Part shown: piece after piece, positions 1 through 64,000 of the stretch
How positions within the stretch are numbered: the stretch's first letter is position 1
How the letters are laid out: every line of letters starts with the position of its first letter
The notes under the pieces: generated by a model
The model's database searches: none
The model's input: the letters and a program-made list of their open reading frames with translations, nothing else
Told to the model about the DNA's origin: nothing
Translations under genes and position numbers: made by a program
Source: Halogeometricum sp. S3BR5-2
GTDB lineage: Archaea > Halobacteriota > Halobacteria > Halobacteriales > Haloferacaceae
Reading direction: 5' to 3'
Assembly: GCF_031624635.1 (NCBI RefSeq)
Contig: NZ_JAMQOQ010000006.1
Span: 62,001 to 126,000, forward strand
DNA: 64,000 bases

Positions 1-90
1 CGCTAAACTCCATACCGCCACCTCTTGGCACGTGTCATCATAGTCCACGAAAACGGTTCGAGCGTGTATTTATAATGCTTTGCCCTTATG

Positions 91-100
91 ATTATATAAG
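91..100 (+). promoter_or_regulatory. TATA-like box upstream of moeA
   Basis: An AT-rich stretch, attatataag, stands out in otherwise GC-rich DNA. It lies about 110 nt before the chosen GTG start of moeA, so either the transcript has a leader of roughly 85 nt or the promoter serves another start. The translated sequence between box and GTG is arginine-rich and unlike haloarchaeal coding sequence, which argues against an upstream start. Confidence 0.45.
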
Positions 101-206
101 GTCATATGCACTCCCCGATTCGACGACACGGCGGCGACGCGAGCGAGCGAGGCTCCCGCGAACGAGTCGCGTCCGTGCGGACGCGCGGCGGGCGCGGGCG
201 GCGAGC

Positions 207-1457
207 GTGAGCGACGCCGAGCCGATTCGGCGGGCGGCCGCGGTCGAACGCCTGCTCGAACTGCGCGCCGCGCGGCCCGACGCGCCGACGGAACGGGTCG
301 AACTCGCCGCGGCCGCCGGTCGGACGCTGGCCGAACCGGTCGTCGCCGGGCGTGACGTGCCCGAACGCGACCGGGCGACGATGGACGGGTTCGCCCTCGC
401 GGCCGACGACGACTACCCGCTGACCGTCGTCGGCGAGGTGTTTCCCGAGGACGACGCGCCGACGATACGGCGGGGAGAAGCCGTCGAGATAGCCACCGGC
501 GCGCCGCTTCCCCCCGAGGCGGACGCGGTGCTGATGCGCGAGGACGCGACCGTCGGGGACGGCCGCCTGTCCGGTCCCTCGCTCGCGTCGGGGACGAACG
601 TCTACCCGGCGGGCGCGACGGCGGCGGCCGGCGAGCGTCTGCTCTCGGCGGGCGAGACCGTCGACCCGCGACACGCGGCGCTCCTCCGGGACGTCGGCGC
701 CGACGCCGTGACCGCAGAGCGACGCCTGAGCGTCGGCGTCCTCGCCACAGGAACGGAGATTCGCGAGGGGCGGCAACCGGACCGCGACTCGGAGATGCTG
801 GCGAACCTCGTCCGCCGGTGGGGTCACCGCGCGGCGATTCTCGACGCCGTCCCCGACGAGGAGGCGGCGGTCCGCGAGGGAATCGAGGCCGCCGCGGCGG
901 ACCACGACGCCGTGCTGACGACCGGCGGCACGAGCGTCGGGCACGCGGACCACGTCGTCGGGGTGCTCGCCGAACACGAGACGCTGTTTCGCGGCGTCGC
1001 GCTCAGGCCCGGCCGACCGGTCGCCGCGGCGACGGTGAGGGGAACGCCCGTGTTCGCCCTGCCGGGGAAACCGATGGCCGCCCACGCGGCGGCGACGCTG
1101 GTGCTCCGGCCCTACTTCGTCGGACGCGACCGACTGCCGACCGTCGAGGCGACGTGCGCGGCGCGAGTGACCCTGCCGGGGGGCGAGAACGAATACGAGT
1201 ACGCCATTCCGGTGACGCTGGAAGACGGCTCAGGTCCGGCGGTGGGGCCGGGGGCGGGGTCGGAGTTGACGGACCCGCCGACGGCGACCCCCCTCGGACA
1301 CGCCGCCTCGTCGTTTCCGCTGTACGGGGAGCGGTTCGCGCCGGGACGGGTCGCGTCGAGCACGCGAATCGCGCTGGCCGACGGCGTGGTCCTGACCCGC
1401 GCGGCCGTCGAGAAGGGGGAACGGGTCGCCGTCGTCCCGTACGGCGTCGTGGAGTGA
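207..1457 (+). CDS. moeA: Molybdopterin molybdenumtransferase (MoeA family)
   Basis: MoeA inserts molybdate into adenylated molybdopterin in the cytoplasm, the last step of molybdenum cofactor synthesis. The 416-residue protein shows the MoeA N-terminal signature RATMDGFA (about residues 56-63), then the MoCF-binding domain with LATGTEI and TTGGTSVGHAD, and ALPGKP before the C-terminal beta-barrel domain. Length is normal for the family. The GTG start is chosen because acidic, haloarchaeal-type sequence begins there (SDAEP), while an in-frame ATG at 75 would add an arginine-rich leader that looks non-coding. A convergent ABC exporter gene follows 51 nt downstream. Archaea often have two MoeA paralogues; which one this is cannot be told from sequence alone. 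Confidence 0.93.
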   Translation: MSDAEPIRRAAAVERLLELRAARPDAPTERVELAAAAGRTLAEPVVAGRDVPERDRATMDGFALAADDDYPLTVVGEVFPEDDAPTIRRGEAVEIATGAPLPPEADAVLMREDATVGDGRLSGPSLASGTNVYPAGATAAAGERLLSAGETVDPRHAALLRDVGADAVTAERRLSVGVLATGTEIREGRQPDRDSEMLANLVRRWGHRAAILDAVPDEEAAVREGIEAAAADHDAVLTTGGTSVGHADHVVGVLAEHETLFRGVALRPGRPVAAATVRGTPVFALPGKPMAAHAAATLVLRPYFVGRDRLPTVEATCAARVTLPGGENEYEYAIPVTLEDGSGPAVGPGAGSELTDPPTATPLGHAASSFPLYGERFAPGRVASSTRIALADGVVLTRAAVEKGERVAVVPYGVVE

Positions 1458-1508
1458 GCGAGGCAGGCCGTCGCTCGTTCCGATGAGAGACCGCCGGCGT
1501 CGCCGCGT

Positions 1509-3440
<1,932 letters not shown>

Positions 3441-3660
3441 TGCCGTCCGTATCGGACGCGCGCTCAAGTATCCGGTGGCTCCGGCGAAGCGGTCTGCGGA
3501 CGGGAGCGGTCCGAGCGCGGACGGACGACCGGTCCCGTTCGTCGCTCGGGACCCATCCCCGGGGGCCCCAAGCGCTTTGCCGCACCTATCACTTTAGCCC
3601 TCACGGACTACCCCCCGCGACGCGTTCGGAGACGTACCCGGTCCCGCCGCACCCCTCCCG

Positions 3661-3921
3661 ATGTCCGACACACACTCGACGGTCACGCCCAGTCCGCGAA
3701 GCGCCAGCGAGAACATCATGTACGAAATCGTCGCGACGGTCGCCGAGGCGAAGGGCTGCGACCCGACGACCCTGCGCCCCATCGCCGAGGTGATGAACAC
3801 CGAGGCCGTCGAGACCGTGCTCTCGAACCCGGAGGTCACCATCTCCCTCGGCTTCGAGTACGAGGGCGGCCTCGTGCGGGTGAGCGAGGCGGGCGTCGAG
3901 TACGAAGTGACCGACGAGTAG
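3661..3921 (+). CDS. HalOD1 output-domain protein
   Basis: An 86-residue protein consisting almost only of a HalOD1 output domain, a haloarchaea-specific module found alone or at the end of signalling proteins; its biochemical role is unknown. Visible signs are the helical [20 protein letters not shown] segment, the I-A-E-V-M-N-T region, and the closing strand pair with the [13 protein letters not shown] motif. It stands alone between a divergent ABC exporter and nikR. A second HalOD1 gene lies at 56359-56670, with which it shares the FEYEG core. Confidence 0.8.
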
Positions 3922-4126
3922 CGCGCCGGGGTCCGTCTCGCGGGCGGGGAGATAATCGAAGCCAGTGGTATGCGGCACCACGCCATTTTTCTTTCCGTCG
4001 ACTCCTTGTCCGCCTACCGTCCGGAAACGGCCTCGGACGGACGGACGGACGCGGCGAACCCGTCCCGACGTTCGAGCGTCGGCGTGCGGTGTCGATAGAC
4101 GCGGTGGAAAACGGCCGTGTACTAAT

Positions 4127-4137
4127 CTTTAATATAT
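4127..4137 (+). promoter_or_regulatory. TATA box of nikR
   Basis: The AT stretch ctttaatatat is centred about 27 nt before the nikR ATG at 4158, the spacing expected for a leaderless haloarchaeal transcript that starts at or next to the start codon. Confidence 0.6.
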
Positions 4138-4157
4138 CGTGGCGACTCGGTTGTTAT

Positions 4158-4586
4158 ATGACGGTCGTCAGCGTTTCGATGCCTGAGGAGCTTCTCAACC
4201 GAATCGACCAGTTCGCGGACGACCACGGCTACACCGGGCGGAGCGAAGTCCTCCGCGAGGCGAGCCGAAATCTCCTCGGCGAGTTCGAGGACAAGAAACT
4301 GGAGGACCGCGAACTGATGGGAATCGTCACGGTCGTCTTCGATTACGAAACGACGAGCGTCGAGGAGAAGATGATGCACCTCCGTCACGAACACGAGGAC
4401 ATCGTCGCCTCGAACTTCCACAGCCACGTCGGCGGCCACCACTGCATGGAACTGTTCGTGTTGGAGGGCTCACTCGAGGAGATATCGACGTTCGTCGGGA
4501 AGATCAGAGCGACGAAGGACACGCTCACGATAGACTACTCGGTGCTGCCCGTGGACGACTTCGGACCGCTCGCGGGCATGGACTGA
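4158..4586 (+). CDS. nikR: Nickel-responsive regulator NikR
   Basis: A 142-residue protein with an N-terminal ribbon-helix-helix DNA-binding domain ([13 protein letters not shown], then GRSEVLREA) and a C-terminal ACT-like nickel-sensing domain. The four high-affinity Ni(II) ligands of E. coli NikR (H76, H87, H89, C95) have exact counterparts in spacing: H77, H88, H90 and C96, in the segments RHEHE and [10 protein letters not shown]. It should be a tetramer that binds operators when loaded with nickel. It precedes two transporter gene clusters on the same strand, which it probably controls. The ATG at 4158 fits both the RHH domain start and the TATA spacing. Confidence 0.95.
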
Positions 4587-4827
4587 GTTCGCCCGAGCAT
4601 CCGAGCGCCTCGGTGCGACCCCGGACGGACGCGTAGGCGGCTTCCGCACGGGAGCGCCGACTGTCCGACGAGCGACGGGGGAGGCCGCCGGGATAGGCAG
4701 GCGACGGAGCGGTCGGTTCTCTCTCGTCTGACGGGTCGTAGTGACGGTCGAACTCTATTATTAATCCGCCAGACGGCAATCGCGGTAGAGCGTGAAATAT
4801 TAAAATCTACCCTCTAAATCACAACTG

Positions 4828-4837
4828 TTATTATTTC
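4828..4837 (+). promoter_or_regulatory. TATA-like box of the NitT-type ABC cluster
   Basis: The sequence gttattattt sits about 27 nt upstream of the ATG at 4860, again fitting a leaderless transcript. The surrounding 70 nt are markedly AT-rich compared with flanking genes. Confidence 0.5.
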
Positions 4838-4845
4838 TTAGCTTA

Positions 4846-4858
4846 GTGTTACCAACAC
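4846..4858. promoter_or_regulatory. Perfect inverted repeat GTGTT-ACC-AACAC at the start of the ABC cluster
   Basis: Five-base arms with a three-base spacer end one base before the start codon at 4860, that is, over the expected transcription start. The position suits a repressor operator. The same repeat was not found in front of nikR or nikM, so assignment to NikR is only a guess. Confidence 0.35.
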
Positions 4859-4859
4859 G

Positions 4860-5930
4860 ATGGTTCGATTTACGCGCCGAAAGCTGCTCCGGAGGGCGGG
4901 TGCGAGTGCGGTCGCGACCGCGGGAATCGCCGGTTGCGTCGGCGGAGCGAACGAGTCGTCTCGCACGACGGGCGAATCGTCGGATGCCGGGAACGGGTCA
5001 GTCGACTCTCTGACCGTCGCGTACGTTCCGATCTATCCGAACATGCAGCAGTACGTGATGACGGAGGAGGGCTACTACGAGAACGTCCCGGCGGACGTCA
5101 CGGTAGAGCGGTTCAGTTCGGGGCCGAGCGTCGTCAAGGCGTTCGCCAGCGGCGACGTCGACGCCGCGTTCTTCGGAATCTCTCCCGCGATGGTCCTCGC
5201 CGACAAGGGCACGGACGCCGGCATCCTCGCGGCGAACTCGCGGAACGGGTTCAAAATCATGGGGACGAGCGAACTCGCCGACCTGTACGAGCGGGAAGGC
5301 GAGACCGCGTTCGAGGCGTTCGAGAGCGAACACGGTCGGAAGGTGCGGTTCGGCGCCCCTCCGGACGGGAGCGTGCCCGACGTCGTGCTTCGATACTGGA
5401 TTCAGGAGGACCTCGGCGCGGGCGAGATGGAGCGCGTCGTCAGCAAATCGAACGTCCCGCCGGCGAAGGCGGTCCAGACGGTTCGGTCGGGCGATATCGA
5501 CGCGACGATCGTTCAGGAGCCGTTCGCGACGATTATCGGCCGGCAGGAGGGCTTCGAGGAACTCGTCTGGTCCGGCGACGTCCTCGAGAATCACCCGGTC
5601 ACGGTGCTGTTCGCGAACCGCCGGGTGCTCGACGATAGCGACCTCTCCCGGTCGCTCGTCGAACAGCACGCCGCGGCGACCGAGTTCGCGGCGGACTCGC
5701 CGGACGCGGCCGCCGCGCACGCCGCGTCCGTAATCGGGTCCGGAGTGAGCGAGCAACTCGCGAGGGCCGCCATGGACTCGCGGGCGTCCGAGTTCATCTC
5801 CGACCCGCACGCGATCACCGGCCAGACCGCGACGATGGGCGAGTTCGTCGCGAGCGTCGGGAACATCGAGGAACCGGTCGCGACCGAGGACCTGTTCGCG
5901 TTCGGGCCTTACGACGCACTCCAGCGATGA
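4860..5930 (+). CDS. ABC transporter substrate-binding lipoprotein, NitT/TauT (NMT1/SsuA) type
   Basis: A 356-residue exported binding protein. The N-terminus has a Tat-type twin arginine (RRKLLRRAG), a hydrophobic stretch and a lipobox ending AGIAGC, so C26 is the probable lipid-modified residue; a Ser/Gly/Glu linker follows. The mature part has the SsuA/ThiY type-II binding fold: TVAYVPIYPN at the first strand, GPSVVKAFASGDVDAAFFG in the ligand loop, and GDIDATIVQEPFA in the second lobe. Relatives bind sulfonates, nitrate, pyrimidine precursors or metal-organic complexes. It overlaps the permease gene by 4 nt. Its place between nikR and nikM suggests a nickel complex or a Ni-linked ligand, but that is inference from position only. 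Confidence 0.88.
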   Translation: MVRFTRRKLLRRAGASAVATAGIAGCVGGANESSRTTGESSDAGNGSVDSLTVAYVPIYPNMQQYVMTEEGYYENVPADVTVERFSSGPSVVKAFASGDVDAAFFGISPAMVLADKGTDAGILAANSRNGFKIMGTSELADLYEREGETAFEAFESEHGRKVRFGAPPDGSVPDVVLRYWIQEDLGAGEMERVVSKSNVPPAKAVQTVRSGDIDATIVQEPFATIIGRQEGFEELVWSGDVLENHPVTVLFANRRVLDDSDLSRSLVEQHAAATEFAADSPDAAAAHAASVIGSGVSEQLARAAMDSRASEFISDPHAITGQTATMGEFVASVGNIEEPVATEDLFAFGPYDALQR

Positions 5931-6766
5931 GCCTCGGAACCGACACCGACTCGGACGCCCTGGTCGCCGCCGCGGAGGGAGACGCGAAACGGTACCTCCG
6001 CGGATGCGGCGGTCTCCTGGCGTTCCTCCTCGTCTGGTGGGTCGGCGCGACGACGACCCAGCCGTCGTATCTGGTTCCGAGTCCGCTCGGTTCCGCGCGC
6101 GCGTTTCTCGACCTGTTCGCGACTTCGACCGCCGTCGTAGTCCCGGTCTGGGGCTCGAGTCTGACCCTCCCGACGGGGCTCGCGCACCTCGCGGAGACGC
6201 TGTTTCACTACGTCCCCGGCCTCCTCGTCGGCGCCGGGTGCGGAATCGGTCTCGGCTTGACGATGGGCTGGAACGGCGCGCTCGACGACTGGTTACGCCC
6301 GCTGGTCCGGGTGCTGCGGCCGATTCCGCCGTTGGCCTGGGTCGTCTTCGCCATCGTCTGGTTCGGCATCGGCCACACTGGCGCGGCGTTCATCGTCTTC
6401 GTGGGCGCGTTTTGGATCAACTTCTACGGGGCGTACGGCGGCGTCGAAGGCGTCTCGAGCGACCTGACCGACGCCGCGTCGACGCTCGGCGTGGAACGCG
6501 ACCTCTCGATGCTGAAACTCGTCGCGCTTCCGAGTGCGGCCCCCCAGGTACTGACGGGGTTCCGAACGAGCATCGGTCGTTGCTGGATGATCGTCGTCGG
6601 CGCCGAGTTGTTCGGCGCGCCCGGCGTCGGCTACGAAATCATCAACGCGTCGAACAACCTCGCGATGGCGACCAGCGTCGCGTACATGTTCCTCATCAGC
6701 CTCGCGTTCCTCTGTATGGACGTCGGCTTCCGACTCGTCGAACGGAGGGTGCTCGCGTGGCGATGA
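5927..6766 (+). CDS. ABC transporter permease, NitT/TauT (SsuC) type
   Basis: A 279-residue BPD-type permease with about six membrane segments, beginning with LLAFLLVWWVGA and ending with YMFLISLAFLCMDVGF. The region DAASTLGVERDLSMLKLVALP is the EAA-type coupling loop that docks with the ATPase. It belongs with the binding protein before it (ATGA overlap) and the ATPase after it (ATGA overlap at 6763-6766), a tightly translationally coupled operon. Substrate cannot be read from the sequence. Confidence 0.9.
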   Translation: MSLGTDTDSDALVAAAEGDAKRYLRGCGGLLAFLLVWWVGATTTQPSYLVPSPLGSARAFLDLFATSTAVVVPVWGSSLTLPTGLAHLAETLFHYVPGLLVGAGCGIGLGLTMGWNGALDDWLRPLVRVLRPIPPLAWVVFAIVWFGIGHTGAAFIVFVGAFWINFYGAYGGVEGVSSDLTDAASTLGVERDLSMLKLVALPSAAPQVLTGFRTSIGRCWMIVVGAELFGAPGVGYEIINASNNLAMATSVAYMFLISLAFLCMDVGFRLVERRVLAWR

Positions 6767-7563
6767 GCGAGCGAGCGACCGCAGACCGGGAGTCCGGTGG
6801 GAAGATACGCGTTCGAGACATCGGCAAGTCCTACGGGTCGACGCGGGCGCTCGAAGACGTCTCACTGTCGGTCTCGGAGGGAGAGTTCTGCTGCATCGTC
6901 GGCCCGTCCGGGTGCGGAAAGACGACCCTGTTGCGTGCCATCGCCGGTCTCGACGACCCGGACAGCGGTTCGATCCTCGTCGACGGGAACCCGGTCACCG
7001 ACCCGGGCCTAGACCGAGGGATGGTCTTTCAGGAGTACGCGCTGTTCCCCTGGCGAACCGTCCGGGGGAACGTCCGATTCGGTCTGGACCGGCCCGCCTG
7101 CGAGTGTGCGGACTGCGAGGCGCGGGTCCGGGAGTTGGTCGACCTCGTCGGTCTCGACGGGTTCGAGGACGCGTACCCGAAGGAGCTATCGGGCGGCATG
7201 AAACAGCGCGTCGGAATCGCCCGTGCCCTCGCCGTCGACCCGGAGATTCTCCTGATGGACGAGCCGTTCGGGAGCGTCGACGCGCGGACGCGCGACCGTC
7301 TGCACGCCGAACTGCTCGACATCTGGGCGCAGACCGAACAGACCGTCGTGTTCGTCACGCACGACATCGACGAGGCGGTGACGTTGGCGGACCGCGTCGT
7401 GGTCATGGACGCCGACCCGGGGACCGTGCGGTCGACCCTCTCTATCGACGTAGAACGCCCCCGCGAACGGACGGCGCACGAGTTCGTCGACTACGTGGCG
7501 AGGATCAGGGACGAACTCGGGGGCCCGGCAGACGTCGGCGGCAAGCGCCGTCTTGGCGACTGA
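6763..7563 (+). CDS. ABC transporter ATPase, NitT/TauT (SsuB) type, with extra Cys cluster
   Basis: A 266-residue nucleotide-binding subunit: Walker A GPSGCGKTT, Q-loop MVFQEYALFPW, signature LSGGMKQR, Walker B ILLMDEPFGSVDA and THDIDEA switch, all typical of the SsuB/TauB group. Odd for this family and for low-cysteine haloarchaeal proteins is C113-x-C115-x2-C118 (segment PACECADCEA) in the helical subdomain after the Q-loop, the region that contacts the permease. C43, C44 and C51 add further thiols near the Walker A. In a NikR-linked operon this may be a metal-sensing or metal-binding site. The ATG at 6763 is chosen for its 4-nt overlap with the permease stop. Confidence 0.9.
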   Translation: MSERATADRESGGKIRVRDIGKSYGSTRALEDVSLSVSEGEFCCIVGPSGCGKTTLLRAIAGLDDPDSGSILVDGNPVTDPGLDRGMVFQEYALFPWRTVRGNVRFGLDRPACECADCEARVRELVDLVGLDGFEDAYPKELSGGMKQRVGIARALAVDPEILLMDEPFGSVDARTRDRLHAELLDIWAQTEQTVVFVTHDIDEAVTLADRVVVMDADPGTVRSTLSIDVERPRERTAHEFVDYVARIRDELGGPADVGGKRRLGD

Positions 7564-7790
7564 TCCGGTCGTCGTCGAGGCTTTCCACGGCGATATCGTG
7601 CGATGTATCGAGACCGTCGGGAGACAAGCGAGTCAATTCCGGTCGAGACGCGCCGTCGACGCGGCGAATGCGGAAATCGGTGAACCGTGTCCGATAGCAG
7701 TCGGCCGATCGAAGAGGCGGCGGTCTTCCTGCCAAGTATATTCCCAGTTGTCCATCATAGTTGTTATCTTCTAAAAGAGCCCATGGTAAC

Positions 7791-7800
7791 CTTATTATGC
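7791..7800 (+). promoter_or_regulatory. TATA-like box of the nickel/cobalt ECF operon
   Basis: The sequence cttattatgc is about 27-30 nt upstream of the ATG at 7826, matching the leaderless pattern of the two promoters before it. The 260-nt gap between the two transporter clusters holds this promoter and no convincing gene. Confidence 0.55.
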
Positions 7801-7825
7801 TATCTCGGATTATTAGCAAGTACCC

Positions 7826-8506
7826 ATGGCACACATCCATCTCGGAGAAGGGGCGTTCCCGCTCTGGGCACTGATTCTCTGGACGCTTTTGGGCGTCGGA
7901 TTGGTCGGTGCCGTCGTCTACCGGGTCCGGAAGGGCGGTCTCAAGACGCACCAGATCGCGCTCGCGGGAATCGGTGCGGCGGCGAGTTTCGCCATCTTCC
8001 AGTTGAACATCCCCGTCTGGGGCGGCATCCACATGAACCTCACCGGTCTCGTGGGAATCCTCGCCGGTCCGCTGCTCGGCACGCTCATCGCGCTGGTCGT
8101 GAACATCTTCTCGGCCGCACTCGGACACGGCGCGGTCGGTCTCCTCGGCGCGAACACGCTCGTCAACGCCACCGAAGCCGTCGTCGCCTACTACGCCTTC
8201 AAGACGCTGATGCGACAGGACTGGGACGTCTTCCCCGCGAGCGCCGGCGCCGCGACGCTCGGCCTCTCGGCGGGCGCGTTCCTGATGGGGGCAATCATCG
8301 TCGTCAGCGGCGTGAACGGGAGCGCGCTGCCTCGCGGTGATCTGGCCATCGCGGTCGCCGGTCTCGTCGGACTCAATCTCGGCGTCGCCGTCGTCGAGGG
8401 GATCCTGACCGGATTCATCGTCCAGTTCCTCGCGTCGGTTCGTCCCGATCTCGTCGGCCTCGCGGACCGCGGCGCCCGCGAGGAATCGAGCGGGGTGACG
8501 GCCTGA
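7826..8506 (+). CDS. nikM: Nickel/cobalt ECF transporter substrate-binding subunit (NikM/CbiM)
   Basis: A 226-residue membrane S-component that captures Ni(II) or Co(II) for the ECF transporter. It has about six to seven hydrophobic segments and the family's metal-binding N-terminus: MAHIHLGEG rather than the usual M-H-I. If the initiator Met is removed, as is normal before Ala, the mature chain begins Ala-His and restores His at position 2. The second ligand region GGIHMNLTG holds the conserved internal histidine. The stop overlaps the next start by one base (TGATG). Upstream nikR favours nickel over cobalt. Confidence 0.92.
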   Translation: MAHIHLGEGAFPLWALILWTLLGVGLVGAVVYRVRKGGLKTHQIALAGIGAAASFAIFQLNIPVWGGIHMNLTGLVGILAGPLLGTLIALVVNIFSAALGHGAVGLLGANTLVNATEAVVAYYAFKTLMRQDWDVFPASAGAATLGLSAGAFLMGAIIVVSGVNGSALPRGDLAIAVAGLVGLNLGVAVVEGILTGFIVQFLASVRPDLVGLADRGAREESSGVTA

Positions 8507-8829
8507 TGCAGCGCTGGAAGCAGTACGGCGGCCTCCTCGGGCTGTTCGCGGCCTGTTTCGCCGCCGGACTGTGGGGCTTCACGTCGACCGGCGGCGCGCT
8601 CCCGTGGGCGAAGCGTTCCGCGCAGGCCCTACAGCGCGGCGTGCAGGAGAGCGGCGGCGCACTCGTCGACCTCGGTCGCGGCGTCGTCGTCGCCGGGCCG
8701 ATTCGGAAGGGCGGCATGATGTTCGAGTACGGGGCACTCATCGCCGTTCTGGTCGTTCTCGGCGCCGGGCTGTACGTCTACGTCGACCGATACGGCGGCC
8801 TCGACGACGGGGAACGCCCGTCCCGGTGA
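8506..8829 (+). CDS. nikN: Small membrane subunit of the nickel/cobalt ECF transporter (NikN/CbiN-like)
   Basis: A 107-residue protein with two hydrophobic helices (about residues 8-27 and 72-91) around a polar extracytoplasmic loop, the layout of NikN/CbiN subunits needed for metal loading of the M subunit. Identification rests on that layout and its position between the M and Q genes, since these small subunits are poorly conserved. The start overlaps the nikM stop by one base and the stop overlaps the nikQ GTG by 4 nt. Confidence 0.75.
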   Translation: MQRWKQYGGLLGLFAACFAAGLWGFTSTGGALPWAKRSAQALQRGVQESGGALVDLGRGVVVAGPIRKGGMMFEYGALIAVLVVLGAGLYVYVDRYGGLDDGERPSR

Positions 8830-9644
8830 CCGTGACGGCACTCTCGAATCACGTTCCGGACCCCCGCCTCATCACCGCGTTCGCGGAGCGTCGGGACGGA
8901 CCGCTGCACCGCGTCAACCCGTGGACGAAGGTCGGGGTCGTCGGCGCACTCGTCCTCGCGGTCACGGTGTTCGACCGCCTCGCGCTCCTGGCCGGACTGT
9001 ACGGCACGGTGCTCTTCGTCTACGGCCTCGCTGGACTCCCGTACCGCCGCCTGATCGGCTGGTACACGCTTCCGCTCCTGTTCATCGTCTCCGTCGCCGG
9101 ACCGCTGGCGTTCCTCGAACCGGGCGTACCGATCGGCGGCGCGCTCTCGACGCCGCTCGGCGAACTCTCGGTCACGTGGGCGGGCCTCGCGCTCTTCGCG
9201 GAACTCGGCTGTCGGTCGCTCGTCGTCGTCACGTTCACGCTGACGGCGTCGATGACCACGAAGTACACCGACGTCGCGTACCTGCTCGGGCGATTGCTGC
9301 CCCGACCGATCGACCAGATCGCGCTTCTCACCTATCGATTCACGTTCGTCATGATCGAGACGCTCGAAGACCTGGTGAAGGCCGTCAGCTCTCGGGGAGC
9401 GAACCTCTCGGAGTTCTGGTCGAACAAACGGCTGTACGCGAGGATCCTCGGGATGACCATGCTGTCGGCCATCGAGCAGTCCGAACGGCTCGTCAAGTCG
9501 ATGGAAGCCAGAGGATACAACGGCGACATCACGCTGTACGGCGACGTCCCCCGGCCGCCGGCCCGCGAACTGTTCGTCGTGGTCGGTTCGTACGTCGCCG
9601 TCGTCGGCTACGCGGCGGTCGCGGTCTACGGGGTGGGAGTGTGA
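8826..9644 (+). CDS. nikQ: ECF transporter transmembrane coupling subunit (NikQ/CbiQ)
   Basis: A 272-residue T-component with about five membrane helices. The two conserved coupling motifs that bind the ATPases are visible as SSRGANL and MEARGY, the Ala/Ser-Arg-Gly signature of the family. HRVNPWTKV near the N-terminus is also typical. The GTG at 8826 is favoured since it overlaps the previous stop (GTGA); a second GTG six bases later is possible. It links the metal-binding NikM/NikN to the NikO ATPase. Confidence 0.9.
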   Translation: MTVTALSNHVPDPRLITAFAERRDGPLHRVNPWTKVGVVGALVLAVTVFDRLALLAGLYGTVLFVYGLAGLPYRRLIGWYTLPLLFIVSVAGPLAFLEPGVPIGGALSTPLGELSVTWAGLALFAELGCRSLVVVTFTLTASMTTKYTDVAYLLGRLLPRPIDQIALLTYRFTFVMIETLEDLVKAVSSRGANLSEFWSNKRLYARILGMTMLSAIEQSERLVKSMEARGYNGDITLYGDVPRPPARELFVVVGSYVAVVGYAAVAVYGVGV

Positions 9645-10519
9645 GCCGAGACGAGACGCCGCTCGTCCGCCTCCGGTGTGAGGCGCACACGTATCCCGAC
9701 GGAACGGTCGGGATGCACGACGTCGAGTTCGACATCCACCCCGACGAGGTCGTCGCCCTCGTCGGCGGTAACGGCGCGGGGAAATCGACGCTCCTCGAAC
9801 ATCTGAACGCGACGCTCGTCCCCGACGACGGCGAACTGGTCGTCGACGGCACGCCGATTACCGGGGACAACAGGGCTCACGCGCGGAAGGAAGTCGGCTT
9901 CGTGTTTCAGGACGCCGACACGCAACTCGTCGCGCCCACGGTCCTCGACGACGTGATGTTCGGTCTCCGGAACTACGGCGTCCCCGCTGACGAAGCGAAG
10001 CAGCGCGCTCGCGAGGCGCTCGCGACCGTCGACGCGAGCCACCTCGAAGAGCGGATTCCGCACTACCTGAGCGGCGGCGAGAAACGCCTCGTCGGCCTCG
10101 CCGGCGTGCTCGTCTTAGACCCGAGCGTAGTCGTACTCGACGAACCCCTCGCGGGACTCGACCCCGAGCGCTCCCGGCTGGTCGCCGACCGCATCCGGCA
10201 GATTCACCGGGACGGAATCAGCGTCGTCCTCTCGACCCACGACCTCGATTTCGTCACCGAGGTCGCGGACCGCGTGTGCGTGATGGCCGACGGCAACGTC
10301 GTCGGGAGCGGCACGCCGCGGGAGGTGTTCTACGACGACGCGCTGTTGGCGGAAGCGAATCTTCACCCGCCGACCGCCGTCCGAGTGGCCCGCGACGCCG
10401 GACTGGATGCCGCCGCGCGGCCCGTGACGGAAGCCGAACTCGTGGCTCTGCTCGCGGGAACCGGCGAAGTGGAGACCCTACAGGCCACCCCGGCCGGTGG
10501 AAGTGAGGCGAGTGAATGA
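9641..10519 (+). CDS. nikO: ECF transporter ATPase (NikO/CbiO)
   Basis: A 292-residue ATPase driving nickel or cobalt uptake. Motifs: Walker A GGNGAGKST, Q-loop FVFQDADTQL, signature LSGGEKR, Walker B VVVLDEPLAGLDPE, and switch STHDL. The ADTQL stretch after the Q-loop is typical of ECF ATPases. A C-terminal extension of about 60 residues follows the core. The GTG start at 9641 overlaps the nikQ stop (GTGA). It is the last gene of the metal locus; two tRNA genes on the other strand follow. Confidence 0.92.
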   Translation: MSRDETPLVRLRCEAHTYPDGTVGMHDVEFDIHPDEVVALVGGNGAGKSTLLEHLNATLVPDDGELVVDGTPITGDNRAHARKEVGFVFQDADTQLVAPTVLDDVMFGLRNYGVPADEAKQRAREALATVDASHLEERIPHYLSGGEKRLVGLAGVLVLDPSVVVLDEPLAGLDPERSRLVADRIRQIHRDGISVVLSTHDLDFVTEVADRVCVMADGNVVGSGTPREVFYDDALLAEANLHPPTAVRVARDAGLDAAARPVTEAELVALLAGTGEVETLQATPAGGSEASE

Positions 10520-10620
10520 CCCCAGCCTGCTTCCCCGGCGCTGTCGACAGCCGTTCCGTAAACTCGCGCCGAAGACGGGGGTCGAGAAGTACGGCGGATT
10601 CGAAGAGTACAGTCGAGAAG

Positions 10621-10695
10621 TGGGCCCTGACGGATTCGAACCATCGACCACTCGGTTATGAGCCGAGCGCTCTAACCAGACTGAGCTAAGGGCCC
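10621..10695 (-). tRNA. tRNA with anticodon CAU, probably tRNA-Ile2
   Basis: A complete 75-nt cloverleaf with a 7-bp acceptor stem (GGGCCCT), a T-arm with GTTCGAATC, and anticodon loop CTCATAA. It lacks the G-C run in the anticodon stem expected of initiator tRNA. Haloarchaeal elongator tRNA-Met is, from memory, usually intron-containing, and this gene has no intron; its 5' half resembles E. coli ileX. Ile2 (CAU modified to read AUA) is therefore more likely than elongator Met. No CCA is encoded. Confidence 0.85.
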
Positions 10696-10799
10696 GATTC
10701 GTCCTCACGTTCCCGGGGGCGCCTCTTTAGCGTTACCGTTGCCATCGGCCGACCGCAGGACGGAGCGACCGCTTCGGAGGCGGGTTCGGGAGGAAACGA

Positions 10800-10872
10800 C
10801 GCCGTCGCCAGGACTCGAACCTGGGACCACCTCGTTAACAGCGAGGTGCTCTACCAACTGAGCTACGACGGC
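10800..10872 (-). tRNA. tRNA-Asn (GUU)
   Basis: A 73-nt cloverleaf with acceptor GCCGTCG paired to CGACGGC, D-arm GCTCAGTTGGTAGAGC, anticodon loop CTGTTAA giving GUU, T-arm GGTTCGAGTCC and discriminator G. It lies about 100 nt from the CAU tRNA, same strand. Unlike the Arg, Val and Phe genes later in the window, its flanks carry no tRNA-derived palindromes. Confidence 0.95.
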
Positions 10873-11017
10873 TCGGGCGTGCGTCTGCACTCAGTTGTAC
10901 ACCGAGGAAGTTTGATAGGGCTTTCGTTTTTACCCGACGGATGCGGGGTGTGAGCGTACGACCGGTGCGATTCGCACCGACACGCTTTCGCCCGCCGGCG
11001 GACAACCGGCGAGCGAC

Positions 11018-12421
11018 ATGCCCGAGTCGGACACCGAGGAACTCTCGCGCGTCGTCGCCCGCGTTCGCGAGCGGATCGACCCGGACGCGACCGAACGGGC
11101 GGCGCTCTCCGAAGCCGTCGACGCGCTCTCCGCTCGCGTCGAGGAGGCGCTCGACGAGTTGGGCGTCGCGGCCGACGTCGTGCAGGTGGGGTCGACGGCG
11201 CGCGGGACGTGGGTCTCCGGTGACAGGGATATCGACCTGTTCGTGCGCTTTCCGGAGGAGACGGACCGCGAGTCGCTAGAGCGCTACGGGTTGGCCCTCG
11301 GCAACGAAGTCCTTCCGAACGGGCGGGAGGAGTACGCCGAGCACCCGTACGTGACCGGCGAGTTCGAGGGGTTCGACGTGGACCTCGTCCCCTGTTTCGA
11401 CGTCGAGGACGGCGCGTCGCTCCGGTCGGCGGTCGACCGGACGCCGCACCACAACCGGTATCTTGAGGCTCGCTTGGACGACGAACTCGCCGCCGAGGTG
11501 CGCGTGTTCAAGCGGTTCCTGAAAGGCATCGGCGCGTACGGCAGCGACCTACGAACGCGGGGGTTCTCCGGCTACCTCACGGAGTTGCTCGTCCTCGAAC
11601 ACGGGGGGTTCGAGTCGCTGCTTCGGGCCGCCGCCGACTGGCATCCGCCGGTCGAGTTCGACCCCGAGAGACACGGCACGCGGTCGTTCGACGACCCCCT
11701 CGTCGTCGTCGACCCGACGGACCCGACGCGGAACGTCGCCGCCGTCTGTACGGCCGAGAACGTCGCCCGCCTGCAACACTACGCGCGCGAGTTCCTCGCC
11801 GACCCGCGCGTCGAGGTGTTCTTCAGCGATGACCCCGACCCGCTCTCGGCGGAGGAGGTGCGCGAACACGTCCGCCGACGGGGGACCGAACCGCTGGCGA
11901 TAGCGTTCGACGCCCCCGACGTGGTCGAAGACCAACTCTACCCGCAACTGTACAAGTCCATCGCGGGCGTCGAATCGGAACTGGGTCGAAGGGGGTTCGA
12001 CCCCCTGCGGACGGCGACGTTCGCGGACGACCGGGCCGTCCTGTTCGTCGAACTCGCCCACCGGACGCTCCCGAACGTCGAGCGCCACGGCGGCCCGCCG
12101 GTGCACGTCCGGGAGCACGCCGAGGGATTCTACGACGCCTACGCGGGCGACGCTGACGGTAACGGAGAAAGAGACGGTGACGACGACAGTAACACCTACG
12201 GCCCGTTCCTCGACGGCGACCGCTACGCCGTCGAACGCGAACGCGAGTTCACCGACGCCGTCGACCTGCTGGAGAGCGAGGCGCTGTTCGAGGTGGGGCT
12301 CGGTTCGCACGTCGAGTCGTCGCTGGCGGACGGATACGAGATACTGGCCGACGAAGACGTCGGAGAACTCGCCGACGAGTTCGGCGTCGAACTCGCGCGG
12401 TACTTCGACCCGCGGCCCTGA
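11018..12421 (+). CDS. cca: Archaeal CCA-adding enzyme (class I tRNA nucleotidyltransferase)
   Basis: The 467-residue enzyme adds or repairs the 3'-CCA end of tRNAs using CTP and ATP, essential here because the tRNA genes in the window do not encode CCA. The class I nucleotidyltransferase signature is GSTARGTW followed by DRDIDLFV (the catalytic Asp pair), with the third acidic position near FDVDLVPCF. The RFLKGIGAYGSDL and GFSGYLTELLV segments belong to the central domain. A Glu/Asp-rich insertion near residue 375 is a halophilic feature. It points away from the two tRNA genes just upstream. Confidence 0.95.
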   Translation: MPESDTEELSRVVARVRERIDPDATERAALSEAVDALSARVEEALDELGVAADVVQVGSTARGTWVSGDRDIDLFVRFPEETDRESLERYGLALGNEVLPNGREEYAEHPYVTGEFEGFDVDLVPCFDVEDGASLRSAVDRTPHHNRYLEARLDDELAAEVRVFKRFLKGIGAYGSDLRTRGFSGYLTELLVLEHGGFESLLRAAADWHPPVEFDPERHGTRSFDDPLVVVDPTDPTRNVAAVCTAENVARLQHYAREFLADPRVEVFFSDDPDPLSAEEVREHVRRRGTEPLAIAFDAPDVVEDQLYPQLYKSIAGVESELGRRGFDPLRTATFADDRAVLFVELAHRTLPNVERHGGPPVHVREHAEGFYDAYAGDADGNGERDGDDDSNTYGPFLDGDRYAVEREREFTDAVDLLESEALFEVGLGSHVESSLADGYEILADEDVGELADEFGVELARYFDPRP

Positions 12422-12430
12422 TTCGAGAAC

Positions 12431-13447
12431 TCAGTCGTCTAGGCCGTGCGCGTCGCGCAGTTCGTCGGCCAGCGACACAGTCTCCTCGTCGGGCTCTTCC
12501 TCTAACTCCAACGGCGTCCGGCCGTCGAACGTCTCGTGGACGATGGCGACGCCCTCCGAGAGCGTGTCGAGGCCGTAGCCGCCTTCGAGGACGAACGCGA
12601 GGCCGGCGTCGACGTCGTCCGCAATGCTCCGGACGCCGCCGGTCATCCGCGCGTACCCCTCAGTGGAGACGCGCATCCGCGAGATGGGGTCGTGCCGGTG
12701 CGCGTCGAACCCGGCGCTGACGATGAACAGGTCGGGGTCGAACCGTTCGACCGTCGGTCGGAGCACGTCCTCGACGAGCAGTTGGTAGTCGGCGTCGCCC
12801 GCGCCGGCCGCCAGCGGGGCGTTCAGCGTCGCCCCCTCGCCGTCGCCCGCGCCGCGTTCGTCCACCTCGCCGGTGCCGGGGTAGAGGCCGTCTTCGTGTA
12901 CCGAGGCGTAGAACACGTCGCCGCGGTCGTAGAAGATGTCCTGCGTGCCGTTGCCGTGGTGGACGTCCCAGTCGAAGATGGCGACTCGGTCGACGTCCAC
13001 CCCGTCGGCGTCGAGGACCGTCTGGGCGGCGACGGCGGCGTTGTTGACGAAACAGAAACCCATGGCGTCGTCTTCGACGGCGTGGTGTCCCGGCGGGCGG
13101 CCGAGCGCGAACGGCGTCTCACGGGCGTCGGCGCCCTCAACGGCCGTGCGGGCGGCCCACTGGGAGAGGCCGGCCGAGGCGAGAGCGGCGTCCCACGTCT
13201 CCTCGGAGGCGACGGTGTCGGGGTCCCAGTTGCCGCCGCCGGACTCGCAGAACTCCCGAATCTCCGCCACGTAGTCGTCGTCGTGGACCGACGCGACGTC
13301 CTCGTCGGTTGCGGGCGAGGCGTCGACGTACTCCGCGCCGTGCCGCTTCGCCAGCGCCCGGCGGATGGCCCGGAGACGGTCGGCCGTCTCGGGGTGCCGC
13401 TTGCCGGTGTCGTGTGCGAGGCAGGTCTCGCTGTAGCCGAACTGCAT
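12431..13447 (-). CDS. Histone deacetylase family (AcuC/HDAC-like) amidohydrolase
   Basis: A 338-residue zinc-dependent deacetylase. The catalytic set of class I/II deacetylases is intact: PPGHHA with the two active-site histidines, FCFVNNAAVAA, the metal site DWDVHHGNGTQ, SAGFDAHRHDP, and EGGYGLD. The gene begins immediately after the histone gene stop (start codon 13445-13447, histone stop 13448-13450), so the two are almost certainly co-transcribed. Substrate is open: protein lysines, acetylated polyamines or acetoin-type small molecules are all known for the superfamily. The neighbouring histone has only two lysines. Confidence 0.92.
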   Translation of the reverse strand: MQFGYSETCLAHDTGKRHPETADRLRAIRRALAKRHGAEYVDASPATDEDVASVHDDDYVAEIREFCESGGGNWDPDTVASEETWDAALASAGLSQWAARTAVEGADARETPFALGRPPGHHAVEDDAMGFCFVNNAAVAAQTVLDADGVDVDRVAIFDWDVHHGNGTQDIFYDRGDVFYASVHEDGLYPGTGEVDERGAGDGEGATLNAPLAAGAGDADYQLLVEDVLRPTVERFDPDLFIVSAGFDAHRHDPISRMRVSTEGYARMTGGVRSIADDVDAGLAFVLEGGYGLDTLSEGVAIVHETFDGRTPLELEEEPDEETVSLADELRDAHGLDD

Positions 13448-13879
13448 CTACTCGAAGAGGGAGAAGTACGTCTCGATGTCTTCCGCCTGTATCGTCCGGC
13501 GGTCGGCGTGTCGAGCGAGTTTCGCCGCGGCGCCGGCGACGTTGTCGGCGTAGTCTTCGAGGATGTCCGCGAGGGCGATGCGGGCGTCCATCGAGACGCG
13601 GTAGCGGTCGTCGACGTCGAGGCGTGCGATGCGGTCGATGGGGGCGATGGGGAGTTCGAGTTCGTTCCGCCGGACGACCTGTTCGACGCCGAAGTCCGAC
13701 GCCATCAGGGTCTTCCGACCGTCCGCGCGGGCGCGTTCGGCCGCGTCGATGGCGAGCTCCGAGCCGCGCCGCTGGATGCGGCGGGCGAGTTCCTCCGCCG
13801 CGTCGGCGCTGACCCGAAGGTCACCGGCGTTGCGGCGGATGATCGTGTCGACCGGTGCGAACGGTAGCTCGACACTCAT
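13448..13879 (-). CDS. hstA: Archaeal histone, two fused histone folds
   Basis: A 143-residue haloarchaeal histone made of two histone folds in tandem (about 1-70 and 72-143), each beginning with the ELP-(F/I)-AP-(V/I)-D pattern: ELPFAPVDTIIRR and ELPIAPIDRIARL. Each repeat contains the central long helix (SADAAEELARRIQ; SMDARIALADILE) and the third short helix after a D-F or E-D-I motif. There are only two lysines and many acidic residues, unlike DNA-wrapping histones, in line with proposals that haloarchaeal histones act more as regulators. The start at 13879 is chosen because the repeat begins there; the longer frame reads through basic sequence. Confidence 0.95.
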   Translation of the reverse strand: MSVELPFAPVDTIIRRNAGDLRVSADAAEELARRIQRRGSELAIDAAERARADGRKTLMASDFGVEQVVRRNELELPIAPIDRIARLDVDDRYRVSMDARIALADILEDYADNVAGAAAKLARHADRRTIQAEDIETYFSLFE

Positions 13880-14038
13880 ACCCACATATGCCGGGCGTGC
13901 GGCGTATAATCCTTTCCGTAACGGCTCTCGGCGTCTCTCCGCGGGCGTGGCGGCGCGGACGCTCGCGGGGGCGCGGCCGAACGCTCGGACGCACGACAGG
14001 TCGAACACCGAACTGACGGTCGGAGGAGACGACGGCGG

Positions 14039-15529
14039 TCAGCGCGTGACCGACTTGACGTCGGTGGCGTCGATGCGACCCTCGCGGACCGGTCCGCGGA
14101 CGGTCACCTCGGCGCCCAGTTGGAGGCTCTCGGTCGTCTCGACGCTCCGCGTCTCCGTCCCGTCGTCGAGGACGACGGGACTGCCCGACTGCACGACGGT
14201 GCCGGTGAACTCCTCGACGGCGCCGTCTCCGGCGTCGACGGCCGCGCCTTCCGCGTCCGTCTCCGTCGCGTCCGCCTTCGTTCCCGCGTCGCCGCCGTTC
14301 GACGCGTCGGCGGACGACGCGCCATTCTCGAACGCGTCGAGGCCGCGCGACTGCGACTGCCGTCCGCCGCTCCCGGCGTCGCTGTCGGCGCCGGCGCCAG
14401 CGCTGGCGCCGGTCGCCCCCTCGGGGGCCTCGTCCATCACCGAGACCGTCGAGCGCCATCCGGCGGAGGCTTCGAGGTCGTCCTGCCAGCCGTCCTGTAT
14501 CTCCACGTCGGTGAAGACGACGTAGTCCGCGAGGTCGATGTCGGCGTCGGCCTTCTCGCCCCACATCGCGACGCGGATGTCGCCGGTGCCGTCTTTCACG
14601 CGGACGTTGCGGACCTGTCCCTCCGACCCGTCGTCGCGGTCGAACGTCCGCTTGGGGTCCGTCTCGATGACGCCGCCGGCGATGTCGACCGTCTGGTCGA
14701 GTTCGAGCGACGCGATGTCGGTCGTCTCCGGGACGTACTCCACGTCCTCGTCGAGTTCTTCGACGGTTCCGCGGTTGCCGACGTGGAGTTCGAGGTCGCC
14801 GTCGCGTTCGCGGACGTAGCCGTCGACGACTTCGACGGTGACGCCGGCGTCGAACGCCTCCGCGAGGTCGGCTTTCTCGTCCCACAGCGTCACGCGGATG
14901 CGACCCGTCGGGTCGCCCAGCGTAAGGTTGGCGACGCGACCCTCGGAACCGTCGTCGCGGTCGAACGTGCGGACGGTGTCGGTGCTGAGGACGCGACCCT
15001 TCAGGTTCACGTCCGAGAGACCGAGCGAGAGGTCCTCGACGCGGTAACTGTCCTGCGTCTGCACGTCTATCTCGGCCTCGGAGTCGGGTTCGACCTTGTC
15101 GACGCTGACCTCGACGCCGTTGTAACCGTCCTTCGGCCGACCGGCGACGCGGAGCACCTGTCCCACTTCGAGGTTCTCCAAGGCCTGCTCGGCCATCTGG
15201 TCCCACAGCGAGATGCGGATGCGGCCCGTCTCGTCGGCGACTTCGACGTTGACGACGCGGCCGTCCTCGTCCTCGCCGTCGCGTTCGAACGTGCGGAGTT
15301 CCCCGATACTCATCACCTTCGCGAGGAACTTCACGTCGTCCATGCCGGGTTCGATGTCGGCGACGCCCTCGACTTCCTCGTCGCGGAGTTCGTGGGCGAT
15401 GAGCATCGCCGCCGTCTCCTCGTCGGCGAGGCCGCCCATCTGTTCGACCTTGTCGTTCACGGCGGCCTCGAACTCTTCGAACGGGACGTCGGTGTCGAGG
15501 TCGTCGTACACCTCCTCGATGGCACCCAT
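14039..15529 (-). CDS. rpa2: Replication protein A, single-stranded DNA binding (RPA2-like)
   Basis: A 496-residue single-stranded DNA-binding protein for replication and repair. Three OB folds are plain from the repeated pattern RTF-(D/E)-RD...GRI-R-(I/V)...LWD or similar, near residues 65-150, 172-260 and 283-350. The N-terminal 60 residues contain a helical segment (FEEFEAAVNDKVEQMGG). A low-complexity Ala/Gly/Asp linker (about 370-430) leads to a fourth short OB-like C-terminal part (EFTGTVVQSGSPVVLDDGT). No zinc finger is seen. It lies 159 nt upstream of the histone gene, same strand, an arrangement I recall in Haloferax volcanii around rpa2. Confidence 0.92.
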   Translation of the reverse strand: MGAIEEVYDDLDTDVPFEEFEAAVNDKVEQMGGLADEETAAMLIAHELRDEEVEGVADIEPGMDDVKFLAKVMSIGELRTFERDGEDEDGRVVNVEVADETGRIRISLWDQMAEQALENLEVGQVLRVAGRPKDGYNGVEVSVDKVEPDSEAEIDVQTQDSYRVEDLSLGLSDVNLKGRVLSTDTVRTFDRDDGSEGRVANLTLGDPTGRIRVTLWDEKADLAEAFDAGVTVEVVDGYVRERDGDLELHVGNRGTVEELDEDVEYVPETTDIASLELDQTVDIAGGVIETDPKRTFDRDDGSEGQVRNVRVKDGTGDIRVAMWGEKADADIDLADYVVFTDVEIQDGWQDDLEASAGWRSTVSVMDEAPEGATGASAGAGADSDAGSGGRQSQSRGLDAFENGASSADASNGGDAGTKADATETDAEGAAVDAGDGAVEEFTGTVVQSGSPVVLDDGTETRSVETTESLQLGAEVTVRGPVREGRIDATDVKSVTR

Positions 15530-15751
15530 CTACGCGGCACCCCCGTCGCGGTTCCGGCGACGCGCTTCGGTCCGGACGGGACTGTCCGGGGTTCGGAGCG
15601 GAGCGACCACAATCATACACGGGTTCAAGGTAGGCCCGCGCTTAAGCGTTGTCTTGTCGGGAGTATCCGGCCGCAGTCCCCCGATTTCGGCGTCTCGGTC
15701 TGGCACGTCGAGGCTGGCCTCCTCACCCGACAAAAACGTTCGCCGGCCCGC

Positions 15752-16126
15752 TCAGAGCGACGCGACGAACGCCTCCCGTCGCCCGTCGGCGTCGTCTTCG
15801 ACGAGCGTCACCGTCCCCGGTAGCCCGCCGGCGAACTCGACGGCGACATCGTATCCCAACTCCGCGATAGCTTGGATGCTCATCGGACCGGCGTCGGGGT
15901 CCCGTTCGGTCACGACGACCACCCGGAGTTCGTCCGCCTCCGCGTCGTACGTCGCGCCGCCGAGGGCGGCCATCGCGGCGCCGTCGCGCCCGCGGACGTG
16001 TCCGCGGCAGACGACGGTGTCGTCGTGCGATTCTATCGTCGCGTCGGGACGGTCCTCGCGGGCGGAGAGCGTCGCGGACCGAACCGTCGGCGCGTCGCCC
16101 GCGCCGTCCGTCGAGTTATCGGTCAT
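15752..16126 (-). CDS. Uncharacterised haloarchaeal protein
   Basis: A 124-residue acidic protein I do not recognise. The N-terminal 25 residues are Asp/Ser/Thr-rich and probably disordered; the rest alternates strands and helices (ATIESHDDTVVCRGHV, LRVVVVTERD, SIQAIAELGYDVAVEF), a small alpha/beta domain without visible catalytic motif. The ATG at 16126 (MTDNSTDG) is taken because upstream sequence in frame is arginine-rich. It stands alone between rpa2 and tRNA-Arg; the 220 nt on its downstream side hold no gene I can support. Confidence 0.75.
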   Translation of the reverse strand: MTDNSTDGAGDAPTVRSATLSAREDRPDATIESHDDTVVCRGHVRGRDGAAMAALGGATYDAEADELRVVVVTERDPDAGPMSIQAIAELGYDVAVEFAGGLPGTVTLVEDDADGRREAFVASL

Positions 16127-16281
16127 GGGCGACCTAACGCGCTCCGCGGAGTTAGAGCCACCGCGCGTTCGGCGGACGACCGCTCGCCGGGAGAGACGCT
16201 CGACGGACGCCGCGCGGCGGGGTGGCACGGCCCGCGGGGGCGCCGTATCGGAACCGATTTCAAGGGGTGGCGGTTACAGTC

Positions 16282-16393
16282 GAGTGAGTCCTGATAGGGT
16301 AGTGGACTATCCTCCTGGCTTGCGGAGCCAGGGACCGGAGTTCAAATCTCCGTCAGGACGCTTCTCTGCAGCGCAACCCGACGAGCGTAGCGA
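16282..16393. repeat. Direct repeat with tRNA-Arg, copy 1
   Basis: A 112-nt unit made of GAGTGA, the complete tRNA-Arg and its first 33 bases of 3' flank. It recurs at 18161-18272, exactly 1879 nt downstream, with a single mismatch (G at 16371 versus C at 18250). Sequence identity stops abruptly at both ends. Confidence 0.95.
16288..16360 (+). tRNA. tRNA-Arg (GCG), copy 1
   Basis: A 73-nt cloverleaf with acceptor GTCCTGA paired to TCAGGAC, anticodon stem CTGGC/GCCAG with loop TTGCGGA giving GCG, T-arm GGAGTTCAAATCTCC and discriminator G. It reads the CGC arginine codon common in this genome. An identical gene lies at 18167-18239. Its 3' flank carries several palindromes built partly from its own T-arm. 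Confidence 0.95.
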
Positions 16394-16412
16394 GTCGGCC
16401 GCGCTACAGGAA
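16362..16412. repeat. tRNA-tail palindrome after tRNA-Arg copy 1
   Basis: A hairpin beginning right after the tRNA. Its perfect inner part (16378-16398) has 5-bp arms CCGAC/GTCGG, a tandem GA/GA step, GC/GC and a GTA triloop. Outward, GCGC/GCGC, CTGCA/TACAG (one mismatch) and TTC/GAA extend it with internal loops. The cap is GC-GTA-GC, a GNA triloop. Confidence 0.75.
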
Positions 16413-16422
16413 CGGACGCAGC

Positions 16423-16472
16423 GGAGATTTGAGCAGCGAGCGAACGAAGTGAGCGAGTGAGTTCAAATCTCC
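16423..16472. repeat. Palindrome flanked by inverted and direct tRNA-Arg T-arm pieces
   Basis: The 10-bp outer stem is GGAGATTTGA (16423-16432) and TCAAATCTCC (16463-16472); the right arm is the T-arm sequence of tRNA-Arg and the left arm its inverse. Inside, 16438-16456 reads GA-GC-GA-AC-GAA-GT-GA-GC-GA: two-base pairs alternating with GA/GA steps around a GAA triloop. Confidence 0.85.
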
Positions 16473-16495
16473 GTTGGGCCATCGGCCCGACGTGC

Positions 16496-16536
16496 CTCAC
16501 ACTCGCTTCGCTCGTGTGAGACTCCGTCAGGACGCT
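16496..16536 (-). repeat. Hairpin plus tRNA-Arg 3'-end fragment
   Basis: On the minus strand, 16496-16520 has 7-bp arms CTCACAC/GTGTGAG, a GA/GA step, GC/GC and a GAA loop. On the plus strand it is followed at 16522-16536 by CTCCGTCAGGACGCT, the last bases of the tRNA-Arg copy 1 and its first flank bases. Confidence 0.85.
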
Positions 16537-16609
16537 CACTTCGTCACCGGAAGCGACACAGGTCGAGCCATCGGGGATACGCCGCCGCCACTGCGCCGGT
16601 AGCCGTCGG

Positions 16610-17275
16610 TCACTCCGGCGCTTCGCCGTCGTCCATCAGAGACGACACGATGAGTCGTCTGATTCCGCGTCGGAGGAGACCGCTGGCTGCGGGTTGAGAG
16701 ATGTTCAGGTCGGCGGCGACCTCGCCGAGCGTCGCGTCCCGGGGTTCCTCGAAGTACCCGGTTTCGAGTGCGACGAGAAGCGCGTCTCGTTGGCTGTCGG
16801 TCAATCCGGCGTCCGTGCTACCTAAACTATCGTACTCGTTCACGCGCAGGAGGTCGAGGTCGATGCCGTTCTGTTGCGCGTAGTCCCAGAGGTGCACTAG
16901 ATCCGTTCGCTCGGGAATCCACACCGTGAGGATCCAAGCGCTTCCGTCGTTCTCCATGTCGAGGACGACGCCGTTGGCGGCCGAGATTACCGGCGAGAGA
17001 ACCTTCGCTTCGTCGGTGTACTCGAAGCTGTAGATAGCCTTCTCGCCTCTCGTTTCGATGACTCGCTCGTACCCGCGAACGGTGCTGTCGTCCCGCAACC
17101 CGTCCTCGAACCGGGAGAAGTCGGAGGACTCTATCTGATAGAAGAACTTCCCCGACGTCGGGTCGGTTCCCGCCTCGGACACCGACCTGACCTTCGAGCT
17201 TCTGTCGTGTGCGACGGTCTGTGTGAGGACGATATCCGGATGCTCGGCTCGGACGACCGCTTTGACGTCGGTCAT
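16610..17275 (-). CDS. HTH-10 (Bat-type) transcriptional regulator
   Basis: A 221-residue regulator of the haloarchaeal bacterio-opsin-activator family. The N-terminal 150 residues form the sensing part typical of these proteins (RSVSEAG...FEDGLRDDSTV; ENDGSAWILTVWIPE), and the C-terminus is the HTH-10 domain: LTDSQRDALLVALETGYFE, then the recognition helix in LGEVAADLNISQPAASGLLRRG. A DNA-binding role is likely; signal and targets are unknown. It lies between the two tRNA-Arg copies, so it may have arrived with, or been bracketed by, that duplication. Confidence 0.88.
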   Translation of the reverse strand: MTDVKAVVRAEHPDIVLTQTVAHDRSSKVRSVSEAGTDPTSGKFFYQIESSDFSRFEDGLRDDSTVRGYERVIETRGEKAIYSFEYTDEAKVLSPVISAANGVVLDMENDGSAWILTVWIPERTDLVHLWDYAQQNGIDLDLLRVNEYDSLGSTDAGLTDSQRDALLVALETGYFEEPRDATLGEVAADLNISQPAASGLLRRGIRRLIVSSLMDDGEAPE

Positions 17276-18160
17276 GGTCTCTGGAGTCTCGATTTCACCG
17301 TGTCGAATGTCGCGCGGAGGTTTTCGAGACGCTCGACGGCACTCGACATCGCGGTGCTCGCTACCGGGGTCGTAGCACCGGGCGTGAAACGGCTTACCTG
17401 CACCGGCCGGCCGCGAGTCGTGAACACGAGGCTCTTCGTCGACGCTCCGCGTCTCGGATCTGTCGAGCGGTTCGGGTTCGTCGGCCGGGAGGTAGCGTAG
17501 TCTCCCTCCGAGCCGACCGTTTCGACGCGTTCGTCCACGGCTACGTCTATATCTCAGTTCCGCGGGTGAAAAGTATCTTCCACATCCTCTCCAGTCGACT
17601 AGTCACGAACGACGGGTCGGAGCCGGCGGGGAGGTAAATTTCCGGTTCGGTCTCTCCGGTCCGCTCGTCGGCGCGGGTTCGCGGTGTCATACAGTTCGAA
17701 GGACGGCCCGTAACCGCATCGGTTTGTATCTTAACCGTATAACCCACTTATACCGCGTCCGCGGTGGTTCGTGCTCTCCGGGGGCCCCGCACGTCGCCCG
17801 ATGGAGGCGGTAAGCGCGAGCAACGCGAATCGAGGACGGCAGTCGTCGCAAAGAGCGCCGCGCGGGGAGTTCGATGCGCGTCCACCTTCGTTCCGAATCA
17901 GCGTGCCGGCGGCCCTGCTGAGCCGCGTGCCTGTTGGTTCCCCCAGCGGTCACTTTCTTGCGGGCCCACAGGGCAGTACCCCATCGTTACAGACGACCGT
18001 CTCCCGCAGTGCATCTCTCTCGTAATTCCGAACAATCGGCCCGCAAGATAGTGAGGGCTCACTCCGCCGCATAGCGTTCTACGGGATGACTTGGTATCTC
18101 GTCGTCTCGACGACCGACCAACGACATCGTAACCGTCTTAAGTGGATGCGCTGTATCGAA
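17276..18160. other. Gene-poor stretch between HTH-10 gene and tRNA-Arg copy 2
   Basis: About 0.9 kb without a gene I can support. Frames of 66-97 codons exist on both strands (for example 17272-17538 minus, abutting the regulator start with an ATGA overlap, and 17764-18051 plus), but their products are basic and cysteine- or arginine-rich, unlike the acidic proteins around them. The base composition is less GC-extreme than neighbouring genes. It could be a decayed insertion, a regulatory RNA region or the remains of an element bounded by the tRNA-Arg copies. Confidence 0.6.
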
Positions 18161-18272
18161 GAGTGAGTCCTGATAGGGTAGTGGACTATCCTCCTGGCTT
18201 GCGGAGCCAGGGACCGGAGTTCAAATCTCCGTCAGGACGCTTCTCTGCACCGCAACCCGACGAGCGTAGCGA
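18161..18272. repeat. Direct repeat with tRNA-Arg, copy 2
   Basis: The second copy of the 112-nt unit described at 16282-16393. Downstream the hairpin's outer right arm is lost (CCGG instead of GTCGG), and at 18285-18299 the arms CTCACAC/GTGTGAG seen near copy 1 recur with only one base between them, as if the GA-GC-GAA-GC-GA cap had been deleted. Confidence 0.93.
18167..18239 (+). tRNA. tRNA-Arg (GCG), copy 2
   Basis: Identical in all 73 bases to the gene at 16288-16360, including the encoded discriminator G. The upstream sequence differs from copy 1 beyond GAGTGA, so the promoter is not shared; AT-rich DNA (cgtaaccgtcttaag) lies just upstream. Confidence 0.95.
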
Positions 18273-18352
18273 CCGGACGCAAGGCTCACACGGTGTGAGG
18301 CGAGTCTACGAAGCGGGGCACGACGAACGGGAACGGACGAAGTCGACGCCGA

Positions 18353-18574
18353 CTACTCCCGGTCGTACCGCGACGGCGCGTCGTCCTCGTCGACGATGCG
18401 TCGGACCGAGGAGACGACGCGCGAGCGCATCGGGCGCGGTTTCGGCCGCCCGCGACCGGACCGCCGGTTCGACCACGCCTCGTGGCAGTCGCCGCAGTAG
18501 TTGCCCTTGTACGTGCCCGTGAACAGGTACGGGTCGCCGCACCCGATGCAAGTGGAGGTGGCGAGTCGTTTCAT
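18353..18574 (-). CDS. Small zinc-finger protein
   Basis: A 73-residue protein with two CxxC knuckles, C9-x2-C12 (CIGC) and C27-x2-C30 (CGDC), spaced to form one zinc ribbon, followed by a basic, arginine-rich tail and an acidic end (RRIVDEDDAPSRYDRE). Small two-CxxC proteins of this kind are common in haloarchaea and mostly uncharacterised; some affect motility and biofilm formation. The start at 18574 is chosen because the zinc ribbon begins there; the longer frame upstream is out of character. Read divergently from the DUF309 gene. Confidence 0.8.
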   Translation of the reverse strand: MKRLATSTCIGCGDPYLFTGTYKGNYCGDCHEAWSNRRSGRGRPKPRPMRSRVVSSVRRIVDEDDAPSRYDRE

Positions 18575-18721
18575 CCAACGTCCTCCGCGGGAGTCGAGAG
18601 TTGGAGTCTGTTCATATGCTATCAAGCCACATATGTTCCGGGAGTAGATAAGCTTGTCACCGAGAACGAACGAGCAGGCGGTCGCGTGAGGTATTTGGGT
18701 TCGGAAGGCCCTCGAAAACGC

Positions 18722-19342
18722 ATGGAACGAGCGCTCCGCGTCGGCGCGGCGGTGTTCAACGAGGGGGACCACCACGCCGCCCACGACGCGTGGGAAGAGG
18801 AGTGGCTTCCGCTCGAAGCGGGGACCGCCGACGAGCGACTGCTGCACGGACTCATCCAGTACACCGCCGCGGTGTACCACGCGCGGAACCGCAACTGGAG
18901 CGGCGCGCGGGGACTGGCCGAGAGCGCCGGCGAGTACCTCGGCGGAGTGGCGCCCGACTACCGCGAGGTGAACGTCGGGGCGGTTCGAGCGTACCTCGGC
19001 CGCCTCGCCGCCGACCCGGAGTTCGCCGAGCGAGCGTCGCCCGTCCCGCTGACCGTCGGCGGCGTCGCCGTGCGCGCCGAGGACCTCTCGTTCGAGGGCG
19101 TCGCCGAGGCGGCGCGACTCCTCGCGGCGGACGGAGAGCGGTGGGACGAGGGCGTGGTCGAAGACGCCGCGCGCTACGGGCGCGAAGAGGTCGAAGCGGA
19201 CGCCTCCACGACGCGGTTCGTCGCCCTGCTGTTCGAGTTCGTCGGCGGCGGGGAACGGCGCGGCCTCGTCTACCAGCGGTTGCGAGAGCACACGGAACGG
19301 CGGCGCGGGCGGGAAGAAGACGTGTCCGGGCTGTTCGAGTGA
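18722..19342 (+). CDS. DUF309 domain protein
   Basis: A 206-residue helical protein with the DUF309 hallmark: FNEGDHHAAHDAWEEEW near residues 13-29, then LLHGLIQYTAAVYHARNRNW. The conserved His/Glu residues suggest metal binding, but no function is established. The 80 extra C-terminal residues beyond the core are acidic and helical. It overlaps nothing and is convergent with azf 4 nt away, leaving almost no terminator space. Confidence 0.85.
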   Translation: MERALRVGAAVFNEGDHHAAHDAWEEEWLPLEAGTADERLLHGLIQYTAAVYHARNRNWSGARGLAESAGEYLGGVAPDYREVNVGAVRAYLGRLAADPEFAERASPVPLTVGGVAVRAEDLSFEGVAEAARLLAADGERWDEGVVEDAARYGREEVEADASTTRFVALLFEFVGGGERRGLVYQRLREHTERRRGREEDVSGLFE

Positions 19343-19346
19343 AACG

Positions 19347-20147
19347 TCACGCCTCGTCGGCGGACTCGGGTTCGTTCTCGCCTTCGCCCTCGTACTCGGC
19401 GGAGTTGTCGGTGGGTTCGTAGCCGAGGACGGACCGCGCGCGGTCGATGGAGTAGTACCTGCGGTCGTTGCCGCTGATTCCGTAGACGATTTCGTAGTCG
19501 TAGTCGGCGAGGACGCAGCGCTCGAACAGGTGCGCGCAGTCGCGGTAGGAGAGCCACATCGCCTGCCCGCGTTCGTAGTCGATGGGCGGATGTCCCTCCG
19601 TCAGGTTGCCGATGCGGACGTTGACGACGGAGAGGTCGTAGTGGTCGTGGTAGTAGCGACCGAGAATCTCGCCGGTCGCCTTGCTCACGCCGTAGAGGTT
19701 GCTCGGGCGGGGGAGTTCGGTGCCGTCGAGGCGGAACTCGTCCTCGGGCCGGTAGAGGTCCGGCTTCCGGTCGGTCGTCTCGTAGGCGCCGACGGCGTGG
19801 TTCGACGACGCGAAGGCGAACTTCTCGACGCCCGCGTCCACCGCCGCCTGAAACAGCGCGTGCGTGCCGTCGATGTTGTTCCGGAGGACGCTGTCCCACG
19901 GCGCCTCCGGACGCGGGTCGCCGGCGAGGTGGACGACGGCGTAGACGCCGTCCATCGCCTCGCGGACGCCCGCCTCGTCGGTGATGTCCGTCGCGAACAC
20001 GTCGTCCTCGGCGACCGAGTCCGGTCGTTTCTCCTCCCCCAACTGTTCGCGGTCCAGCAGTCGCCACTCGAATCGGTCCCCGATGTGCCGGAGAATGGCC
20101 TGTCCGACACGCCCGCCAGCCCCTGTCAGCAGAACCGGTTCGTCCAT
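19347..20147 (-). CDS. azf: NAD-dependent glucose-6-phosphate dehydrogenase, archaeal SDR type (Azf)
   Basis: A 266-residue extended short-chain dehydrogenase. It has the Rossmann signature TGAGGRVG at the N-terminus, the acidic D33-like position after LLDRE typical of NAD preference, the catalytic YGVSK (Tyr and Lys) and a Ser in ASSNHAVG. The protein closely matches what I recall of Haloferax volcanii Azf, which oxidises glucose 6-phosphate in the oxidative pentose phosphate pathway, including the WDSVL-NNIDGT and GQAMWLSYRDCAHLF stretches. The C-terminal 20 residues are an acidic tail. Confidence 0.88.
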   Translation of the reverse strand: MDEPVLLTGAGGRVGQAILRHIGDRFEWRLLDREQLGEEKRPDSVAEDDVFATDITDEAGVREAMDGVYAVVHLAGDPRPEAPWDSVLRNNIDGTHALFQAAVDAGVEKFAFASSNHAVGAYETTDRKPDLYRPEDEFRLDGTELPRPSNLYGVSKATGEILGRYYHDHYDLSVVNVRIGNLTEGHPPIDYERGQAMWLSYRDCAHLFERCVLADYDYEIVYGISGNDRRYYSIDRARSVLGYEPTDNSAEYEGEGENEPESADEA

Positions 20148-20240
20148 TCGATACGTACTCTGCGAAGGACGGCTAAGAAATATCCGATTCGCGCCGCCGC
20201 GAGGCGACACACCTATGCCCGCTCCCCGGAAGCCACCGGC

Positions 20241-20585
20241 ATGCCCACCGACGCCGAGAACGCCTGCTTCGAGGCGGGAATCAAGTTCGGGTCGCTGTAC
20301 CACCAGTTCGCCGGGACGCCCGTCAGTCCCGACAGCGCCGACAGCCTCGCGCGAGCGATGGAGGAGTCGATAGAGAACCAGCCCCACTGCGAGGACGTGC
20401 GCGTGACGATGCTCGAGGACGAACTGGCGGCCGAACTCGCCGCGTCGACGGCCGACTACACGGAACTGACGGGCCGGTTCCTCGAAGTCGAGATGGAAAT
20501 CGAGTACGAGGGACTGACCGCGGAGACGCGAATGGAGATGGAGGACGGCTACCCGCTGATGAAACTCGTCTCCGTCGAAGAGTGA
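20241..20585 (+). CDS. mptD: Archaeal dihydroneopterin aldolase (MptD family)
   Basis: A 114-residue protein matching the archaeal MptD family (formerly DUF381), which cleaves 7,8-dihydroneopterin in pterin cofactor synthesis. The characteristic start FEAGIKFGSLYHQFAGTPVS is clear, followed by a helix with AMEESIENQPHCEDV and a C-terminal strand region (FLEVEMEIEYEGLTAET). Length fits the family. It sits alone between divergent azf and the DUF5790 gene; the ATG at 20241 was taken because the longer frame is arginine-rich. Confidence 0.85.
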   Translation: MPTDAENACFEAGIKFGSLYHQFAGTPVSPDSADSLARAMEESIENQPHCEDVRVTMLEDELAAELAASTADYTELTGRFLEVEMEIEYEGLTAETRMEMEDGYPLMKLVSVEE

Positions 20586-20669
20586 ATCGGTGTCGAGACG
20601 CCCCCTCGAACCGGATTTCACTTTCACTTTCGGGCGTGTATTTAAACCGCTCGGACGCGAAGCGGAGGT

Positions 20670-21200
20670 ATGAGTAGCCAGAGCACACTCGCTGATGACG
20701 ACCTGTTCGGAGAGGCTGCTGAGGAGATGCGCGCGGAGGTCGAAGACCATCTCGACGCCGCCCGAAGCGCGCTTCCCGCCGCCGACGACGTCTGGGACGC
20801 CGAGGCCGACAACGTTCTCGGCGTTCTCAACGGCCTGCGCTCCTCGCTGGACGTGGGCGACGCCGACGACCACCTGCGACAGGCCAAGAAGACGTTCATC
20901 ATCGGCCAGCGAGCCGAGGCGTTCGAGGACGCCGACGACTTAGAAGAGGAGATAGAGTCAATGACGGAACTGCTCGACTCCGTCCGCGAGACGGGCGAAC
21001 TCGTGGGCGAACTCACGAGCGCGATGCCGCAACTGCGGAGTCAGTTGCAGGAGGCCGAGGACGCCTCGGAGGCGGACGCCGGGGAGGAGGAAGAAGAGGA
21101 AGCCGACGCCGACGACGAAGAAGCAGAAGAAGAGGAGGAAGCGGAGGCTGACGTCGACGCCGACGAGGAGTCGGCGGACGAGGCCGAAGCGGACGACTGA
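20670..21200 (+). CDS. DUF5790 family haloarchaeal protein
   Basis: A 176-residue, mostly helical protein: residues 1-125 form several amphipathic helices (MRAEVEDHLDAARSALP, VLGVLNGLRSSLDVG, RQAKKTFIIGQRAEAFED), and the last 50 are an almost pure Glu/Asp/Ala tail. The family is restricted to haloarchaea and has no known role. The hyperacidic tail is extreme even for a halophile and resembles tails of nucleic-acid or chaperone-associated proteins, but that is only a resemblance. Confidence 0.8.
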   Translation: MSSQSTLADDDLFGEAAEEMRAEVEDHLDAARSALPAADDVWDAEADNVLGVLNGLRSSLDVGDADDHLRQAKKTFIIGQRAEAFEDADDLEEEIESMTELLDSVRETGELVGELTSAMPQLRSQLQEAEDASEADAGEEEEEEADADDEEAEEEEEAEADVDADEESADEAEADD

Positions 21201-21247
21201 CGCCGGAGTCGTCCCTCCGGGGGCGCGGACGCGCGGCCTCGCTCGCA

Positions 21248-21994
21248 TCACTCGCGCCGTTCGGGTCGCGAGACGTCCCGTTCGGCGACGGCCGAGGTGA
21301 GTCGCGACAGCGACGACGCCGCCAGTTCGAGCAGTTCCTCGCCCACCTCGGCGCTCCCCGCCGAGGGGTCCCCGACGACGCCGTTCTCCGTGAACTCCGC
21401 GGAGTCGTGGGCCAGGTTGACCCCGGCGGTCCAGTCGCCCCAGCGCGGACTCCCGCCGTCGCGCGCCTCCTCGATGCGGTCCTCGCGGACCAGTTCGGGC
21501 GCGACCCGTCGGAGCAGCGCCGTCTCCAGTTTGCCGCCGTGTCCCATCTCCGCGCCGTAGTCGCCGACGGCCTCGAACCAGGTGAACGCGACGGCGTAGG
21601 CGTCGTCCTCTCGCGTTATCGTCCCCGTCACCTCGCGCAGGGCGTCGACGTTCCCGCCGTGACCGTTGACGACGACCACGCGGTCGAAGCCGTGGGAGGC
21701 GAGGCTGGTCGCCGTCTCGCGGACGGTATCGCGGAACGTGTCCGGCGAGAGCCACAGCGTCCCGGGGAACTGCCGGTGCTCGGCGGCGACGCCGACGGGG
21801 AGCGTCGGCGCGACGACCACCTCGCCGTCGTACGCCTCCGCCCCCGCCTCGGCGACGGCTTCGGCGGTGAACGCGTCGGTTCCGAGCGGCGCGTGCGGGC
21901 CGTGTTGTTCGGTGCTGCCGACCGGCAGGTAGGCGATGTCCGTCTCGCCCGCGAGGTCCGATACGTCCGTCCACGTCGCCTCCGTGAGTCGCAT
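21248..21994 (-). CDS. Creatininase family amidohydrolase (possibly ArfB-type)
   Basis: A 248-residue enzyme with the creatininase metal site: GSTEQHGPHAPLGTDA (Glu, His, Asp ligands), VVVNGHGGN, and an acidic E in the FTWFEA region. Family members act on creatinine or, in archaea, remove a formyl group from an early F420/riboflavin pyrimidine intermediate (ArfB). The latter is more likely in a haloarchaeon, and mptD nearby also serves a GTP-derived cofactor pathway, but the substrate cannot be fixed from sequence. The start at 21994 was chosen over a basic upstream extension. Confidence 0.85.
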   Translation of the reverse strand: MRLTEATWTDVSDLAGETDIAYLPVGSTEQHGPHAPLGTDAFTAEAVAEAGAEAYDGEVVVAPTLPVGVAAEHRQFPGTLWLSPDTFRDTVRETATSLASHGFDRVVVVNGHGGNVDALREVTGTITREDDAYAVAFTWFEAVGDYGAEMGHGGKLETALLRRVAPELVREDRIEEARDGGSPRWGDWTAGVNLAHDSAEFTENGVVGDPSAGSAEVGEELLELAASSLSRLTSAVAERDVSRPERRE

Positions 21995-22119
21995 GCTTCG
22001 CCGTCCGCGTCGGAGTCGCTTGTAACCGGCGGAGCCTTGGAGTCGACCCCGTATGCGAGGTGAGACCGAGAGACGGGGCGGCCCAAAGACCATTCAAGCG
22101 GGCCCGAGAACGCGGAAGT

Positions 22120-22419
22120 ATGAGCGACGAACGAAGCCAAGGCGTCGACTTCGGCGAGTTGGGCGACGAACTGGAGAATCACGACTACCCCGCGACCGCC
22201 GAGGAACTGACCGAGGAGTACGGCGACTGGACCGTCGAGTACAACGACGGCGAGGAGACCCTCTCGAACGCCCTCGAAGGCGTCGGCGTCGACGAGTTCC
22301 AGTCGGCCGAGGAAGTGTTCGAGACGGTGATGATGATGGTCGGCGAAGAGGCCACCGACGAGGGTCACAGCGGACGCGGCGCCGGTACCGCCCCCGACGA
22401 AGACACCGACTCGTTCTGA
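22120..22419 (+). CDS. DUF5789 family haloarchaeal protein
   Basis: A 99-residue acidic protein with the family pattern: VDFGELGDELENHDYPATAEEL, then EYGDWTVEYNDGEETLSNAL, and FQSAEEVFETVMMMVGEEA. It probably forms a small alpha/beta domain with a disordered C-terminal end. No function is known. It is read divergently from the creatininase-family gene across 125 nt. Confidence 0.82.
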   Translation: MSDERSQGVDFGELGDELENHDYPATAEELTEEYGDWTVEYNDGEETLSNALEGVGVDEFQSAEEVFETVMMMVGEEATDEGHSGRGAGTAPDEDTDSF

Positions 22420-22460
22420 GCGGTCGGCCCGATTCGCGCGGTCCCGGACTCTTTTCGCTG

Positions 22461-24407
22461 TCAGTCGCCGCCGGACTCGGACTCCACCGCCGTCCGCGAG
22501 GCGCGGCGACTGGCGCGTTCGACGAACTCCTCCGGCAGTTCGTCTATCTCGCCGGCCTGCACGCCCCACAGGTGCGCGTAGAGGCCGTCCTCGGCGAGCA
22601 GTTCGTCGTGTCCGCCGCGCTCGACCACCCGGCCGTCCTCGAGGACGAGGATGGTGTCGGCGTCCTTGATGGTCGAGAGACGGTGGGCGATGCTGAACGT
22701 CGTCCGGTCCTCCGTGAGGCGGTCCAAGGAGCGCTGGATGAGCATCTCCGTCTCCGTGTCGACGTCGGAGGTGGCCTCGTCGAGGACGAGGATTTCGGGG
22801 TCTTTGAGGATGGCGCGGGCGATGGAGAGTCGCTGGCGCTGCCCGCCCGAGAGCTTCACGCCGCGCTCGCCGATTTCGGTGTCGTAGCCCTCGGGGAGGT
22901 TCGAGATGAAGCCGTGGGCCTCGGCGGCCTTCGCGGCCTCGACGACTTCCTCGTCGTCGGCGCCGAACGACCCGTACTTGATGTTCTCGGCGACGGTGCC
23001 GTAGAACATGAACGTGTCCTGACTCACGTAGCCGATGGCCCGCCGGAGGCTCGGAATGGTCACGTCGCGGACGTCGGTGCCGTCGATTTCGATGGCGCCC
23101 TCGTCCACGTCGTACATCCGGAGGAGCAACTTGAGGACCGTCGACTTCCCGGCGCCCGTTGGACCCACGAGGGCGAGCGTCTCGCCGCCGCCGACCTCGA
23201 AGGAGACGTCCTCGACGATGGTCTCGCCCTCGTCGTAGCCGAACGTCACGTCGTCGTAGACGACACCGCCCTCGCCGACGGCGAGTTCGTCGGCGTTCGG
23301 GTCCTCGGTGATGCGGGAGGGTTCGTCCATCAGCCCGAAGATGCGGGCGCTGGAGGCCTTCGCCCGCTGATACATGTTAATAATTTGACCGAATTGGGCC
23401 ATCGGCCAGATGAACCGCTGGGTGAAGATGATGAAGCCGACGAACTCGCCGGGGGTGAGCGCCCCGCTGAAGAAGAGCGGCGCGGACTCGGTCGCCTGGT
23501 AGGTGAGCACCCAGACGCCGCCGACGAGGAAGGTGAGTACGAAGCCGGCACCCGCCATGACGCGGAGGGCCGGGAAGAACTTGATGCGCGTGCCGATGGC
23601 GTCCCAGTTGGCGTCGAAGTAGTCGCCCGAGACGTCCTCGACGCGGTCTGACTCGAAGCTCTCGGTGTTCGAGGTTTTGATGACCTGGATGCCGCCGAGG
23701 TTGTTCTCCAGTCGGGAGTTGACGCGGCCGACCGACGAGCGGACGTCGGCGTACTTCGGCTGGATGGTCTGGATGAACCGGTAGGTGAAGTAGCCGATGA
23801 GGGGGACGACCAGCAGGGTGACGACGGCCAACTGCCAGTTCCAGTAGAGGAGGATGGCGGCGATGCCGACGACCATCACGCCGAGGCGGAACGCGGAGTT
23901 CATCCCGTCGTTGAGGAATCGCTCCAACCGGTTGACGTCGTTCGAGAGGATGGACATCATCTCGCCGGTCTGCTTGTCGGCGAAGAAGTCCATGTTGAGC
24001 CGCTGCATCTTGTCGTAGGTATCGGTCCGAACGGCGTGTTGGATGTGCTGAGAGAAGGAGTTCCAGCCCCAGTTGCGGGACCAGTGGAACGCCGCGCCGC
24101 CGAAGAAGGCGCCGGCGATGAGCGCCGTCGAGAGGTAGAGCTGTCCCGTCTGCGTGCTCGGAATCCACGCGTCGGGGACGAGCCAGAGGTCGAACGCCCG
24201 CTCGTCGAGGAAGATGGCGTCGACGGCGACGGTGAGCAACACCGGCGGGATGAGGTCGAGGAGGCGGGCGAGGACGCTGGAGAGCAGACCGACGACGAAC
24301 GCGAACGAGTTCTCCCGCCCGTACTCGGCGAACAGCCGCCCCATCGGGTTGTCGACGTTCGCCCGTTGGTCCTCGAAGGGGTCGTCTTCGTCTACAGGAG
24401 GAGCCAT
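22461..24407 (-). CDS. ABC exporter, fused permease and ATPase (MsbA/MDR-like), second paralogue
   Basis: A 648-residue half transporter: six membrane helices (about residues 35-350) and a C-terminal ATPase with Walker [11 protein letters not shown]-loop [10 protein letters not shown], signature LSGGQRQR, Walker [11 protein letters not shown] and IAHRLST. It is homologous to the exporter at 1509-3440 along its whole length. A short acidic N-terminal tail and a charged C-terminal tail are halophilic additions. Substrate unknown; homodimer or pairing with the other paralogue are both possible. Confidence 0.92.
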
Positions 24408-24539
24408 TGGAGTTCTCAGGGGACGGTCGCACTAAAGCGTTCGTTACGAACCGAAACACTCCGGAATCCGGCGCGTCCCGGAGGGTCCGACGGGGCCGGA
24501 TGTCGACTCGTACTCGGACCCCGGACCACGCTTCGCACC

Positions 24540-24815
24540 TCAAAGCTGCCGCGACTCCACCTCGGGGTCGATACCGGCCTCGGAGAGGTCCTCTCTGACG
24601 CGGGCGCGGAGGGGGTCGGGAACCGTCTCCCGGCCGACGGGAACCGCCGTCTCGCCGTCGCCTTTCACCTTCCAGTAGAGGACGCACGCGGAGGGTTCGT
24701 AGTACTCGATGCTGTATCGGTCGTCGGCGCCGCGGTAGTGGACGCGGGCGGCGAACCCCTCGGCGCGCCACCCCTCCAAGTCGGCCAGTGCGGCGGCGTC
24801 TGCGGCGTCACTCAT
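24540..24815 (-). CDS. Uncharacterised small haloarchaeal protein
   Basis: A 91-residue acidic protein. An N-terminal helix (ADLEGWRAEGF) is followed by three strands (AARVHYRGADDRYSIEYYE, ACVLYWKVKGD) and a C-terminal helix, a compact alpha/beta domain. I do not recognise the family. It lies between a divergent-facing ABC exporter promoter and the DUF192 gene, all on the minus strand but with gaps of about 90-130 nt. Confidence 0.7.
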   Translation of the reverse strand: MSDAADAAALADLEGWRAEGFAARVHYRGADDRYSIEYYEPSACVLYWKVKGDGETAVPVGRETVPDPLRARVREDLSEAGIDPEVESRQL

Positions 24816-24902
24816 ACGTAGACTGGTCCCTCCTCGGCCCTCGGTGTTTCGCTTCCGGGCGATGGTCGGGCGGGAGTACGGTCGGAGCGATGCGGTCGGA
24901 CG

Positions 24903-25403
24903 TCAGTAACCGTCGATTCTGACCGTGTCGCCCGCGCTGACGCCCGTCTCGTTGGTGTAGCCGTACGGCACTTCGAGCACGTACTTCCCGGTGCCGCGGT
25001 AGCGCGTCAGGTCGCCCTCGGAGCCCTCGGGCGGGAGTTCGGCGTGGTGTATCCGCGTGATAGTTCCGTTGGCGTCGATAAAGACGATGTCGAGCGGGAA
25101 GGCCATCTCCCGCATCACGTAGGCGTGTTCGCCCTCGGAGTCGTGGACGAACAGCATCCCCTCGTCGGGTCCGAGCGATTCGGTGTCGCTGAGACCCGTG
25201 TAACGCTTCTCGTAGGTGTCGGCGACGCGCACGTCGACTTCGGTCAGGACCTCGCCGTCGGAGACGACGGAGACGGAGGTTCGGTTGTAGTCGCCGCCGT
25301 CGCCGGGGAGCAGCGTCGGATTCGAGGCGACGGCGAGTGCGCCCGCCGAGACGAGGACGAGGACGACGAGGACGGCCGACCCGAGCGAGTACCGCGAGAC
25401 CAT
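24903..25403 (-). CDS. Membrane-anchored DUF192 protein
   Basis: A 166-residue protein with an N-terminal hydrophobic helix (about residues 9-27) acting as uncleaved signal anchor, then an exported DUF192 domain: VRVADTYEKRYTGLSDTESLG, GMLFVHDSEGEHAYVMREMAFPLDIVFID, and YVLEVPYGYTNETGVSAGDTV. DUF192 proteins are widespread, fold as small beta barrels and have no proven function. The domain should face outside the cell. Its promoter region is shared with tRNA-Val on the other strand. Confidence 0.88.
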   Translation of the reverse strand: MVSRYSLGSAVLVVLVLVSAGALAVASNPTLLPGDGGDYNRTSVSVVSDGEVLTEVDVRVADTYEKRYTGLSDTESLGPDEGMLFVHDSEGEHAYVMREMAFPLDIVFIDANGTITRIHHAELPPEGSEGDLTRYRGTGKYVLEVPYGYTNETGVSAGDTVRIDGY

Positions 25404-25493
25404 ACCGGAGGAACGGACGCGGCCGACCTAACGGTTCCCCCGCGCGCGGCGATTGGAAACGGTTATCCGCGTGTGCGGATTCGTTCGTGTTGC

Positions 25494-25566
25494 GGGCTCG
25501 TGGTCTAGTGGTTATGACGCTTCCCTTACAAGGAAGAGATCGGTGGTTCGACTCCGCCCGAGCCCA
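25494..25566 (+). tRNA. tRNA-Val (UAC)
   Basis: A 73-nt cloverleaf: acceptor GGGCTCG paired to CGAGCCC, anticodon stem CTTCC/GGAAG with loop CTTACAA giving UAC, T-arm GGTTCGACTCC and discriminator A. Its 3' part recurs twice downstream (25676-25696 and 25796-25814). A 57-nt palindrome begins within its last acceptor bases. Confidence 0.95.
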
Positions 25567-25620
25567 TTTCTGACGACACGCAGCGACGAGCGAAGCGAGT
25601 CGTCCGTGGAGTCGAAATGG
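25564..25620. repeat. tRNA-tail palindrome of tRNA-Val
   Basis: A 57-nt hairpin whose outer stem CCATTTC/GAAATGG begins in the last acceptor bases of tRNA-Val. Going inward: GAC/GTC, a GA/GA step, CACG/CGTG, a small internal loop, CGAC/GTCG (25584-25587 and 25599-25602), another GA/GA step, GC/GC and a GAA triloop. Confidence 0.85.
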
Positions 25621-25627
25621 GCGACGT

Positions 25628-25696
25628 GGAGTCGAACTCGGGAGTGGAGCGAACGAAGTGAGCGGAACGAGGATAGTTCGACTCCGCCCGAGCCCA
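25628..25696. repeat. Palindrome with inverted T-arm and second copy of the tRNA-Val 3' end
   Basis: An 11-bp outer stem, GGAGTCGAACT (25628-25638) with AGTTCGACTCC (25675-25685), is built from the inverted and direct T-arm of tRNA-Val. Between them 25649-25663 reads GC-GA-AC-GAA-GT-GA-GC. The right arm continues to 25696 as the last 21 bases of the tRNA, discriminator included. Confidence 0.85.
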
Positions 25697-25702
25697 TTGG
25701 AT

Positions 25703-25732
25703 TTTGTGACGAATCGAACGGTGAGTCACAAA
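25703..25732. repeat. Palindrome TTTGTGAC/GTCACAAA
   Basis: Eight-base perfect arms (25703-25710 and 25725-25732) are followed inward by GA on both sides, repeating the arm-then-GA/GA layout of the neighbouring elements, with an apical loop that lacks a clean GNA cap. Confidence 0.7.
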
Positions 25733-25748
25733 TCCGTATATCGAGGGC

Positions 25749-25814
25749 GAGTCGAATCAGGGAACGAAGTGAGCGAAGCGAACGGAGCGACCGAGGTTCG
25801 ACTCCGCCCGAGCC
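25749..25814. repeat. Third copy of the tRNA-Val 3' end with hairpin
   Basis: An inverted T-arm remnant GAGTCGAA (25749-25756), hairpin GT-GA-GC-GAA-GC-GA-AC (25769-25783), and then 19 bases of the tRNA-Val 3' end (25796-25814). This is a more degraded version of the element before it. Confidence 0.8.
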
Positions 25815-25912
25815 GATCAGAATCCACGAGCGACGCGACTTACGGAGACGCGCTACATTCGCCGTTTCTGACACACAGCCGACAACTACACCCGTCGCGG
25901 GGTCGTAGCCGG

Positions 25913-26425
25913 ATGCGTATGCACCGATCACTCGCCCTCGGAATCGCGCTTCTCCTCGTCGCGTCGGGCGTCGGCGGCGTCGCGTCCGTGGCGGCGGCGT
26001 CTCCCGCCCCGTCGAGTGACGCCTCCACGCTCGCGGCACAGCAGGCCCCCCGACAGCCGGGCGGTACGAACGCCGCGGCGGCGAAGGGGAGCGAACAGCA
26101 GTTCGACTTCGACCTCGTCCGGACGTCGAACTGCGGAATCGCCTGCCGGGACGTGACCGTCCGGGTGACCAATATCGGAGACGACCCGGTGCGGAACGTG
26201 CGCGTCAACTCGCGTCTGAAAGCCGGAAACAGCGTCGTCTGGCAGGGGAACGACGCCGCCCGGGCGCTGGAACCCGGCGAGTCGAAGACGGTGACGAAGC
26301 GCGTGCGAGTGGGACCGCTCGACGCCTACCGAATCCAGCGGAACGGCGGGACGGTGGCCGCGGTCACGACGGTGACTTGGAACGGCGGGAGCGAGACGTT
26401 CACCGAACGTCGAAAAGTCGCGTAG
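25913..26425 (+). CDS. Secreted protein with CARDB-like domain
   Basis: A 170-residue exported protein. Residues 1-28 form a Sec-type signal sequence (MHRSLALGIALLLVASGVGG core), a Ser/Ala/Gln-rich linker follows, and the rest is an immunoglobulin-like fold: NCGIACRDVTVRVTNIGDDPV, ALEPGESKTVTKRVRVGP and GGTVAAVTTVTWNGG. The N-I-G-D-x-P-V pattern resembles CARDB/DUF11-type adhesion or surface domains. Two cysteines (NCGIAC) could form a disulfide. Start may be the ATG at 25913 or at 25919. Located between tRNA-Val tail repeats and tRNA-Phe. Confidence 0.75.
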   Translation: MRMHRSLALGIALLLVASGVGGVASVAAASPAPSSDASTLAAQQAPRQPGGTNAAAAKGSEQQFDFDLVRTSNCGIACRDVTVRVTNIGDDPVRNVRVNSRLKAGNSVVWQGNDAARALEPGESKTVTKRVRVGPLDAYRIQRNGGTVAAVTTVTWNGGSETFTERRKVA

Positions 26426-26482
26426 GGCGCGGCGGTAGCACATCGAAACGCTTTTTTGAATCATCGGCCTCTCTCGAAACGC

Positions 26483-26556
26483 GCCGCCTTAGCTCAGACT
26501 GGGAGAGCACTCGACTGAAGATCGAGCTGTCCCCGGTTCAAATCCGGGAGGCGGCA
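26483..26556 (+). tRNA. tRNA-Phe (GAA)
   Basis: A 74-nt cloverleaf with acceptor GCCGCCT paired to AGGCGGC, anticodon stem CTCGA/TCGAG with loop CTGAAGA giving GAA, T-arm CGGTTCAAATCCG and discriminator A. A TTTT run follows at once. Its T-arm and 3' end are partly copied twice within the next 220 nt. Confidence 0.95.
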
Positions 26557-26611
26557 TTTTCCTGCGAACTACCGAGGGAGCGGAGCGACCGAGTCGTGAG
26601 CAGTGAAAATG
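26555..26611. repeat. tRNA-tail palindrome of tRNA-Phe
   Basis: A 57-nt hairpin starting in the last acceptor base of tRNA-Phe: CATTTTC/GAAAATG, then CTGC/GCAG, GA/GA, AC/GT, a small internal loop, and the core at 26574-26592 reading GA-GG-GA-GC-GGA-GC-GA-CC-GA. The triloop is GGA and the GG/CC step is a compensated variant of the GC/GC or AC/GT steps in other copies. Confidence 0.85.
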
Positions 26612-26620
26612 TTCCCCGAG

Positions 26621-26673
26621 CGGATTCTGAACCAGCGAGCGACTGAAAGGAGCGAGTGAGGTTCAAATCCGGG
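26621..26673. repeat. Palindrome with inverted and direct tRNA-Phe T-arm
   Basis: Left arm CGGATTCTGAACC (26621-26633) is an inverted T-arm with one extra base; the right arm GGTTCAAATCCGGG (26660-26673) is the direct T-arm. Between them 26637-26655 reads GA-GC-GA-CT-GAA-AG-GA-GC-GA, where CT/AG replaces the AC/GT of the tRNA-Arg copy. Confidence 0.85.
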
Positions 26674-26715
26674 GCGACATCACGATTCTACGCGATCTGC
26701 ACTTGAGAGCTGGCC

Positions 26716-26772
26716 GAGCTGTCCCCGTCGCCGCGAACGCAGTGAACGAGCGAGATACGAATCCGGGAGGCG
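26716..26772. repeat. tRNA-Phe 3'-half fragment interrupted by a hairpin
   Basis: GAGCTGTCCCCG (26716-26727) and AATCCGGGAGGCG (26760-26772) are the two sides of the tRNA-Phe T-loop region. In place of the loop bases lies a 32-nt insert with GC-GA-AC-GCA-GT-GA-AC (26733-26747), a GCA-capped member of the hairpin family with one C/A mismatch. Confidence 0.8.
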
Positions 26773-26873
26773 ACGACGCGAACGAGCGAAGCGGACGCGG
26801 CGAGCGTGCGACTCCTCCCGAGTCACCACCGCGAGAACAACACTCTTCACCCGCGGCTCCGACCCCCGGACGA

Positions 26874-27296
26874 ATGTCCACGTCCTCTCGGATCGAGCGG
26901 CCGCTGTTGTACCTGATGAGCGCCTTCTACGCGTTCGCCGGCGTGATGCACTTCGTCGTCCCGGAGACGTACGAGCGAATCGTCCCGCCGCAGTTCCCCC
27001 GGCGGCGCGCCCTCGTCTACGTCTCCGGCGTCGCGGAGGTGGTTCTCGGCGTCGGCGTCCTCTTCCGACGGACGCGCCGCCCGTCGGCGTGGGGTCTCGT
27101 GGCCCTGTTGTTCGCCGTCTTTCCGGCGAACGTCTACATGGCGACGAACGACACGCTGGGCGACGTGGTTCCCGACCGCTTCCGGGGGGTCGCCCGCGTC
27201 GCGGCGTGGGTTCGGCTCCCGCTACAGGGCGTCCTGATGCTGTGGGCGTTGCGGTACGCGCGCCCGGCGTCCGACCCGACGGGCGAGTCGTCGTAA
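26874..27296 (+). CDS. DoxX-family membrane protein
   Basis: A 140-residue protein with four membrane segments (LYLMSAFYAFAGVMHFVV, VYVSGVAEVVLGVGVLF, GLVALLFAVFPANVYMA, and LPLQGVLMLWALRYA). The first helix pattern AGVMHFV and the second with AEVVLG are typical of DoxX/DoxD-like proteins, which are linked to thiosulfate, quinone or redox stress functions but mostly uncharacterised. It follows the tRNA-Phe repeat region, and 317 nt before it hold only those repeats. Confidence 0.82.
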   Translation: MSTSSRIERPLLYLMSAFYAFAGVMHFVVPETYERIVPPQFPRRRALVYVSGVAEVVLGVGVLFRRTRRPSAWGLVALLFAVFPANVYMATNDTLGDVVPDRFRGVARVAAWVRLPLQGVLMLWALRYARPASDPTGESS

Positions 27297-27422
27297 CCTC
27301 CCGTTCGAACCCGACGACTCGGGTGCCCGGGAAGAGCACGTCCCGAACGATGCCGAGTACCCCCGTGGTTTGAGTTGCCACTCGGCACACAAAGTGCGTC
27401 GGTGGAAAAGAACTCCGCAGAG

Positions 27423-28325
27423 TTACGAACCGTTCGAGTCGGTACCGTCTCGACGGGGTTCGTCTCCGGTTGTATCTTCGCTCTCGTTCTCGCGCTCGGT
27501 ATCCTCCTCGTCGCGCGCGATGGCGTTCTGGAGGTTGTCGATGTCGGTGATCTTATCTAAGTCGCCCATCGTCAGTTCGGTCTTCTGCTGGCTGTTGTCG
27601 CCGGTGGCGACGCCGCTCGTGAGGATGCTCCGGACGCCCTCCTCGATGGTCATGTCCACGTCGTACACCTGACTTCGCGGGACGTGCGTGAGGAAGCCGC
27701 CGGTGACGGGGTTCGGTGCGAGGGGGACGAACATCGTCACCATCTCGTCGTGACCCGTCGTCTCCTCGACCGTCGTCGGCGACTGGGCCGTCTCGAAGCC
27801 GATGACGTAGACGTCGTCGCCGAGCAGTTGGACGAGTTTTATCTCTTGGAAGTTCTCCGCCTCCTGGTCGAGCATCACGTCGCCCATCCGCCGGAAACTC
27901 TTGTAGACGGTTCCGAGACCGGGGATAGAGGAGATGGCGAGGTCGACGAAACTGATGACGCGTTCGCCGTAGCGGTTCCGACCGACGGAGCCGACGAGGA
28001 CGATGACGCCGAGGAGAACCAGAATCGCGACCAGTTCCGTGAAGAAGTCGATGACTACCGAGTATATCTCCAGTTCGATGAGCAACTGGATGAACCCGGC
28101 GCTCTTGACGAACGAGATGACGCCGAGCCACTGCAGCAGGTCGATGACCGGACGGAGAGCGTTCGTGACGAACTCGAGGGCGACGTTGAGGATGTACAGC
28201 GTGACGATGAACGGAATGATGATACCGATACCTCGCATCAACACGTCAAGCGTTCCTTCGTAGAGGGATTCGCCGGCCTCCTTCGCACTCGGATGGGACG
28301 GGGTGGATGAGTCCGAACCAGACAT
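27423..28325 (-). CDS. DUF502 family membrane protein
   Basis: A 300-residue protein with two N-terminal membrane helices (about residues 30-55 and 85-115: GIGIIIPFIVTLYILNVA and FFTELVAILVLLGVIVLVG) followed by a soluble domain with the DUF502 signature SIPGLGTVYKSFRR, then MVTMFVPLAPNPVTGGFLTHVPRSQVYDVDMTIEEGVRSILTSG, and an acidic disordered tail. In other organisms the family includes regulators of membrane or lipid processes; no function is assigned in archaea. It is read convergently to nothing; its start faces the tRNA-like gap before the DUF5995 gene. Confidence 0.88.
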   Translation of the reverse strand: MSGSDSSTPSHPSAKEAGESLYEGTLDVLMRGIGIIIPFIVTLYILNVALEFVTNALRPVIDLLQWLGVISFVKSAGFIQLLIELEIYSVVIDFFTELVAILVLLGVIVLVGSVGRNRYGERVISFVDLAISSIPGLGTVYKSFRRMGDVMLDQEAENFQEIKLVQLLGDDVYVIGFETAQSPTTVEETTGHDEMVTMFVPLAPNPVTGGFLTHVPRSQVYDVDMTIEEGVRSILTSGVATGDNSQQKTELTMGDLDKITDIDNLQNAIARDEEDTERENESEDTTGDEPRRDGTDSNGS

Positions 28326-28428
28326 TCAAGTATCGGTCCATAACACCGCACTCATATCAACGGCTCGGCCACCGGCCGCCGAGAGCACCAGTACCACACC
28401 GTCGCGGGGACCCGAACGCGGCGGGGGG

Positions 28429-29301
28429 TCAGCGCTCCTCCTCGGCGGCGCGTTCGAGCGCCCGCAGCGACTCGTGGACCCGGTCGTTCGCCCGCGAGGA
28501 GAGGATGAGATGCGCGGCGCCCGTCGAAGTGACGGCGTTCGTCCAGCGCGCCAGTCGCCGCCGCAGGCGCGAACGCGACCGGAGCGCGACGGCCGTCCGC
28601 CACGCGCTGTCGCGGCACTCGTCGACGGTGAAGACGAGAAACCGCTCGTCGAACGGTCCGAGCGACTCGTCGAGCGCCCGGAGTCCGGCGGCGTCCCGCG
28701 CCGCCAGGGCGTCCTGCGTCGCGTCGACGACGTCGCGGATGACGTCGGTGACGGCGCGGTGGTCGGCGCGCTTGATCGCCCGGTCGGGGTCGACGTCGAC
28801 GGCGGCCACGGCCAGCGAGAGGTCGTAGTTGATGTGGGCGTTCACGCCGAGCGCCGCGTCCTGAACGACGAGCGAGTCGCCGCGTTCGGCGGCGTCGAAC
28901 GCCAGCAGCCACGGGTCGGCCAGCGACGCGAAGTTCCCCGACTCGTAGTCGTGGACGGCGACTCGATAGAGGTTCGCGAAGGCGACGAGGTAGTCGTGGA
29001 CCCACTCGGGGTCCTCGAACGCTCCGCGTCGGATGCGCTCCGCGACGGCGCCGGTCATCCGCACGTACACCGAGAGGAACGCGGCCCGGCGGTCCCCGCG
29101 CGCCTCGAACGCCGCGCAGAGCGCCCGCAGTCGGTCGTGCGCCTCGTCGGCGTCGGCGTAGGGTTCGGCCGAGAGCGCCAGCAGTTCGGGGTCACTCTGC
29201 CGGGCGGACGGCGTCGGCGGGCGCCTGCGGACGCCCTCGGCGGCGGCGCGGACCCGTCTGCGGCGCCGCGCGGGGCCGGACGACCGCGCGGTCGGTTGCA
29301 T
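28429..29301 (-). CDS. DUF5995 family protein
   Basis: A 290-residue helical protein. The core includes RLRALCAAFEARGDRRAAFLSVYVRMT, WVHDYLVAFANLYRVAVHDYESG, and GVNAHINYDLSLAVAAV, where conserved His and Asp/Asn residues could bind a ligand or metal. The family occurs in haloarchaea and actinobacteria and is uncharacterised. Start at 29301 (MQPTAR) is preferred to one 12 nt upstream; the arginine-rich first 30 residues suggest the true start could even be further inside. It lies 34 nt from the stop of the sensor kinase, on the same strand. Confidence 0.78.
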   Translation of the reverse strand: MQPTARSSGPARRRRRVRAAAEGVRRRPPTPSARQSDPELLALSAEPYADADEAHDRLRALCAAFEARGDRRAAFLSVYVRMTGAVAERIRRGAFEDPEWVHDYLVAFANLYRVAVHDYESGNFASLADPWLLAFDAAERGDSLVVQDAALGVNAHINYDLSLAVAAVDVDPDRAIKRADHRAVTDVIRDVVDATQDALAARDAAGLRALDESLGPFDERFLVFTVDECRDSAWRTAVALRSRSRLRRRLARWTNAVTSTGAAHLILSSRANDRVHESLRALERAAEEER

Positions 29302-29335
29302 ACCGTAGAGCATCTCCGCCGGACGGCATAACCGT

Positions 29336-31045
29336 TCACACCTCCGGCGGCGCGTCCCCGGCGGACCGGCCGTCGGCGCTCCGGTCGAGACGGGGGACGT
29401 CGACGGTGACGACCGACCCGTCCGGGTCGTTCTCGGCGAATCGGACCTCCCCGCCCGCTATCTCGGCGCCCCACTTGACGATCCAGAGTCCGAGGCCGCT
29501 CCCGTGCACCAGTGCGCTCTCGGTGCCCTCCTCGAGCACCCGGAGTTCGTAGTCGTCGATGCCTGGACCGTCGTCCGCGACCGAAACGAGGACGCGGTCG
29601 CCCTCGATACGGGTCGTCACCCACACGTGCGGGCGGTCGCGGGGGTTGTGCTCGACGGCGTTAGCGAGGACGTTCGAGAAGACGGACTTGAGCAGTCCGG
29701 CGACGACGACGTCCCCGTCGGGCGTGTCGCAGTCGACGACGGCGTCGGGATGGGACTCGCGGACGCCGTCGACGCAGCGTTCGAGCAGGTCGGCGAGCGG
29801 TTTCGGTTCGCCGTCCTCGCGCCCCTCGTCGAACAGTTCGATGGCCTCCCGTCCCTTCCGACTGATCTCCTCGATCCGGAGCGCCCGGCGCTTGACCACG
29901 CGGGCGTCCCCGTCGTCGGCGAAGCGGTCGACGTAGCCGTGGATGACGTTCGTCTCCGTGCGGATGTTGTGGCGAAGAATGCGGTTCAGCACTTCGAGTC
30001 GCTGCTGTTGGCGCAGGTGTTTGCCGACGTCGTGGAACGTGACGACCCGGCCGATGGGGACGCCACGGACGTTGGTGATGCGCGTCACCGTCACGTCGTA
30101 CGGGTGGCCGCCGGCCGCGTCGCCGACGGTGAGGTGTCCGGAGAGCGCCCCCTCCTCGGGGAAGCGCTCGTACTCGGGGATGACGGTTTCCGCGGGGGAG
30201 CCGAGCGCCTCGCAGGCGTCCACGCCGAGGATTTCGATGCCGCTGTCGTTGATGTCGACGACGTGGTCGTTGATGTCGACGACGACGGCCCCCGCCTGCA
30301 TCCGGTCGAAGAGGAACTGGCGGGCGCGCTTCTTCGGGGCCGGACTCGTCCCGAGCAGGCGGAACCGGGTGAGCGCGCCGAGGTAGATGACGCCGGACAG
30401 CGAGAACGCGACGGGCGTCGGGTCGACGGCGCCGACGGGGAGGACTCCGACGATGAAGAGGGCGTTGGTGACCCACGGGGCGAGCAGACCGACCACGAGG
30501 GCGAACCCCTGTGTGCGGAACGTGACCGCCTCGCTGGCGAGGAGGTCGACGAGCAGGATGACGCCGGAGAGCCCCAGGAGGTAGGTGTACCCCGCGATGA
30601 ACCAGTACCAGACCCCCCCTTCTCGAATCTCAACGGCGCCGGAAGCGGTGGTGTACACGCGCGCGTACAGCAGGTCGTGGACGCCGCCGGTGGCGGCCAG
30701 GAGGACGGTGGCGGCGGGGACGAGAGAGAGGAGGACGACGTAGCGGGGACGGGCGAACTGGTCGCGGCCGGTGTACTCCAGGGCGAACAGGAGCCACGCG
30801 ACGGGGATGACGACGACGCCGACCCAACTGAAGCGCGACCAGAACAGTTTCGAGGCGATGTCGGTCGCCTGGAGTTGGAACACTATCGACACCGACCAGA
30901 CGCACTGGCCGAGCAGCAGTCCGGCGAGCGGCGTCGCACCCGGTTCCGGTCGCTCTCGCCACGCGAGCACCGCCGCCGCTGCGCCGACGGCCACGGAGAC
31001 GAACAGGAGGGGGACGAGCGGGTTCACGGGAACTCGATACCGCAC
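29336..31045 (-). CDS. Membrane sensor histidine kinase (7TM-PAS-HisKA/HATPase)
   Basis: A 569-residue sensor kinase. The first 230 residues contain seven membrane helices of the histidine-kinase N-terminal 7TM type. A PAS domain follows (about 240-345: MQAGAVVVDINDHVVDINDSG, RVVTFHDVGKHL). The phospho-acceptor region is LNRILRHNIRTETNVIHGY with the H-box histidine, and the ATP-binding domain shows FSNVLANAVEHNP (N box), SVADDGPGIDDYE (G1) and GSGLGLWIVKW (G2). No receiver domain is attached and no response regulator gene is adjacent. The input may be a membrane-associated signal. Confidence 0.92.
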   Translation of the reverse strand: MRYRVPVNPLVPLLFVSVAVGAAAAVLAWRERPEPGATPLAGLLLGQCVWSVSIVFQLQATDIASKLFWSRFSWVGVVVIPVAWLLFALEYTGRDQFARPRYVVLLSLVPAATVLLAATGGVHDLLYARVYTTASGAVEIREGGVWYWFIAGYTYLLGLSGVILLVDLLASEAVTFRTQGFALVVGLLAPWVTNALFIVGVLPVGAVDPTPVAFSLSGVIYLGALTRFRLLGTSPAPKKRARQFLFDRMQAGAVVVDINDHVVDINDSGIEILGVDACEALGSPAETVIPEYERFPEEGALSGHLTVGDAAGGHPYDVTVTRITNVRGVPIGRVVTFHDVGKHLRQQQRLEVLNRILRHNIRTETNVIHGYVDRFADDGDARVVKRRALRIEEISRKGREAIELFDEGREDGEPKPLADLLERCVDGVRESHPDAVVDCDTPDGDVVVAGLLKSVFSNVLANAVEHNPRDRPHVWVTTRIEGDRVLVSVADDGPGIDDYELRVLEEGTESALVHGSGLGLWIVKWGAEIAGGEVRFAENDPDGSVVTVDVPRLDRSADGRSAGDAPPEV

Positions 31046-31137
31046 ACATCCCGTTCAGGCCATATGAAGTATCCGGCGAGGAGGGAAATTCACGCGAACG
31101 ATCTAAAATGGCTGTCCGCCGACAGTTCCGCCGGGAC

Positions 31138-32061
31138 TCAGACGGCGAGGGCGACGGCGACGGTCAGGACGACGAGCGCCTTCAGTTCGCCGGCGATGGC
31201 GAGGCGCCCGTAGTTCTCCGTGCGGCCGACGAACGCGGTGACGACGAGTGTGTACGCCAGACCCGCGAGGACGCCGCCGGCGAGGGGGCCGGAGAGCAGT
31301 CCCTCGGAGAACGCCCACGCGACGAACGCGCCCAGCGACGCCACGACGACGTAGAGGATTCGCCGGGTGCGGACGACGCCGAACACCACCGGGAGCGTCG
31401 AGACGCCGATGGCCGCGTCGGCGTGCCTGTCGCCGACGTTCGGAATCTCCGTGTTGACGAACGTGTCGACGAAGAAGTAGACGAACACGACGGCGACCGT
31501 CGGGGTGAGCGCCGCGTCGGCGAAGGCGAGGGGGAGGCCGAGAAGCGCGACGGCCCACGCCCCGGCGACGACGGCGGAGTTGACGAGGAGGACGTCCTTC
31601 AGTCGGGTGAGACGGGCGCCCGCGGAGGGGAGCCAATCGGAGGCGTACAGCACCCAGAACGCGCCGGGAAGGACGGCGATGGCGAGGGCGAGCGGTCCGC
31701 CCGTCAGCGAGAGCGCCAGCGCGAGGCCGTACGCCGCCGCCGAGAGCGTCGAGAGCGTCCGTCCGTGTCGGCGCACGAACGCCGACTGCTCGGGGTTCGA
31801 CAGTTCGTCGGTGTCCGCGTCGGCGATTCGGTCGCCCACGTAGACGGCGAACGTGACGAGGCCGACGACGACCGGTGCGAGAGACAGGGGAAGCGAGAGC
31901 GCGACCATCGCGGTCAGCACCTCCGCCACCGCGACGACGACGAGGTAGAGGGAGCCGTAGACGAGGAGGTCTTTCAGTTGTCGGTAGCGTTCCGACACCG
32001 TGCGACGCAGGCGGTCGACGCCGTCCGCGGGGGCGGACGCGTGGTAGGGTTCGTTGGACAT
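31138..32061 (-). CDS. UbiA family prenyltransferase
   Basis: A 307-residue membrane protein with about eight to nine helices. UbiA enzymes transfer an isoprenoid chain to an aromatic or polar acceptor using two Asp-rich motifs that bind Mg-diphosphate. Here the motifs are modified: the first is VGDRIADADTDEL rather than N-D-x2-D-x3-D, the second is IPNVGDRHADA. Possible products include menaquinone, carotenoid or archaeal lipid precursors; the sequence does not settle it. An N-terminal 35-residue soluble extension precedes the first helix. The 250 nt upstream are AT-rich and separate it from the GH13 gene. Confidence 0.85.
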   Translation of the reverse strand: MSNEPYHASAPADGVDRLRRTVSERYRQLKDLLVYGSLYLVVVAVAEVLTAMVALSLPLSLAPVVVGLVTFAVYVGDRIADADTDELSNPEQSAFVRRHGRTLSTLSAAAYGLALALSLTGGPLALAIAVLPGAFWVLYASDWLPSAGARLTRLKDVLLVNSAVVAGAWAVALLGLPLAFADAALTPTVAVVFVYFFVDTFVNTEIPNVGDRHADAAIGVSTLPVVFGVVRTRRILYVVVASLGAFVAWAFSEGLLSGPLAGGVLAGLAYTLVVTAFVGRTENYGRLAIAGELKALVVLTVAVALAV

Positions 32062-32311
32062 GGGTTGGGTTGGTTCGGGAACCGCGCGGGTCGACCCGGC
32101 CCGGTTACCGCTGCCCTAACCGCGATGACATGACCGGTTAGTTACTGGTTACATATCCGAACGGACACAATCCTTAACTGTTAGTTTAGGCCGCTCAACG
32201 AGACGTTTGACCCGAAAGAACGTGTCAGATGCGGCGTCAGCGCGTCTACGGCGAGGAAATCGGCCGGCACGCTTTTTCCTCGTTTCCGGGTAGTCGGGAG
32301 TGACTGATTAC

Positions 32312-34300
32312 ATGAGCAGTGGATTTCCCGACGTTCGAGAGGGAAGCGTCCTCCGTGTGCCGGCGCTGGACGCCGAGCGGGTCGAGATGCGGTTCGCCCC
32401 GATACTCGCGCGCGACCGGTTCGACCCCGGCGAGTGGCGGCGCGAGGCGCTCTCGGCCGACCCCGACGCGGACGAGTGGTACCGAATCGACCTCGCCGAC
32501 CTCGACCTCCCGGACGGGCGCTACGAGTACGAGTTCGTCGTCCACCGCGACGGCGAGGACGAACCGGTCGTCGCGGCGGACCCGTTCGCCGAGGAGATAA
32601 CCCGCTTCCGCGGACACCGCGGCGCGTTCCGCATCCGGGACGGCGAGCGGTTCCGGCCGCCGTTCTCCTGGGAGGACGAACTGACCCCGCCGGACGGCGA
32701 GGAGAGCGAGGAGCGCTCGCTACCGGCGAACGAGGAACTGGTCGTCTACGAACTGCCGCTCCGGTGGGCGGCGTCGGCCTCCGGGGAGCACCGGCGGGAC
32801 GTGCCCGACGGCGACTTCCAGACGCTCCTGACCGACCACCTCGACCGACTCGCGGACCTCGGCGTCAACGCCATCGAACTGCTGCCGATACAGGACGCCC
32901 CCGTCAGCATCAACTGGGGGTACGGGACGCGCTTCTTCTTCGCGCCCGACCTCGACTTCGGCGGTCCCGTCGACGCCAAGTTCCTGATAAAGGAGTGCCA
33001 CCGGCGCGGCATCCGCGTGCTGATGGACGTGGTGATGAACCACGCCACCGAGACGCCCCTGGTGACGCTGGCCGGCGACCGATTCTTCCTCGACCCCGAG
33101 GAGAAACCCGACCGGCCCCAGTGGGGCGGCCGCCGGTTCGACTTCGAGGCGTCCGTCGACGGCTACCACCCCGCGCGGGAGTTCTGCCACCGGATGGCCG
33201 CCTTCTGGATCGAGGAGTACCACGTCGACGGCTTCCGGATTGACGAGTTCAAGGGGATGGACCACCGCGCGTTCGTCCAGAAGTTCCGCGACCGGGCGCG
33301 GGCGGTCCACGAGGAGGCGTTTCCGGACCGCCCGTTCTTCGTGGTCGCGGAGGACTCGTGGGGTCGGACCGAAATCGTCCGCGACGACGAGGCCAACCCC
33401 GACGACCGGGACGTGGTCGACGGGATGTGGAACTTCGACTACCGTGACGAGGCCCGCCGGTTCCTCCGCGACGACGTGGAGAGCGAACCCGAGGAGGCGA
33501 CGCGGACCGACCGCGTCCGCGCCCTCGTGACGGGCGACCGGACGTGGGACGACCGCGAACGGGCGTTCGAGGACGGGTTCGGCGACCTCTCGAAGGCGGT
33601 CAACTACCTCACCTCGCACGACATCGGCGAACCGCACGAGCGGCGGTTGATGAACCTCTTCTTCGGCGACCTCATCGAATCCGAGGGGTTGGGAGACGGC
33701 TCCGTCGAGAACGTCCGGTACCTCCTCGACGACGTCGCCACCGCCGGACCGAGCGTGCGGATGGACGCTCACACGGAGGCGCTCGACCGGGTTCGCGGGT
33801 CGTTCGCGCTCCTCCTCACGTCCGTCGGCGTACCGATGTTCCTCGCGGGCGAGGAGTTCGGGGAGATACACGACCTCGACTACGGCCACTGGCAGCGCCA
33901 GATGGAGGACCCCATCCGGTGGCACCGCCGGGAGTACCCCGGACACGACGACCTGCTGTCGGCCGTCCGCGACCTCATCCACCTGCGGACCTCGACCGAG
34001 GCGCTCCAACGGGAGGAGACCGACCTCTTCTACACCCACCACGAGTTCGACGACCCGGACGCGTCCCGCGTGTTCGCCTACTGCCGGACCGCCGGCCGCG
34101 AACTCGGCGGCGAGGGGCAGGTGGTCGTCGTCGCCAACCTCGGCCCGCAGGAGTTCGACGGGTACGAACTGCCGTGGGAGTGGGACGACGCGACCGAACG
34201 CGGCGCGTCCATCCGCGGGTCGGCCCCCGAGTTCGACCCCGAGGCGGGCGAGGCGACGATGTCGCTGGCGCCGTTCCAGGTGCGCGTGTTCGAGACCTGA
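32312..34300 (+). CDS. Glycoside hydrolase family 13 (alpha-amylase superfamily) with CBM48-like domain
   Basis: A 662-residue enzyme. The N-terminal 110 residues form a CBM48-like beta domain (GRYEYEFVVHRDGED). The catalytic barrel has the four GH13 conserved regions: DVVMNHA, FRIDEFKG (nucleophile Asp), VVAEDSWG (acid/base Glu) and TSHDIGEPH (transition-state Asp). A C-terminal beta domain ends in QVRVFET. The closest functional groups are trehalohydrolase, branching or debranching enzymes and neopullulanases; it lacks a signal peptide, so it should act on intracellular alpha-glucans or oligosaccharides. Start is taken as the second ATG (MSSGFPDV). Confidence 0.88.
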   Translation: MSSGFPDVREGSVLRVPALDAERVEMRFAPILARDRFDPGEWRREALSADPDADEWYRIDLADLDLPDGRYEYEFVVHRDGEDEPVVAADPFAEEITRFRGHRGAFRIRDGERFRPPFSWEDELTPPDGEESEERSLPANEELVVYELPLRWAASASGEHRRDVPDGDFQTLLTDHLDRLADLGVNAIELLPIQDAPVSINWGYGTRFFFAPDLDFGGPVDAKFLIKECHRRGIRVLMDVVMNHATETPLVTLAGDRFFLDPEEKPDRPQWGGRRFDFEASVDGYHPAREFCHRMAAFWIEEYHVDGFRIDEFKGMDHRAFVQKFRDRARAVHEEAFPDRPFFVVAEDSWGRTEIVRDDEANPDDRDVVDGMWNFDYRDEARRFLRDDVESEPEEATRTDRVRALVTGDRTWDDRERAFEDGFGDLSKAVNYLTSHDIGEPHERRLMNLFFGDLIESEGLGDGSVENVRYLLDDVATAGPSVRMDAHTEALDRVRGSFALLLTSVGVPMFLAGEEFGEIHDLDYGHWQRQMEDPIRWHRREYPGHDDLLSAVRDLIHLRTSTEALQREETDLFYTHHEFDDPDASRVFAYCRTAGRELGGEGQVVVVANLGPQEFDGYELPWEWDDATERGASIRGSAPEFDPEAGEATMSLAPFQVRVFET

Positions 34301-34310
34301 GTTCGGCCAG

Positions 34311-35465
34311 CTAAGCCGCGCAGTTGTTCGCGCCGGTCTCCAGCTCCGTCGCTTTCCGGTCGTTCTCGTACCCCTCGCGACCGGTGTTGATGGCGATGAC
34401 CGTCTCGTAGTTCGCGGGTTTCTCCGGGACGTTCTCGACCATGCGCTCGACGAACGCCTCGCGGTCGAGTCCGAGGAGGTCGAGGCGCGACGCCACCTCG
34501 CCGAGCGACGCGGCGACCGGTTCCCCGGGCGACCCGTTGGCGTACTCCCCGTCGCTCTCGACGGTAACGTGACCCGGCAAGACCGTCAGGTCCTCGGGCA
34601 GGTCCAACAGCGTATCGTGGAGCGTGTCGTACGCCATCCGCGCGCCCTCCTCGGCCCCCTCCTCGCCGAACTCCAGTTCGGTCCGACCGACGGAATCGAG
34701 GAACAGGGCGTCGCCCGTGAGCACCGCCCTGTCGCCGACGCGGTAGGCGACCATCTCCGAGGTGTGGCCGGGCGCCGCGAGGACCGTCAGGTCGACGCCG
34801 CCGACGGGGAGGGCGTCGCCCTCCTCGACGGCGTCGAAGTCGAACGCCAGGTCGCGGTCCGCCGCGCGGGCGCCGAGGTGGTACGGCACGTCCAACCGGT
34901 CGGCGAGTTCGCGCCCGCCGGAGATGTGGTCGGCGTGCACGTGCGTGTCGAGGACGCGCGTTATCTCCCACCCCCGTTCCGCGGCGGCGACGACGTACTG
35001 CTCGACGTGCCGCGTCGGGTCGACGACGGCCGCCTCGCCGTCCGACCCGACGAGGTAGCTCAGACAGCCCTTGCCGCGCCGCTGGAACTGGACCACGTCG
35101 ACGTCGGCGTTCTCGGCACCGTTGCCGACGGCCACGTCGGCGCGTTCGTACAGGCCGTTCCAGTCTCGCATCCCGCCCTTGACGACCCGCACGTCCTCGT
35201 AGCCGGCCGCGTCGAGTTCGGCGGCGAGCGCCGCCGAGGTGGCGGCCTTCCCGCAGATGACGGTTATCGGTCCGCCGTCGGTGAGGCCGTCTATCTCGGA
35301 CTTCCGCTCGTCGTCGAGCGTCTCGTTCAGTCCGAACGGGACGTTCACCGCGCCGGGGACGCGCCACGCCTCGTAACTGTCCGCCGGGCGCGTGTCGAGT
35401 ATCGTCCCCGCTTCCCCTCGGTCGATTGCGTCCGCGAGTTCGCGAGCGGTGATCTTCGCGTACAT
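34311..35465 (-). CDS. Rhodanese and metallo-beta-lactamase fusion (persulfide dioxygenase-like)
   Basis: A 384-residue two-domain protein: an N-terminal rhodanese domain (about 1-105) with the persulfide-carrying cysteine in ITVICGKAATS, and an MBL-fold hydrolase domain (from about 125) with the metal motif THVHADHISGG, GHTSEM, GDALFLDSVGR and PGHVTV. The order differs from the common MBL-then-rhodanese fusion. Such enzymes oxidise glutathione or other low-molecular-weight persulfides in sulfide detoxification; haloarchaea use gamma-glutamylcysteine, so the thiol would differ. Its stop is only 11 nt from the convergent GH13 stop. Confidence 0.9.
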   Translation of the reverse strand: MYAKITARELADAIDRGEAGTILDTRPADSYEAWRVPGAVNVPFGLNETLDDERKSEIDGLTDGGPITVICGKAATSAALAAELDAAGYEDVRVVKGGMRDWNGLYERADVAVGNGAENADVDVVQFQRRGKGCLSYLVGSDGEAAVVDPTRHVEQYVVAAAERGWEITRVLDTHVHADHISGGRELADRLDVPYHLGARAADRDLAFDFDAVEEGDALPVGGVDLTVLAAPGHTSEMVAYRVGDRAVLTGDALFLDSVGRTELEFGEEGAEEGARMAYDTLHDTLLDLPEDLTVLPGHVTVESDGEYANGSPGEPVAASLGEVASRLDLLGLDREAFVERMVENVPEKPANYETVIAINTGREGYENDRKATELETGANNCAA

Positions 35466-35675
35466 CGTTCGTCCCCACGATTCGTCTCCGAACGGAATAA
35501 GACTTGTGAGAATTGCGCAATTCTATGAGAAATACGGGCAGTTCGAGATAGAGAGGATGTGAAGATAGTGCCGTCTGGGCGGGTGATGTAGTGATTCCGG
35601 GTGCAATAGACGTGGGATACCGTTCGAATACTACTTACGAAAGCCCGGTCGCCGCGGCTTCGGGGACGACGGGAA

Positions 35676-35771
35676 CTACAGGAGCGACCGGAGCAGTCGG
35701 AGGGGGAACGTGACGATGGCAATAATCAGATTGATGACGCCGCGGAGCGCCGAGCGGATGGTTCCGAGCAT
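35676..35771 (-). CDS. Possible 31-residue amphipathic membrane peptide
   Basis: A short open frame beginning MLGTIRSALRGVINLI and ending RLLRSLL. Hydrophobic residues make one continuous membrane-length helix (GVINLIIAIVTFPLRLL) with arginines at both ends, and the codons follow the GC-rich third-position habit of the genome. It lies in the otherwise empty 500-nt gap between the rhodanese-MBL gene and the GvpH-like gene. It may be a small membrane protein of the kind annotated in haloarchaea, or chance. Confidence 0.5.
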   Translation of the reverse strand: MLGTIRSALRGVINLIIAIVTFPLRLLRSLL

Positions 35772-35963
35772 AGGCGTCGGTACCGGTCCTCGGCGAGTAG
35801 CCGTTGGGGCTACACACGTCGGGTGCGGGCGGAGGCGAGAGGGAGGCGGGCGCGCCGCCCGGCGTTTCCGCGCGGTCGTCCGCGCCCCTCGTCAACGGGC
35901 ATCGCGCTTATCCGCCCGCGGGGTCTACGACCGTTCGAAGCGCGGTCGGCGAGGTTCGACATT

Positions 35964-36449
35964 ATGACACGTTCACACCGAGACGACGACGACCAGCACG
36001 GACCCGACGACGAGCGACCGCGGACGCGCATCGACATCAACCTCTCAGTGACCGACCTGCTGAGCGACCTGCTGAGCGAGGCGAAGCGGGATTCGGACCG
36101 CCGGTCGCTGAGCGAACGACCGGGCGGTCGGCCGAGTCGCGGGAGACCCGGCGCGCAGCGACAGCCCGACGGGAGCGCCGACCCCGAGGGGGCGGACGCG
36201 CGGGCCGACTACCGCGTCGACCACCACCGCGAGGGGGACGAACTGACCGTCGTCGCCGACCTCGCGGACGCTGCGCGCGACGACGTGACCGCCGGCATCG
36301 ACCCCGACCGCGGCGAGTTCGTCGTCGCCGTCGACGGGCGCGTCGCCGGGCGGGTGCCCCTCCCGTGGGACCCCGTCGAGGTGACCGAGACGACGTTCAA
36401 CAACGGCGTCCTGCAGGTCCGACTCGGTCCGGTCGACGGCGCGGCCTGA
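35964..36449 (+). CDS. Hsp20/GvpH-like protein
   Basis: A 161-residue protein: an acidic N-terminus, a helical segment SVTDLLSDLLSEAKRD, a Pro/Arg/Gly-rich linker, and a C-terminal alpha-crystallin-like beta domain (YRVDHHREGDELTVVADLAD, ...FNNGVLQVRL). The layout resembles gas-vesicle accessory protein GvpH, itself Hsp20-related, but no other gas vesicle gene is near. It could be a stand-alone small chaperone. ATG at 35964 follows an AT-rich spot (gacattatg). Confidence 0.72.
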   Translation: MTRSHRDDDDQHGPDDERPRTRIDINLSVTDLLSDLLSEAKRDSDRRSLSERPGGRPSRGRPGAQRQPDGSADPEGADARADYRVDHHREGDELTVVADLADAARDDVTAGIDPDRGEFVVAVDGRVAGRVPLPWDPVEVTETTFNNGVLQVRLGPVDGAA

Positions 36450-36633
36450 GGCGGGCGGGACCGTCCGCCGACGACGCGACCGCCGCGGACCGTGCGGTCG
36501 GACACCACACTACAGAGACTCGATTCGCCCGTTATCCGGCCCTACGGACCCGAACGGCACCGATTCGGGTTTTCTCGAGCGAGCGTTCGGTCTCGGAAGG
36601 GTTATCAGTGGGGCGCGGCTTAATCCAGAGGCT

Positions 36634-36828
36634 ATGGCAAAAGGCAAAGTCGACTTCTTCAACGACACGGGCGGCTACGGATTCATAGAGACCGAGGACC
36701 ACGACGAGGACGTTTTCTTCCACATGGAAGACGTCGGCGGCCCGGACCTCGAAGAGGGTACGGAGATCGAGTTCGAGATCGAGGACGCCCCCAAGGGTCC
36801 CCGAGCGAAGAACGTCACCCGCCTGTAA
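36634..36828 (+). CDS. cspA: Cold-shock domain protein
   Basis: A 64-residue CspA-type OB-fold protein. Both RNP motifs are present: GKVDFFNDTGGYGFIE (RNP1 region) and DVFFHMEDV (RNP2). It should bind single-stranded RNA or DNA and melt structure at low temperature. The protein is shorter and more acidic than bacterial CspA, normal for haloarchaea, which often have several copies. It stands alone with 160-180 nt gaps either side. Confidence 0.95.
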   Translation: MAKGKVDFFNDTGGYGFIETEDHDEDVFFHMEDVGGPDLEEGTEIEFEIEDAPKGPRAKNVTRL

Positions 36829-36996
36829 GTCGACGCAGACATCAAACGTAGCGGACGGAGGCTGACGACGCCGCGGTCGATTGAGTTCGGTCCGTATGCG
36901 GCAGTTCTCTGAACTACCTATCTTTCTGAGCCGTGCGGTTCGGTCGTCGCGCCGCCAGCCAGTACGTTCAGGCCCCCCTCTGACGTAGACTCGGGT

Positions 36997-37824
36997 ATGT
37001 CCGACGAGATGGAGTACTGCGAGGTGCGCGGCGTGCGCGTCCCGAAAGTCGGCCTCGGGACGTGGCGGATGGAGGGCGAGGAGTGTTACGACGCCGTGTC
37101 GACGGCGCTGGAACTCGGCTACCGCCACGTCGACACCGCGCAGATGTACGACAACGAGACCGAGGTGGGTCGAGCGCTGGCCGACGCCGACGTCGACCGG
37201 CGGGACGTGTTCCTGACGACGAAGGTGAACCCGCGGAACGCCGACCGGGAGGGCGTCGTCGAGTCGACGAAGGCGAGCCTCGACCGTCTCGACACGCCGT
37301 ACGTCGACCTGTTGCTCCTCCACTGGCCGAACCCGCTGGTCCGAATCGAGGAGACGATGGACGCGATGAAGCGACTGGTCGACGAGGGGCGCGTCCACCA
37401 CGTCGGCGTGAGCAACTTCCCGGTGCCGATGCTGAAGAAGGCCCGCGAGGTGTCCGACGTTCCGGTACTCACGAACCAGGTGCAGTTCCACCCGCACCGA
37501 CCCCAGCGGAAACTCCTCCGGTACTGTCAGGCCGAGGACCTGCTACTCACGGGGTACAGTCCGCTGGCGCAGGGCGAACTCGTCGACGACGGGACGCTCC
37601 GCGAGATAGGCGAGCGGTACGACAAGACGCCCGCGCAGGTCGCCCTGCGCTGGGCTACCCAGCACCGGAACGTCGCCGTCGTCCCGAAGTCCACGAGCCG
37701 CGAGCACCTCGCGGACAACCTCGCCATCTTCGATTTCAAACTCACTCGCGAGGAGGTGGACGAGGTGACCCGCCCCTCGCTGCTGAAGACGGGGGCGTCG
37801 ATGGTGAAGGGGATGCTGCGGTAG
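36997..37824 (+). CDS. Aldo/keto reductase
   Basis: A 275-residue NADPH-type aldo/keto reductase barrel. Signatures: GLGTWRMEGEE, GYRHVDTAQMYDNE with catalytic Asp and Tyr, the Lys in LTTKVNPRNAD, LHWPNP with the catalytic His, and the cofactor site VVPKSTSREHL. Complete length for the family (close to 2,5-diketo-gluconate reductase type). The natural carbonyl substrate is unknown. Confidence 0.92.
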   Translation: MSDEMEYCEVRGVRVPKVGLGTWRMEGEECYDAVSTALELGYRHVDTAQMYDNETEVGRALADADVDRRDVFLTTKVNPRNADREGVVESTKASLDRLDTPYVDLLLLHWPNPLVRIEETMDAMKRLVDEGRVHHVGVSNFPVPMLKKAREVSDVPVLTNQVQFHPHRPQRKLLRYCQAEDLLLTGYSPLAQGELVDDGTLREIGERYDKTPAQVALRWATQHRNVAVVPKSTSREHLADNLAIFDFKLTREEVDEVTRPSLLKTGASMVKGMLR

Positions 37825-37878
37825 TCGAGAGGAAAAGAAAAGAGAAACGCTGAGGCGGCCGCGGCGACGAGGGAACCC

Positions 37879-38259
37879 ATGGTCGCAGAACGGCGCCGCC
37901 GCGTCGCGCCCCTCCTCCTCTGGAGCCTCTGCGTCGTCGTCGCCTCCGCCGCGACGCCGCCCGGCGACGGACTGAGCGCCGCACCGCTCGGACTCGGCGT
38001 CGACAAGTGGGTCCACCTCGGAGCGTACGCGGTGACGGCGTATCTCGCGGCGTTCGCCCTCCGCGCGCGGACGGCCCGCGGACTGGCGCTCGCCACCTTC
38101 GTCGCCGTCGCCCTCGGCGGCGGCGTGGAACTCCTGCAGGCGACGCTCCCGGCGCGTCACGCCGGCCTCGCGGACGCCGCGGCGAACGCCGTCGGGGCGG
38201 TCATCGGCGCGGCGGCGTACGCCGTCCTCGGGCGCTTCCGGACGAGCGAGCGCGGCTGA
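37879..38259 (+). CDS. VanZ-like membrane protein
   Basis: A 126-residue protein with three to four membrane helices (LLLWSLCVVVASAATPP, VHLGAYAVTAYLAAFAL, ALATFVAVALGGGVELLQ, and GAVIGAAAYAVLG). The DKWVHLGAYAV and GGGVELLQATLPARHAGLADAAANAVGA stretches are the VanZ-family signature. Function in archaea is unknown. It lies 55 nt after the reductase gene on the same strand. Confidence 0.88.
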   Translation: MVAERRRRVAPLLLWSLCVVVASAATPPGDGLSAAPLGLGVDKWVHLGAYAVTAYLAAFALRARTARGLALATFVAVALGGGVELLQATLPARHAGLADAAANAVGAVIGAAAYAVLGRFRTSERG

Positions 38260-38325
38260 CGGACCCCGCATCCGGACCGGACGGAGCGAACGGCGTCGAC
38301 CCCTCAACCGACCGTCGAGGGGCGC

Positions 38326-38781
38326 TCACGACCGATTGCGGAGTCCCGTCGCCGCGTCTATCTCCAGCGTCCACCCGGCGATGCCCCGCATCGGTTCGGA
38401 CTCGGAGAACAGGCTCGGGAACCACGCGTTGTCCTCCATCGCGTCGACGAGCGCACCCCACTCGCCCTCTTCGACCGCTTCGAGACGTCCCGCGACGACG
38501 ACGCTCTCCCACTCGTGGCGCCCCGCCACGTCGAACGCCGTCAGGGTCGCTCTCCCCGTCGCCTCGGCGAACGACTCCTTCCGACTCGTCTCCCCGCGGA
38601 GGAACACGAAGTACAGGCGCTCGCCGTCGTAGCCGAACGATATCGGCACCCCGTACGCGTCGCCCCCGTCCGCGAGCGAGAGGACGCCGACGCCGTGTTC
38701 GCGCAGGAACGCGTCCACCTCCTCGTCGTCCATCGGGTCGCCCTGAAGCGGTTCGAACTCGTCCGCATCTCTCACCACCAT
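38326..38781 (-). CDS. Pyridoxamine 5'-phosphate oxidase-like flavoprotein
   Basis: A 151-residue split-barrel FMN-binding protein: MDDEEVDAFLREHGVGVLSLADGGDAYGVPISFGYDG is the N-terminal family signature, followed by RLYFVFLRGETSRKESF and WESVVVAGRLEAVEEGEWGALV. This nitroimidazole-resistance/PNPOx-like group reduces various substrates or binds F420 or FMN. The exact role is unknown. Divergent from nucS across 115 nt. Confidence 0.88.
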   Translation of the reverse strand: MVVRDADEFEPLQGDPMDDEEVDAFLREHGVGVLSLADGGDAYGVPISFGYDGERLYFVFLRGETSRKESFAEATGRATLTAFDVAGRHEWESVVVAGRLEAVEEGEWGALVDAMEDNAWFPSLFSESEPMRGIAGWTLEIDAATGLRNRS

Positions 38782-38896
38782 GCGTCACGCTACGACCCGA
38801 ACCAGCAAATATTGTCGCTTCTTTCCGATTCTCGAACCGTCGCCGCCGACGCGCTCTTTTTACGCGGCGACGGCGAACCTCGGGCAGACAGCACCG

Positions 38897-39649
38897 ATGA
38901 CGGTCACGACGCTCCACCGCCCGACGCACCGCGACGCCCTCGCCTTGTTAGAGGAGGCGTTCGGCGACGGGCGGATGGTGACGATGTTCGGGCGTTGCAC
39001 CGTCGAGTACGACGGCCGGGCCGAGTCGAGTCTCGGGCCGGGCGACCGACTCGTCGTCTGCAAACCCGACGGGACCATCCTCGTGCACACCGACTCGCAG
39101 CGCAAGCCGGTGAACTGGCAGCCGCCGGGGTGTACCCACCGCGCGAGCGTCCGCGACGGTCGCCTGCGGGTCAGGAGCGAGCGCTCGACGCCGACGGAGC
39201 GCCTCGACGTGCGGTTCGAGCGACTCGAACAGGTGTCGGCCTACGAGGTGACGGACCGGAGCGACCTGCGCCTCACGGGGAGCGAGGAGGACCTGCGGCA
39301 GCGGATTCTGGACGACCCCGCCTTGGTCGAAGAGGGGTTCGTCCCGCGGGCGACCGAACGGGAGACGGCGGCGGGGCCGGTCGACATCTTCGGCGAGGAC
39401 GCCGAGGGCCGTCCCCTCGTCGTGGAGTTGAAGCGACGACGGGTCGGTCCCTCGGCGGCCAGCCAACTCCGGCGCTACGTGGAGGCCGTCGACGCCGAGT
39501 TCCCCGACGAGGGCGTGCGCGGGATACTCGTCGCGCCGTCGGTGACCGACCGGACGAGAGAGCTACTGGACGAGAAGGGCCTGTCGTTCGTCGCCGCCGA
39601 ACCCGTGGCGGAGGCGGACGAGGAGGAAGGCGGCGACGAAGCGACCTGA
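38897..39649 (+). CDS. nucS: Endonuclease NucS/EndoMS
   Basis: A 250-residue mismatch-specific endonuclease that cuts both strands around mismatches in archaea lacking MutS/MutL-dependent correction. The C-terminal nuclease core holds the catalytic GPVDIFGEDAEGRPLVVELKRR (D...E-x-K), and the N-terminal domain has FGRCTVEYDGRAESSLGPGDR and ILVHTDSQRKPVNWQPPG. The acidic C-terminus may be a PCNA-contact or halophilic tail. The start at 38897 (MTVTTLH) is chosen because the earlier ATG adds a non-acidic leader. Confidence 0.93.
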   Translation: MTVTTLHRPTHRDALALLEEAFGDGRMVTMFGRCTVEYDGRAESSLGPGDRLVVCKPDGTILVHTDSQRKPVNWQPPGCTHRASVRDGRLRVRSERSTPTERLDVRFERLEQVSAYEVTDRSDLRLTGSEEDLRQRILDDPALVEEGFVPRATERETAAGPVDIFGEDAEGRPLVVELKRRRVGPSAASQLRRYVEAVDAEFPDEGVRGILVAPSVTDRTRELLDEKGLSFVAAEPVAEADEEEGGDEAT

Positions 39650-39663
39650 GCGGACTCTGTCGC

Positions 39664-40326
39664 CTACCGCTCCGCGTCGACGAGGCGGACGAAGTTCTCG
39701 AACGTCCGCGCGGCGGTCACGCCGCCGAAGTCGCGGTGGGCGGGGTCGTCGGGCCACTCGAGGTCCTCCTCGATGTTCGGAAGCAGGCGCTCCGTGAACT
39801 CGGGGTGGTACTGGACGGTCCACAGCGGCGCGTCGCGGTGCCGGCTAGCGAGGTTCGGGTAGTAGTCGGCCGAGGCGACGGCCTCCATCTCCTCGCCGAG
39901 TTCGGTGACGAAGTCGCCGTGGACGAGGGGGACGCGCGTCCCGACGCCGTCGAACAGGGGGTCGTCGGCGAAGCGGACCGGGTCGAGGCCGGCGTGCAGG
40001 CCGCGGTGCTCCACCTCTCCGCCGAGGGCGTCGTTGACGAGTTGGTGGCCGAAGCAGACGCCGAGCGTCGGCGTTCTCGCCTCTACGAGTTCGCGCACGA
40101 GGTCCCGTAACTCGTCCATCCACGGGTACGTCTCCGTCTCGTAGACGCCCGCGGTGCTTCCGGAGAGGACGACGGCGTCCGCCTCGTCCAGCAGGTCCGG
40201 CCGGCCCCCGCGGTCGGCGTAGGGGTAGACGCGGACCGTCGCGCCGGCCGCTTCGAGCAGGCGGCGAATCTCGGGGACGAAGTAGCGCGTGGGCGGGTCC
40301 ACCTCGTTCTCCAGGACGAGTATCAT
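39664..40326 (-). CDS. Class I glutamine amidotransferase-like protein
   Basis: A 220-residue GATase1 domain with nucleophile cysteine in GVCFGHQLV and His-Glu in QYHPEF, all three catalytic residues intact. It resembles GuaA-type amidotransferase domains used singly, which release ammonia from glutamine for an unknown acceptor or act as gamma-glutamyl hydrolases. Its stop is 15 nt from the convergent nucS stop. A start at 40326 ([10 protein letters not shown]) fits the fold start. Confidence 0.9.
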
Positions 40327-40462
40327 GCGCGACACTCGTCGGCGCGCGAGGAGAATCCGTCGGTGGCGACGGCGACGAGTGCGAACGGAGCACACGGCCG
40401 CCGAGGCGGTCGATGTTCGAAGCGCTTTTAGGCCGCATGACCGTTCTTCTGCACAAGTAACC

Positions 40463-40993
40463 ATGGCAGACAAACCCGCCTCGATGTACCGCAACATCGA
40501 CAAGCCGTCGTACACCCGACGCGAGTACATCACCGGAATCCCCGGTTCGAAGATCGCACAGCACAACATGGGCAACCTGCAGACGGGTCCGCAGGACTAC
40601 CCCGTCCAGATCAGTCTCCGCCTCGAAGAGGACTGTCAGGTCCGCCACGGGTCGCTCGAATCGGCGCGTCTGTCCGCCAACCGCGTGATGCTCAAGCAGG
40701 TCGGACAGGAGAACTACAAGATGGTGCTCCGCAAGTTCCCCCACCAGGTCCTGCGCGAGAACAAGCAGGCGACCGGGGCGGGCGCGGACCGCGTCTCCGA
40801 CGGGATGCGCCAGTCGTTCGGAAAGGTCGTCGGGACCGCCGCGCGAATCCACAAGAACGAGCGCGTGTTCACCATCTACTGCAGCGTCGACGACGCGGCC
40901 ATCGCGAAGGACGCGCTTCGCCGCGCCTACAACAAGATGTCGCCGCCCTGCCGCATCGACGTGGAGAAGGGCGAAGAACTGCTCGTCTCGTAA
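40463..40993 (+). CDS. rpl10e: Ribosomal protein L10e (uL16)
   Basis: A 176-residue large-subunit protein that helps position tRNAs near the peptidyl-transferase centre and is needed for subunit maturation. It is clearly the archaeal L10e: [73 protein letters not shown] and a [10 protein letters not shown]-type ending. More basic than its neighbours, as expected. The start at 40463 follows an AT-rich box (cttttagg) 30 nt upstream. Confidence 0.97.
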
Positions 40994-41082
40994 CTGAGTA
41001 ACACGCGAACGCGGGTCAGGGTCGGTCCGACCCAACCGGGACCCGGCCCACTTTTACTCTCGACGCGCCGACTTCGGAGCGG

Positions 41083-41946
41083 ATGCTCCGACTGGCGGTG
41101 ACGACGGACAGCGAGACGTTCGAGCGGATGCGCGACCCGCTGGAAGCGCGCGGAATCGCCGTCGAACACCTCCCGGCGAAGGAGCGGTCGATTCGGCTGG
41201 CCGGGACGGGCGAGTCGTTCGACGTCGGCTTCGTCTACCCGACGCGGCTGATGGAGGGCGGCGCGCTGGACGCCCGCGCGCCGATACCGTGGGTGAACGG
41301 ACGCGATGCGGTACTGACATCCCGGAACAAGGCGGGCGTCGTCGCCGCCCTCTCGCGGGCGGGCCTGCCGGTGCCGGAGACGCGGATGCTCTCGAACCCC
41401 GTCGACGAGGGCGTCGTCCTCGACGCCGTCGCGGACCTCTCCTACCCACTGGTCGTCAAACCCAACTCCGCGACGCGCGGCGTCGGCGTCGCCAAGGTGG
41501 CCGACGCGGACTCGCTACTCGGCGTCGTCGACTACCTGAACCTCGTCCACGACTTCCGGTCGACGGGCGACAAATCCTACCTGGTACAGGAGTTCGTCGC
41601 CGACGCGCGCGACTACCGGGTGATGGTCGTCGACGGCGAGGTGGTCGGCGGCGTCGAGCGCCGACTCCCCGAGTCGCTCGGCGAGGGGCGGTGGAAACAC
41701 AACGTCCACCGGGGCGCGACAGCGACGGCGGTGGACGTCTCCGAAGAACACCGCGAACTGGCCGTTTCGGTGGCCGAGACGCTCGGAATCGACTACCTCG
41801 GCGTCGACCTGCTCGTCTCGCCCGACCGGACGCTCGTCTCGGAGACGAACGCTCGGGCGACGATAGACCACGAGAAGTACGACGACGACTTCTGGGACCG
41901 ACTGGCGGCGCTGATACGGCGGGCCGCCGGGCGGCCCGACCGGTAG
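41083..41946 (+). CDS. RimK-type ATP-grasp ligase
   Basis: A 287-residue ATP-grasp enzyme. The pre-grasp part (1-95) leads to SYPLVVKPNSATRGVGVAKV with the ATP-binding lysine and glycine-rich loop, then SYLVQEFVADARDYRVMVV and YLGVDLLVSPDRTLVSETNARATID with the Mg-binding Glu/Asn. It resembles RimK/LysX ligases that attach Glu or related groups to a protein, peptide or cofactor (for example F420 tailing by CofF), but the acceptor is not known. Read away from L10e by 89 nt. Confidence 0.88.
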   Translation: MLRLAVTTDSETFERMRDPLEARGIAVEHLPAKERSIRLAGTGESFDVGFVYPTRLMEGGALDARAPIPWVNGRDAVLTSRNKAGVVAALSRAGLPVPETRMLSNPVDEGVVLDAVADLSYPLVVKPNSATRGVGVAKVADADSLLGVVDYLNLVHDFRSTGDKSYLVQEFVADARDYRVMVVDGEVVGGVERRLPESLGEGRWKHNVHRGATATAVDVSEEHRELAVSVAETLGIDYLGVDLLVSPDRTLVSETNARATIDHEKYDDDFWDRLAALIRRAAGRPDR

Positions 41947-42003
41947 GCGCCAGAAACCGAAACCGCGAAAATCCGAGTCCGGTCGGTCCTCGCGCGGGAC
42001 GCG

Positions 42004-42366
42004 CTACTCGACGTCGATGGCGGCGGAGTCCTCGGCCTTCTGGAACGTGACTTGGAGGACGCCGTTCTTGAACGACGCCGACGCGGAGTGTTCGTCTACA
42101 CGAACGGGGAGACGAATCCGCTCGTCGTACTCGCGCCGGTCGCTCGCCGCGCTCACGGTGAGCGTCTCGCCGTCGCACTTCAGGTCGATGGCGTCTTTCT
42201 CCACTCCCGGCAGGTCCGCGACGAGTCGAACCGCCTCGCCCTCATCGTAGACGTCGATGTGGGTCTCCGAGGCGAATCCGGTGGTGTCGCCACCGGTCAT
42301 CTCGCTCATCATCCGTTCGATCTCGTCGAAGATGTTGTCGAACGGATCGTCGCGCTCATCTCTCAT
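42004..42366 (-). CDS. Hsp20 family small heat-shock protein
   Basis: A 120-residue small chaperone with the alpha-crystallin core: ETHIDVYDEGEAVRLVADLPGVEKDAIDLKCDGETLTVSA and RIRLPVRVDEHSASASFKNGVLQVTF. It prevents aggregation of unfolded proteins. The C-terminal I-x-I tail motif is replaced by AAIDVE, so oligomer assembly may differ. A TATA-like cttttgatg on the minus strand lies about 33 nt upstream of the ATG at 42366. Confidence 0.92.
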   Translation of the reverse strand: MRDERDDPFDNIFDEIERMMSEMTGGDTTGFASETHIDVYDEGEAVRLVADLPGVEKDAIDLKCDGETLTVSAASDRREYDERIRLPVRVDEHSASASFKNGVLQVTFQKAEDSAAIDVE

Positions 42367-42650
42367 GCAGGAGTTCTTTAGTGTGTTCTCATCAAAAGCC
42401 TTCTCCCCCGGCGGCGGCGCGGGCCGCGTCGACGCGCGGTCCGCCTCGAAACGCATCGGGTCGAACCGCTGCACGAAGATGAACGCCGGTGTTCGTCTCT
42501 GTTCGTGTCGCCGCGCCCTCCCGCGTCGCGTCCTCAATCATCGTTCAGGCTAAAACGACAGTGGCGACGACCTACGACACCGATTTCGAGGGTTTCCGCC
42601 CCTGGGGGGAGACACAGGGATTCAAGTAGCTCGGCCGCCGATACTCGGAT

Positions 42651-43697
42651 ATGAGTGAAAAGTCGTACTTCGACTCGGCTGAGGACGCGGACGACGTGGT
42701 CCGCGTCGGACTGAACGGGTTCGGCCGAATCGGGCGGAACGTGTTCCGCGCGGTGATGGAGAATCCGAGCGTCGAACTCGTCGGCGTCAACGACGTGATG
42801 GACTTCGAGGACATGGAGTACCTCGCGAAATACGACACCGTGATGGGTCGGATGGACGACGTGTCGCTCGACGGTGAGGAACTCGTCGCCGGCGATAGCT
42901 CCGTCCCCCTCTACAACGTCCAGAGCCCCGCCGAACTGCCGTGGGACGAACTCGACGTCGACGTGGCGCTGGAGTGTACGGGCATCTTCCGCACGAAAGA
43001 GGACGCCTCCGCGCACCTCGAAGCCGGCGCCGACAAGGTGCTCATCTCCGCGCCGCCGAAGGGCGACGACCCGATAAAACAGATCGTCTACGGCGTCAAC
43101 CACGACGAGTACGACGGCGAGGACGTCGTCTCGAACGCCTCCTGTACGACGAACTCCGTCACGCCGGTCGCGAAGGTGCTCGACGAGGAGTTCGGCATCG
43201 ACTCCGGTCTCCTGACGACGGTCCACGCTTACACCGGGTCGCAGAACCTCATCGACGGCCCCAAATCGAAGAAGCGCCGCGGCCGCGCCGCCGCCGAGAA
43301 CATCGTCCCCACCTCCACCGGCGCCGCGCAGGCCGCCACACAGATTCTGCCGCAGTTGGAGGGCAAACTCGACGGGATGGCGATGCGCGTCCCCGTCCCC
43401 AACGGCTCCATCACCGAACTCGTCGTCTCCCTCGACGAGACGCCCTCGACCGAGGAGGTAAACAACGCCTTCCGTGACGCCGCCGACTCCGGCCCCCTCG
43501 CGGGCGTCCTCGGCTACACCGACGACGAAGTCGTCTCCTCGGACATCGTCGGCCTGCCGTTCTCCTCGACGGTCGACCTCCAGTCGACCAACATGGTCAA
43601 CGACGGCGGCCTGTACAAGATTCTCACGTGGTACGACAACGAGTACGGCTTCTCGAACCGGATGCTCGACGTGGCGCAGTACGTCACCTACGAGTGA
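42651..43697 (+). CDS. gapI: Glyceraldehyde-3-phosphate dehydrogenase type I (catabolic)
   Basis: A 348-residue bacterial-type GAPDH that oxidises glyceraldehyde 3-phosphate with phosphate and NAD. The Rossmann start GLNGFGRIGRNVFRA, catalytic cysteine in SNASCTTNS, the His in HAYTGSQNLIDGP, and WYDNEYGFSNRM are all present. In Haloferax volcanii the equivalent gene next to pgk serves glycolysis while the archaeal type II enzyme serves gluconeogenesis. The gene is followed by pgk after 75 nt, same strand, and the type II gene lies convergently at 45574. Confidence 0.97.
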   Translation: MSEKSYFDSAEDADDVVRVGLNGFGRIGRNVFRAVMENPSVELVGVNDVMDFEDMEYLAKYDTVMGRMDDVSLDGEELVAGDSSVPLYNVQSPAELPWDELDVDVALECTGIFRTKEDASAHLEAGADKVLISAPPKGDDPIKQIVYGVNHDEYDGEDVVSNASCTTNSVTPVAKVLDEEFGIDSGLLTTVHAYTGSQNLIDGPKSKKRRGRAAAENIVPTSTGAAQAATQILPQLEGKLDGMAMRVPVPNGSITELVVSLDETPSTEEVNNAFRDAADSGPLAGVLGYTDDEVVSSDIVGLPFSSTVDLQSTNMVNDGGLYKILTWYDNEYGFSNRMLDVAQYVTYE

Positions 43698-43772
43698 ACG
43701 TCCGGAGCGACTCGCGGTCCAACCACCACTAAGTAACACCTCGCCGTCTTTCGACCCGACACACCCACACCC

Positions 43773-44984
43773 ATGTCCACGTTCAAGACCCTCGACGACC
43801 TCGACCCCGACCAGCGCGTCCTCGTCCGCCTCGACCTGAACTCGCCCGTCGAAGACGGCGAGGTGCAGGACAACCGCCGCTTCGAGCGCCACGCCGAGAC
43901 CGTCCGCGAACTCGCGGAGGCCGGCCACCGCGTCGTCCTGATGGCCCACCAGGGACGACCCGGCGACGACGACTTCGTCTCGCTCGACCAGCACGCCGAC
44001 ATCCTCGCGGAGCACGTCGGCCGCGACGTGTCGTTCGTCGCCGACACCGACGGCGACGACGCGATAGAAGCCATCGAATCGCTGGCGTCCGGGGAGATAC
44101 TCCTCTTGGAGAACACCCGGATGTGCGAGGACGAACTGCCGGAGGAGCACCCCGACGACAAGGCCAAGACCGAGTTCGTCCAGACGCTGGCCCCCCTGTT
44201 CGACGCCTACGTCAACGACGCCTACTCGGCGGCGCACCGCTCGCACGCCTCGCTCGTCGGCTTCCCCCTCGAACTGCCCGCCTACGCCGGGCGCGTGATG
44301 CAGACGGAGTACGAGGCCAACTCCGCCATCGCGACGCGGGAGTTCGACGGGCAGGTGACGATGGTCGTCGGCGGGACGAAGGCGACGGACGTCATCGACG
44401 TGATGAACAATCTCGGGGAGAAAGTCGACCGGTTCCTCCTCGGCGGCATCGCGGGCGAACTGTTCCTCCGCGCCGCCGGCCACGACGTCGGCTTCGACGT
44501 GGACGACGCGGACCTCTTCGACGACCAGTGGGAGGAGAACCACGAGACCATCGAGTCGCTCATCGAGGAACGCGGCGACCAGATTTCCCTTGCGGCGGAC
44601 CTCGCCTACGAAGGTCCCGAAGGCGGTCGCGCGGAAGTGAGCGTCGAGGACATCGACGAGAAGGACCGCTCGTACCTCGATATCGGCTCGGACACCGTCG
44701 CCGAGTACGAACCCGTCATCCACGACTCCGAGGCCGTCTTCGTGAAGGGCGCGCTGGGACTGTTCGAGGACGAGCGGTTCTCGAACGGGACGGTGGGCGT
44801 CCTGCGCGCCATCGCGGAGACGGAGTGCTTCTCCGTCGTCGGCGGCGGCGACACCTCCCGCGCCATCGAGATGTACGGCCTCGACGAGGACGACTTCGGC
44901 CACGTCTCCATCGCCGGCGGCGCCTACATCCGCGCGCTGACCGGCGCGTCGCTGGTCGGCGTCGAGGTGCTCGAACGGAACTGA
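43773..44984 (+). CDS. pgk: Phosphoglycerate kinase
   Basis: A 403-residue kinase interconverting 1,3-bisphosphoglycerate/ADP and 3-phosphoglycerate/ATP. N-terminal substrate site: RLDLNSPVEDG, MAHQGRPGD and LENTRMCEDE; C-terminal nucleotide site: VVGGTKATDVIDVM, VFVKGALGLFED and VGGGDTSRAI. It belongs in an operon-like arrangement with gapI upstream. No fusion or truncation seen. Confidence 0.97.
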   Translation: MSTFKTLDDLDPDQRVLVRLDLNSPVEDGEVQDNRRFERHAETVRELAEAGHRVVLMAHQGRPGDDDFVSLDQHADILAEHVGRDVSFVADTDGDDAIEAIESLASGEILLLENTRMCEDELPEEHPDDKAKTEFVQTLAPLFDAYVNDAYSAAHRSHASLVGFPLELPAYAGRVMQTEYEANSAIATREFDGQVTMVVGGTKATDVIDVMNNLGEKVDRFLLGGIAGELFLRAAGHDVGFDVDDADLFDDQWEENHETIESLIEERGDQISLAADLAYEGPEGGRAEVSVEDIDEKDRSYLDIGSDTVAEYEPVIHDSEAVFVKGALGLFEDERFSNGTVGVLRAIAETECFSVVGGGDTSRAIEMYGLDEDDFGHVSIAGGAYIRALTGASLVGVEVLERN

Positions 44985-45074
44985 GTGACGGGGAGCGGGG
45001 ACCGACGACGCCTCCGCCGCGTCGACTGCCAACGACCTCCAACCTTCTTGCCCGCGTCCGCCGAACACGGAGCC

Positions 45075-45563
45075 ATGAGAGTCGGCATCTGTTCGGACAC
45101 GCACGACAACCTGGACCTCGCCCGCGGCGCCGTCGAGACGTTCGAGGAGGCCGGCGTCGACGCCGTGCTTCACTGCGGCGACGTGGTCTCGCCGTTCACG
45201 GCGAACGTCTTCGACGCCGACTTCGACTTTCACGCCGTCCGCGGCAACAACGACGGCGAGTGGAATCTCCAGTCGATAATCGAGTCGTTCGGCACCTACC
45301 ACGGCGAGTGCGCGACGTTCGAGTTCGACGGGACATCGGTCGCGGTGTACCACGGGACGAACGAGACGCTGGTCGACGGACTCGTCGATTCGGGAACGTA
45401 CGACTACGTCTTCCGCGGACACACCCATCAGCGGACGTACGAGGAGCGAGGCGAGACCGTCCACGTCAACCCCGGTGGACTCCCGATTCCGGGCGCGGAC
45501 GACACCTACCACGTGGCGTTGTTGGACACCGAAGAGAGGGAAGTAGCGTTCTACGAGGTGTGA
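45075..45563 (+). CDS. MJ0936/YfcE-type metallophosphoesterase
   Basis: A 162-residue phosphodiesterase with the calcineurin-like metal site in order: SDTHDN, HCGDVV, GNND, VYHGT and GHTHQR. Two metals are expected. Natural substrate unknown; the best-studied relatives cut model phosphodiesters or cyclic nucleotides. It lies between pgk and the convergent gapII, with only 10 nt before the gapII stop. Confidence 0.92.
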   Translation: MRVGICSDTHDNLDLARGAVETFEEAGVDAVLHCGDVVSPFTANVFDADFDFHAVRGNNDGEWNLQSIIESFGTYHGECATFEFDGTSVAVYHGTNETLVDGLVDSGTYDYVFRGHTHQRTYEERGETVHVNPGGLPIPGADDTYHVALLDTEEREVAFYEV

Positions 45564-45573
45564 GTCCCGGTTC

Positions 45574-46659
45574 TCAGTCGTCCGCCGTCTCCGTGCCGGG
45601 GACGCGGTCGGAGCGGTCCTCGCCGTCGAACCCGGAGGGGTCGCCCGTGATGCCGACGCCGAGGTACTCGTCGGTCGTCGCCACGCTCTCGGCCTTGCTG
45701 GCCGACTCGGTCATCGCGCGGACGGCGTCGACGTTCTCGGGGATGACGTCGGACTCCTGGTGGATGGCCTGGAACAGATAGAGGTCGCGGCCCTCGACGG
45801 CGATGGACTCACCCCACACGCAGTTCTCCCAGAGGTCCCCGCGCGGGCGGCCGGCGTCGTGCGCGAAGTCTTTCAGTTTGCCCGCGCCGTCGATGCCCAT
45901 CCCCTCGGAGACGACGAAGACGCGCGACTCGTCCTCCAGCAGTTGGCGGACGTGCGCCGCCGTCACGTCGTCCTCAAGGGTGACGTTGAGGCTGTGAACG
46001 TGCATCAGCGTCGCCGGCACCTTCAGCCCCAGCGTGTCTATCTTCAGATCGGAGAAGATGGTCCGCACGTCGGGGCCGTGGTGACTCGGGATGTGGATCG
46101 GGTCCGGGAGGATGTCGTTGATGGGGCCGCGGGAGTTCTGCCCGGGGTCGCCGCCCCGGCGGACGAGCGTCGCGCGCACCTTCTCGACCCCGTACTCCTC
46201 TTTGAGGGGGGCGATGATGCGCGAGAGCCCCGTCGTGTTGCAGGAGACGGCGCGGACGTAGTCGGCGCCGAGAGCGTCGTCGTAGTTCGCGCGGGCGACG
46301 AAACTCACGTCGCCGATGTCGGCGTCCTCGCCGCCCTGGAAGATGGCGGGCGTGTCGTGCGACTCGTAGAGGGACTTGTTGCTCGCGCCGATGCCCGACG
46401 GCGTGCAGTCGACGACGACGTCGGCGTCGGCGACCATCTCGTCGACGGCGCCCTCGACGTCGATACCCGCCTCGGAGAACAGCGGCATCCGCTCCGGAAT
46501 CGCGGCGTACATCGAGTATCCTCGCTGAACGGCGGTGTGGGCCTCGAAGTTCGGTTGGGTCTTCGCCACACCGACGAGTTCCATGTCCGGTTGTGCGTCG
46601 ACGGCGTCGGCCACTCGCTTGCCGATCGTGCCGTAGCCGTTGACACCCACTCGTATCAT
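45574..46659 (-). CDS. gapII: Glyceraldehyde-3-phosphate dehydrogenase type II (archaeal, gluconeogenic)
   Basis: A 361-residue archaeal-type GAPDH, unrelated in detail to gap[18 protein letters not shown], catalytic cysteine in [10 protein letters not shown], and [13 protein letters not shown]. Enzymes of this type can use NADP and in H. volcanii work in gluconeogenesis, as I recall. The start at 46659 ([10 protein letters not shown]) is preferred over one 27 nt upstream. A DNA stretch rich in A/T (tagttatttcggggattttttggcgg) lies upstream as promoter. Having both GAPDH types within 4 kb puts both directions of this step under one chromosomal region. Confidence 0.95.
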
Positions 46660-46849
46660 CGGTGGGGTCTCGACGGCCGAGGACAATAGTTATTTCGGGG
46701 ATTTTTTGGCGGAAATTAACTCTGCGGCGAGTAACGCGGAGGATTCGCACGCGCGCGAGTTACTACTCGCGCGTTCGTCGAATCGGACGGTACCGCGAGA
46801 CTGGGGGCGGATGGGAACGCCTAACCGGTCGGCCGACCCAGTTCGCGGC

Positions 46850-47809
46850 ATGACGGACGACGAGTTGCGCGACGCCGCGGAGACGGCCGTCGGCCAGTGC
46901 ATGGCCATCGAACCGGACGAGTCCTGCGTCGTCGTCACCGACGACAAGCGTCTCAGCATCGGCGAGGCGCTCTACGACGCCGCCTCGGACGTGACCGACG
47001 ACGCGACGCTCCTGCGCTACCCGCCGGGGAACCAGCACGGCGAGGAACCGCCCGCCGCCGTCGCCGCCGCGATGGCCGCGGCGGACGTGTTCCTCGCGCC
47101 GACGACGAAGAGCCTGAGCCACACCCGCGCCCGCAGCGACGCCTGCGAGGGCGGCGCGCGCGGCGCGACGCTCCCCGGTATCACCGAGGACGTGTTCCTC
47201 GCCGGGTTGGACGCCGACTACGACGCCATCTCCCAGCACTGTCTGGACGTGCTCCAACAGGTGACCGAGGCCAGCGTCATCCGCGTGGAGACGCCGTCGG
47301 GTACCGACATCACCTTCGAACCCGGCGCGCGCGAGTGGCGCGCCGACACCGGCATCGTCCACGAGGCGGGCGGGTTCTCGAACCTCCCGGCGGGCGAGGT
47401 GTTCGTCTCGCCCGTGACGGCAGACGGCACCTACGTCGTCGACGGGACGATGATGCCGCACGGCCTGTTGGAGGGGGGCCAACAGCTCCGATTCGACGTG
47501 GAGGACGGCTACGTCACGGACATCTCCGACGAGAGCGTGCGCGAACAGGTGGAGGCGGGGGCGGAGGAAGTCGGCCGCGACGCCTACAACCTCGCGGAGT
47601 TGGGCATCGGCACGAACGTCGGCGTCGGCCACCTCATGGGGTCGGTGCTCTTAGACGAGAAGGCGGCCGGCACGGTGCACGTCGCCATCGGCGACGACGC
47701 CGGCATCGGCGGCGACACCGAGGCGCCCCTGCATTTGGACGGCATCATCAAGGACCCGACGGTGTACGCGGACGGAGAGGTCGTAGACCTCCCTTCGGTC
47801 GAGCGGTGA
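46850..47809 (+). CDS. M29-type aminopeptidase-like metalloprotein
   Basis: A 319-residue protein of the thermophilic aminopeptidase (M29)-like group. Recognisable are EASVIRVETPSGTDITFEPG, FSNLPAGEVFVSPV (family metal-ligand Glu), ELGIGTNVGVGHLMGSVLLDEKAAGTVHVAIGDDAGIGG and HLDGIIKDPTVYADG. The C-terminal His/Asp positions of the dinuclear metal site are present. It is shorter than bacterial M29 enzymes (about 370-410). Start at 46850 (MTDDELRD) gives an acidic N-terminus. Divergent from gapII over 190 nt. Confidence 0.85.
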   Translation: MTDDELRDAAETAVGQCMAIEPDESCVVVTDDKRLSIGEALYDAASDVTDDATLLRYPPGNQHGEEPPAAVAAAMAAADVFLAPTTKSLSHTRARSDACEGGARGATLPGITEDVFLAGLDADYDAISQHCLDVLQQVTEASVIRVETPSGTDITFEPGAREWRADTGIVHEAGGFSNLPAGEVFVSPVTADGTYVVDGTMMPHGLLEGGQQLRFDVEDGYVTDISDESVREQVEAGAEEVGRDAYNLAELGIGTNVGVGHLMGSVLLDEKAAGTVHVAIGDDAGIGGDTEAPLHLDGIIKDPTVYADGEVVDLPSVER

Positions 47810-47871
47810 AGCCGCGAGACGGGGAAGAAGTGGAGCTACCGAGCCCGGAGTAGTCGAGCCCGAGCCCTAAG

Positions 47872-48036
47872 TTACCGACTCCGCACCTCGTTCACCAGCG
47901 TCGGGACGACCACGCCCACGCCGAGCAGGAGACCGAAGAGAACCCACGAACTGTCGGTGAACCGCTGTGCGAGAAGCCACAGCAGGAAGGCGACGACCAC
48001 GAACGCGACGGTGACTTTCGTGTCGGCCGAGACCAT
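47872..48036 (-). CDS. Small two-helix membrane protein
   Basis: A 54-residue frame: MVSADTKVTVAFVVVAFLLW starts the first membrane helix, a short polar loop (QRFTDSS) follows, and WVLFGLLLGVGVVVPTLVN is the second, ending with EVRSR. Codons follow genome habit and the frame fills an otherwise empty 350-nt gap between convergent-side neighbours. Likely real; function unknown. Confidence 0.7.
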   Translation of the reverse strand: MVSADTKVTVAFVVVAFLLWLLAQRFTDSSWVLFGLLLGVGVVVPTLVNEVRSR

Positions 48037-48155
48037 ATCGTCCGGTCGCGTTCCGGAGATGTCAATCTACCGTCTCGTTCGGCCGTGACAGAGACACCGT
48101 CCCACAGGAGTGACGGAAGCGCGGATTTTTACGGCGTGACGGGATAACGGCCCGT

Positions 48156-48812
48156 ATGAGCAACACGCAGGACCGCATCGCGGTCGCCTGTCCCTCCTGT
48201 TCGCCCGCGGAGGAGACGGTGCACGAGGTGCTGAAACCGGGCGGTCACGCCACGGTCCGCTGTACGGAGTGCAGCCACGTCCACAAGGTGCGAATCGAGG
48301 AGGAGAGCGAAGTCGAACGCAAGGTCGTCGTCTCGCAGGACGGCGAGTCGTTCACCACCATGGTGGACGCGCCGCCGACCGAAACTATCGCCGCCGGCGA
48401 GGAGTTCATCGTCGACACGCCCGAGGCCATCATGCTCGTCCGCATCACGGGCATCGAAGTCGGCCCGGAGCAACGCGTCGACGAGGCCACCGTCGAGGAC
48501 GCGCGAACCATCTGGACCCGCGCCGTCGACAACGTCTCCGTGCGCGTCACCGTCAACCCGAAAGAGGGGACGGGCTTCCGCGAGGAGACGCGGAGCTTCA
48601 AGGTGAACGTCCCCGGCGACTACGAGTTCACCGTCGGCGAGACGGAGTCGTTCGGCGACGAGGAGTTCCTCGTGAAGGCCCTCCACGTCCGCGACGACGC
48701 GCCGGAGTACCGCCACGGGAAACTCGACCACGACGGCGACATGGTGTACGCGAAGGACGTCAACCGCCTGTACGGCACCGACAAGACCACCTCGGCGTGG
48801 TCGGCGTGGTGA
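48156..48812 (+). CDS. HVO_0476-family zinc-finger protein
   Basis: A 218-residue protein with an N-terminal zinc ribbon: C12-x2-C15 (CPSC) and C36-x2-C39 (CTEC), then two beta-rich parts (VERKVVVSQDGESFTTMVDAPP; VRVTVNPKEGTGFREETRSFKVNVPGDYEF). It matches the haloarchaeal group named after H. volcanii HVO_0476, whose function is unknown; an RNA- or protein-binding role is plausible from the ribbon. Synteny with the GAPDH/pgk genes agrees with the H. volcanii order. Confidence 0.85.
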   Translation: MSNTQDRIAVACPSCSPAEETVHEVLKPGGHATVRCTECSHVHKVRIEEESEVERKVVVSQDGESFTTMVDAPPTETIAAGEEFIVDTPEAIMLVRITGIEVGPEQRVDEATVEDARTIWTRAVDNVSVRVTVNPKEGTGFREETRSFKVNVPGDYEFTVGETESFGDEEFLVKALHVRDDAPEYRHGKLDHDGDMVYAKDVNRLYGTDKTTSAWSAW

Positions 48813-48859
48813 CCGGACGGAACGGTAGGTAACCGTCGGGCATCGAGCAGTCGGCGCGG

Positions 48860-49333
48860 TTAGCGAGCGTCGCCGGGTCCGCGCCCCTCGACCCGGTCCG
48901 GGTCGACCGTCAGGTCGCGTTCGGCGCCGAGTCCGTCTTCGAGGAACGGGTCGAGGGCCGCGAGGAGTGGTTTCGGCTCGACGGTCCGCGTCGCGTGGTC
49001 GTAGGTGACGAGGCCGTGGTCCGCGAGCATCGGCAGGTGCGAGTGGTGGAGCGCCACGCGCACCCGCTCCTGTACCTCGCCGACGACCGCCCGTTCCCCG
49101 TCGCACTGGACGGCGGCGACGAACGCCGCGAGCGTCGAGAGCGGGGTGGGGTCGTTCGTCCCCTCGGCGAGGAGGAAGCGGAGGACCGCGCGGCGGCGGT
49201 CGTCTTGGAGGACGCGGAACGCCTCGTCGCGCGAGATGCGCGCACGTCGGGCCGGGCGGTCGCCGTCGGTTCGGACCGCGGAGGTGTGAGAGTCGTACGC
49301 CGAGTCGTACGCGGGGGTTTCTCGGGTACCCAT
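48860..49333 (-). CDS. Haloarchaeal winged-helix protein (DUF7344-like)
   Basis: A 157-residue protein. Residues 30-125 form a winged-helix-like domain: DEAFRVLQDDRRRAVLRFLLAEG, then VGEVQERVRVALHHSHLPMLADHGLVTYDHATRTVEP, the common pattern of haloarchaeal single-domain transcription regulators (DUF7344 group). N- and C-terminal tails are acidic. Targets unknown. Confidence 0.78.
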   Translation of the reverse strand: MGTRETPAYDSAYDSHTSAVRTDGDRPARRARISRDEAFRVLQDDRRRAVLRFLLAEGTNDPTPLSTLAAFVAAVQCDGERAVVGEVQERVRVALHHSHLPMLADHGLVTYDHATRTVEPKPLLAALDPFLEDGLGAERDLTVDPDRVEGRGPGDAR

Positions 49334-49559
49334 CGTGAGAGCAGGGTGCCACCGGGGATGTATAAACTATCACGTACGTTCCGGTGGGTGACGGGTCGAA
49401 ACGGAGCCGACCGATTCGGCCGCAGTCTGCCGGTTTCACGGGTGAAACTGTTCGAAACAGTCAGCGTACGTGGAACGTTATGCGTCCGTTTCGATGGGTG
49501 GTAGAGCGCGACCGGAGCGGAACGGAGGCGATTTTACGCGTCCCGCCCTCGGGGGTGGT

Positions 49560-50510
49560 ATGCCGACGCGAGACCGGTCGTCGCTCGACGCGGAGGAACT
49601 GTTCGTCCTGTGGGCCGCCCGGCGGAGCGGCGTCTTGGAGGCGCTCCTCGACAGCGCGGGAACGGCCGAAGCGGCGGCCGCCGAGGCCGGCGTGACCGAA
49701 CCCGCCGCGCGCGTCGTCGTCGAGTCGCTCGCGGACCTCGGATACCTCCGCCGCGTCGGCGGCGAGTACGAGATAACGAACCGCGCCCTCGGCTTCCTCG
49801 CCAAGCGCGACGTGCGCTCCATCGGGCGCCTGCCGCACGCGTTGGACCTGTTCGACCTGTGGACGGCGCTGCCGGAGACGATGCGGACGGGCGAGGCGCC
49901 CGACCCTCCCGAGGAGTGGACGCGGAACCGACTCGGCGCGCACGCCGCGACGGACGAGTCGCGGGTGCGGGGGCGCGTCACCGCCGCCGTGCGCGAGGCG
50001 CCCGAAGCCGACCGCGTCCTCGACGTCTGCGGCGCCTCTGGCGCGTACGCGACCGAGTTCGCCGCGCGGGGCTTCGAGACGACGCTCGTCGACGAACCGG
50101 CCGCCGTCGACGCCGCGGGTCCGATGCTCGCTCACAGGGACGTGCGGACCGTCGCCGCCGACGTCCCCTGCGCGGCCGACTTCGGCGCGGGGCGGTTCGA
50201 CCTCGCGTTCGCGGCGGACGCGACGAGTCGGTTCGACCCCGGGGAGAACCGAACGCTCCTGTCGGCGGCGTTCGACGCCCTCGAACCGGGCGGGACGCTC
50301 GTCCTCGTGGACGCCCTGCGCGACGGGTCGCGGGCGGCCGTCGACGCGCGGGTTCGGGCGCTGGGCGTCGGCCGCGGCGACGCCTACACCGAGGAGGCGT
50401 ACCGCTCGTGGCTCGACGCGGCCGGGTTCGTCGACGCGACGGTGCGGGCGGTGCCCGGCGACGACCGCTCGGCCGTCGTCGCGCGCCGCCCCGAGCGTGC
50501 GGTTGATTAG
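49560..50510 (+). CDS. SAM-dependent methyltransferase with N-terminal winged helix
   Basis: A 316-residue protein resembling plant/bacterial O-methyltransferases: a helical N-terminal dimerisation/winged-helix part (LFVLWAARRSGVLEALLDSAGTAEAAAAEAG, VVESLADLGYLRRVGGEYEI), then a Rossmann methyltransferase with VLDVCGASGAYATEFAARGF (SAM-binding motif I) and EPGGTLVLVDAL. Motif I is unusual in having Cys and Ala in place of the usual G-x-G-x-G glycines (DVCGASGAY), so activity is not guaranteed. Substrate unknown. Confidence 0.82.
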   Translation: MPTRDRSSLDAEELFVLWAARRSGVLEALLDSAGTAEAAAAEAGVTEPAARVVVESLADLGYLRRVGGEYEITNRALGFLAKRDVRSIGRLPHALDLFDLWTALPETMRTGEAPDPPEEWTRNRLGAHAATDESRVRGRVTAAVREAPEADRVLDVCGASGAYATEFAARGFETTLVDEPAAVDAAGPMLAHRDVRTVAADVPCAADFGAGRFDLAFAADATSRFDPGENRTLLSAAFDALEPGGTLVLVDALRDGSRAAVDARVRALGVGRGDAYTEEAYRSWLDAAGFVDATVRAVPGDDRSAVVARRPERAVD

Positions 50511-50531
50511 TGCGGGATTCCGAAGGGACGT

Positions 50532-51293
50532 ATGGACCCCGCGGTACTGCGAGAAGACATGGTCGACGGCCTCGAACACGGTATGGACGTGGCCGAGTCC
50601 GTCGCCCTCGCCATGCGAACCGTCCCGCGACACGAGTTCGTCGAGAACGCCCCGTACCAGAACCGCGCCGACGACTTCGAGGGCTCGACGGTCCTCTCGC
50701 CGGCGAACGTCGCCCGCCTCCTCTCGGCGCTCTCGGCGGACCCCGAGGAGGACGTGCTCGTCGTCGGCGCGGGAGTCGGCTACACCGCCGCGCTGCTGGC
50801 CGAAATCGTCGGCGAGACGCACGTCCACGCCGTCGACATCGACCGGAGACTCGTCTACGCGGCGCGGGAGAACCTCCAGTCCGCGGGCGCCTCGGCCGTC
50901 CTCGTCGACTGCCGCGACGGCGCGGAGGGACTCCCGGAGTACGCCCCGTTCGACCGGATTCTGGTCGAGGCGGCCGCCATCGGCCCGCCGGAGCGTCTCG
51001 TCTCCCAACTGAAACCCGACGGGCGACTCGTCCTGCCGCTGGGCGGCCCCTCGCAGACGCTCGCGAGCGTCGACGCCGCGGGCGAGGTGGTCGAAGAGCA
51101 CGGTCCGGTCGCCTTCGAACCCCTGCTGGTGGAGGGCGAGCAGCGGAGCGGCCCCGCCCGCAACCGGACGATGCGCGAGGACGCCGAGTTCGACAGCGAC
51201 GAGACGGGCTACTTCGCACCGACCGGATGGGAGCAGGAGTGGATCGACTGGGACGAGCGGCTGAGCGGGCGGCGGCGGCGGTACGAGCGGTAG
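50532..51293 (+). CDS. Protein-L-isoaspartate O-methyltransferase-like protein
   Basis: A 253-residue PCMT-family protein. VPRHEFVENAPYQNRADDFEGSTVLSPANVARLLSAL corresponds to the PCMT region before the SAM site, followed by EEDVLVVGAGVGYTAALLAEIVG (motif I) and FDRILVEAAAIGPPERLVSQLKPDGRLVLPLG. Compared with true Pcm the N-terminal substrate loop is altered and a C-terminal extension of 55 residues is added, so it may methylate another target. 21 nt after the previous methyltransferase gene, probably the same operon. Confidence 0.85.
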   Translation: MDPAVLREDMVDGLEHGMDVAESVALAMRTVPRHEFVENAPYQNRADDFEGSTVLSPANVARLLSALSADPEEDVLVVGAGVGYTAALLAEIVGETHVHAVDIDRRLVYAARENLQSAGASAVLVDCRDGAEGLPEYAPFDRILVEAAAIGPPERLVSQLKPDGRLVLPLGGPSQTLASVDAAGEVVEEHGPVAFEPLLVEGEQRSGPARNRTMREDAEFDSDETGYFAPTGWEQEWIDWDERLSGRRRRYER

Positions 51294-51367
51294 CTCGATT
51301 CTACGGTTTCGAGAAACGGGGACGTTCGCTATGCGCTCGCGCGACGTAGGGGATACCGAGGAAAGAC

Positions 51368-51649
51368 ATGCAGAAAAACGTCGGTGGCTACGACCGCATC
51401 GCTCGACTCGTCGTCGGACCGCTCCTCGTCGTCTTCGGTGCTGCGGCGCTCGGCGGGGGTATCACCGTCGCGGCCGGGACGCTCGGTCTCGCCCTCGCGG
51501 GAATCGCCCTCGTCGTCGGCGCCGTCCTCGCGGTGACGGGCGTCGCGCAGAAGTGCCCGCTCAACCGCGCACTCGGAATCGACACGTACCGCGGTGAGGC
51601 GAAGGCGGACGCGGAGACCCCCGGCCGGGACGCCGGCCGGCCGAGCTAA
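51368..51649 (+). CDS. DUF2892 (YgaP-like) membrane protein
   Basis: A 93-residue protein with two membrane helices (LLVVFGAAALGGGITVAAG and LALAGIALVVGAVLAVTG) and the DUF2892 pattern: MQKNVGGYDRIARLVVGPLL at the start and CPLNRALGIDTYRGE after the second helix. Usually linked to rhodanese or sulfur proteins in other species, but no such gene is adjacent here. Confidence 0.9.
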   Translation: MQKNVGGYDRIARLVVGPLLVVFGAAALGGGITVAAGTLGLALAGIALVVGAVLAVTGVAQKCPLNRALGIDTYRGEAKADAETPGRDAGRPS

Positions 51650-51691
51650 CCCGATTTTTCGTCGGTTTCGTCGTCGGTCGCGGAAGCGAAC

Positions 51692-52783
51692 TCAGCCCTT
51701 CAGACCGCTCCCCGTGAGCGGTACCACCACGTCGTCGTCCGGGGACAGCACGCCGCGCTCGCGGTACTCGCGGAGGGCGGCGGGCGCGACGGCGCACGTC
51801 GGTTCGGTGTAGAAGCCGCGGCGGTGGAGTTTCTCTAACTCCGCTTCGACCGCCGCCTCCGAGAGCGTGATGGCGTCGCCGTCGGTGGCGTCGACGGCGG
51901 CCAGAATCTGCCCGAGGCGGGTCGGTTCGCGTATCTGGATGCCGTCGGCCGCGTCGTTCATCCCCTCGGTCGGCCCGTGCAGTTCCTCGGCGACGGGGGC
52001 GTAGCCGGCCGCCTGCGCGCCGAGGAGTTTCGGCATCTCGTCTATCCAGCCCGCGTCGCGGAGGGCGCGAAAGCCGCGGTAGGCGCCGAGGAACAGCGTC
52101 CCGTGGCCGAGGGGCGTCACGACGGCGTCGGGCGCGGACCACCCGCGCTGGTAAGCTGTTTCGTAAGCGAACGTGGCCGTCCCGGCGAAGAACGCGGGGT
52201 TCCACGAGTGGGAGGCGTACCAGCCCTCGCCGCGTTCGACGGCGTCGACGCAGGCGTCGGTCACGTCCTCGCGGGACCCCTCGACGCGGACGGGCGTCGC
52301 GCCGGCGCGCTCGATGGCGCGGAGTTTCGACTCTTTCACCGACGCGGGGACGTATATCTCGGCGTCGAGGCCGGCGCGGGCGGCGTAGGTGGCGATGGCG
52401 GCGCCCGCGTTGCCCGAGGAGTCCTCGACGACCTTCTCGACGCCGAGTTCCGCGGCGGCGGAGAGCGTCGTCGTCGCGCCGCGGTCCTTGAACGACCCCG
52501 TCGGGAAGACGTACTCCAGTTTGAACGACGCGTCCCACTCGGGGGCGTCCACGAGGGGCGTCATCCCCTCGCCGAGGGTGACGCGCGGGCCGACGGGGAG
52601 GAAGTCGGCGAACGACCAGAGGCCGCGTCGGTCATCGAACCCGCGGGGGTCGGGGGCGTCGCGCGAGGGGCGCGGGTCCGCGAGGAAGTCGAGGGGCGCG
52701 CCGCAGTCGCAGCGCCACGCCCACTCGGTCTCGTACGTCTCGCCGCACGCCGAACACCGGAGGGAGAGAGCGGAGAGGGTCAT
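51692..52783 (-). CDS. Threonine synthase homologue
   Basis: A 363-residue PLP enzyme of the threonine synthase family. An N-terminal zinc-ribbon-like segment (CSACGETYE...CDCG) precedes the catalytic core with the PLP lysine in PTGSFKDRGA, the SSGNAGAAIATYAARAG phosphate loop, and the closing PLTGSGLKG. Synthesises Thr from O-phosphohomoserine if a true ThrC; archaea often have several paralogues and this may be one of broader use. The start overlaps the stop of the preceding gene by one base (TGATG). Confidence 0.85.
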   Translation of the reverse strand: MTLSALSLRCSACGETYETEWAWRCDCGAPLDFLADPRPSRDAPDPRGFDDRRGLWSFADFLPVGPRVTLGEGMTPLVDAPEWDASFKLEYVFPTGSFKDRGATTTLSAAAELGVEKVVEDSSGNAGAAIATYAARAGLDAEIYVPASVKESKLRAIERAGATPVRVEGSREDVTDACVDAVERGEGWYASHSWNPAFFAGTATFAYETAYQRGWSAPDAVVTPLGHGTLFLGAYRGFRALRDAGWIDEMPKLLGAQAAGYAPVAEELHGPTEGMNDAADGIQIREPTRLGQILAAVDATDGDAITLSEAAVEAELEKLHRRGFYTEPTCAVAPAALREYRERGVLSPDDDVVVPLTGSGLKG

Positions 52784-53739
52784 CAGAAGCTGTCGACGTC
52801 GGTTCCGACCGAGCAGACGTACTCGCCGGTTGCGACCTGCGGGAGGCGTCGGGAGCGCCAGAAGACGCCGGGGCCGTCGGCGGTGACGCGGGCCTTGAGG
52901 CTGCCGAACACGTCCGTCACCTCGAACACCACGTCGCCGGCGGACACCCGTTCGCCGAGGCTCTTCTGGAAGCGGACGAGGCCGCCGGCGGGCGCGCCGT
53001 ACTGGTCGAACCCCCTCGCGCGGGTCTGTCGCTCCGTCTCGACGGAACCGTCGAGGAAGCCGTAACCGCGGAGGACGTTCTCGACGCCGCGGACGCCCTT
53101 CTGGATGCTCTCCTCGTCCCACCCGACGCAGCCCCCGAGTTCGGGGTCGATGGTCGGGACGCCCTCGTCGGGGCCGGCGCGGGCGAGTTGGCCGTCCGGG
53201 CCCTTCTGGTCCAAGACGTACCCGCAGCCGAACGTCTTCGCGAGGCTGAGACAGTCGCCGTGGAGGCGGTGGTGGCGGCCGCACCGGACGCGAACCTCGT
53301 CTATCATCTGCGAGGTAGAGCCCTGGTGGAGGTCGACGATGAGGTCCGCCTCGCGGGCGACGTCGAACGTCGCCGCGGCGATGCGTTCGGAGGAGGTGCC
53401 GTTGCTGTCGCCCGGATACGCCCGGTTCATCTTCGTGTCGTCTATCGGGTTCCGGTGTTGGGCCACCTGGAAGGCGTGGAAGTTGACGATGCCGACGACG
53501 AATATCTGACCGGAGAGCTCCGAGGGGGCGAGTTGCGGGAACAACCGTTGGATGACGCCGACGCCGTTGAGTTCGTCCCCGTCGGAGGCCGCCTGCAGGT
53601 AGAGCGTCTTGCCGTCGGAGGCGCCGTTGACGACGGCGCAGGGGAGGCCCACGGGCGTCCCGTCGCGCATCTCACCCACTTCGAGGCGGCCCGTGTCCGC
53701 CTCGCCGGGGGCCGCACTCGCACTGCCGAGCGAAATCAT
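52783..53739 (-). CDS. Succinylglutamate desuccinylase/aspartoacylase family metallohydrolase
   Basis: A 318-residue zinc carboxypeptidase-like enzyme: the metal triad is replaced or altered at the first site (ASDGDELNGVGV, Asp-Glu for the usual His-x2-Glu), with NFHAFQVAQHRNPIDDTKMNRAYPGD and ADLIVDLHQG (metal His) conserved. A C-terminal biotinyl/lipoyl-like beta domain follows (LGERVSAGDVVFEVTDVFG). Members cut N-acyl amino acids. It is first in a two-gene unit with the threonine synthase homologue, which suggests a role in amino-acid metabolism. Confidence 0.85.
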   Translation of the reverse strand: MISLGSASAAPGEADTGRLEVGEMRDGTPVGLPCAVVNGASDGKTLYLQAASDGDELNGVGVIQRLFPQLAPSELSGQIFVVGIVNFHAFQVAQHRNPIDDTKMNRAYPGDSNGTSSERIAAATFDVAREADLIVDLHQGSTSQMIDEVRVRCGRHHRLHGDCLSLAKTFGCGYVLDQKGPDGQLARAGPDEGVPTIDPELGGCVGWDEESIQKGVRGVENVLRGYGFLDGSVETERQTRARGFDQYGAPAGGLVRFQKSLGERVSAGDVVFEVTDVFGSLKARVTADGPGVFWRSRRLPQVATGEYVCSVGTDVDSF

Positions 53740-53960
53740 TACTAAGACGGTCGGATGCGCCGCCCTTTATCCGTTCGGTATCGCTCCACCCTCGCCTGCG
53801 GGCGAACGTCCCGACGACGGACCTCCTCGCGCGTCGCGGCAGGGGGTTTCTCTCCCCCGACGAAACGAAAAGCGGTACCCATCCGGAAACAACAGTTATC
53901 AGGGTCCGTAGATAATAACAAGATGAGAAGCCCTGAAAAATATGGGTATATACCGACACT

Positions 53961-54584
53961 ATGTCCGCGGAATTGAAACCGGAGACGTTCCGACGAGCGC
54001 TTCTCCGAATGAAGCAAGGCGGCTGCTCCATCCTCGTTAGCTGCGACGACGACCTGTGTACGAAGCGGGCGAGTCGCCGGACGCTCGGTTCGCTCCCCGA
54101 GTACCCGCGCGTCGTCGTGACGGCCGAGGAGGACGACGAGACGCTGCGAGAGCGACTGCCCCGCGGCGTCGACACCGGCAGCGAGTCCGTCTCCGTGGTC
54201 AACTTCCGGGGCATCCTCGACGAGGCGTCGACGCCGCAGGACGGGGCCGACGGCCTGCGCGACACCGTCTGCGACGCCGTGGACACGTTCGACGCGTCGG
54301 GGTCGCTGGGGCCGGGCGAACTCCGCCTCAGCGTCGACTCGATGGCGGAACTCACGGAGACGGTGGGCGACGACCGGACCGTCGACCTCCTCGGCGGCGT
54401 CACCGACTCCGTCGTCGGCGTCCGCGGCATGGCCTACTACCACGTCGACGCCGACGACACGCCGTTCCGGGACTCGCTCGCGGCGTCCTGCGACGCCCAA
54501 GTGGACGTCCGCTCCGAGGACGACAGGATATACCAGCGCTGGCACCTCCCGGAGCACGGGTCGACGCGCTGGCTCCACCTGTAG
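53961..54584 (+). CDS. Uncharacterised haloarchaeal regulator-like protein (DUF7504-like)
   Basis: A 207-residue protein resembling the degenerate RecA/KaiC-like DUF7504 group of haloarchaea: a strand-turn start (GGCSILVSCDDD), RVVVTAEEDDETLRERLPRG, LRLSVDSMAELTETVGDDRTVDLLGGVTDSVVGVRGMAYYHVDADD, and a short closing strand RIYQRWHLPEH. The Walker A lysine loop seen in KaiC is missing. Probably a signalling or output protein, with low certainty. A TATA-like tatgggtatata lies 20 nt upstream. Confidence 0.65.
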   Translation: MSAELKPETFRRALLRMKQGGCSILVSCDDDLCTKRASRRTLGSLPEYPRVVVTAEEDDETLRERLPRGVDTGSESVSVVNFRGILDEASTPQDGADGLRDTVCDAVDTFDASGSLGPGELRLSVDSMAELTETVGDDRTVDLLGGVTDSVVGVRGMAYYHVDADDTPFRDSLAASCDAQVDVRSEDDRIYQRWHLPEHGSTRWLHL

Positions 54585-54680
54585 AGGCGTATCGAACGTC
54601 CTGTTCGTCAACGTTTAGCACACCCCGGGGCAGTTCCGCACGACCGGGAGAGACTTCTTCTCGCAGTCGAATGCGGGCGT

Positions 54681-56012
54681 ATGGCAGACGGCGAGACGAA
54701 CGACCCCGACGCGCTCTCGACGTTTCGAAGCTTCTTCGCCCTCGACGGCGACGTCTTGGTCCTCTCGGCGGCGATGTTCGCGTTCAGCCTCGGCTTCCAG
54801 ATGACGGGGCGGTACATGCCGCGGTACCTGAGCGTCCTCGGCGCCGGGAGCGTCGCCATCGGACTGTACGGAAGCTTCGGCAACCTCATCAGCGCCGTCT
54901 ACCCCTACCCCGGCGGCGCCCTCTCGGACCGCATCGGGTCGCGGGCGTCGCTGACCGCGTTCGGTCTCGCCTCCACCGTCGGCTTCCTCGTCTGGGCGTT
55001 CGCGGGCGCCTTCGGGACGGTGACGCTCCCGGGGTTCGCCCTCGGACCGTTCGCCGTCGACCCCGTGCTGCTCCCCGTCGGCATCTTCGTCGGCCTGCTG
55101 TTGGCGCAGGCGTGGAAGTCGTTCGGCCTCGGCGCGACGTTCGCCATCGTCAAGCAGAGCGTCCCGCCGGACCGCCTCGCGACGGGGTTCGCCAGCACCG
55201 AGACGTTCCGCCGGACCGCCTTCCTCCTCGGCCCCCTGTTCGCCGCGGGCGTCCTCTCGCTGTTCGCCTTCGAGACCGGTTTTCGAATCGTCCTCGTCGT
55301 CGCCGCCCTGTTCGCCGCCGCGGCGACGGTGGCCCAGCACGTCCTCTACGACGCCGAGGGCGACAGCGTCGGAAAGACCTTCGAGGGCGTCGCCACCGTC
55401 GTCTCGGACCTGCGCGGGATGCCCGCCGGCCTCCGACCGCTGCTCGTCGGCGACACGCTCGTCCGCTTCGCCAACGGCATGGTGTACGTCTTCTTCGTCA
55501 TCGTCGTCGTCGAGTTCCTCGGCGTCGGCCTCTCGGTTCCCCCGCTGGGCGTGACGCTCTCGCCGGACGCCTTCTTCGGCGTCCTCCTCGCCGTCGAGAT
55601 GGCCGTCGCCCTCCTCACGATGGTGCCGGTGGCGAAACTCGCCCGCCGCGTCGGCCTCAAACCCGTCGTCGCCGTCGGCTTCGCCGTCTACGCGATATTC
55701 CCCGTCCTCCTCGTCAACGCCCCCGACAGCGCCCTCGTCGTGACGCTGCTGTTCGCCTTCTCGGGGCTCCGGTTCGCCGGCCTACCCGCGCACAAGGCGC
55801 TCATCGTCGGCCCCGCCGAGGAGAACGCGGGCGGGCGCGTCGTCGGCTCCTACTACCTCCTTCGTAACACCATCACCATCCCCTCGGCGGCCGTCGGCGG
55901 CTGGCTCTACGCGAGAGACCCCGAGACGGCGTTTCTCGTCGCCACGGCGGTCGGAGTACTCGGGACGGGCTACTTCCTCGCGTTCGGCCGCGAGTTCGAC
56001 GCGTACGCCTGA
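54681..56012 (+). CDS. Major facilitator superfamily transporter
   Basis: A 443-residue membrane protein with twelve hydrophobic helices in two halves. The helix 2-3 loop has GALSDRIGSRASLTAFG, the usual MFS motif A (G-x3-D-R-x-G-R-R-like), and the second half LARRVGLKPVVAVG mirrors it. Substrate unknown; could be a drug or sugar exporter. Reads towards the small membrane gene at 56036. Confidence 0.9.
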   Translation: MADGETNDPDALSTFRSFFALDGDVLVLSAAMFAFSLGFQMTGRYMPRYLSVLGAGSVAIGLYGSFGNLISAVYPYPGGALSDRIGSRASLTAFGLASTVGFLVWAFAGAFGTVTLPGFALGPFAVDPVLLPVGIFVGLLLAQAWKSFGLGATFAIVKQSVPPDRLATGFASTETFRRTAFLLGPLFAAGVLSLFAFETGFRIVLVVAALFAAAATVAQHVLYDAEGDSVGKTFEGVATVVSDLRGMPAGLRPLLVGDTLVRFANGMVYVFFVIVVVEFLGVGLSVPPLGVTLSPDAFFGVLLAVEMAVALLTMVPVAKLARRVGLKPVVAVGFAVYAIFPVLLVNAPDSALVVTLLFAFSGLRFAGLPAHKALIVGPAEENAGGRVVGSYYLLRNTITIPSAAVGGWLYARDPETAFLVATAVGVLGTGYFLAFGREFDAYA

Positions 56013-56035
56013 ACGAGGCGGATTCCGACGAGGCT

Positions 56036-56353
56036 ATGCGCCCGGAGAGAGAAGTGAGAGTCGTGAGCGACGAGGTTCCCGGGCGGCCGCCGCAGGGCGG
56101 ACTCGTCCACGCGTTGCACGTCCCGCGGAACGCGAAAGCCGGCGCCGCCGTCGGCGTCGGCCTCGCGGCTCTCGCCTACCTGTTCCGCGTCCTCGAACTG
56201 CTCGGCCCGTTCGCCGGGACGCAACAGTACCCGCTCCTCGGCGCCGAGGGCTGGTTCGCCGTGCTGGCGTTCGTCCTCGCGTCGTCGACGGCGCTCCTCG
56301 TGACCGCGGCGCTGACGCTCGTCTCGGCGTACCGACTCGCCAAAGAGGTCTGA
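56036..56353 (+). CDS. Small membrane protein, unknown
   Basis: A 105-residue protein with two membrane helices (AAVGVGLAALAYLFRVLELLG and GWFAVLAFVLASSTALLVTAALTLVSAYRLA) separated by a polar loop, and a charged N-terminal 30 residues. I do not recognise the family. It follows the MFS gene by 23 nt and may be in its operon. Confidence 0.72.
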   Translation: MRPEREVRVVSDEVPGRPPQGGLVHALHVPRNAKAGAAVGVGLAALAYLFRVLELLGPFAGTQQYPLLGAEGWFAVLAFVLASSTALLVTAALTLVSAYRLAKEV

Positions 56354-56358
56354 CGGGG

Positions 56359-56670
56359 TTACGCGGCGTCGGCGTCTTCCGCGGGCGGCGCGGCGCCGTC
56401 GCCGGACCGCGCCTCGTCCGGGGGCGCGACGGAGACGGCGCCGCCCGGACCGACTTCGACGTCGCAGCCCTCGTACTCGAAGGAGACGACGGTGCGGCCG
56501 TTCCCCGCCAGCGCCGAGAGCGCCTCTACGTCCACCTCTCGCGCCAACGGCGGGAGGTCCAGCGGGTCGCGGTCCAGCGTCCGGGCGATGGCCCTGACGA
56601 GTCGAACCTCGAACCGCTCTCCCGTGCCGTCGTCGGTTCCGTCCGGCGGGCCGGACGCGTCGGCCGTCAC
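56359..56670 (-). CDS. HalOD1 output-domain protein
   Basis: A 103-residue HalOD1 protein. The core VRLVRAIARTLDRDPLDLPPLAREVDVEALSALAGNGRTVVSFEYEGCDVEV is clear; a Gly/Asp linker precedes and an acidic tail follows. The GTG at 56670 is chosen because it overlaps the stop of a 24-residue acidic frame (56667-56741) in GTGA fashion. An in-frame ATG at 56760 would add 30 basic residues that look like a shifted acidic reading. It lies just downstream of the HTH-10 gene. Confidence 0.75.
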   Translation of the reverse strand: MTADASGPPDGTDDGTGERFEVRLVRAIARTLDRDPLDLPPLAREVDVEALSALAGNGRTVVSFEYEGCDVEVGPGGAVSVAPPDEARSGDGAAPPAEDADAA

Positions 56671-56741
56671 GGCCGTCCCCCCGACTCCCCCTCGGTCGGC
56701 GCGTCCGCCGCGTCGTCGTCGAAAAGCGCCACTCCACACAT
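56667..56741 (-). CDS. Possible 24-residue acidic leader ORF or frameshifted N-terminus of the HalOD1 gene
   Basis: In the frame one base off from the HalOD1 gene, ATG at 56741 opens MCGVALFDDDAADAP followed by TEGESGGRP and TGA. This is typical acidic haloarchaeal coding, whereas the HalOD1 frame over the same bases gives an Arg-rich run. The TGA overlaps the GTG start (GTGA). Either a short coupled leader peptide or a natural or sequencing frameshift separates the acidic N-terminus from its domain. Confidence 0.4.
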   Translation of the reverse strand: MCGVALFDDDAADAPTEGESGGRP

Positions 56742-56800
56742 TCGTGCTACAGACCACCACGGAGACAGGAATGAGTCTCTACGTTGATTTGTCCGGGAAT

Positions 56801-57442
56801 TTAAGAGTGGCGCGTCGTACCGCCGACGGCGTCCGCCGCCAGCGGCGAGAGCGCGCGTCTGAGGCGCTCGGAGACGGCCTGCTTGGAGACGTCGAGTTCC
56901 GCGGCGAGGTCCGACAGGGTGGCCGACCGCGGCACCTCGAAGTAGCCCTCGCGGACCGCCACCGTCAGCGTCCGCCGCTGGACCTCAGTTATCCGCGTCT
57001 TCGTCTCCTCGGCGCGCGACTCGTCGCGGAGGCGCCGGAGTTCGAGCGAGGTACAGGTGTCGTCGACCCGTCGCCGGAACGCCGTCAGGTCGTCGAACTC
57101 CGCAAAGCGGAGGCGGAACCGCCACCGCTGGCCGGCGGCCGCCTCGACCACCGTCGCCTCCCGGAGGAGCGGTCGGAGGACCGATTCCGCCGCGGCGGAC
57201 CACGAGAGCCGATACCGCGTCCCCGCGGGCGAGTCGTCGAGTTCGACGAGCGACTCGACGGCCGCGTCCGCGCGGGCCGACGCGGCGAACGCCTCGGCGT
57301 CGCCGGAGACGCGGAGGAGCGAGAGCGGGGTCGACGGGGCGGAGACGACCCGTTCGAACTCGACGCGGCCGGTCCAGTCGGTCGGGACTCGACCCAACAG
57401 GAGATCCGTCCGGGGAAGCGAGAACTCCGCGACGAGACTCAC
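56801..57442 (-). CDS. HTH-10 (Bat-type) transcriptional regulator
   Basis: A 213-residue protein of the haloarchaeal bacterio-opsin-activator type: an N-terminal sensor-like region (EFERVVSAPSTPLSLLRVSG, RYRLSWSAAAESVLRPLL) and a C-terminal HTH-10 domain with ITEVQRRTLTVAVREGYFEVPRSATLSDLAAELDVSKQAVSERLRRAL. Related to the regulator at 16610-17275. Precedes the HalOD1 gene on the same strand by 40-130 nt, a pairing that suggests a small signalling unit. Confidence 0.88.
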   Translation of the reverse strand: MSLVAEFSLPRTDLLLGRVPTDWTGRVEFERVVSAPSTPLSLLRVSGDAEAFAASARADAAVESLVELDDSPAGTRYRLSWSAAAESVLRPLLREATVVEAAAGQRWRFRLRFAEFDDLTAFRRRVDDTCTSLELRRLRDESRAEETKTRITEVQRRTLTVAVREGYFEVPRSATLSDLAAELDVSKQAVSERLRRALSPLAADAVGGTTRHS

Positions 57443-57544
57443 GTCTGGGTATCGGAAATGAGCGGGATAACTGTTGTCGAACCGATTACCTGAGATACCA
57501 GTCGATTCCGAAACGTTCGGAGCGTCCGCTCCGGCGGGGTCGCC

Positions 57545-58768
57545 TCACGCCTCGAACTGCTGCGGGTCGTCGAGGAGTTCGCCGAGGCGTTCGGCGCCCG
57601 CGCGGGTTCCCTTGGCGATGAGGACGTCCTCGGGGCGGAGCGCGGTGGTCGGACCGGGTTGGACGACCCACTCGCTGCCGTCGGCGCGGCGGACGGCGAT
57701 GACGCGCATCCCCGTCTCCGTCTTGACCATCCGGTCGCCCAGCGTCTCGCCCGCCAGCGAACTGTCCGGACCGACGCGGAAGCGGACGATTATCTCGTCG
57801 GACTCCTCGACGGCGGCGGCGACGACGGGGTGGGCGTCGATGCCGCGCAGGACGCCCTCGGAGATTTCGAGGGCGGCGTCGGAGATGACCTCCGTCGCGG
57901 AGGCGATGTGGACGAGGCCGCGCAGTTGCACGGGGTCGTCGACGCGTTCGGCGGCGCGGAGCACCCACGCCTCGAAACGCGACTTGAGGGCGTCCACCTC
58001 CGCCTCCAACTCGGATACTTCCTCGGCCACGTCCTCGGAGTCGAACAGCACCGACCCGTACGCGAGGTCGACGGCCAGTTCGCTCATGTCCTTCATCAGG
58101 ATGATGGAGTCGACGGCGCGTTCGAGGTCCTCGATGGGCGAATCGTGCGTTTCGGGGAGTTCGAACGGCGTGCCGGCGGCCGCCTCGAAGACGGTCCGTA
58201 TGCCGCTCTGAGGGCCGCGAAGGAGGAGGATGTCGCCCCCCTCGACAGTCGTCTCGTGGTGGGGGTTGGTTATCCACCGGCGCTTGCCCGTCGCCGACCG
58301 GCGGCGGATGGCGATGACGCGGACGCCCGTCTCCGTCTCCATGTTTATCTCGGCGAGCGAACGGCCCGCGTACGCCGAGGCGTCCGCGACGGTGGCGCGC
58401 ACCAGCATCTCCGTCGCCTCCGGGAGGGCCGAGCGCATGGCGTCCGGCAGACCGATGTCTTCGAGGACCACCTTGGCGATGTCGCCCGCGGCGTTGGATA
58501 TCTTCTCGGCGGCGCTGATGACGCCGAGGACGGGAGCGAGCTGCTCGGCGTCCTCGGGGGTCCGCGCGGCCATGAGGAGGCTCATCCGACCCTGCAGTTG
58601 CAGCACGTCCATGCGCGCTTCGAGTTCGAGCACCTCGCGGGCGATGTCGTCGCTCCCGTTGAGGACCGCGGAGAACGAGAGGTCGATGAGGAGTTCGGCC
58701 GTGTCCTTCATCTCGGCCAGCACCTCCTTCACGCTGACCGGTTCGTACTCCACGTCCTCGGGGTTCAT
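57545..58768 (-). CDS. Duplicated PhoU/RCK_C protein
   Basis: A 407-residue protein made of two copies of the same unit: a PhoU-like helical part (about 10-105 and 215-305) followed by an RCK_C (TrkA-C) domain (about 120-200 and 320-400). The repeat is visible in ETETGVRVIAIRR and KTETGMRVIAVRR, and in AEKISNAAGDIAKVVLEDIGL versus ATEVISDAALEISEGVLRGID. RCK_C domains bind ligands controlling K+ channels or transporters; PhoU-like helices bind metal or phosphate-sensing partners. No channel gene is adjacent. Start at 58768 rather than 58813 avoids a basic leader. Confidence 0.85.
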   Translation of the reverse strand: MNPEDVEYEPVSVKEVLAEMKDTAELLIDLSFSAVLNGSDDIAREVLELEARMDVLQLQGRMSLLMAARTPEDAEQLAPVLGVISAAEKISNAAGDIAKVVLEDIGLPDAMRSALPEATEMLVRATVADASAYAGRSLAEINMETETGVRVIAIRRRSATGKRRWITNPHHETTVEGGDILLLRGPQSGIRTVFEAAAGTPFELPETHDSPIEDLERAVDSIILMKDMSELAVDLAYGSVLFDSEDVAEEVSELEAEVDALKSRFEAWVLRAAERVDDPVQLRGLVHIASATEVISDAALEISEGVLRGIDAHPVVAAAVEESDEIIVRFRVGPDSSLAGETLGDRMVKTETGMRVIAVRRADGSEWVVQPGPTTALRPEDVLIAKGTRAGAERLGELLDDPQQFEA

Positions 58769-58947
58769 GAGACGACCTTCTGCCCGTCGTGTGAAAAGGT
58801 TTGTTAGCGACAACGTCTGTCGAATCTCTTACGCGAAGCGGCTATATCTCCGTGCCGGTGCGAGAGGCCCTGACACACGCCGAACCGAACGAATCGCGTT
58901 TCGAGGAGGCGGAGGCTCGCTCGCGAACGGGCGACGGACCGGGGTTC

Positions 58948-58967
58948 CGTCGAATTATTATTCGACG
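58948..58967. promoter_or_regulatory. Inverted repeat in the citZ/PhoU-RCK_C intergenic region
   Basis: Arms CGTCGAAT and ATTCGACG are perfect complements over 8 bp with the spacer TATT. It lies about 65 nt upstream of citZ and 180 nt from the divergent gene, in the only AT-rich patch there. A candidate regulator-binding site. Confidence 0.4.
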
Positions 58968-58989
58968 ACTGTCGAAAAATTCTTGGGGT

Positions 58990-59028
58990 GAACGATAACG
59001 CTTTTTTGAGACGGACGGGAACGATAAC
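58990..59028 (+). promoter_or_regulatory. citZ promoter with flanking direct repeats GAACGATAAC
   Basis: The 10-base word GAACGATAAC occurs at 58990-58999 and at 59019-59028, either side of the TATA-like cttttttgag (59001-59010), which is 27 nt from the ATG at 59032. The first repeat overlaps the BRE position, the second the transcription start. Placement suggests a bound regulator, but the repeat could be chance. Confidence 0.5.
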
Positions 59029-59031
59029 AGT

Positions 59032-60171
59032 ATGTCAGACGAGTTAAAGCGGGGTCTCGAAGGCGTTCTCGTTGCTGAGTCGGAACTGAGCCACATCGAC
59101 GGGGACGCCGGAGAGCTGGTGTATCGCGGGTACGCCATCGAAGACCTCGCGCCCGACGCGTCGTACGAGGAAGTCGTCTACCTCCTCTGGCACGGGGATC
59201 TTCCGACGCGCGAGGAACTCGACGAGTTCTCCGAGCAGATGTCGAAGGAACGCGAACTCGACGACGGCGTGCTGGCGGAGATTCGGGAACTCGCCGACGC
59301 CGACGAGGTGCCGATGGCGGCGCTCAGAACCGTCGTCTCGTCGCTGTCGGCGTACGACGAGGACGCCGACCACGAGGACGTGACCGACCGCGAGGCGAAC
59401 GTCCGGAAGGGCCGCCGCATCACGGCGAAGATACCGACGGCGCTCGCGGCGTTCAACCGCCTCCGAAACGGCGAGGAGGTCGTGAGCCCCCGGCAGGACC
59501 TCGGGCACGCCGCGAACTTCCTCTACATGCTCAACGGCGAGGAACCCGACGAGGTGCTCGCGGACACGTTCGACATGGCCCTCGTCCTGCACGCCGACCA
59601 CGGGCTGAACGCCTCGACGTTCTCGGCGATGGTCACGGCGTCGACGCTGTCGGACGTGCACAGCGCCGTCACCTCGGCCGTCGGGACGCTGGCGGGGTCG
59701 CTGCACGGCGGCGCGAACGCCAACGTGATGAACATGCTCAAGGAGATAGACGACAGCGACAAAAACCCCAAGAAGTGGGTGCAGGACGCCCTCGAAGGCG
59801 GCCGCCGGGTGCCCGGGTTCGGTCACCGCGTCTACAACGTGAAGGACCCGCGGGCCGTCATCCTCGGCGAGAAGTCGGAGGAACTCGGGGAGGCCGCGGG
59901 CGACATGAAGTGGTACGACTACTCCGTCGCCATCGAGGAGTACATCTCCGAGGAGAAGGGTCTCGCGCCGAACGTCGACTTCTACTCCGCGTCGACGTAC
60001 TACCAGATGGGCATCCCCGTCGACATCTACACGCCCATCTTCGCGATGTCCCGCGTCGGCGGGTGGGTCGCCCACGTCCTCGAACAGTACGAGGACAACC
60101 GTCTCATTCGTCCCCGCGCCCGCTACGTCGGCGACGAGGACCGCTCGTTCGCACCCGTCGACGAGCGGTAA
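59032..60171 (+). CDS. citZ: Citrate synthase
   Basis: A 379-residue enzyme condensing oxaloacetate and acetyl-CoA at entry to the TCA cycle. Active-site regions: VLHADHGLNASTFSA, GSLHGGANANVM (catalytic His), VPGFGHRVYNVKDPRA (His and substrate Arg) and DFYSASTYY (catalytic Asp). Length and start are normal. The promoter is AT-rich with the TATA at the leaderless distance. Convergent with the FNT gene 18 nt downstream. Confidence 0.97.
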   Translation: MSDELKRGLEGVLVAESELSHIDGDAGELVYRGYAIEDLAPDASYEEVVYLLWHGDLPTREELDEFSEQMSKERELDDGVLAEIRELADADEVPMAALRTVVSSLSAYDEDADHEDVTDREANVRKGRRITAKIPTALAAFNRLRNGEEVVSPRQDLGHAANFLYMLNGEEPDEVLADTFDMALVLHADHGLNASTFSAMVTASTLSDVHSAVTSAVGTLAGSLHGGANANVMNMLKEIDDSDKNPKKWVQDALEGGRRVPGFGHRVYNVKDPRAVILGEKSEELGEAAGDMKWYDYSVAIEEYISEEKGLAPNVDFYSASTYYQMGIPVDIYTPIFAMSRVGGWVAHVLEQYEDNRLIRPRARYVGDEDRSFAPVDER

Positions 60172-60188
60172 CCGGCCGTACGACCGCG

Positions 60189-61139
60189 TTACTTCTCCTC
60201 TTTCTCGTCTCGAACCGGGACGTACGACCGACCGTTCCCGCGTCCGAAGAGCCACTCTCTCGTCGATAGCTTCCGTTCCGCGCCGTCCCTGCGGGCGATG
60301 TCGAGACGCTCCTCCGTCGTCTGGAAGTAGTTGACGACGGTGACGAGGACGACGCCGCCGAGGGTGTTCCCGAGGAGGACGGGGAGCACGAACCCGGCCA
60401 AACCGGGGAGGAACGCCACCTGTCCGACGAGGGCGAGGTACGTCAGTTCCGTGAACGAGACGACGGAGTGATAGAGGTTACCGAACGGTATCGCCAGGAA
60501 CGCGACGTAGACGACGAGGAATCGCGTGGTGCTGTCGTTGACGGCGTACACCAACCAGACGACGCCCGCGACGATGAGGCCGGCGAACGCCGCCTTGTAG
60601 AAGAGGTCCCAGAACGGCGTCTCGACGCCCTTCGTCGCGAGGTAGGCGGCGGCGGCCGCGGCGTCGGTCGAGAGCACGCCGGTCCGGGCGAGGATGAGCG
60701 CTCCGAGGCCGCCGCCGACGAAGTTACCGAGGATGACGACGGACCAGATGGCGAGTAGCCGGGGGACGCTCGCCAGTCGCTCCAAGACGAGTACGACCGG
60801 CGGGAGCGTGTTCTCGGTGTACAGTTGGTACCCCCCGATGATGATGAACACGAACCCGAGCGGGTAGAGCAGCGCACTCAGCACCGGGTCGCGGCCGGTC
60901 GCCGCCGTCATCGACGCGTACAGGAGGTAGGTCACGGTGATGGCGAACCCCGCGGCGAGGGCGCTGAAGAACAGTTCCCGGACGCCCGTCGTCGCCTCCT
61001 CGTCCGCGGCGGCGACGATTCGCTGGAACACCTCGTGGGTCTCGAACTGGTCTCTGACGACGCCGCCGACGGCAGGCGCGCCGCGCCGCGACCGCTCGAT
61101 GGCCTGTCGAACCGTCTCGTCGTCCGGTGAATCGTCCAT
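60189..61139 (-). CDS. Formate/nitrite transporter family channel (YfdC-like)
   Basis: A 316-residue FNT protein. About six membrane helices; the central pore histidine is in IPFGNLYHSVVS, with the NFVGGGLGALI and GFVLPVLLGNTLGG half-helix regions and the family-specific LYTENTLPPVV. A 40-residue soluble N-terminal part (ETHEVFQRIVAAADEEATTG) and a basic C-terminal tail are as in the YfdC subgroup. It may move formate, nitrite, lactate or hydrosulfide; substrate undetermined. Confidence 0.9.
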   Translation of the reverse strand: MDDSPDDETVRQAIERSRRGAPAVGGVVRDQFETHEVFQRIVAAADEEATTGVRELFFSALAAGFAITVTYLLYASMTAATGRDPVLSALLYPLGFVFIIIGGYQLYTENTLPPVVLVLERLASVPRLLAIWSVVILGNFVGGGLGALILARTGVLSTDAAAAAAYLATKGVETPFWDLFYKAAFAGLIVAGVVWLVYAVNDSTTRFLVVYVAFLAIPFGNLYHSVVSFTELTYLALVGQVAFLPGLAGFVLPVLLGNTLGGVVLVTVVNYFQTTEERLDIARRDGAERKLSTREWLFGRGNGRSYVPVRDEKEEK

Positions 61140-61208
61140 GGCGTTCGGCTACGGACGCTCGCGGAAAAATCCATCCGTCGCGTCGAGAACGAAACCCCGC
61201 CGCGGCGC

Positions 61209-62588
61209 TCAGTCGTCGCCCTCGACGCTCCCCCGTTCGCGCAGGAGGCCCGCCGCCGTCCCCGTCCAGTCGGCGTACCGAAAGGCGACGAGGACGAACA
61301 GGCTCATCCACGCGTACGCGAGGAACACGCCGACGTAGACGCCGAACAGCCCCATCCCCAACCGCTCGACGGCGAGGTAGGAGAAGCCGACGAAGAAGCC
61401 GAACATCCCCGTCAGCCGCGCGAGGAAGGGGAGCCGCGTCGCCCCCGCGCCCTGCAACGCGCCCGAGAGCGAGACGAACAGCGCCAAGAGCGGGGCCGAG
61501 AGGCCGTAGACGACGGCGAACTCGGCGGCGTACTCGAGCGCGGCGGTCGACCCGCCGAAGCCGAGGGCGGCGACGACGGGGTCGGCGAGGGCGACGAGCA
61601 GGAGACCGATGACGCCGACGGTGCCGAGGGCGAGGGCGGCCGTCGCCCACCCCTCGTACCGGGCCGTCGCCGGGTCCTCCCGGCCGAGCGCCTGCCCGAC
61701 GAGGACGCTCGCGGCGACGTTGTAGCCGCGGACGAGCGGTCCCGTCACCTGCTGGTAGACGCGCCGGCCGATCTGGAACCCCGCGTTGGCCACGTCGCCG
61801 AACGAGAGCAGCAGGGCGTTGAACGGGAACTCCGCGAGTTCGGCCGTGAACCCCTCGGCTATCCGAGGGAGGCTGACGCGCACGAGTTGCGCGCCGACCG
61901 TAGGGTCCGTCGGCCGCGCGAACGCGACGGGCGAGGACGGGCGGTAAGTGGCGGCGAGGAGGAGAGCGGCCGAGAGCACGTTGGCCGCCGAGGTGGCGAG
62001 GCCGACGCCGAAGACGCCGAGTCGCGGGAGGCCGGCGAGTCCGAACCCGAGGCCGACGGACAGCGAGACGTTGAGCACGTTGGCGACGACGTTGACGTAC
62101 ATCGGGGTGCGGGTGTCGCCGAGGCCCTGCAGGGCGCGCGCGGCGACGAGGACGACGAGTCGGGCGGGCGCGGTGGCGAAGATGACCGCGAGGTACGTGC
62201 CGCCGAGTTCGACCGCCCGGTCGCTGGCGGGGAACAGACCGACGAGGACGTCGCCGGCGAGGAAGCCGGCGAGGACGAACGGCAGGCCGACGAGGAGGGC
62301 GACGAGTATCGCTTGCGTCACCGCCTCGTTGCGGTTGGCGTCGGCGCCGCTTCCGGTGTCCTGACTGGAGAGGGCGATGGCGGCGCCGCCGAGGCCGAGG
62401 CCGATGCGGAGCGGAAAGCGGGCGAACAGGTCCGCGAGGCCGATGGCCACGACGGCGGCGGGCGACAGCGCCGCGGTCACCAGCACGTCGACGGTGCGCA
62501 TGAGCGTCCGCGTCGTCTGCTCGGCCATGACGGGCCACGCCAGCGAGAACACGCGTCGCCAGACGCCGCGGAGTCGCCCCCAGTTCAT
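61209..62588 (-). CDS. MATE family efflux transporter
   Basis: A 459-residue membrane protein with twelve helices in two equal halves, typical of MATE proteins such as NorM and DinF. Recognisable are VMAEQTTRTLMRTVDVLVTAALSP near the N-terminus and the second-half repeat NAGFQIGRRVYQQVTGPLVRGYNVAASVLVGQALG. It would export cationic drugs or metabolites in exchange for Na+ or H+. Divergent from the GGCT-like gene across 71 nt. Confidence 0.92.
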   Translation of the reverse strand: MNWGRLRGVWRRVFSLAWPVMAEQTTRTLMRTVDVLVTAALSPAAVVAIGLADLFARFPLRIGLGLGGAAIALSSQDTGSGADANRNEAVTQAILVALLVGLPFVLAGFLAGDVLVGLFPASDRAVELGGTYLAVIFATAPARLVVLVAARALQGLGDTRTPMYVNVVANVLNVSLSVGLGFGLAGLPRLGVFGVGLATSAANVLSAALLLAATYRPSSPVAFARPTDPTVGAQLVRVSLPRIAEGFTAELAEFPFNALLLSFGDVANAGFQIGRRVYQQVTGPLVRGYNVAASVLVGQALGREDPATARYEGWATAALALGTVGVIGLLLVALADPVVAALGFGGSTAALEYAAEFAVVYGLSAPLLALFVSLSGALQGAGATRLPFLARLTGMFGFFVGFSYLAVERLGMGLFGVYVGVFLAYAWMSLFVLVAFRYADWTGTAAGLLRERGSVEGDD

Positions 62589-62659
62589 GCGGCCACGAGT
62601 CGCGGGGCGCGCTTGACGATACCGGAAACGGAAGGTGTCTCGGCGCCGAACGGCCGCCC

Positions 62660-63052
62660 ATGCCGTCGTTCTTCGTCTACGGTACGCTGACCGACCGCGT
62701 ACAGGTGGACCGTCTCCTCGACGAGTGGTCGTTCGGACCCGACGCGCGCGTCGACGGACTTCACCGCGCCGAGGGGCGCTACCCGACGCTGGCGCCCGGC
62801 GGGTCCGTCTCCGGGCGCCTGCTCGAAACCGACGACGCGGCGACGCTGGACGCCTACGAGGGCGTCGACTCCGGCCTGTACGTCCGCGTCGAACTCCCGC
62901 GTACGGACGGCGAGCACGCCTTCGCCTACGTCGGCGACGCCGCCCGCCTGAACGCGGACGCCGAGTGGCCCGGCGACGGCGACCTGCGGACCCGCGTCGA
63001 GCAGTATTTGTCAGAGAACAGAGTTGTGGTCGAAACGGGAGAATCAGGATAA
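62660..63052 (+). CDS. Gamma-glutamylcyclotransferase-like protein
   Basis: A 130-residue protein of the GGCT/AIG2 barrel fold: FVYGTLTDRVQVDRLL at the N-terminus (substrate-binding YGTL), PTLAPGGSVSGRLLE and LDAYEGVDSGLYVRVELP in the centre, where the E of YEG is the catalytic glutamate. Members release pyroglutamate from gamma-glutamyl peptides. Haloarchaea use gamma-glutamylcysteine as main thiol, so turnover of that compound is a possible role. Confidence 0.88.
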   Translation: MPSFFVYGTLTDRVQVDRLLDEWSFGPDARVDGLHRAEGRYPTLAPGGSVSGRLLETDDAATLDAYEGVDSGLYVRVELPRTDGEHAFAYVGDAARLNADAEWPGDGDLRTRVEQYLSENRVVVETGESG

Positions 63053-63312
63053 GACGGACGAACGACGGCCGTCAGACGCGGAGTTCAGGGCGCCTCCGTC
63101 TCCCGATTTTACTTTCACCGCGCCTGGGGGACGTTTATGTAGCAGCCGGTCGGTAGAACAACTGCACGTCACGCGCGTGCATTCCCCCTTACACTTCTCC
63201 GAGCCGCCGCGCCCGGGAGCGCACGCCGGGTTGAGTTCCCGCCGGCGCACAAATTGTCGCCTCCGAAAGCGTAATGCGAACGCTTACCCGGTGGGCCGCG
63301 GAACCGCGGCGT

Positions 63313-64000
63313 ATGATTTCGCTTGCCGACATCGAGGCGGCGCGCGACCGGGTCGAGGAGGTCGCGAAGCGCACGCCCCTGGACTACTCGTACACGTTCT
63401 CGGAGATGACCGGGGCGGCGGTCCACCTGAAGTTGGAGAACAACCAGCGGACGGGGTCGTTCAAGATACGCGGCGCGATGAACCGTATCGCGACGCTCTC
63501 CGAGGAGGAGAAGGAGGCGGGCGTCGTGACCGCCAGCGCCGGCAACCACGCGCAGGGCGTCGCCCTCGCGGCGACCCGGACGGGCGTGGACTCGACGGTG
63601 GTGATGCCCGAGCACGCCCCCATCTCGAAGGTGAAGGCGACGCGCCGGTACGGCGGACGGGCGGTGCTGCACGGCGCGGACTACGACGAGGCGCAGGCGC
63701 GGGCGCACGAGATAGAGGCCGAGGAGGGCCGCACCTACGTCCACGCGTTCGACGACGACTACGTGATGGCCGGGCAGGGCACCATCGGCCTCGAAATCGT
63801 CGAGGACTGCCCCGACCTGGACACCGTCGTCGTCCCCATCGGCGGCGGCGGCCTCATCTCCGGCATCGCCACCGCGGTGAAGGCGCAACTGCCCGACGCG
63901 CGCGTCGTCGGCGTGCAGGCGGAGGGCGCCTCCAGCGTGGCCGAGTCGCTCCGGAAGGGGTCGGTCCACGAACTCGACAGCGTCAACACCATCGCCGACG
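63313..64000 (+). CDS. ilvA: Threonine ammonia-lyase, cut by the window edge
   Basis: The first 229 residues of a PLP-dependent threonine dehydratase, running off the right edge with no stop. The start ISLADIEAARDRVEEVAKRTPLDYS, the PLP lysine in NQRTGSFKIRGAMN, SAGNHAQGVA and the glycine loop VVPIGGGGLISG are all present. It deaminates threonine to 2-oxobutyrate for isoleucine synthesis or catabolism; C-terminal regulatory part is outside the window. The 260 nt before it hold AT-rich promoter DNA and no other gene. Confidence 0.93.
   Translation, partial: MISLADIEAARDRVEEVAKRTPLDYSYTFSEMTGAAVHLKLENNQRTGSFKIRGAMNRIATLSEEEKEAGVVTASAGNHAQGVALAATRTGVDSTVVMPEHAPISKVKATRRYGGRAVLHGADYDEAQARAHEIEAEEGRTYVHAFDDDYVMAGQGTIGLEIVEDCPDLDTVVVPIGGGGLISGIATAVKAQLPDARVVGVQAEGASSVAESLRKGSVHELDSVNTIAD

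What the first reader, a model, noticed from the sequence alone, without database searches (positions are those of the whole stretch)
16423..16472. Inverted and direct pieces of the tRNA-Arg T-arm form the outer stem of a second hairpin
GGAGATTTGA ... TCAAATCTCC is the T-arm of tRNA-Arg in inverted then direct orientation, enclosing GA-GC-GA-AC-GAA-GT-GA-GC-GA. A simple integration scar would leave only a direct 3'-end copy, not the inverse joined to a structured hairpin. This suggests copying by template switching at a hairpin, or an element that carries tRNA ends as its own arms.
Basis: partly seen in the sequence, partly recalled or inferred. Interest (0 to 1): 0.7.

Follow-up and report, generated by a model that had tools for sequence, protein, structure and literature searches.

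The report
Zigzag copies of tRNA gene tails
[quoted passage not shown] coli tRNA gene has the same layout.

Summary
CGGAGATTTGA (16422-16432) and TTCAAATCTCC (16462-16472) are inverted and direct copies of the T-arm of the tRNA-Arg(GCG) at 16288-16361. They flank a cap that can pair through tandem G·A mismatches and a GNA loop. It is not a one-off. About 40% of tRNA genes in two genomes of this genus, and 30% in another family, carry tail copies downstream and almost never upstream. The unit is a zigzag: direct tail, trailer, cap, inverted tail, cap, direct tail. Arms co-vary between species while caps stay constant. Relatives of the same genus differ by whole units (134, 136, 139, 237 bp). 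The window holds a natural comparison: both tRNA-Arg genes share 31 of 32 trailer nucleotides up to the cap; one then turns back into the inverted copy, the other runs into unique sequence. A true integrase insertion in this genome looks different. E. coli tyrT/tyrV (RtT) repeats and Peregrinibacteria tRNAs share the layout. Best explanation: hairpin-directed template switching, then unit gain and loss by recombination between direct copies. Mechanism about 45% likely; anatomy about 90%. Function was not shown.

The parts
16288..16361 (+). tRNA-Arg(GCG), copy A: the first direct copy (D) of the tail
16362..16393 (+). trailer of tRNA-Arg A ending in cap A GAGCGTAGCGA (16383-16393); identical at 31 of 32 positions to the trailer of tRNA-Arg B
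16394..16432 (+). inverse copy (I) of trailer + tRNA tail: GTCGGCCGCGCTACAGGAA...CGGAGATTTGA; inverse T-arm at 16422-16432
16433..16461 (+). cap B GCAGCGAGCGAACGAAGTGAGCGAGTGAG (minimal cap 16442-16452)
16459..16474 (+). second direct copy of the tRNA tail, T-loop plus 3' T-stem
16473..16491 (.). hairpin GTTGGGCC-ATC-GGCCCGAC in the place of hairpin C1 of relatives, where the arms are acceptor-derived GTCAGG/CCTGAC
16496..16520 (-). hairpin C2, CTCACAC-GA-GC-GAA-GC-GA-GTGTGAG read on the minus strand
16522..16535 (+). third direct copy, CTCCGTCAGGACGC (3' T-stem plus acceptor to nt 73)
18167..18240 (+). tRNA-Arg(GCG), copy B, without any unit
18241..18272 (+). trailer of tRNA-Arg B, stopping at the cap GAGCGTAGCGA (18262-18272) and then running into unique sequence orthologous to relative G004
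25494..25566 (+). tRNA-Val(TAC)
25588..25598 (+). cap A behind tRNA-Val
25599..25637 (+). inverse copy of trailer + tail of tRNA-Val (GAAATGGGC..GGAGTCGAAC)
25651..25661 (+). minimal cap B behind tRNA-Val
25676..25696 (+). direct copy of the tRNA-Val tail, 21 nt
25795..25814 (+). second direct copy of the tRNA-Val tail, 20 nt
26483..26556 (+). tRNA-Phe(GAA)
26578..26651 (+). cap A (26578-26588), degenerate inverse copy (to about 26631), cap B (26641-26651) behind tRNA-Phe
26660..26673 (+). direct copy of the tRNA-Phe T-arm
26715..26772 (+). a further tRNA-Phe fragment: anticodon/variable piece 26715-26727, cap 26735-26745, T-stem/acceptor piece 26760-26772

Best explanation
The sequence is one unit of a zigzag array, direct - inverse - direct (D-I-D), of the tRNA gene's own tail: T-loop, T-stem, acceptor strand, trailer. 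The most likely origin is DNA-level template switching. When DNA synthesis passes the trailer, the GA/GNA cap folds back on the new strand and primes copying of that same strand, which makes the inverse copy. At the T-loop a second cap lets it turn again, which makes the next direct copy, and synthesis goes on into the original flank. Later template switching between the arms keeps them complementary. Unequal homologous recombination between the direct tail copies duplicates, deletes and shuffles whole units. The arrays probably have no coding role. Shown: anatomy, arm covariation, whole-unit gain and loss, break point at the cap. Inferred: self-priming by the cap, and the enzymes. Not known: whether cells gain anything from it.
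For: (1) Paralogs in the window: trailers of tRNA-Arg A and B match at 31 of 32 nt up to the end of the cap; A then turns into its own inverse, B continues into unique flank. (2) In 24 tRNA-Arg modules the stretch after cap A matches the reverse complement of D at the T-loop (85%), T-stem (97%) and trailer nt 1-15 (about 79%), against 41-60% for shuffled controls; the acceptor part (57%) is at control level on average, but locus L022 keeps most of it. (3) The inverse arm follows the tRNA, whichever isoacceptor it is, which a carried element end would not do. (4) Own arms pair better than arms swapped between species, 0 of 2000 permutations, for hairpins A and B. (5) Copies start at the T-loop edges (nt 52-54 or 60/61), and 57 of 81 end at nt 73. 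(6) Whole-unit differences between G000 and G004 at Ser(CGA), Ser(TGA), Met(CAT) and Arg(GCG)B, and five tandem units in L096, two of them identical. (7) In 22 of 88 arrays the first 24 nt behind the tRNA match those behind the last copy at 75% or more, against 4-8% in controls.
Against: No event was caught in the act: the closest pair compared is at genus level. Cap B is not derivable from the tRNA, so a plain template switch does not explain where it comes from. Conservation of the caps across distant lineages suggests selection or propagation rather than a pure mutational by-product. Units with caps on the opposite strand (C) need switching on the other strand.
Confidence: 0.45

Rival explanations
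1. Small non-autonomous hairpin elements, like the haloarchaeal PATE/SMR elements or bacterial REPs, moved as single-stranded DNA by a transposase acting in trans; they land at tRNA ends and their arms come to match the tRNA.
For: The cap with unrelated arms also lies far from tRNAs, in haloarchaea and in many bacteria as dispersed palindromes. Haloquadratum has about 110-bp SMR-A elements with inverted ends that insert into palindromes by an unknown mechanism (PMC3119063). Caps, not arms, are conserved.
Against: The inverse and direct arms are specific to each host tRNA, and one break point lies inside the trailer. Four orthologous comparisons show differences of exactly one or more units with no unrelated flank.
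Confidence: 0.25
2. Scars of tyrosine-recombinase integration: repeated att sites of elements that used the tRNA 3' end, with the T-loop as overlap region.
For: Copies begin at the two edges of the 7-nt T-loop, like cuts around a 7-bp overlap; tRNA genes are the usual archaeal att sites and some att sites are as short as the acceptor end (PMC8371274). Phage-integrase family genes do lie directly behind tRNA-Leu(TAG) in G000 and tRNA-Met in G004.
Against: The true insertion at tRNA-Leu(TAG) in G000 is about 10 kb, carries an integrase gene, and its far copy includes anticodon-arm sequence; the zigzag unit lies beyond it as a separate thing and is present without the element in G004. Array units are 50-250 bp, gene-free, and carry an inverse copy that integration does not make.
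Confidence: 0.12
3. A functional RNA or RNA-processing signal in the tRNA trailer, kept by selection, as annotated for E. coli RtT RNA.
For: Arms covary; E. coli RtT repeats are annotated as an RNA, rttR.
Against: Stem mismatches show no excess of G·T over A·C on the tRNA strand (12 against 27 over hairpins A, B, C1, C2), unlike an RNA helix. C modules have their G·A caps on the opposite strand. More than half of tRNA genes have no array, and unit number varies freely within a genus.
Confidence: 0.13
4. Slowly drifting old flank or chance similarity.
For: Weak inverse matches at single tRNAs are within chance (Phe).
Against: Downstream direct copies of 12 nt or more: 20/49, 20/46 and 14/46 tRNAs, against 2, 2 and 0 upstream; whole-unit gain and loss.
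Confidence: 0.02

Closest known systems
E. coli tyrT/tyrV repeats (RtT RNA, Rfam RF00391; rttR/tpr)
   Same: Tandem units (178 bp apart) behind a tRNA gene, each ending in the tRNA's last 19 nt; each also holds an inverse copy of the T-stem (GGGGAAGGAT) and GA/GNA-type hairpins, and the tyrT-tyrV spacer holds the cap GAGCGAAGCGA.
   Different: One tRNA family in one bacterial group; direct copies run to the encoded CCA; the Rfam model does not match the haloarchaeal genomes searched.
PATE and SMR-A elements of Haloquadratum walsbyi (PMC3119063)
   Same: Short, gene-free, palindromic haloarchaeal repeats; mobilisation of SMR-A unexplained.
   Different: Dispersed families with fixed ends; not described as built from tRNA tails.
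REP palindromes (GTAG/CGTC-tagged, RAYT-associated; PMC3733652)
   Same: Short extragenic palindromes with a conserved part.
   Different: There the ends carry a family tag; here the arms follow the neighbouring tRNA and the caps are conserved.
Quasi-palindrome correction and template switching between inverted repeats (PMC8604942, PMC3820800)
   Same: A mechanism that makes or homogenises complementary arms next to a hairpin.
   Different: Described as mutations in yeast; not as ordered tRNA-tail arrays.
GCGAAGC-type mini-hairpins (GNA triloop; PMC4686876)
   Same: The cap's tip GCGNAGC is this very stable DNA hairpin.
   Different: Known from oligonucleotides and aptamers; the natural copies here add tandem G·A steps.

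Membership tests
RtT (RF00391) | Direct copy of the tRNA tail at the end of each unit behind a tRNA gene | tested here: met
   compared
RtT (RF00391) | Inverse T-stem copy plus GA-rich hairpins between the direct copies | tested here: met
   E. coli; haloarchaea
RtT (RF00391) | Match to the Rfam covariance model | tested here: not met
   no match in G000, G004, G107; only a weak one (24.1 bits, E 0.0125, below the cut-off of 45) in Peregrinibacteria G173 behind tRNA-Tyr
Tyrosine-integrase att scar | Element between the copies with an integrase gene, or at least genes | tested here: not met
   array units are 50-250 bp and too short for genes; a true case looks different
Tyrosine-integrase att scar | Copies bounded by a 7-bp overlap region | tested here: inconclusive
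   copy starts cluster at both edges of the T-loop, but recombination was not tested
REP / PATE / SMR | Family-conserved element ends independent of the insertion site | tested here: not met
   arms follow the host tRNA
REP / PATE / SMR | Association with RAYT or IS605 transposase | not tested
   no search for such genes was made
Structured RNA | Covarying helices | tested here: met
Structured RNA | G·U tolerated on the transcribed strand more than A·C | tested here: not met
   12 G·T against 27 A·C, small numbers
Structured RNA | A transcript of the array | not testable with these tools
   no expression data at hand

The most novel reading that the evidence does not exclude
The caps are self-priming hairpins that define a class of gene-free, self-copying DNA elements found in both Archaea and Bacteria. 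They grow by folding back and copying whatever lies next to them, most visibly tRNA tails, and E. coli RtT is the one member already named.
Probability: 0.25. Interest if true: 0.85.

Novelty: new variant of a known kind. Interest (0 to 1): 0.63.

Why it matters
A single E. coli curiosity, the tyrT repeats, becomes one case of a layout that recurs behind roughly a third or more of tRNA genes in the haloarchaeal genomes examined and in a candidate-phylum bacterium. It offers many natural replicates for asking how inverted repeats are born and kept, with species pairs that differ by one unit. It also warns that short tRNA-tail repeats are not always integration scars: in this genome both kinds stand at the same tRNA gene.

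Tried and rejected
A scan of viral contigs with GGAGATTTGAGCAG returned only chance hits: none of the 120 stretches had the direct copy nearby. A cap scan of viral contigs gave 11 stretches that were not followed up. A tRNA-only origin of the cap was rejected because caps also sit in other palindromes. An insertion with a CTCCGT target duplication around 16469-16527 was considered from the window alone; relatives show that this stretch is module C with replaced C1 arms, so it was dropped. Literature searches found no paper on haloarchaeal tRNA-tail arrays; most subscription papers are not in that library, so prior description cannot be excluded. The original papers on E. coli rtT were not found there either; those repeats were checked in the sequence instead.

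Full report
Observation. The window is haloarchaeal: 68% G+C, tRNA-Arg flanks resemble those of named haloarchaea, and 59 of 60 relatives match it in this region. The tRNA-Arg(GCG) gene ends at 16361. GGAGATTTGA at 16423-16432 is the reverse complement of its T-loop and 3' T-stem, and TCAAATCTCC at 16463-16472 is the direct copy. Neither match length recurs in 500 shuffles of the flank. The enclosed sequence reads GA-GC-GA-AC-GAA-GT-GA-GC-GA. With tandem sheared G·A pairs and a GNA triloop it is a symmetric hairpin; with Watson-Crick pairs alone it is mostly open. Two facts support the G·A reading. Genome-wide hits of the cap pattern have complementary free 2-nt steps in 59 of 71 cases (tally, expectation 1 in 16). 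Hairpin tips in the tRNA-Arg arrays are mostly GNA, on the plus strand in A and B and on the minus strand in C.

The same layout recurs in the window. Behind tRNA-Val and tRNA-Phe the order is the same: cap about 22 nt after the tRNA, inverse T-arm about 60 nt, second cap about 85 nt, direct tail copy about 105 nt. In the window 11 of 15 hits of the generalised cap lie within 450 nt downstream of these tRNAs or the two tRNA-Arg genes; shuffles give 3.9 per 64 kb.

Genome scale. In G000 (this genome), G004 (same genus) and G107 (another family), 20 of 49, 20 of 46 and 14 of 46 tRNAs have a direct copy of at least 12 nt downstream, against 2, 2 and 0 upstream. Inverse copies of at least 9 nt number 12, 15 and 14 downstream against 1, 6 and 1 upstream. 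Of 81 direct copies, 57 end exactly at nt 73, and starts cluster at nt 52-54 or 60/61, the two edges of the T-loop.

Unit structure. In 48 tRNA-Arg(GCG) flanks the modules AB (hairpins A and B) and C occur in many orders: AB-C, AB, C, C-AB-C, AB-AB-C, or none. Locus L096 has five tandem AB units of 150-160 bp, units 2 and 3 being identical. The stretch between caps A and B is an inverse copy not of the T-arm alone but of trailer, discriminator, acceptor and T-arm. The acceptor part is on average at control level; L022 keeps most of it, and in the window tRNA-Val keeps GAAATGGGC and GGAGTCGAAC in order. So a unit is direct - inverse - direct.

Arms covary. Pairing own arms against arms swapped between species gives 0 of 2000 permutations as good, for hairpin A and for the inner part of hairpin B. 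In stems, single G·T mismatches (12) do not exceed A·C (27), and module C carries its G·A caps on the minus strand. This points to DNA rather than to an RNA of the tRNA strand; the counts are small.

Gain and loss. Orthologous flanks of G000 and G004 align again after a shift of 136 nt at Ser(CGA), 134 at Ser(TGA), 237 at Arg(GCG)B and 139 at Met(CAT). These equal one unit or, for Arg, AB plus C. The two tRNA-Arg genes of the window give the break point: 31 of 32 trailer nucleotides agree through the cap GAGCGTAGCGA, then copy A turns into the inverse and copy B runs on. The first and last trailers of an array agree at 75% or more in 22 of 88 arrays, against 4-8% in controls, as expected if the last direct copy carries the original flank.

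Not an integration scar. G000 carries a true insertion at tRNA-Leu(TAG): a phage-integrase family protein directly behind the tRNA, and about 10 kb further on a tail copy that includes anticodon-arm sequence. Beyond that lies the zigzag unit, which in G004 sits directly behind the tRNA. The two phenomena are distinct and stand side by side.

Beyond haloarchaea. A cap pattern scan of 84,980 genomes hit 71 stretches. Of the 27 haloarchaeal ones, 15 lie within 400 nt behind a tRNA, of eight amino-acid types; the bacterial ones are mostly dispersed palindromes with other arms. Three bacterial hits also lie near tRNAs, and one of them, Peregrinibacteria tRNA-Lys, has the full layout CAGGCGGGATGAGAAG...cap...AGTCCCGCCTGACCCACCA. 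In that genome 9 of 31 tRNAs have direct copies downstream and 1 upstream; a few of the nine are long repeats of tandem tRNAs or tRNA fragments. tRNA-Tyr of this genome and tRNA-Ser of a related one repeat the layout with the same GATGAGAAG. E. coli tyrT/tyrV shows it as well: inverse GGGGAAGGAT at +60, +238 and +416, direct AATCCTTCCCCCACCACCA at +160, +338 and +516, and GATGAGAAG at each inverse copy. These are the Rfam RtT units. The RtT model does not match the haloarchaea and matches only weakly (below cut-off) in Peregrinibacteria, at the tRNA-Tyr unit. So haloarchaeal arrays share the layout of RtT but are not members of that family by sequence.

Mechanism. The zigzag with one break at the trailer cap and one at the T-loop, arms specific to each tRNA, and a final direct copy that continues into the original flank are the product expected from two successive template switches. 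Arm homogenisation by template switching between inverted repeats is known (PMC8604942). GCGAAGC-type mini-hairpins are known to be very stable (PMC4686876). That the cap primes the switch is inference. Recombination between the direct copies then explains duplicated and lost units. The main gap is the origin of cap B, which is not tRNA sequence; this leaves room for a propagating cap element, the second-ranked explanation.

Standing of the claims. Anatomy, recurrence, covariation and unit gain and loss: tool results. Template switching, self-priming, DNA-level action: inference with the stated support. That tandem G·A pairs in a CGAG context are stable is general knowledge, not tested here. 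Function: not shown. No description of haloarchaeal tRNA-tail arrays turned up in the open library, which lacks most subscription papers.

Noticed in passing
G000:C1:80782-91849 (L081, L466): About 10-kb integrated element at tRNA-Leu(TAG) with a phage-integrase family gene; its far end keeps anticodon-arm and T-arm sequence, followed by the zigzag unit.
   Followed up: partly
G004, flank of tRNA-Met(CAT): A second phage-integrase family gene directly behind a tRNA.
   Followed up: partly
window 26715-26727: A 13-nt piece of the tRNA-Phe anticodon arm and variable loop (CGAGCTGTCCCCG) in its own flank, a rare copy from upstream of the T-arm.
   Followed up: no
L345, L352, L363, L384, L404, L413: The cap also tips bacterial palindromes of the type ATCCTGAGCGAGCGA..GAGCGAGTCGAAGGAT in Acidobacteriota, Planctomycetota and others.
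   Followed up: partly
window 18542-19342 and L019, L027, L095: A DUF309 protein gene lies downstream of tRNA-Arg(GCG) in the window; similar sequence stands at that place in several relatives.
   Followed up: no
G161 (L244, L249, L251, L253): Four cap hairpins not near tRNAs in one genome, all preceded by a similar GTAAGCAC-containing stretch; perhaps another repeat family.
   Followed up: no

Follow-up and report, generated by a model that had tools for sequence, protein, structure and literature searches.

Gene-less hairpin units with copies of the host tRNA 3' end lie behind tRNA genes in Halobacteria

Behind many tRNA genes of Halogeometricum sp. S3BR5-2 and other members of the class Halobacteria, we identified gene-less units of about 90–150 nt that have the order HA-R-HB-F and often stand in tandem. 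HA is a hairpin, R is an 11-nt arm that is the reverse complement of positions 54–64 of the unit's own tRNA (the T-loop and the start of the 3' strand of the T-stem), HB is a second hairpin, which contains tandem GA steps and a small internal loop that is asymmetric, and F repeats positions 54–73 of that tRNA, starting sharply at the border between positions 53 and 54 (53|54), where the T-loop begins. The family seems to be class-wide, fast-changing and undescribed. We propose that the units are products of a site-specific, duplicating insertion at 53|54 on the DNA level, probably by way of folded single strands, a reading to which we give slightly less than an even chance. Its observed basis is the anatomy of the units, their start at 53|54, the tRNA-specific R and F, tandem accretion, empty alleles, the spread of the family and compensatory changes in the stems.

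Units at the tRNA-Val, tRNA-Phe and tRNA-Arg genes

The analysed window is a 64,000-nt stretch of the Halogeometricum sp. S3BR5-2 genome (contig NZ_JAMQOQ010000006.1, positions 62,001–126,000), and all features given for it below lie on its plus strand. At the tRNA-Val(TAC) locus (25494–25816), the gene itself (25494–25566, with positions 54–73, or F1, at 25547–25566) is followed by HA, R1, HB, F2, HA, R2, HB and F3. HA of the first unit is a 57-nt palindrome (25564–25620) with the cap GAGCGAAGCGAG, whose outer arms extend into the acceptor end, so that inverted acceptor sequence is also kept in this unit. The initial annotation had described this palindrome, and it is real and pairs as drawn there (CCATTTC/GAAATGG, GAC/GTC, GA/GA, CACG/CGTG, CGAC/GTCG, GA/GA and GC/GC around a GAA loop), with a predicted fold as single-stranded DNA of -14.2 kcal/mol (z = -3.0; one of 200 shuffles was equal). 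It is one piece of the larger HA-R-HB-F unit. R1 (GGAGTCGAA, 25628–25636) is the reverse complement of tRNA-Val positions 54–62, and it is followed by HB with the cap GAACGAAGTGA (25637–25676), which our covariance model of R-HB-F matches at 25626–25687 (E 3.8e-4), and by F2 (25677–25696), an exact 20-nt copy of positions 54–73. In the second unit, HA (25697–25748), read directly, differs in sequence from that of the first (GGATTTTGTGAC..GTCACAAATCC), R2 (GAGTCGAA, 25749–25756) is the reverse complement of positions 54–61, HB (25757–25796) belongs to the TCAGGGAACGA...GAGCGACCGAGG class with a match at 25746–25807 (53.4 bits, E 1.2e-11), and F3 (25797–25816) copies positions 54–73 with one mismatch. 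When the tRNA-Val transcript through unit 1 is folded as RNA, the predicted structure has z = -6.1 and R pairs with the T-arm of the tRNA itself.

Elements 3' of tRNA-Arg(GCG) and tRNA-Phe, together with their absence at the Met(CAT) and Asn tRNAs of this genome, had also been noted and were found again. Behind tRNA-Phe(GAA) (26483–26556), an HA region with the cap GAGCGGAGCGA (26557–26619) precedes an R-HB-F hairpin (26620–26672; 49 bits, E 1.9e-10) in which F is degraded beyond TTCAAATCCGGG; further downstream lies a remnant of the tRNA-Phe 3' half (26699–26772), split by GA hairpins close to the 53|54 border (26699–26727, hairpins, 26759–26772). Behind the first tRNA-Arg(GCG) gene (16288–16361) there follow an HA region with the cap GAGCGTAGCGA (16362–16422), an R-HB-F hairpin of the GGAGATTTGAGCAGCGAGC..GCGAGTGAGTTCAAATCTCC class (16423–16472; 45.9 bits, E 1.2e-9), a partly degraded copy of positions 54–73 (16462–16480), and the opposite-sense hairpin CACACTCGCTTCGCTCGTGTG succeeded by a copy of the tRNA-Arg end from near position 61 (CTCCGTCAGGACG; together 16498–16534). 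The second tRNA-Arg(GCG) gene (18167–18240), identical to the first and 1.9 kb away, has only HA-like sequence (18241–18300) and lacks an F copy, the full unit being present at the first. A search of the window against Rfam 15 matched only its six tRNAs, and no described RNA family exceeded the cut-off for the units. The unit order or its remnants were also found at many other tRNA tails of this genome.

The pattern GA-NN-GNA-NN-GA with complementary NN, by which the initial annotation had characterized its hairpins, occurs 15 times in the window, compared with 2–4 times in Markov shuffles. Its predicted enrichment at tRNA 3' ends was borne out, with 2.4–3.1 occurrences per kb in the adjacent 300 nt in three congeneric genomes and a control density, 30–45-fold lower, of 0.07 per kb in 400 kb of the same genome. 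The GA cap does not, however, define the family: it is part of variable loops and is found at sites unconnected with tRNAs as well, although the genome has 20 exact copies of GAGCGAAGCGAG of which 10 are near tRNAs. The characteristic feature is R-HB-F. The GCGAAGC mini-hairpin is known for its stability, with a Tm of 78 C (PMC4686876); this is relevant to folding of DNA or single strands and silent on function.

Precision of the tRNA-derived arms

We tallied 171 units behind 119 of 234 tRNAs, a set that is partly biased by members collected in HB-based searches. An F copy is present in every unit counted. Its identity to the tRNA is 1.0 at position 54 and remains at about 0.9 through position 73; outside F, it is about 0.3 at positions 49–51 and about 0.5–0.6 just beyond 73. 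Pairing of R with positions 54–64 of its own tRNA is well above that obtained after shuffling among the copies of other units, and reaches background from position 66. In four congeneric genomes, whose tRNA flanks were chosen without regard to HB, a copy of the tRNA's own positions 54–72 was found within 700 nt 3' of 15–24 of the 46–47 tRNAs per genome, while 0.02–0.06 such copies are expected when the sequence of another tRNA is the query.

In 25 of 32 cases with a mutated F, R has kept its match to the tRNA base, which suggests that R was written at the birth of the unit and later decays. Selection maintaining the pairing of R with F is unsupported, R mostly still matching the tRNA where F has changed. 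HA is tied to the tRNA, its nearest neighbour belonging to the same tRNA of a different genome in 38.3 cases (4.0 expected), while HB is common to different tRNAs and genomes and is freely exchanged. Only 38 of 149 loci have HA duplicated along with F, and some loci repeat entire F-HA or F-HA-R-HB blocks. No gene-bearing cassette was found at the loci read, where no gap exceeding 268 nt was bounded by a credible F copy. The target rule is not absolute, since there are also copies starting from near position 61, opposite-sense hairpins and 5'-side copies of tRNA positions 1–12.

Hairpin classes and covariation

Two classes of HB were aligned. In class a (n = 34; TCAGGGAGCGA..GAGCGACCGNGG), which has a conserved T-G pair, the arms vary with the tRNA and the pairing is retained (for example, CTTGAA for Lys, AATTGAA for His, AATTTGAA for Pro and GAGTCGAA for Val). 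In class c (n = 15; ..NNNAGTCGC..GTCTNNN..), the inner stem does not depend on the tRNA, and it contains three variable pairs that change on both sides with zero G-U, a rarity that would suit DNA folding or templated writing more than a selected RNA. The observed covariation score was attained by none of 500 shuffles in either class; the covariation is strong, consists nearly entirely of Watson–Crick changes and is located on the tRNA-sense strand. The alignments reveal a common plan: the R:F pairing is followed by two base pairs, then by an internal loop that is asymmetric, its 3' side being longer by one base, and then by a stem. In genome G062, where class a has no matches, 14 of 30 tRNAs show this architecture with HB of other classes; thus, the architecture outlasts the hairpin sequence, and HB as a universal sequence is ruled out.

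Distribution of the units

In the genome of S3BR5-2, the covariance model gave 25 matches at E < 0.05, all of them behind tRNAs or displaced tRNA 3' halves. Among haloarchaea, 174 of 194 genomes were matched, representing 61 of 65 genera of the class Halobacteria; class a is missing from G005, G016, G020 and the greater part of genus g31. In a draw from the phylum, the matches fell in members of the class only, among the genomes itemised; 85 match-free genomes were not itemised. An exact gapped pattern searched among 84,980 species was present in haloarchaea only (49 stretches with 50 places), and at 46 of these places a tRNA ends no more than 700 nt upstream. Of the remaining four, two follow tRNA ends that are truncated or displaced, another is at the edge of a contig, and the last lies 191 nt from a tRNA-Val on the opposite strand.

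The exact gapped pattern had no match in the IMG/VR viral contigs, and the HB consensus had none in phage records. The exact 15-mer TGAATCAGGGAGCGA yielded 28 matches in viral contigs, which were rejected as chance occurrences with the structure absent. The initial annotation knew of no described repeat family of this form, and searches of the open-licence literature by sequence and by words likewise found no description of the unit family. A megaplasmid of Halomarina (NZ_CP100455.1; L434, 1960–2100) carries two class-a HB hairpins in an intergenic stretch between carboxylase genes, where no tRNA is annotated.

Gain and loss between relatives

In congeneric species, the number of units behind a given tRNA ranges from zero to three, and units are missing at half or more of the tRNAs in each genome. 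The flank of tRNA-Arg(TCT) is empty in G000, and in Halogeometricum limi (G025) one 105-nt unit lies ahead of the same flank. At tRNA-Ser(CGA), an extra unit whose HA is a copy of the distal flank separates the tRNA from its tail in G000; the tail adjoins the tRNA directly in G047 and G320 and is the ancestral flank. At tRNA-Ser(TGA), G000 and G320 differ by one 133-nt unit, and the HA copies are closer within a genome than to their orthologs, a sign of recent duplication or conversion. Three units follow tRNA-Met(CAT) in H. limi, so that their absence at this tRNA in S3BR5-2 is not a property of the isoacceptor. In G047, a probable integrase gene stands directly 3' of tRNA-Met (L159), marking an occupied integration site at a place where H. 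limi has units.

Units at protein-gene ends

This genome has a pair of paralogous ORFs with the end ...CTG|TTCGACGAAGCGTAG or ...CTG|TTCGACGAGGCCTGA, and behind each come R, a class-c hairpin and additional copies of the ORF end. The motif at these ORF ends, ...CTG|TTCGACGA, is T-loop-like, which argues that the border sequence is the target and that tRNA identity is not required. The G320 ortholog of the hairpin-bearing ORF has neither hairpin nor copy, and a different hairpin occupies the corresponding position at the second G320 paralog; in G047, there is no copy. At another locus (L319, G000:C5 around 157254), the last ~27 coding bases of an ORF ending in VDDARQLFA recur ~150 nt downstream, with GA hairpins between the two end copies. 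This locus and the unrelated L321 have a common motif, TTTGGTCCAGCT, downstream of their GA hairpins.

Proposed mechanism and alternative explanations

Under duplicating insertion, the target would be the 5' border of the T-loop at tRNA 53|54, within the motif G|TTCRA, and HA-R-HB would be put ahead of the old positions 54–73; the upstream tRNA would still work after the insertion because its 54–73 is supplied anew. The process would act on a folded single strand, in which the R-HB-F hairpin would rebuild a double-stranded T-loop and T-stem 3' strand, extended by two base pairs, an asymmetric loop with an extra 3' base and a stem of free sequence. By analogy, R-HB-F may be recognized in the manner of other folded sites, such as integron attC or the ends of IS605 and PATE elements, which would make a tyrosine recombinase or an HUH-type nuclease the likeliest candidate agent. 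The units, which are gene-less, resemble a minimal mobile repeat or the footprint of one. An extended version is doubtful in our estimate, namely that Halobacteria possess a cargo-free recombination system acting on folded single strands, in which the T-arm of the tRNA serves as an anchor resembling attI, R-HB-F plays the role of attC and the core is rewritten for each host gene; if it is true, one machinery can place units behind almost any tRNA and, in rare cases, at T-loop-like ends of protein genes. Several points weigh against duplicating insertion: the agent is a candidate only, and no gene is carried in the units of the loci read; HA accompanies F in only the minority of loci given above; starts at position 61, opposite-sense hairpins and 5' copies of positions 1–12 exist; direct F repeats around hairpins would be deleted or multiplied by slippage without an enzyme; and the end of R at about position 64 is left unexplained by simple fold-back copying.

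The main rival, which we regard as somewhat unlikely, is fold-back template switching, by which replication stalled at the T-arm would snap back and copy local sequence into F-HA-R-HB-F zigzags that expand and contract by slippage between 20-nt direct repeats, with no dedicated enzyme or mobile element. It would account for copies of one gene end that alternate between forward and inverted, for an R written from the tRNA and not kept by compensation, for the repetition of whole F-HA or F-HA-R-HB blocks, for the inverted acceptor sequence in the first Val unit and for the same zigzag at protein-gene ends. Random switching predicts, however, neither HB classes common to isoacceptors and genera nor one such class in a tRNA-less intergenic region of a plasmid, and the very sharp start at 53|54 and an R that ends at 64 while F reaches 73 also speak against it. 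A further candidate, the footprint of integrative elements, would see each unit as an attL–attR residue left by recombination in the T-loop after loss of a plasmid or provirus body. Transfer RNA genes are common targets of tyrosine recombinases, with the T-stem-loop being one of three known sublocations (PMC8371274), and tandem accretion at tRNAs is the usual outcome; nevertheless, none of the units at the loci read had a body with genes, HB was not found in viral contigs or phage records, and the scars of this genome at Leu(TAG), His and Thr(GGT) start in the anticodon region instead of at 54, with the units travelling along. We consider this origin improbable.

The proposal of a functional RNA tail, in which the hairpins would be terminators, processing or regulatory elements and R would pair with the tRNA's own T-arm or a downstream copy, appears similarly improbable. 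The tRNA-sense strand is the one that folds, with GA steps numbering 95 in sense and 19 in antisense within 300 nt 3', class a has its conserved T-G pair, and the Val transcript through unit 1 is predicted to be very stable. Against this, units are absent at half or more tRNAs and differ between congeners, the architecture recurs at protein-gene ends, the variable stems of class c lack G-U, the predicted RNA would misfold the tRNA and not aid it, and a T-rich stretch directly 3' of the tRNA may stop transcription before the units. An RNA role is possible at single loci, though not for the whole family. Of the roles offered in the initial annotation, a recombination-type DNA role fits better; the units at protein-gene ends, their gain and loss between congeners and the missing G-U pairs of class c speak against a tail of RNA that is processed together with the tRNA. 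Chance palindromes in GC-rich intergenic DNA have a negligible probability: two-base stems and GNA loops are short and GA-rich strings are common in GC-rich genomes, but the density exceeds the same-genome background 30–45-fold, tRNA-specific copies are exact, and the covariation is class-wide. A chance origin was ruled out by the shuffles, the genome background and the controls with other tRNAs.

Relation to known systems

The nearest described elements are the SMR and PATE repeats of Haloquadratum, with attC sites being comparable by function only. Integron cassettes form tandem arrays whose units end in a folded attC site of conserved structure and free sequence, with an asymmetric loop and a variable terminus. 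The covariation of two HB classes on one architecture is a resemblance to attC and nothing beyond that, whereas the haloarchaeal units have no cargo genes at the loci read, are anchored in a tRNA and not in attI, and have the tRNA T-loop as their core. REP/BIME elements, which are bacterial and associated with genome-encoded Y1 transposases, are short intergenic hairpins with mismatches present in many copies per genome, as are the units; REPs are, however, not known to be linked to tRNA ends or to include host-gene copies.

SMR-A of Haloquadratum walsbyi is about 110 bp long, gene-less and dispersed, with a strong preference for palindromes and an enigmatic mobilisation; it inserts in the palindromes of PATE and IS605 elements, has fixed terminal inverted repeats and makes no target duplication (PMC3119063). 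It is similar to the units in haloarchaeal origin, size, lack of genes and strong target preference. In contrast, the arms of the units are the complement of positions 54–64 of the host tRNA and vary by tRNA, the units have no terminal inverted repeats of their own, and they sit at the T-loop border of tRNAs, where 20 nt of target are duplicated. PATEs and IS605-type ends bear near-terminal imperfect palindromes in which one strand is expected to fold, PATEs being gene-less (PMC3119063). PATEs end in conserved oligonucleotides and lack both target duplication and arms specific to the target, while each unit counted has an F copy. The tRNA att sites of tyrosine recombinases (PMC8371274) also have their target in a tRNA that stays intact, with its 3' part repeated downstream. 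Compared with arrays of such sites, the units are spaced 90–150 nt apart with no integrase or cargo between the repeats, have an inverted T-arm copy and a hairpin at every junction, and occur at many isoacceptors in one genome.

If they are mobile, the units would be among the smallest target-adapting elements known, target-adapting in that their arms are written from the target. They may form a link between integration directed at tRNAs, folded sites of the attC type and the still unexplained small mobile repeats known from haloarchaea, and they represent a changeable structure at the ends of essential genes throughout the class.

Displaced tRNA fragments and 5'-side copies

As a practical warning, 3' fragments of haloarchaeal tRNAs are often units, not prophage scars. 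Displaced tRNA 3' halves were found in G000 for Leu(TAG) (L125, C1:90990), His (L126, C5:1157) and Thr(GGT) (L127, C2:173554). These are probably att scars of integrative elements with a crossover in the anticodon region, and the hairpin units remain with the displaced 3' end. Upstream of the Gly-CCC (L002 and L388) and Gln-TTG (L243) tRNAs, copies of tRNA positions 1–12 with GA hairpins between them form a 5' mirror image of the units; the 5' side of Gln-TTG also has an inverted copy, ACGGGAC-GAACGGAGTGA-AGTCCCGT.
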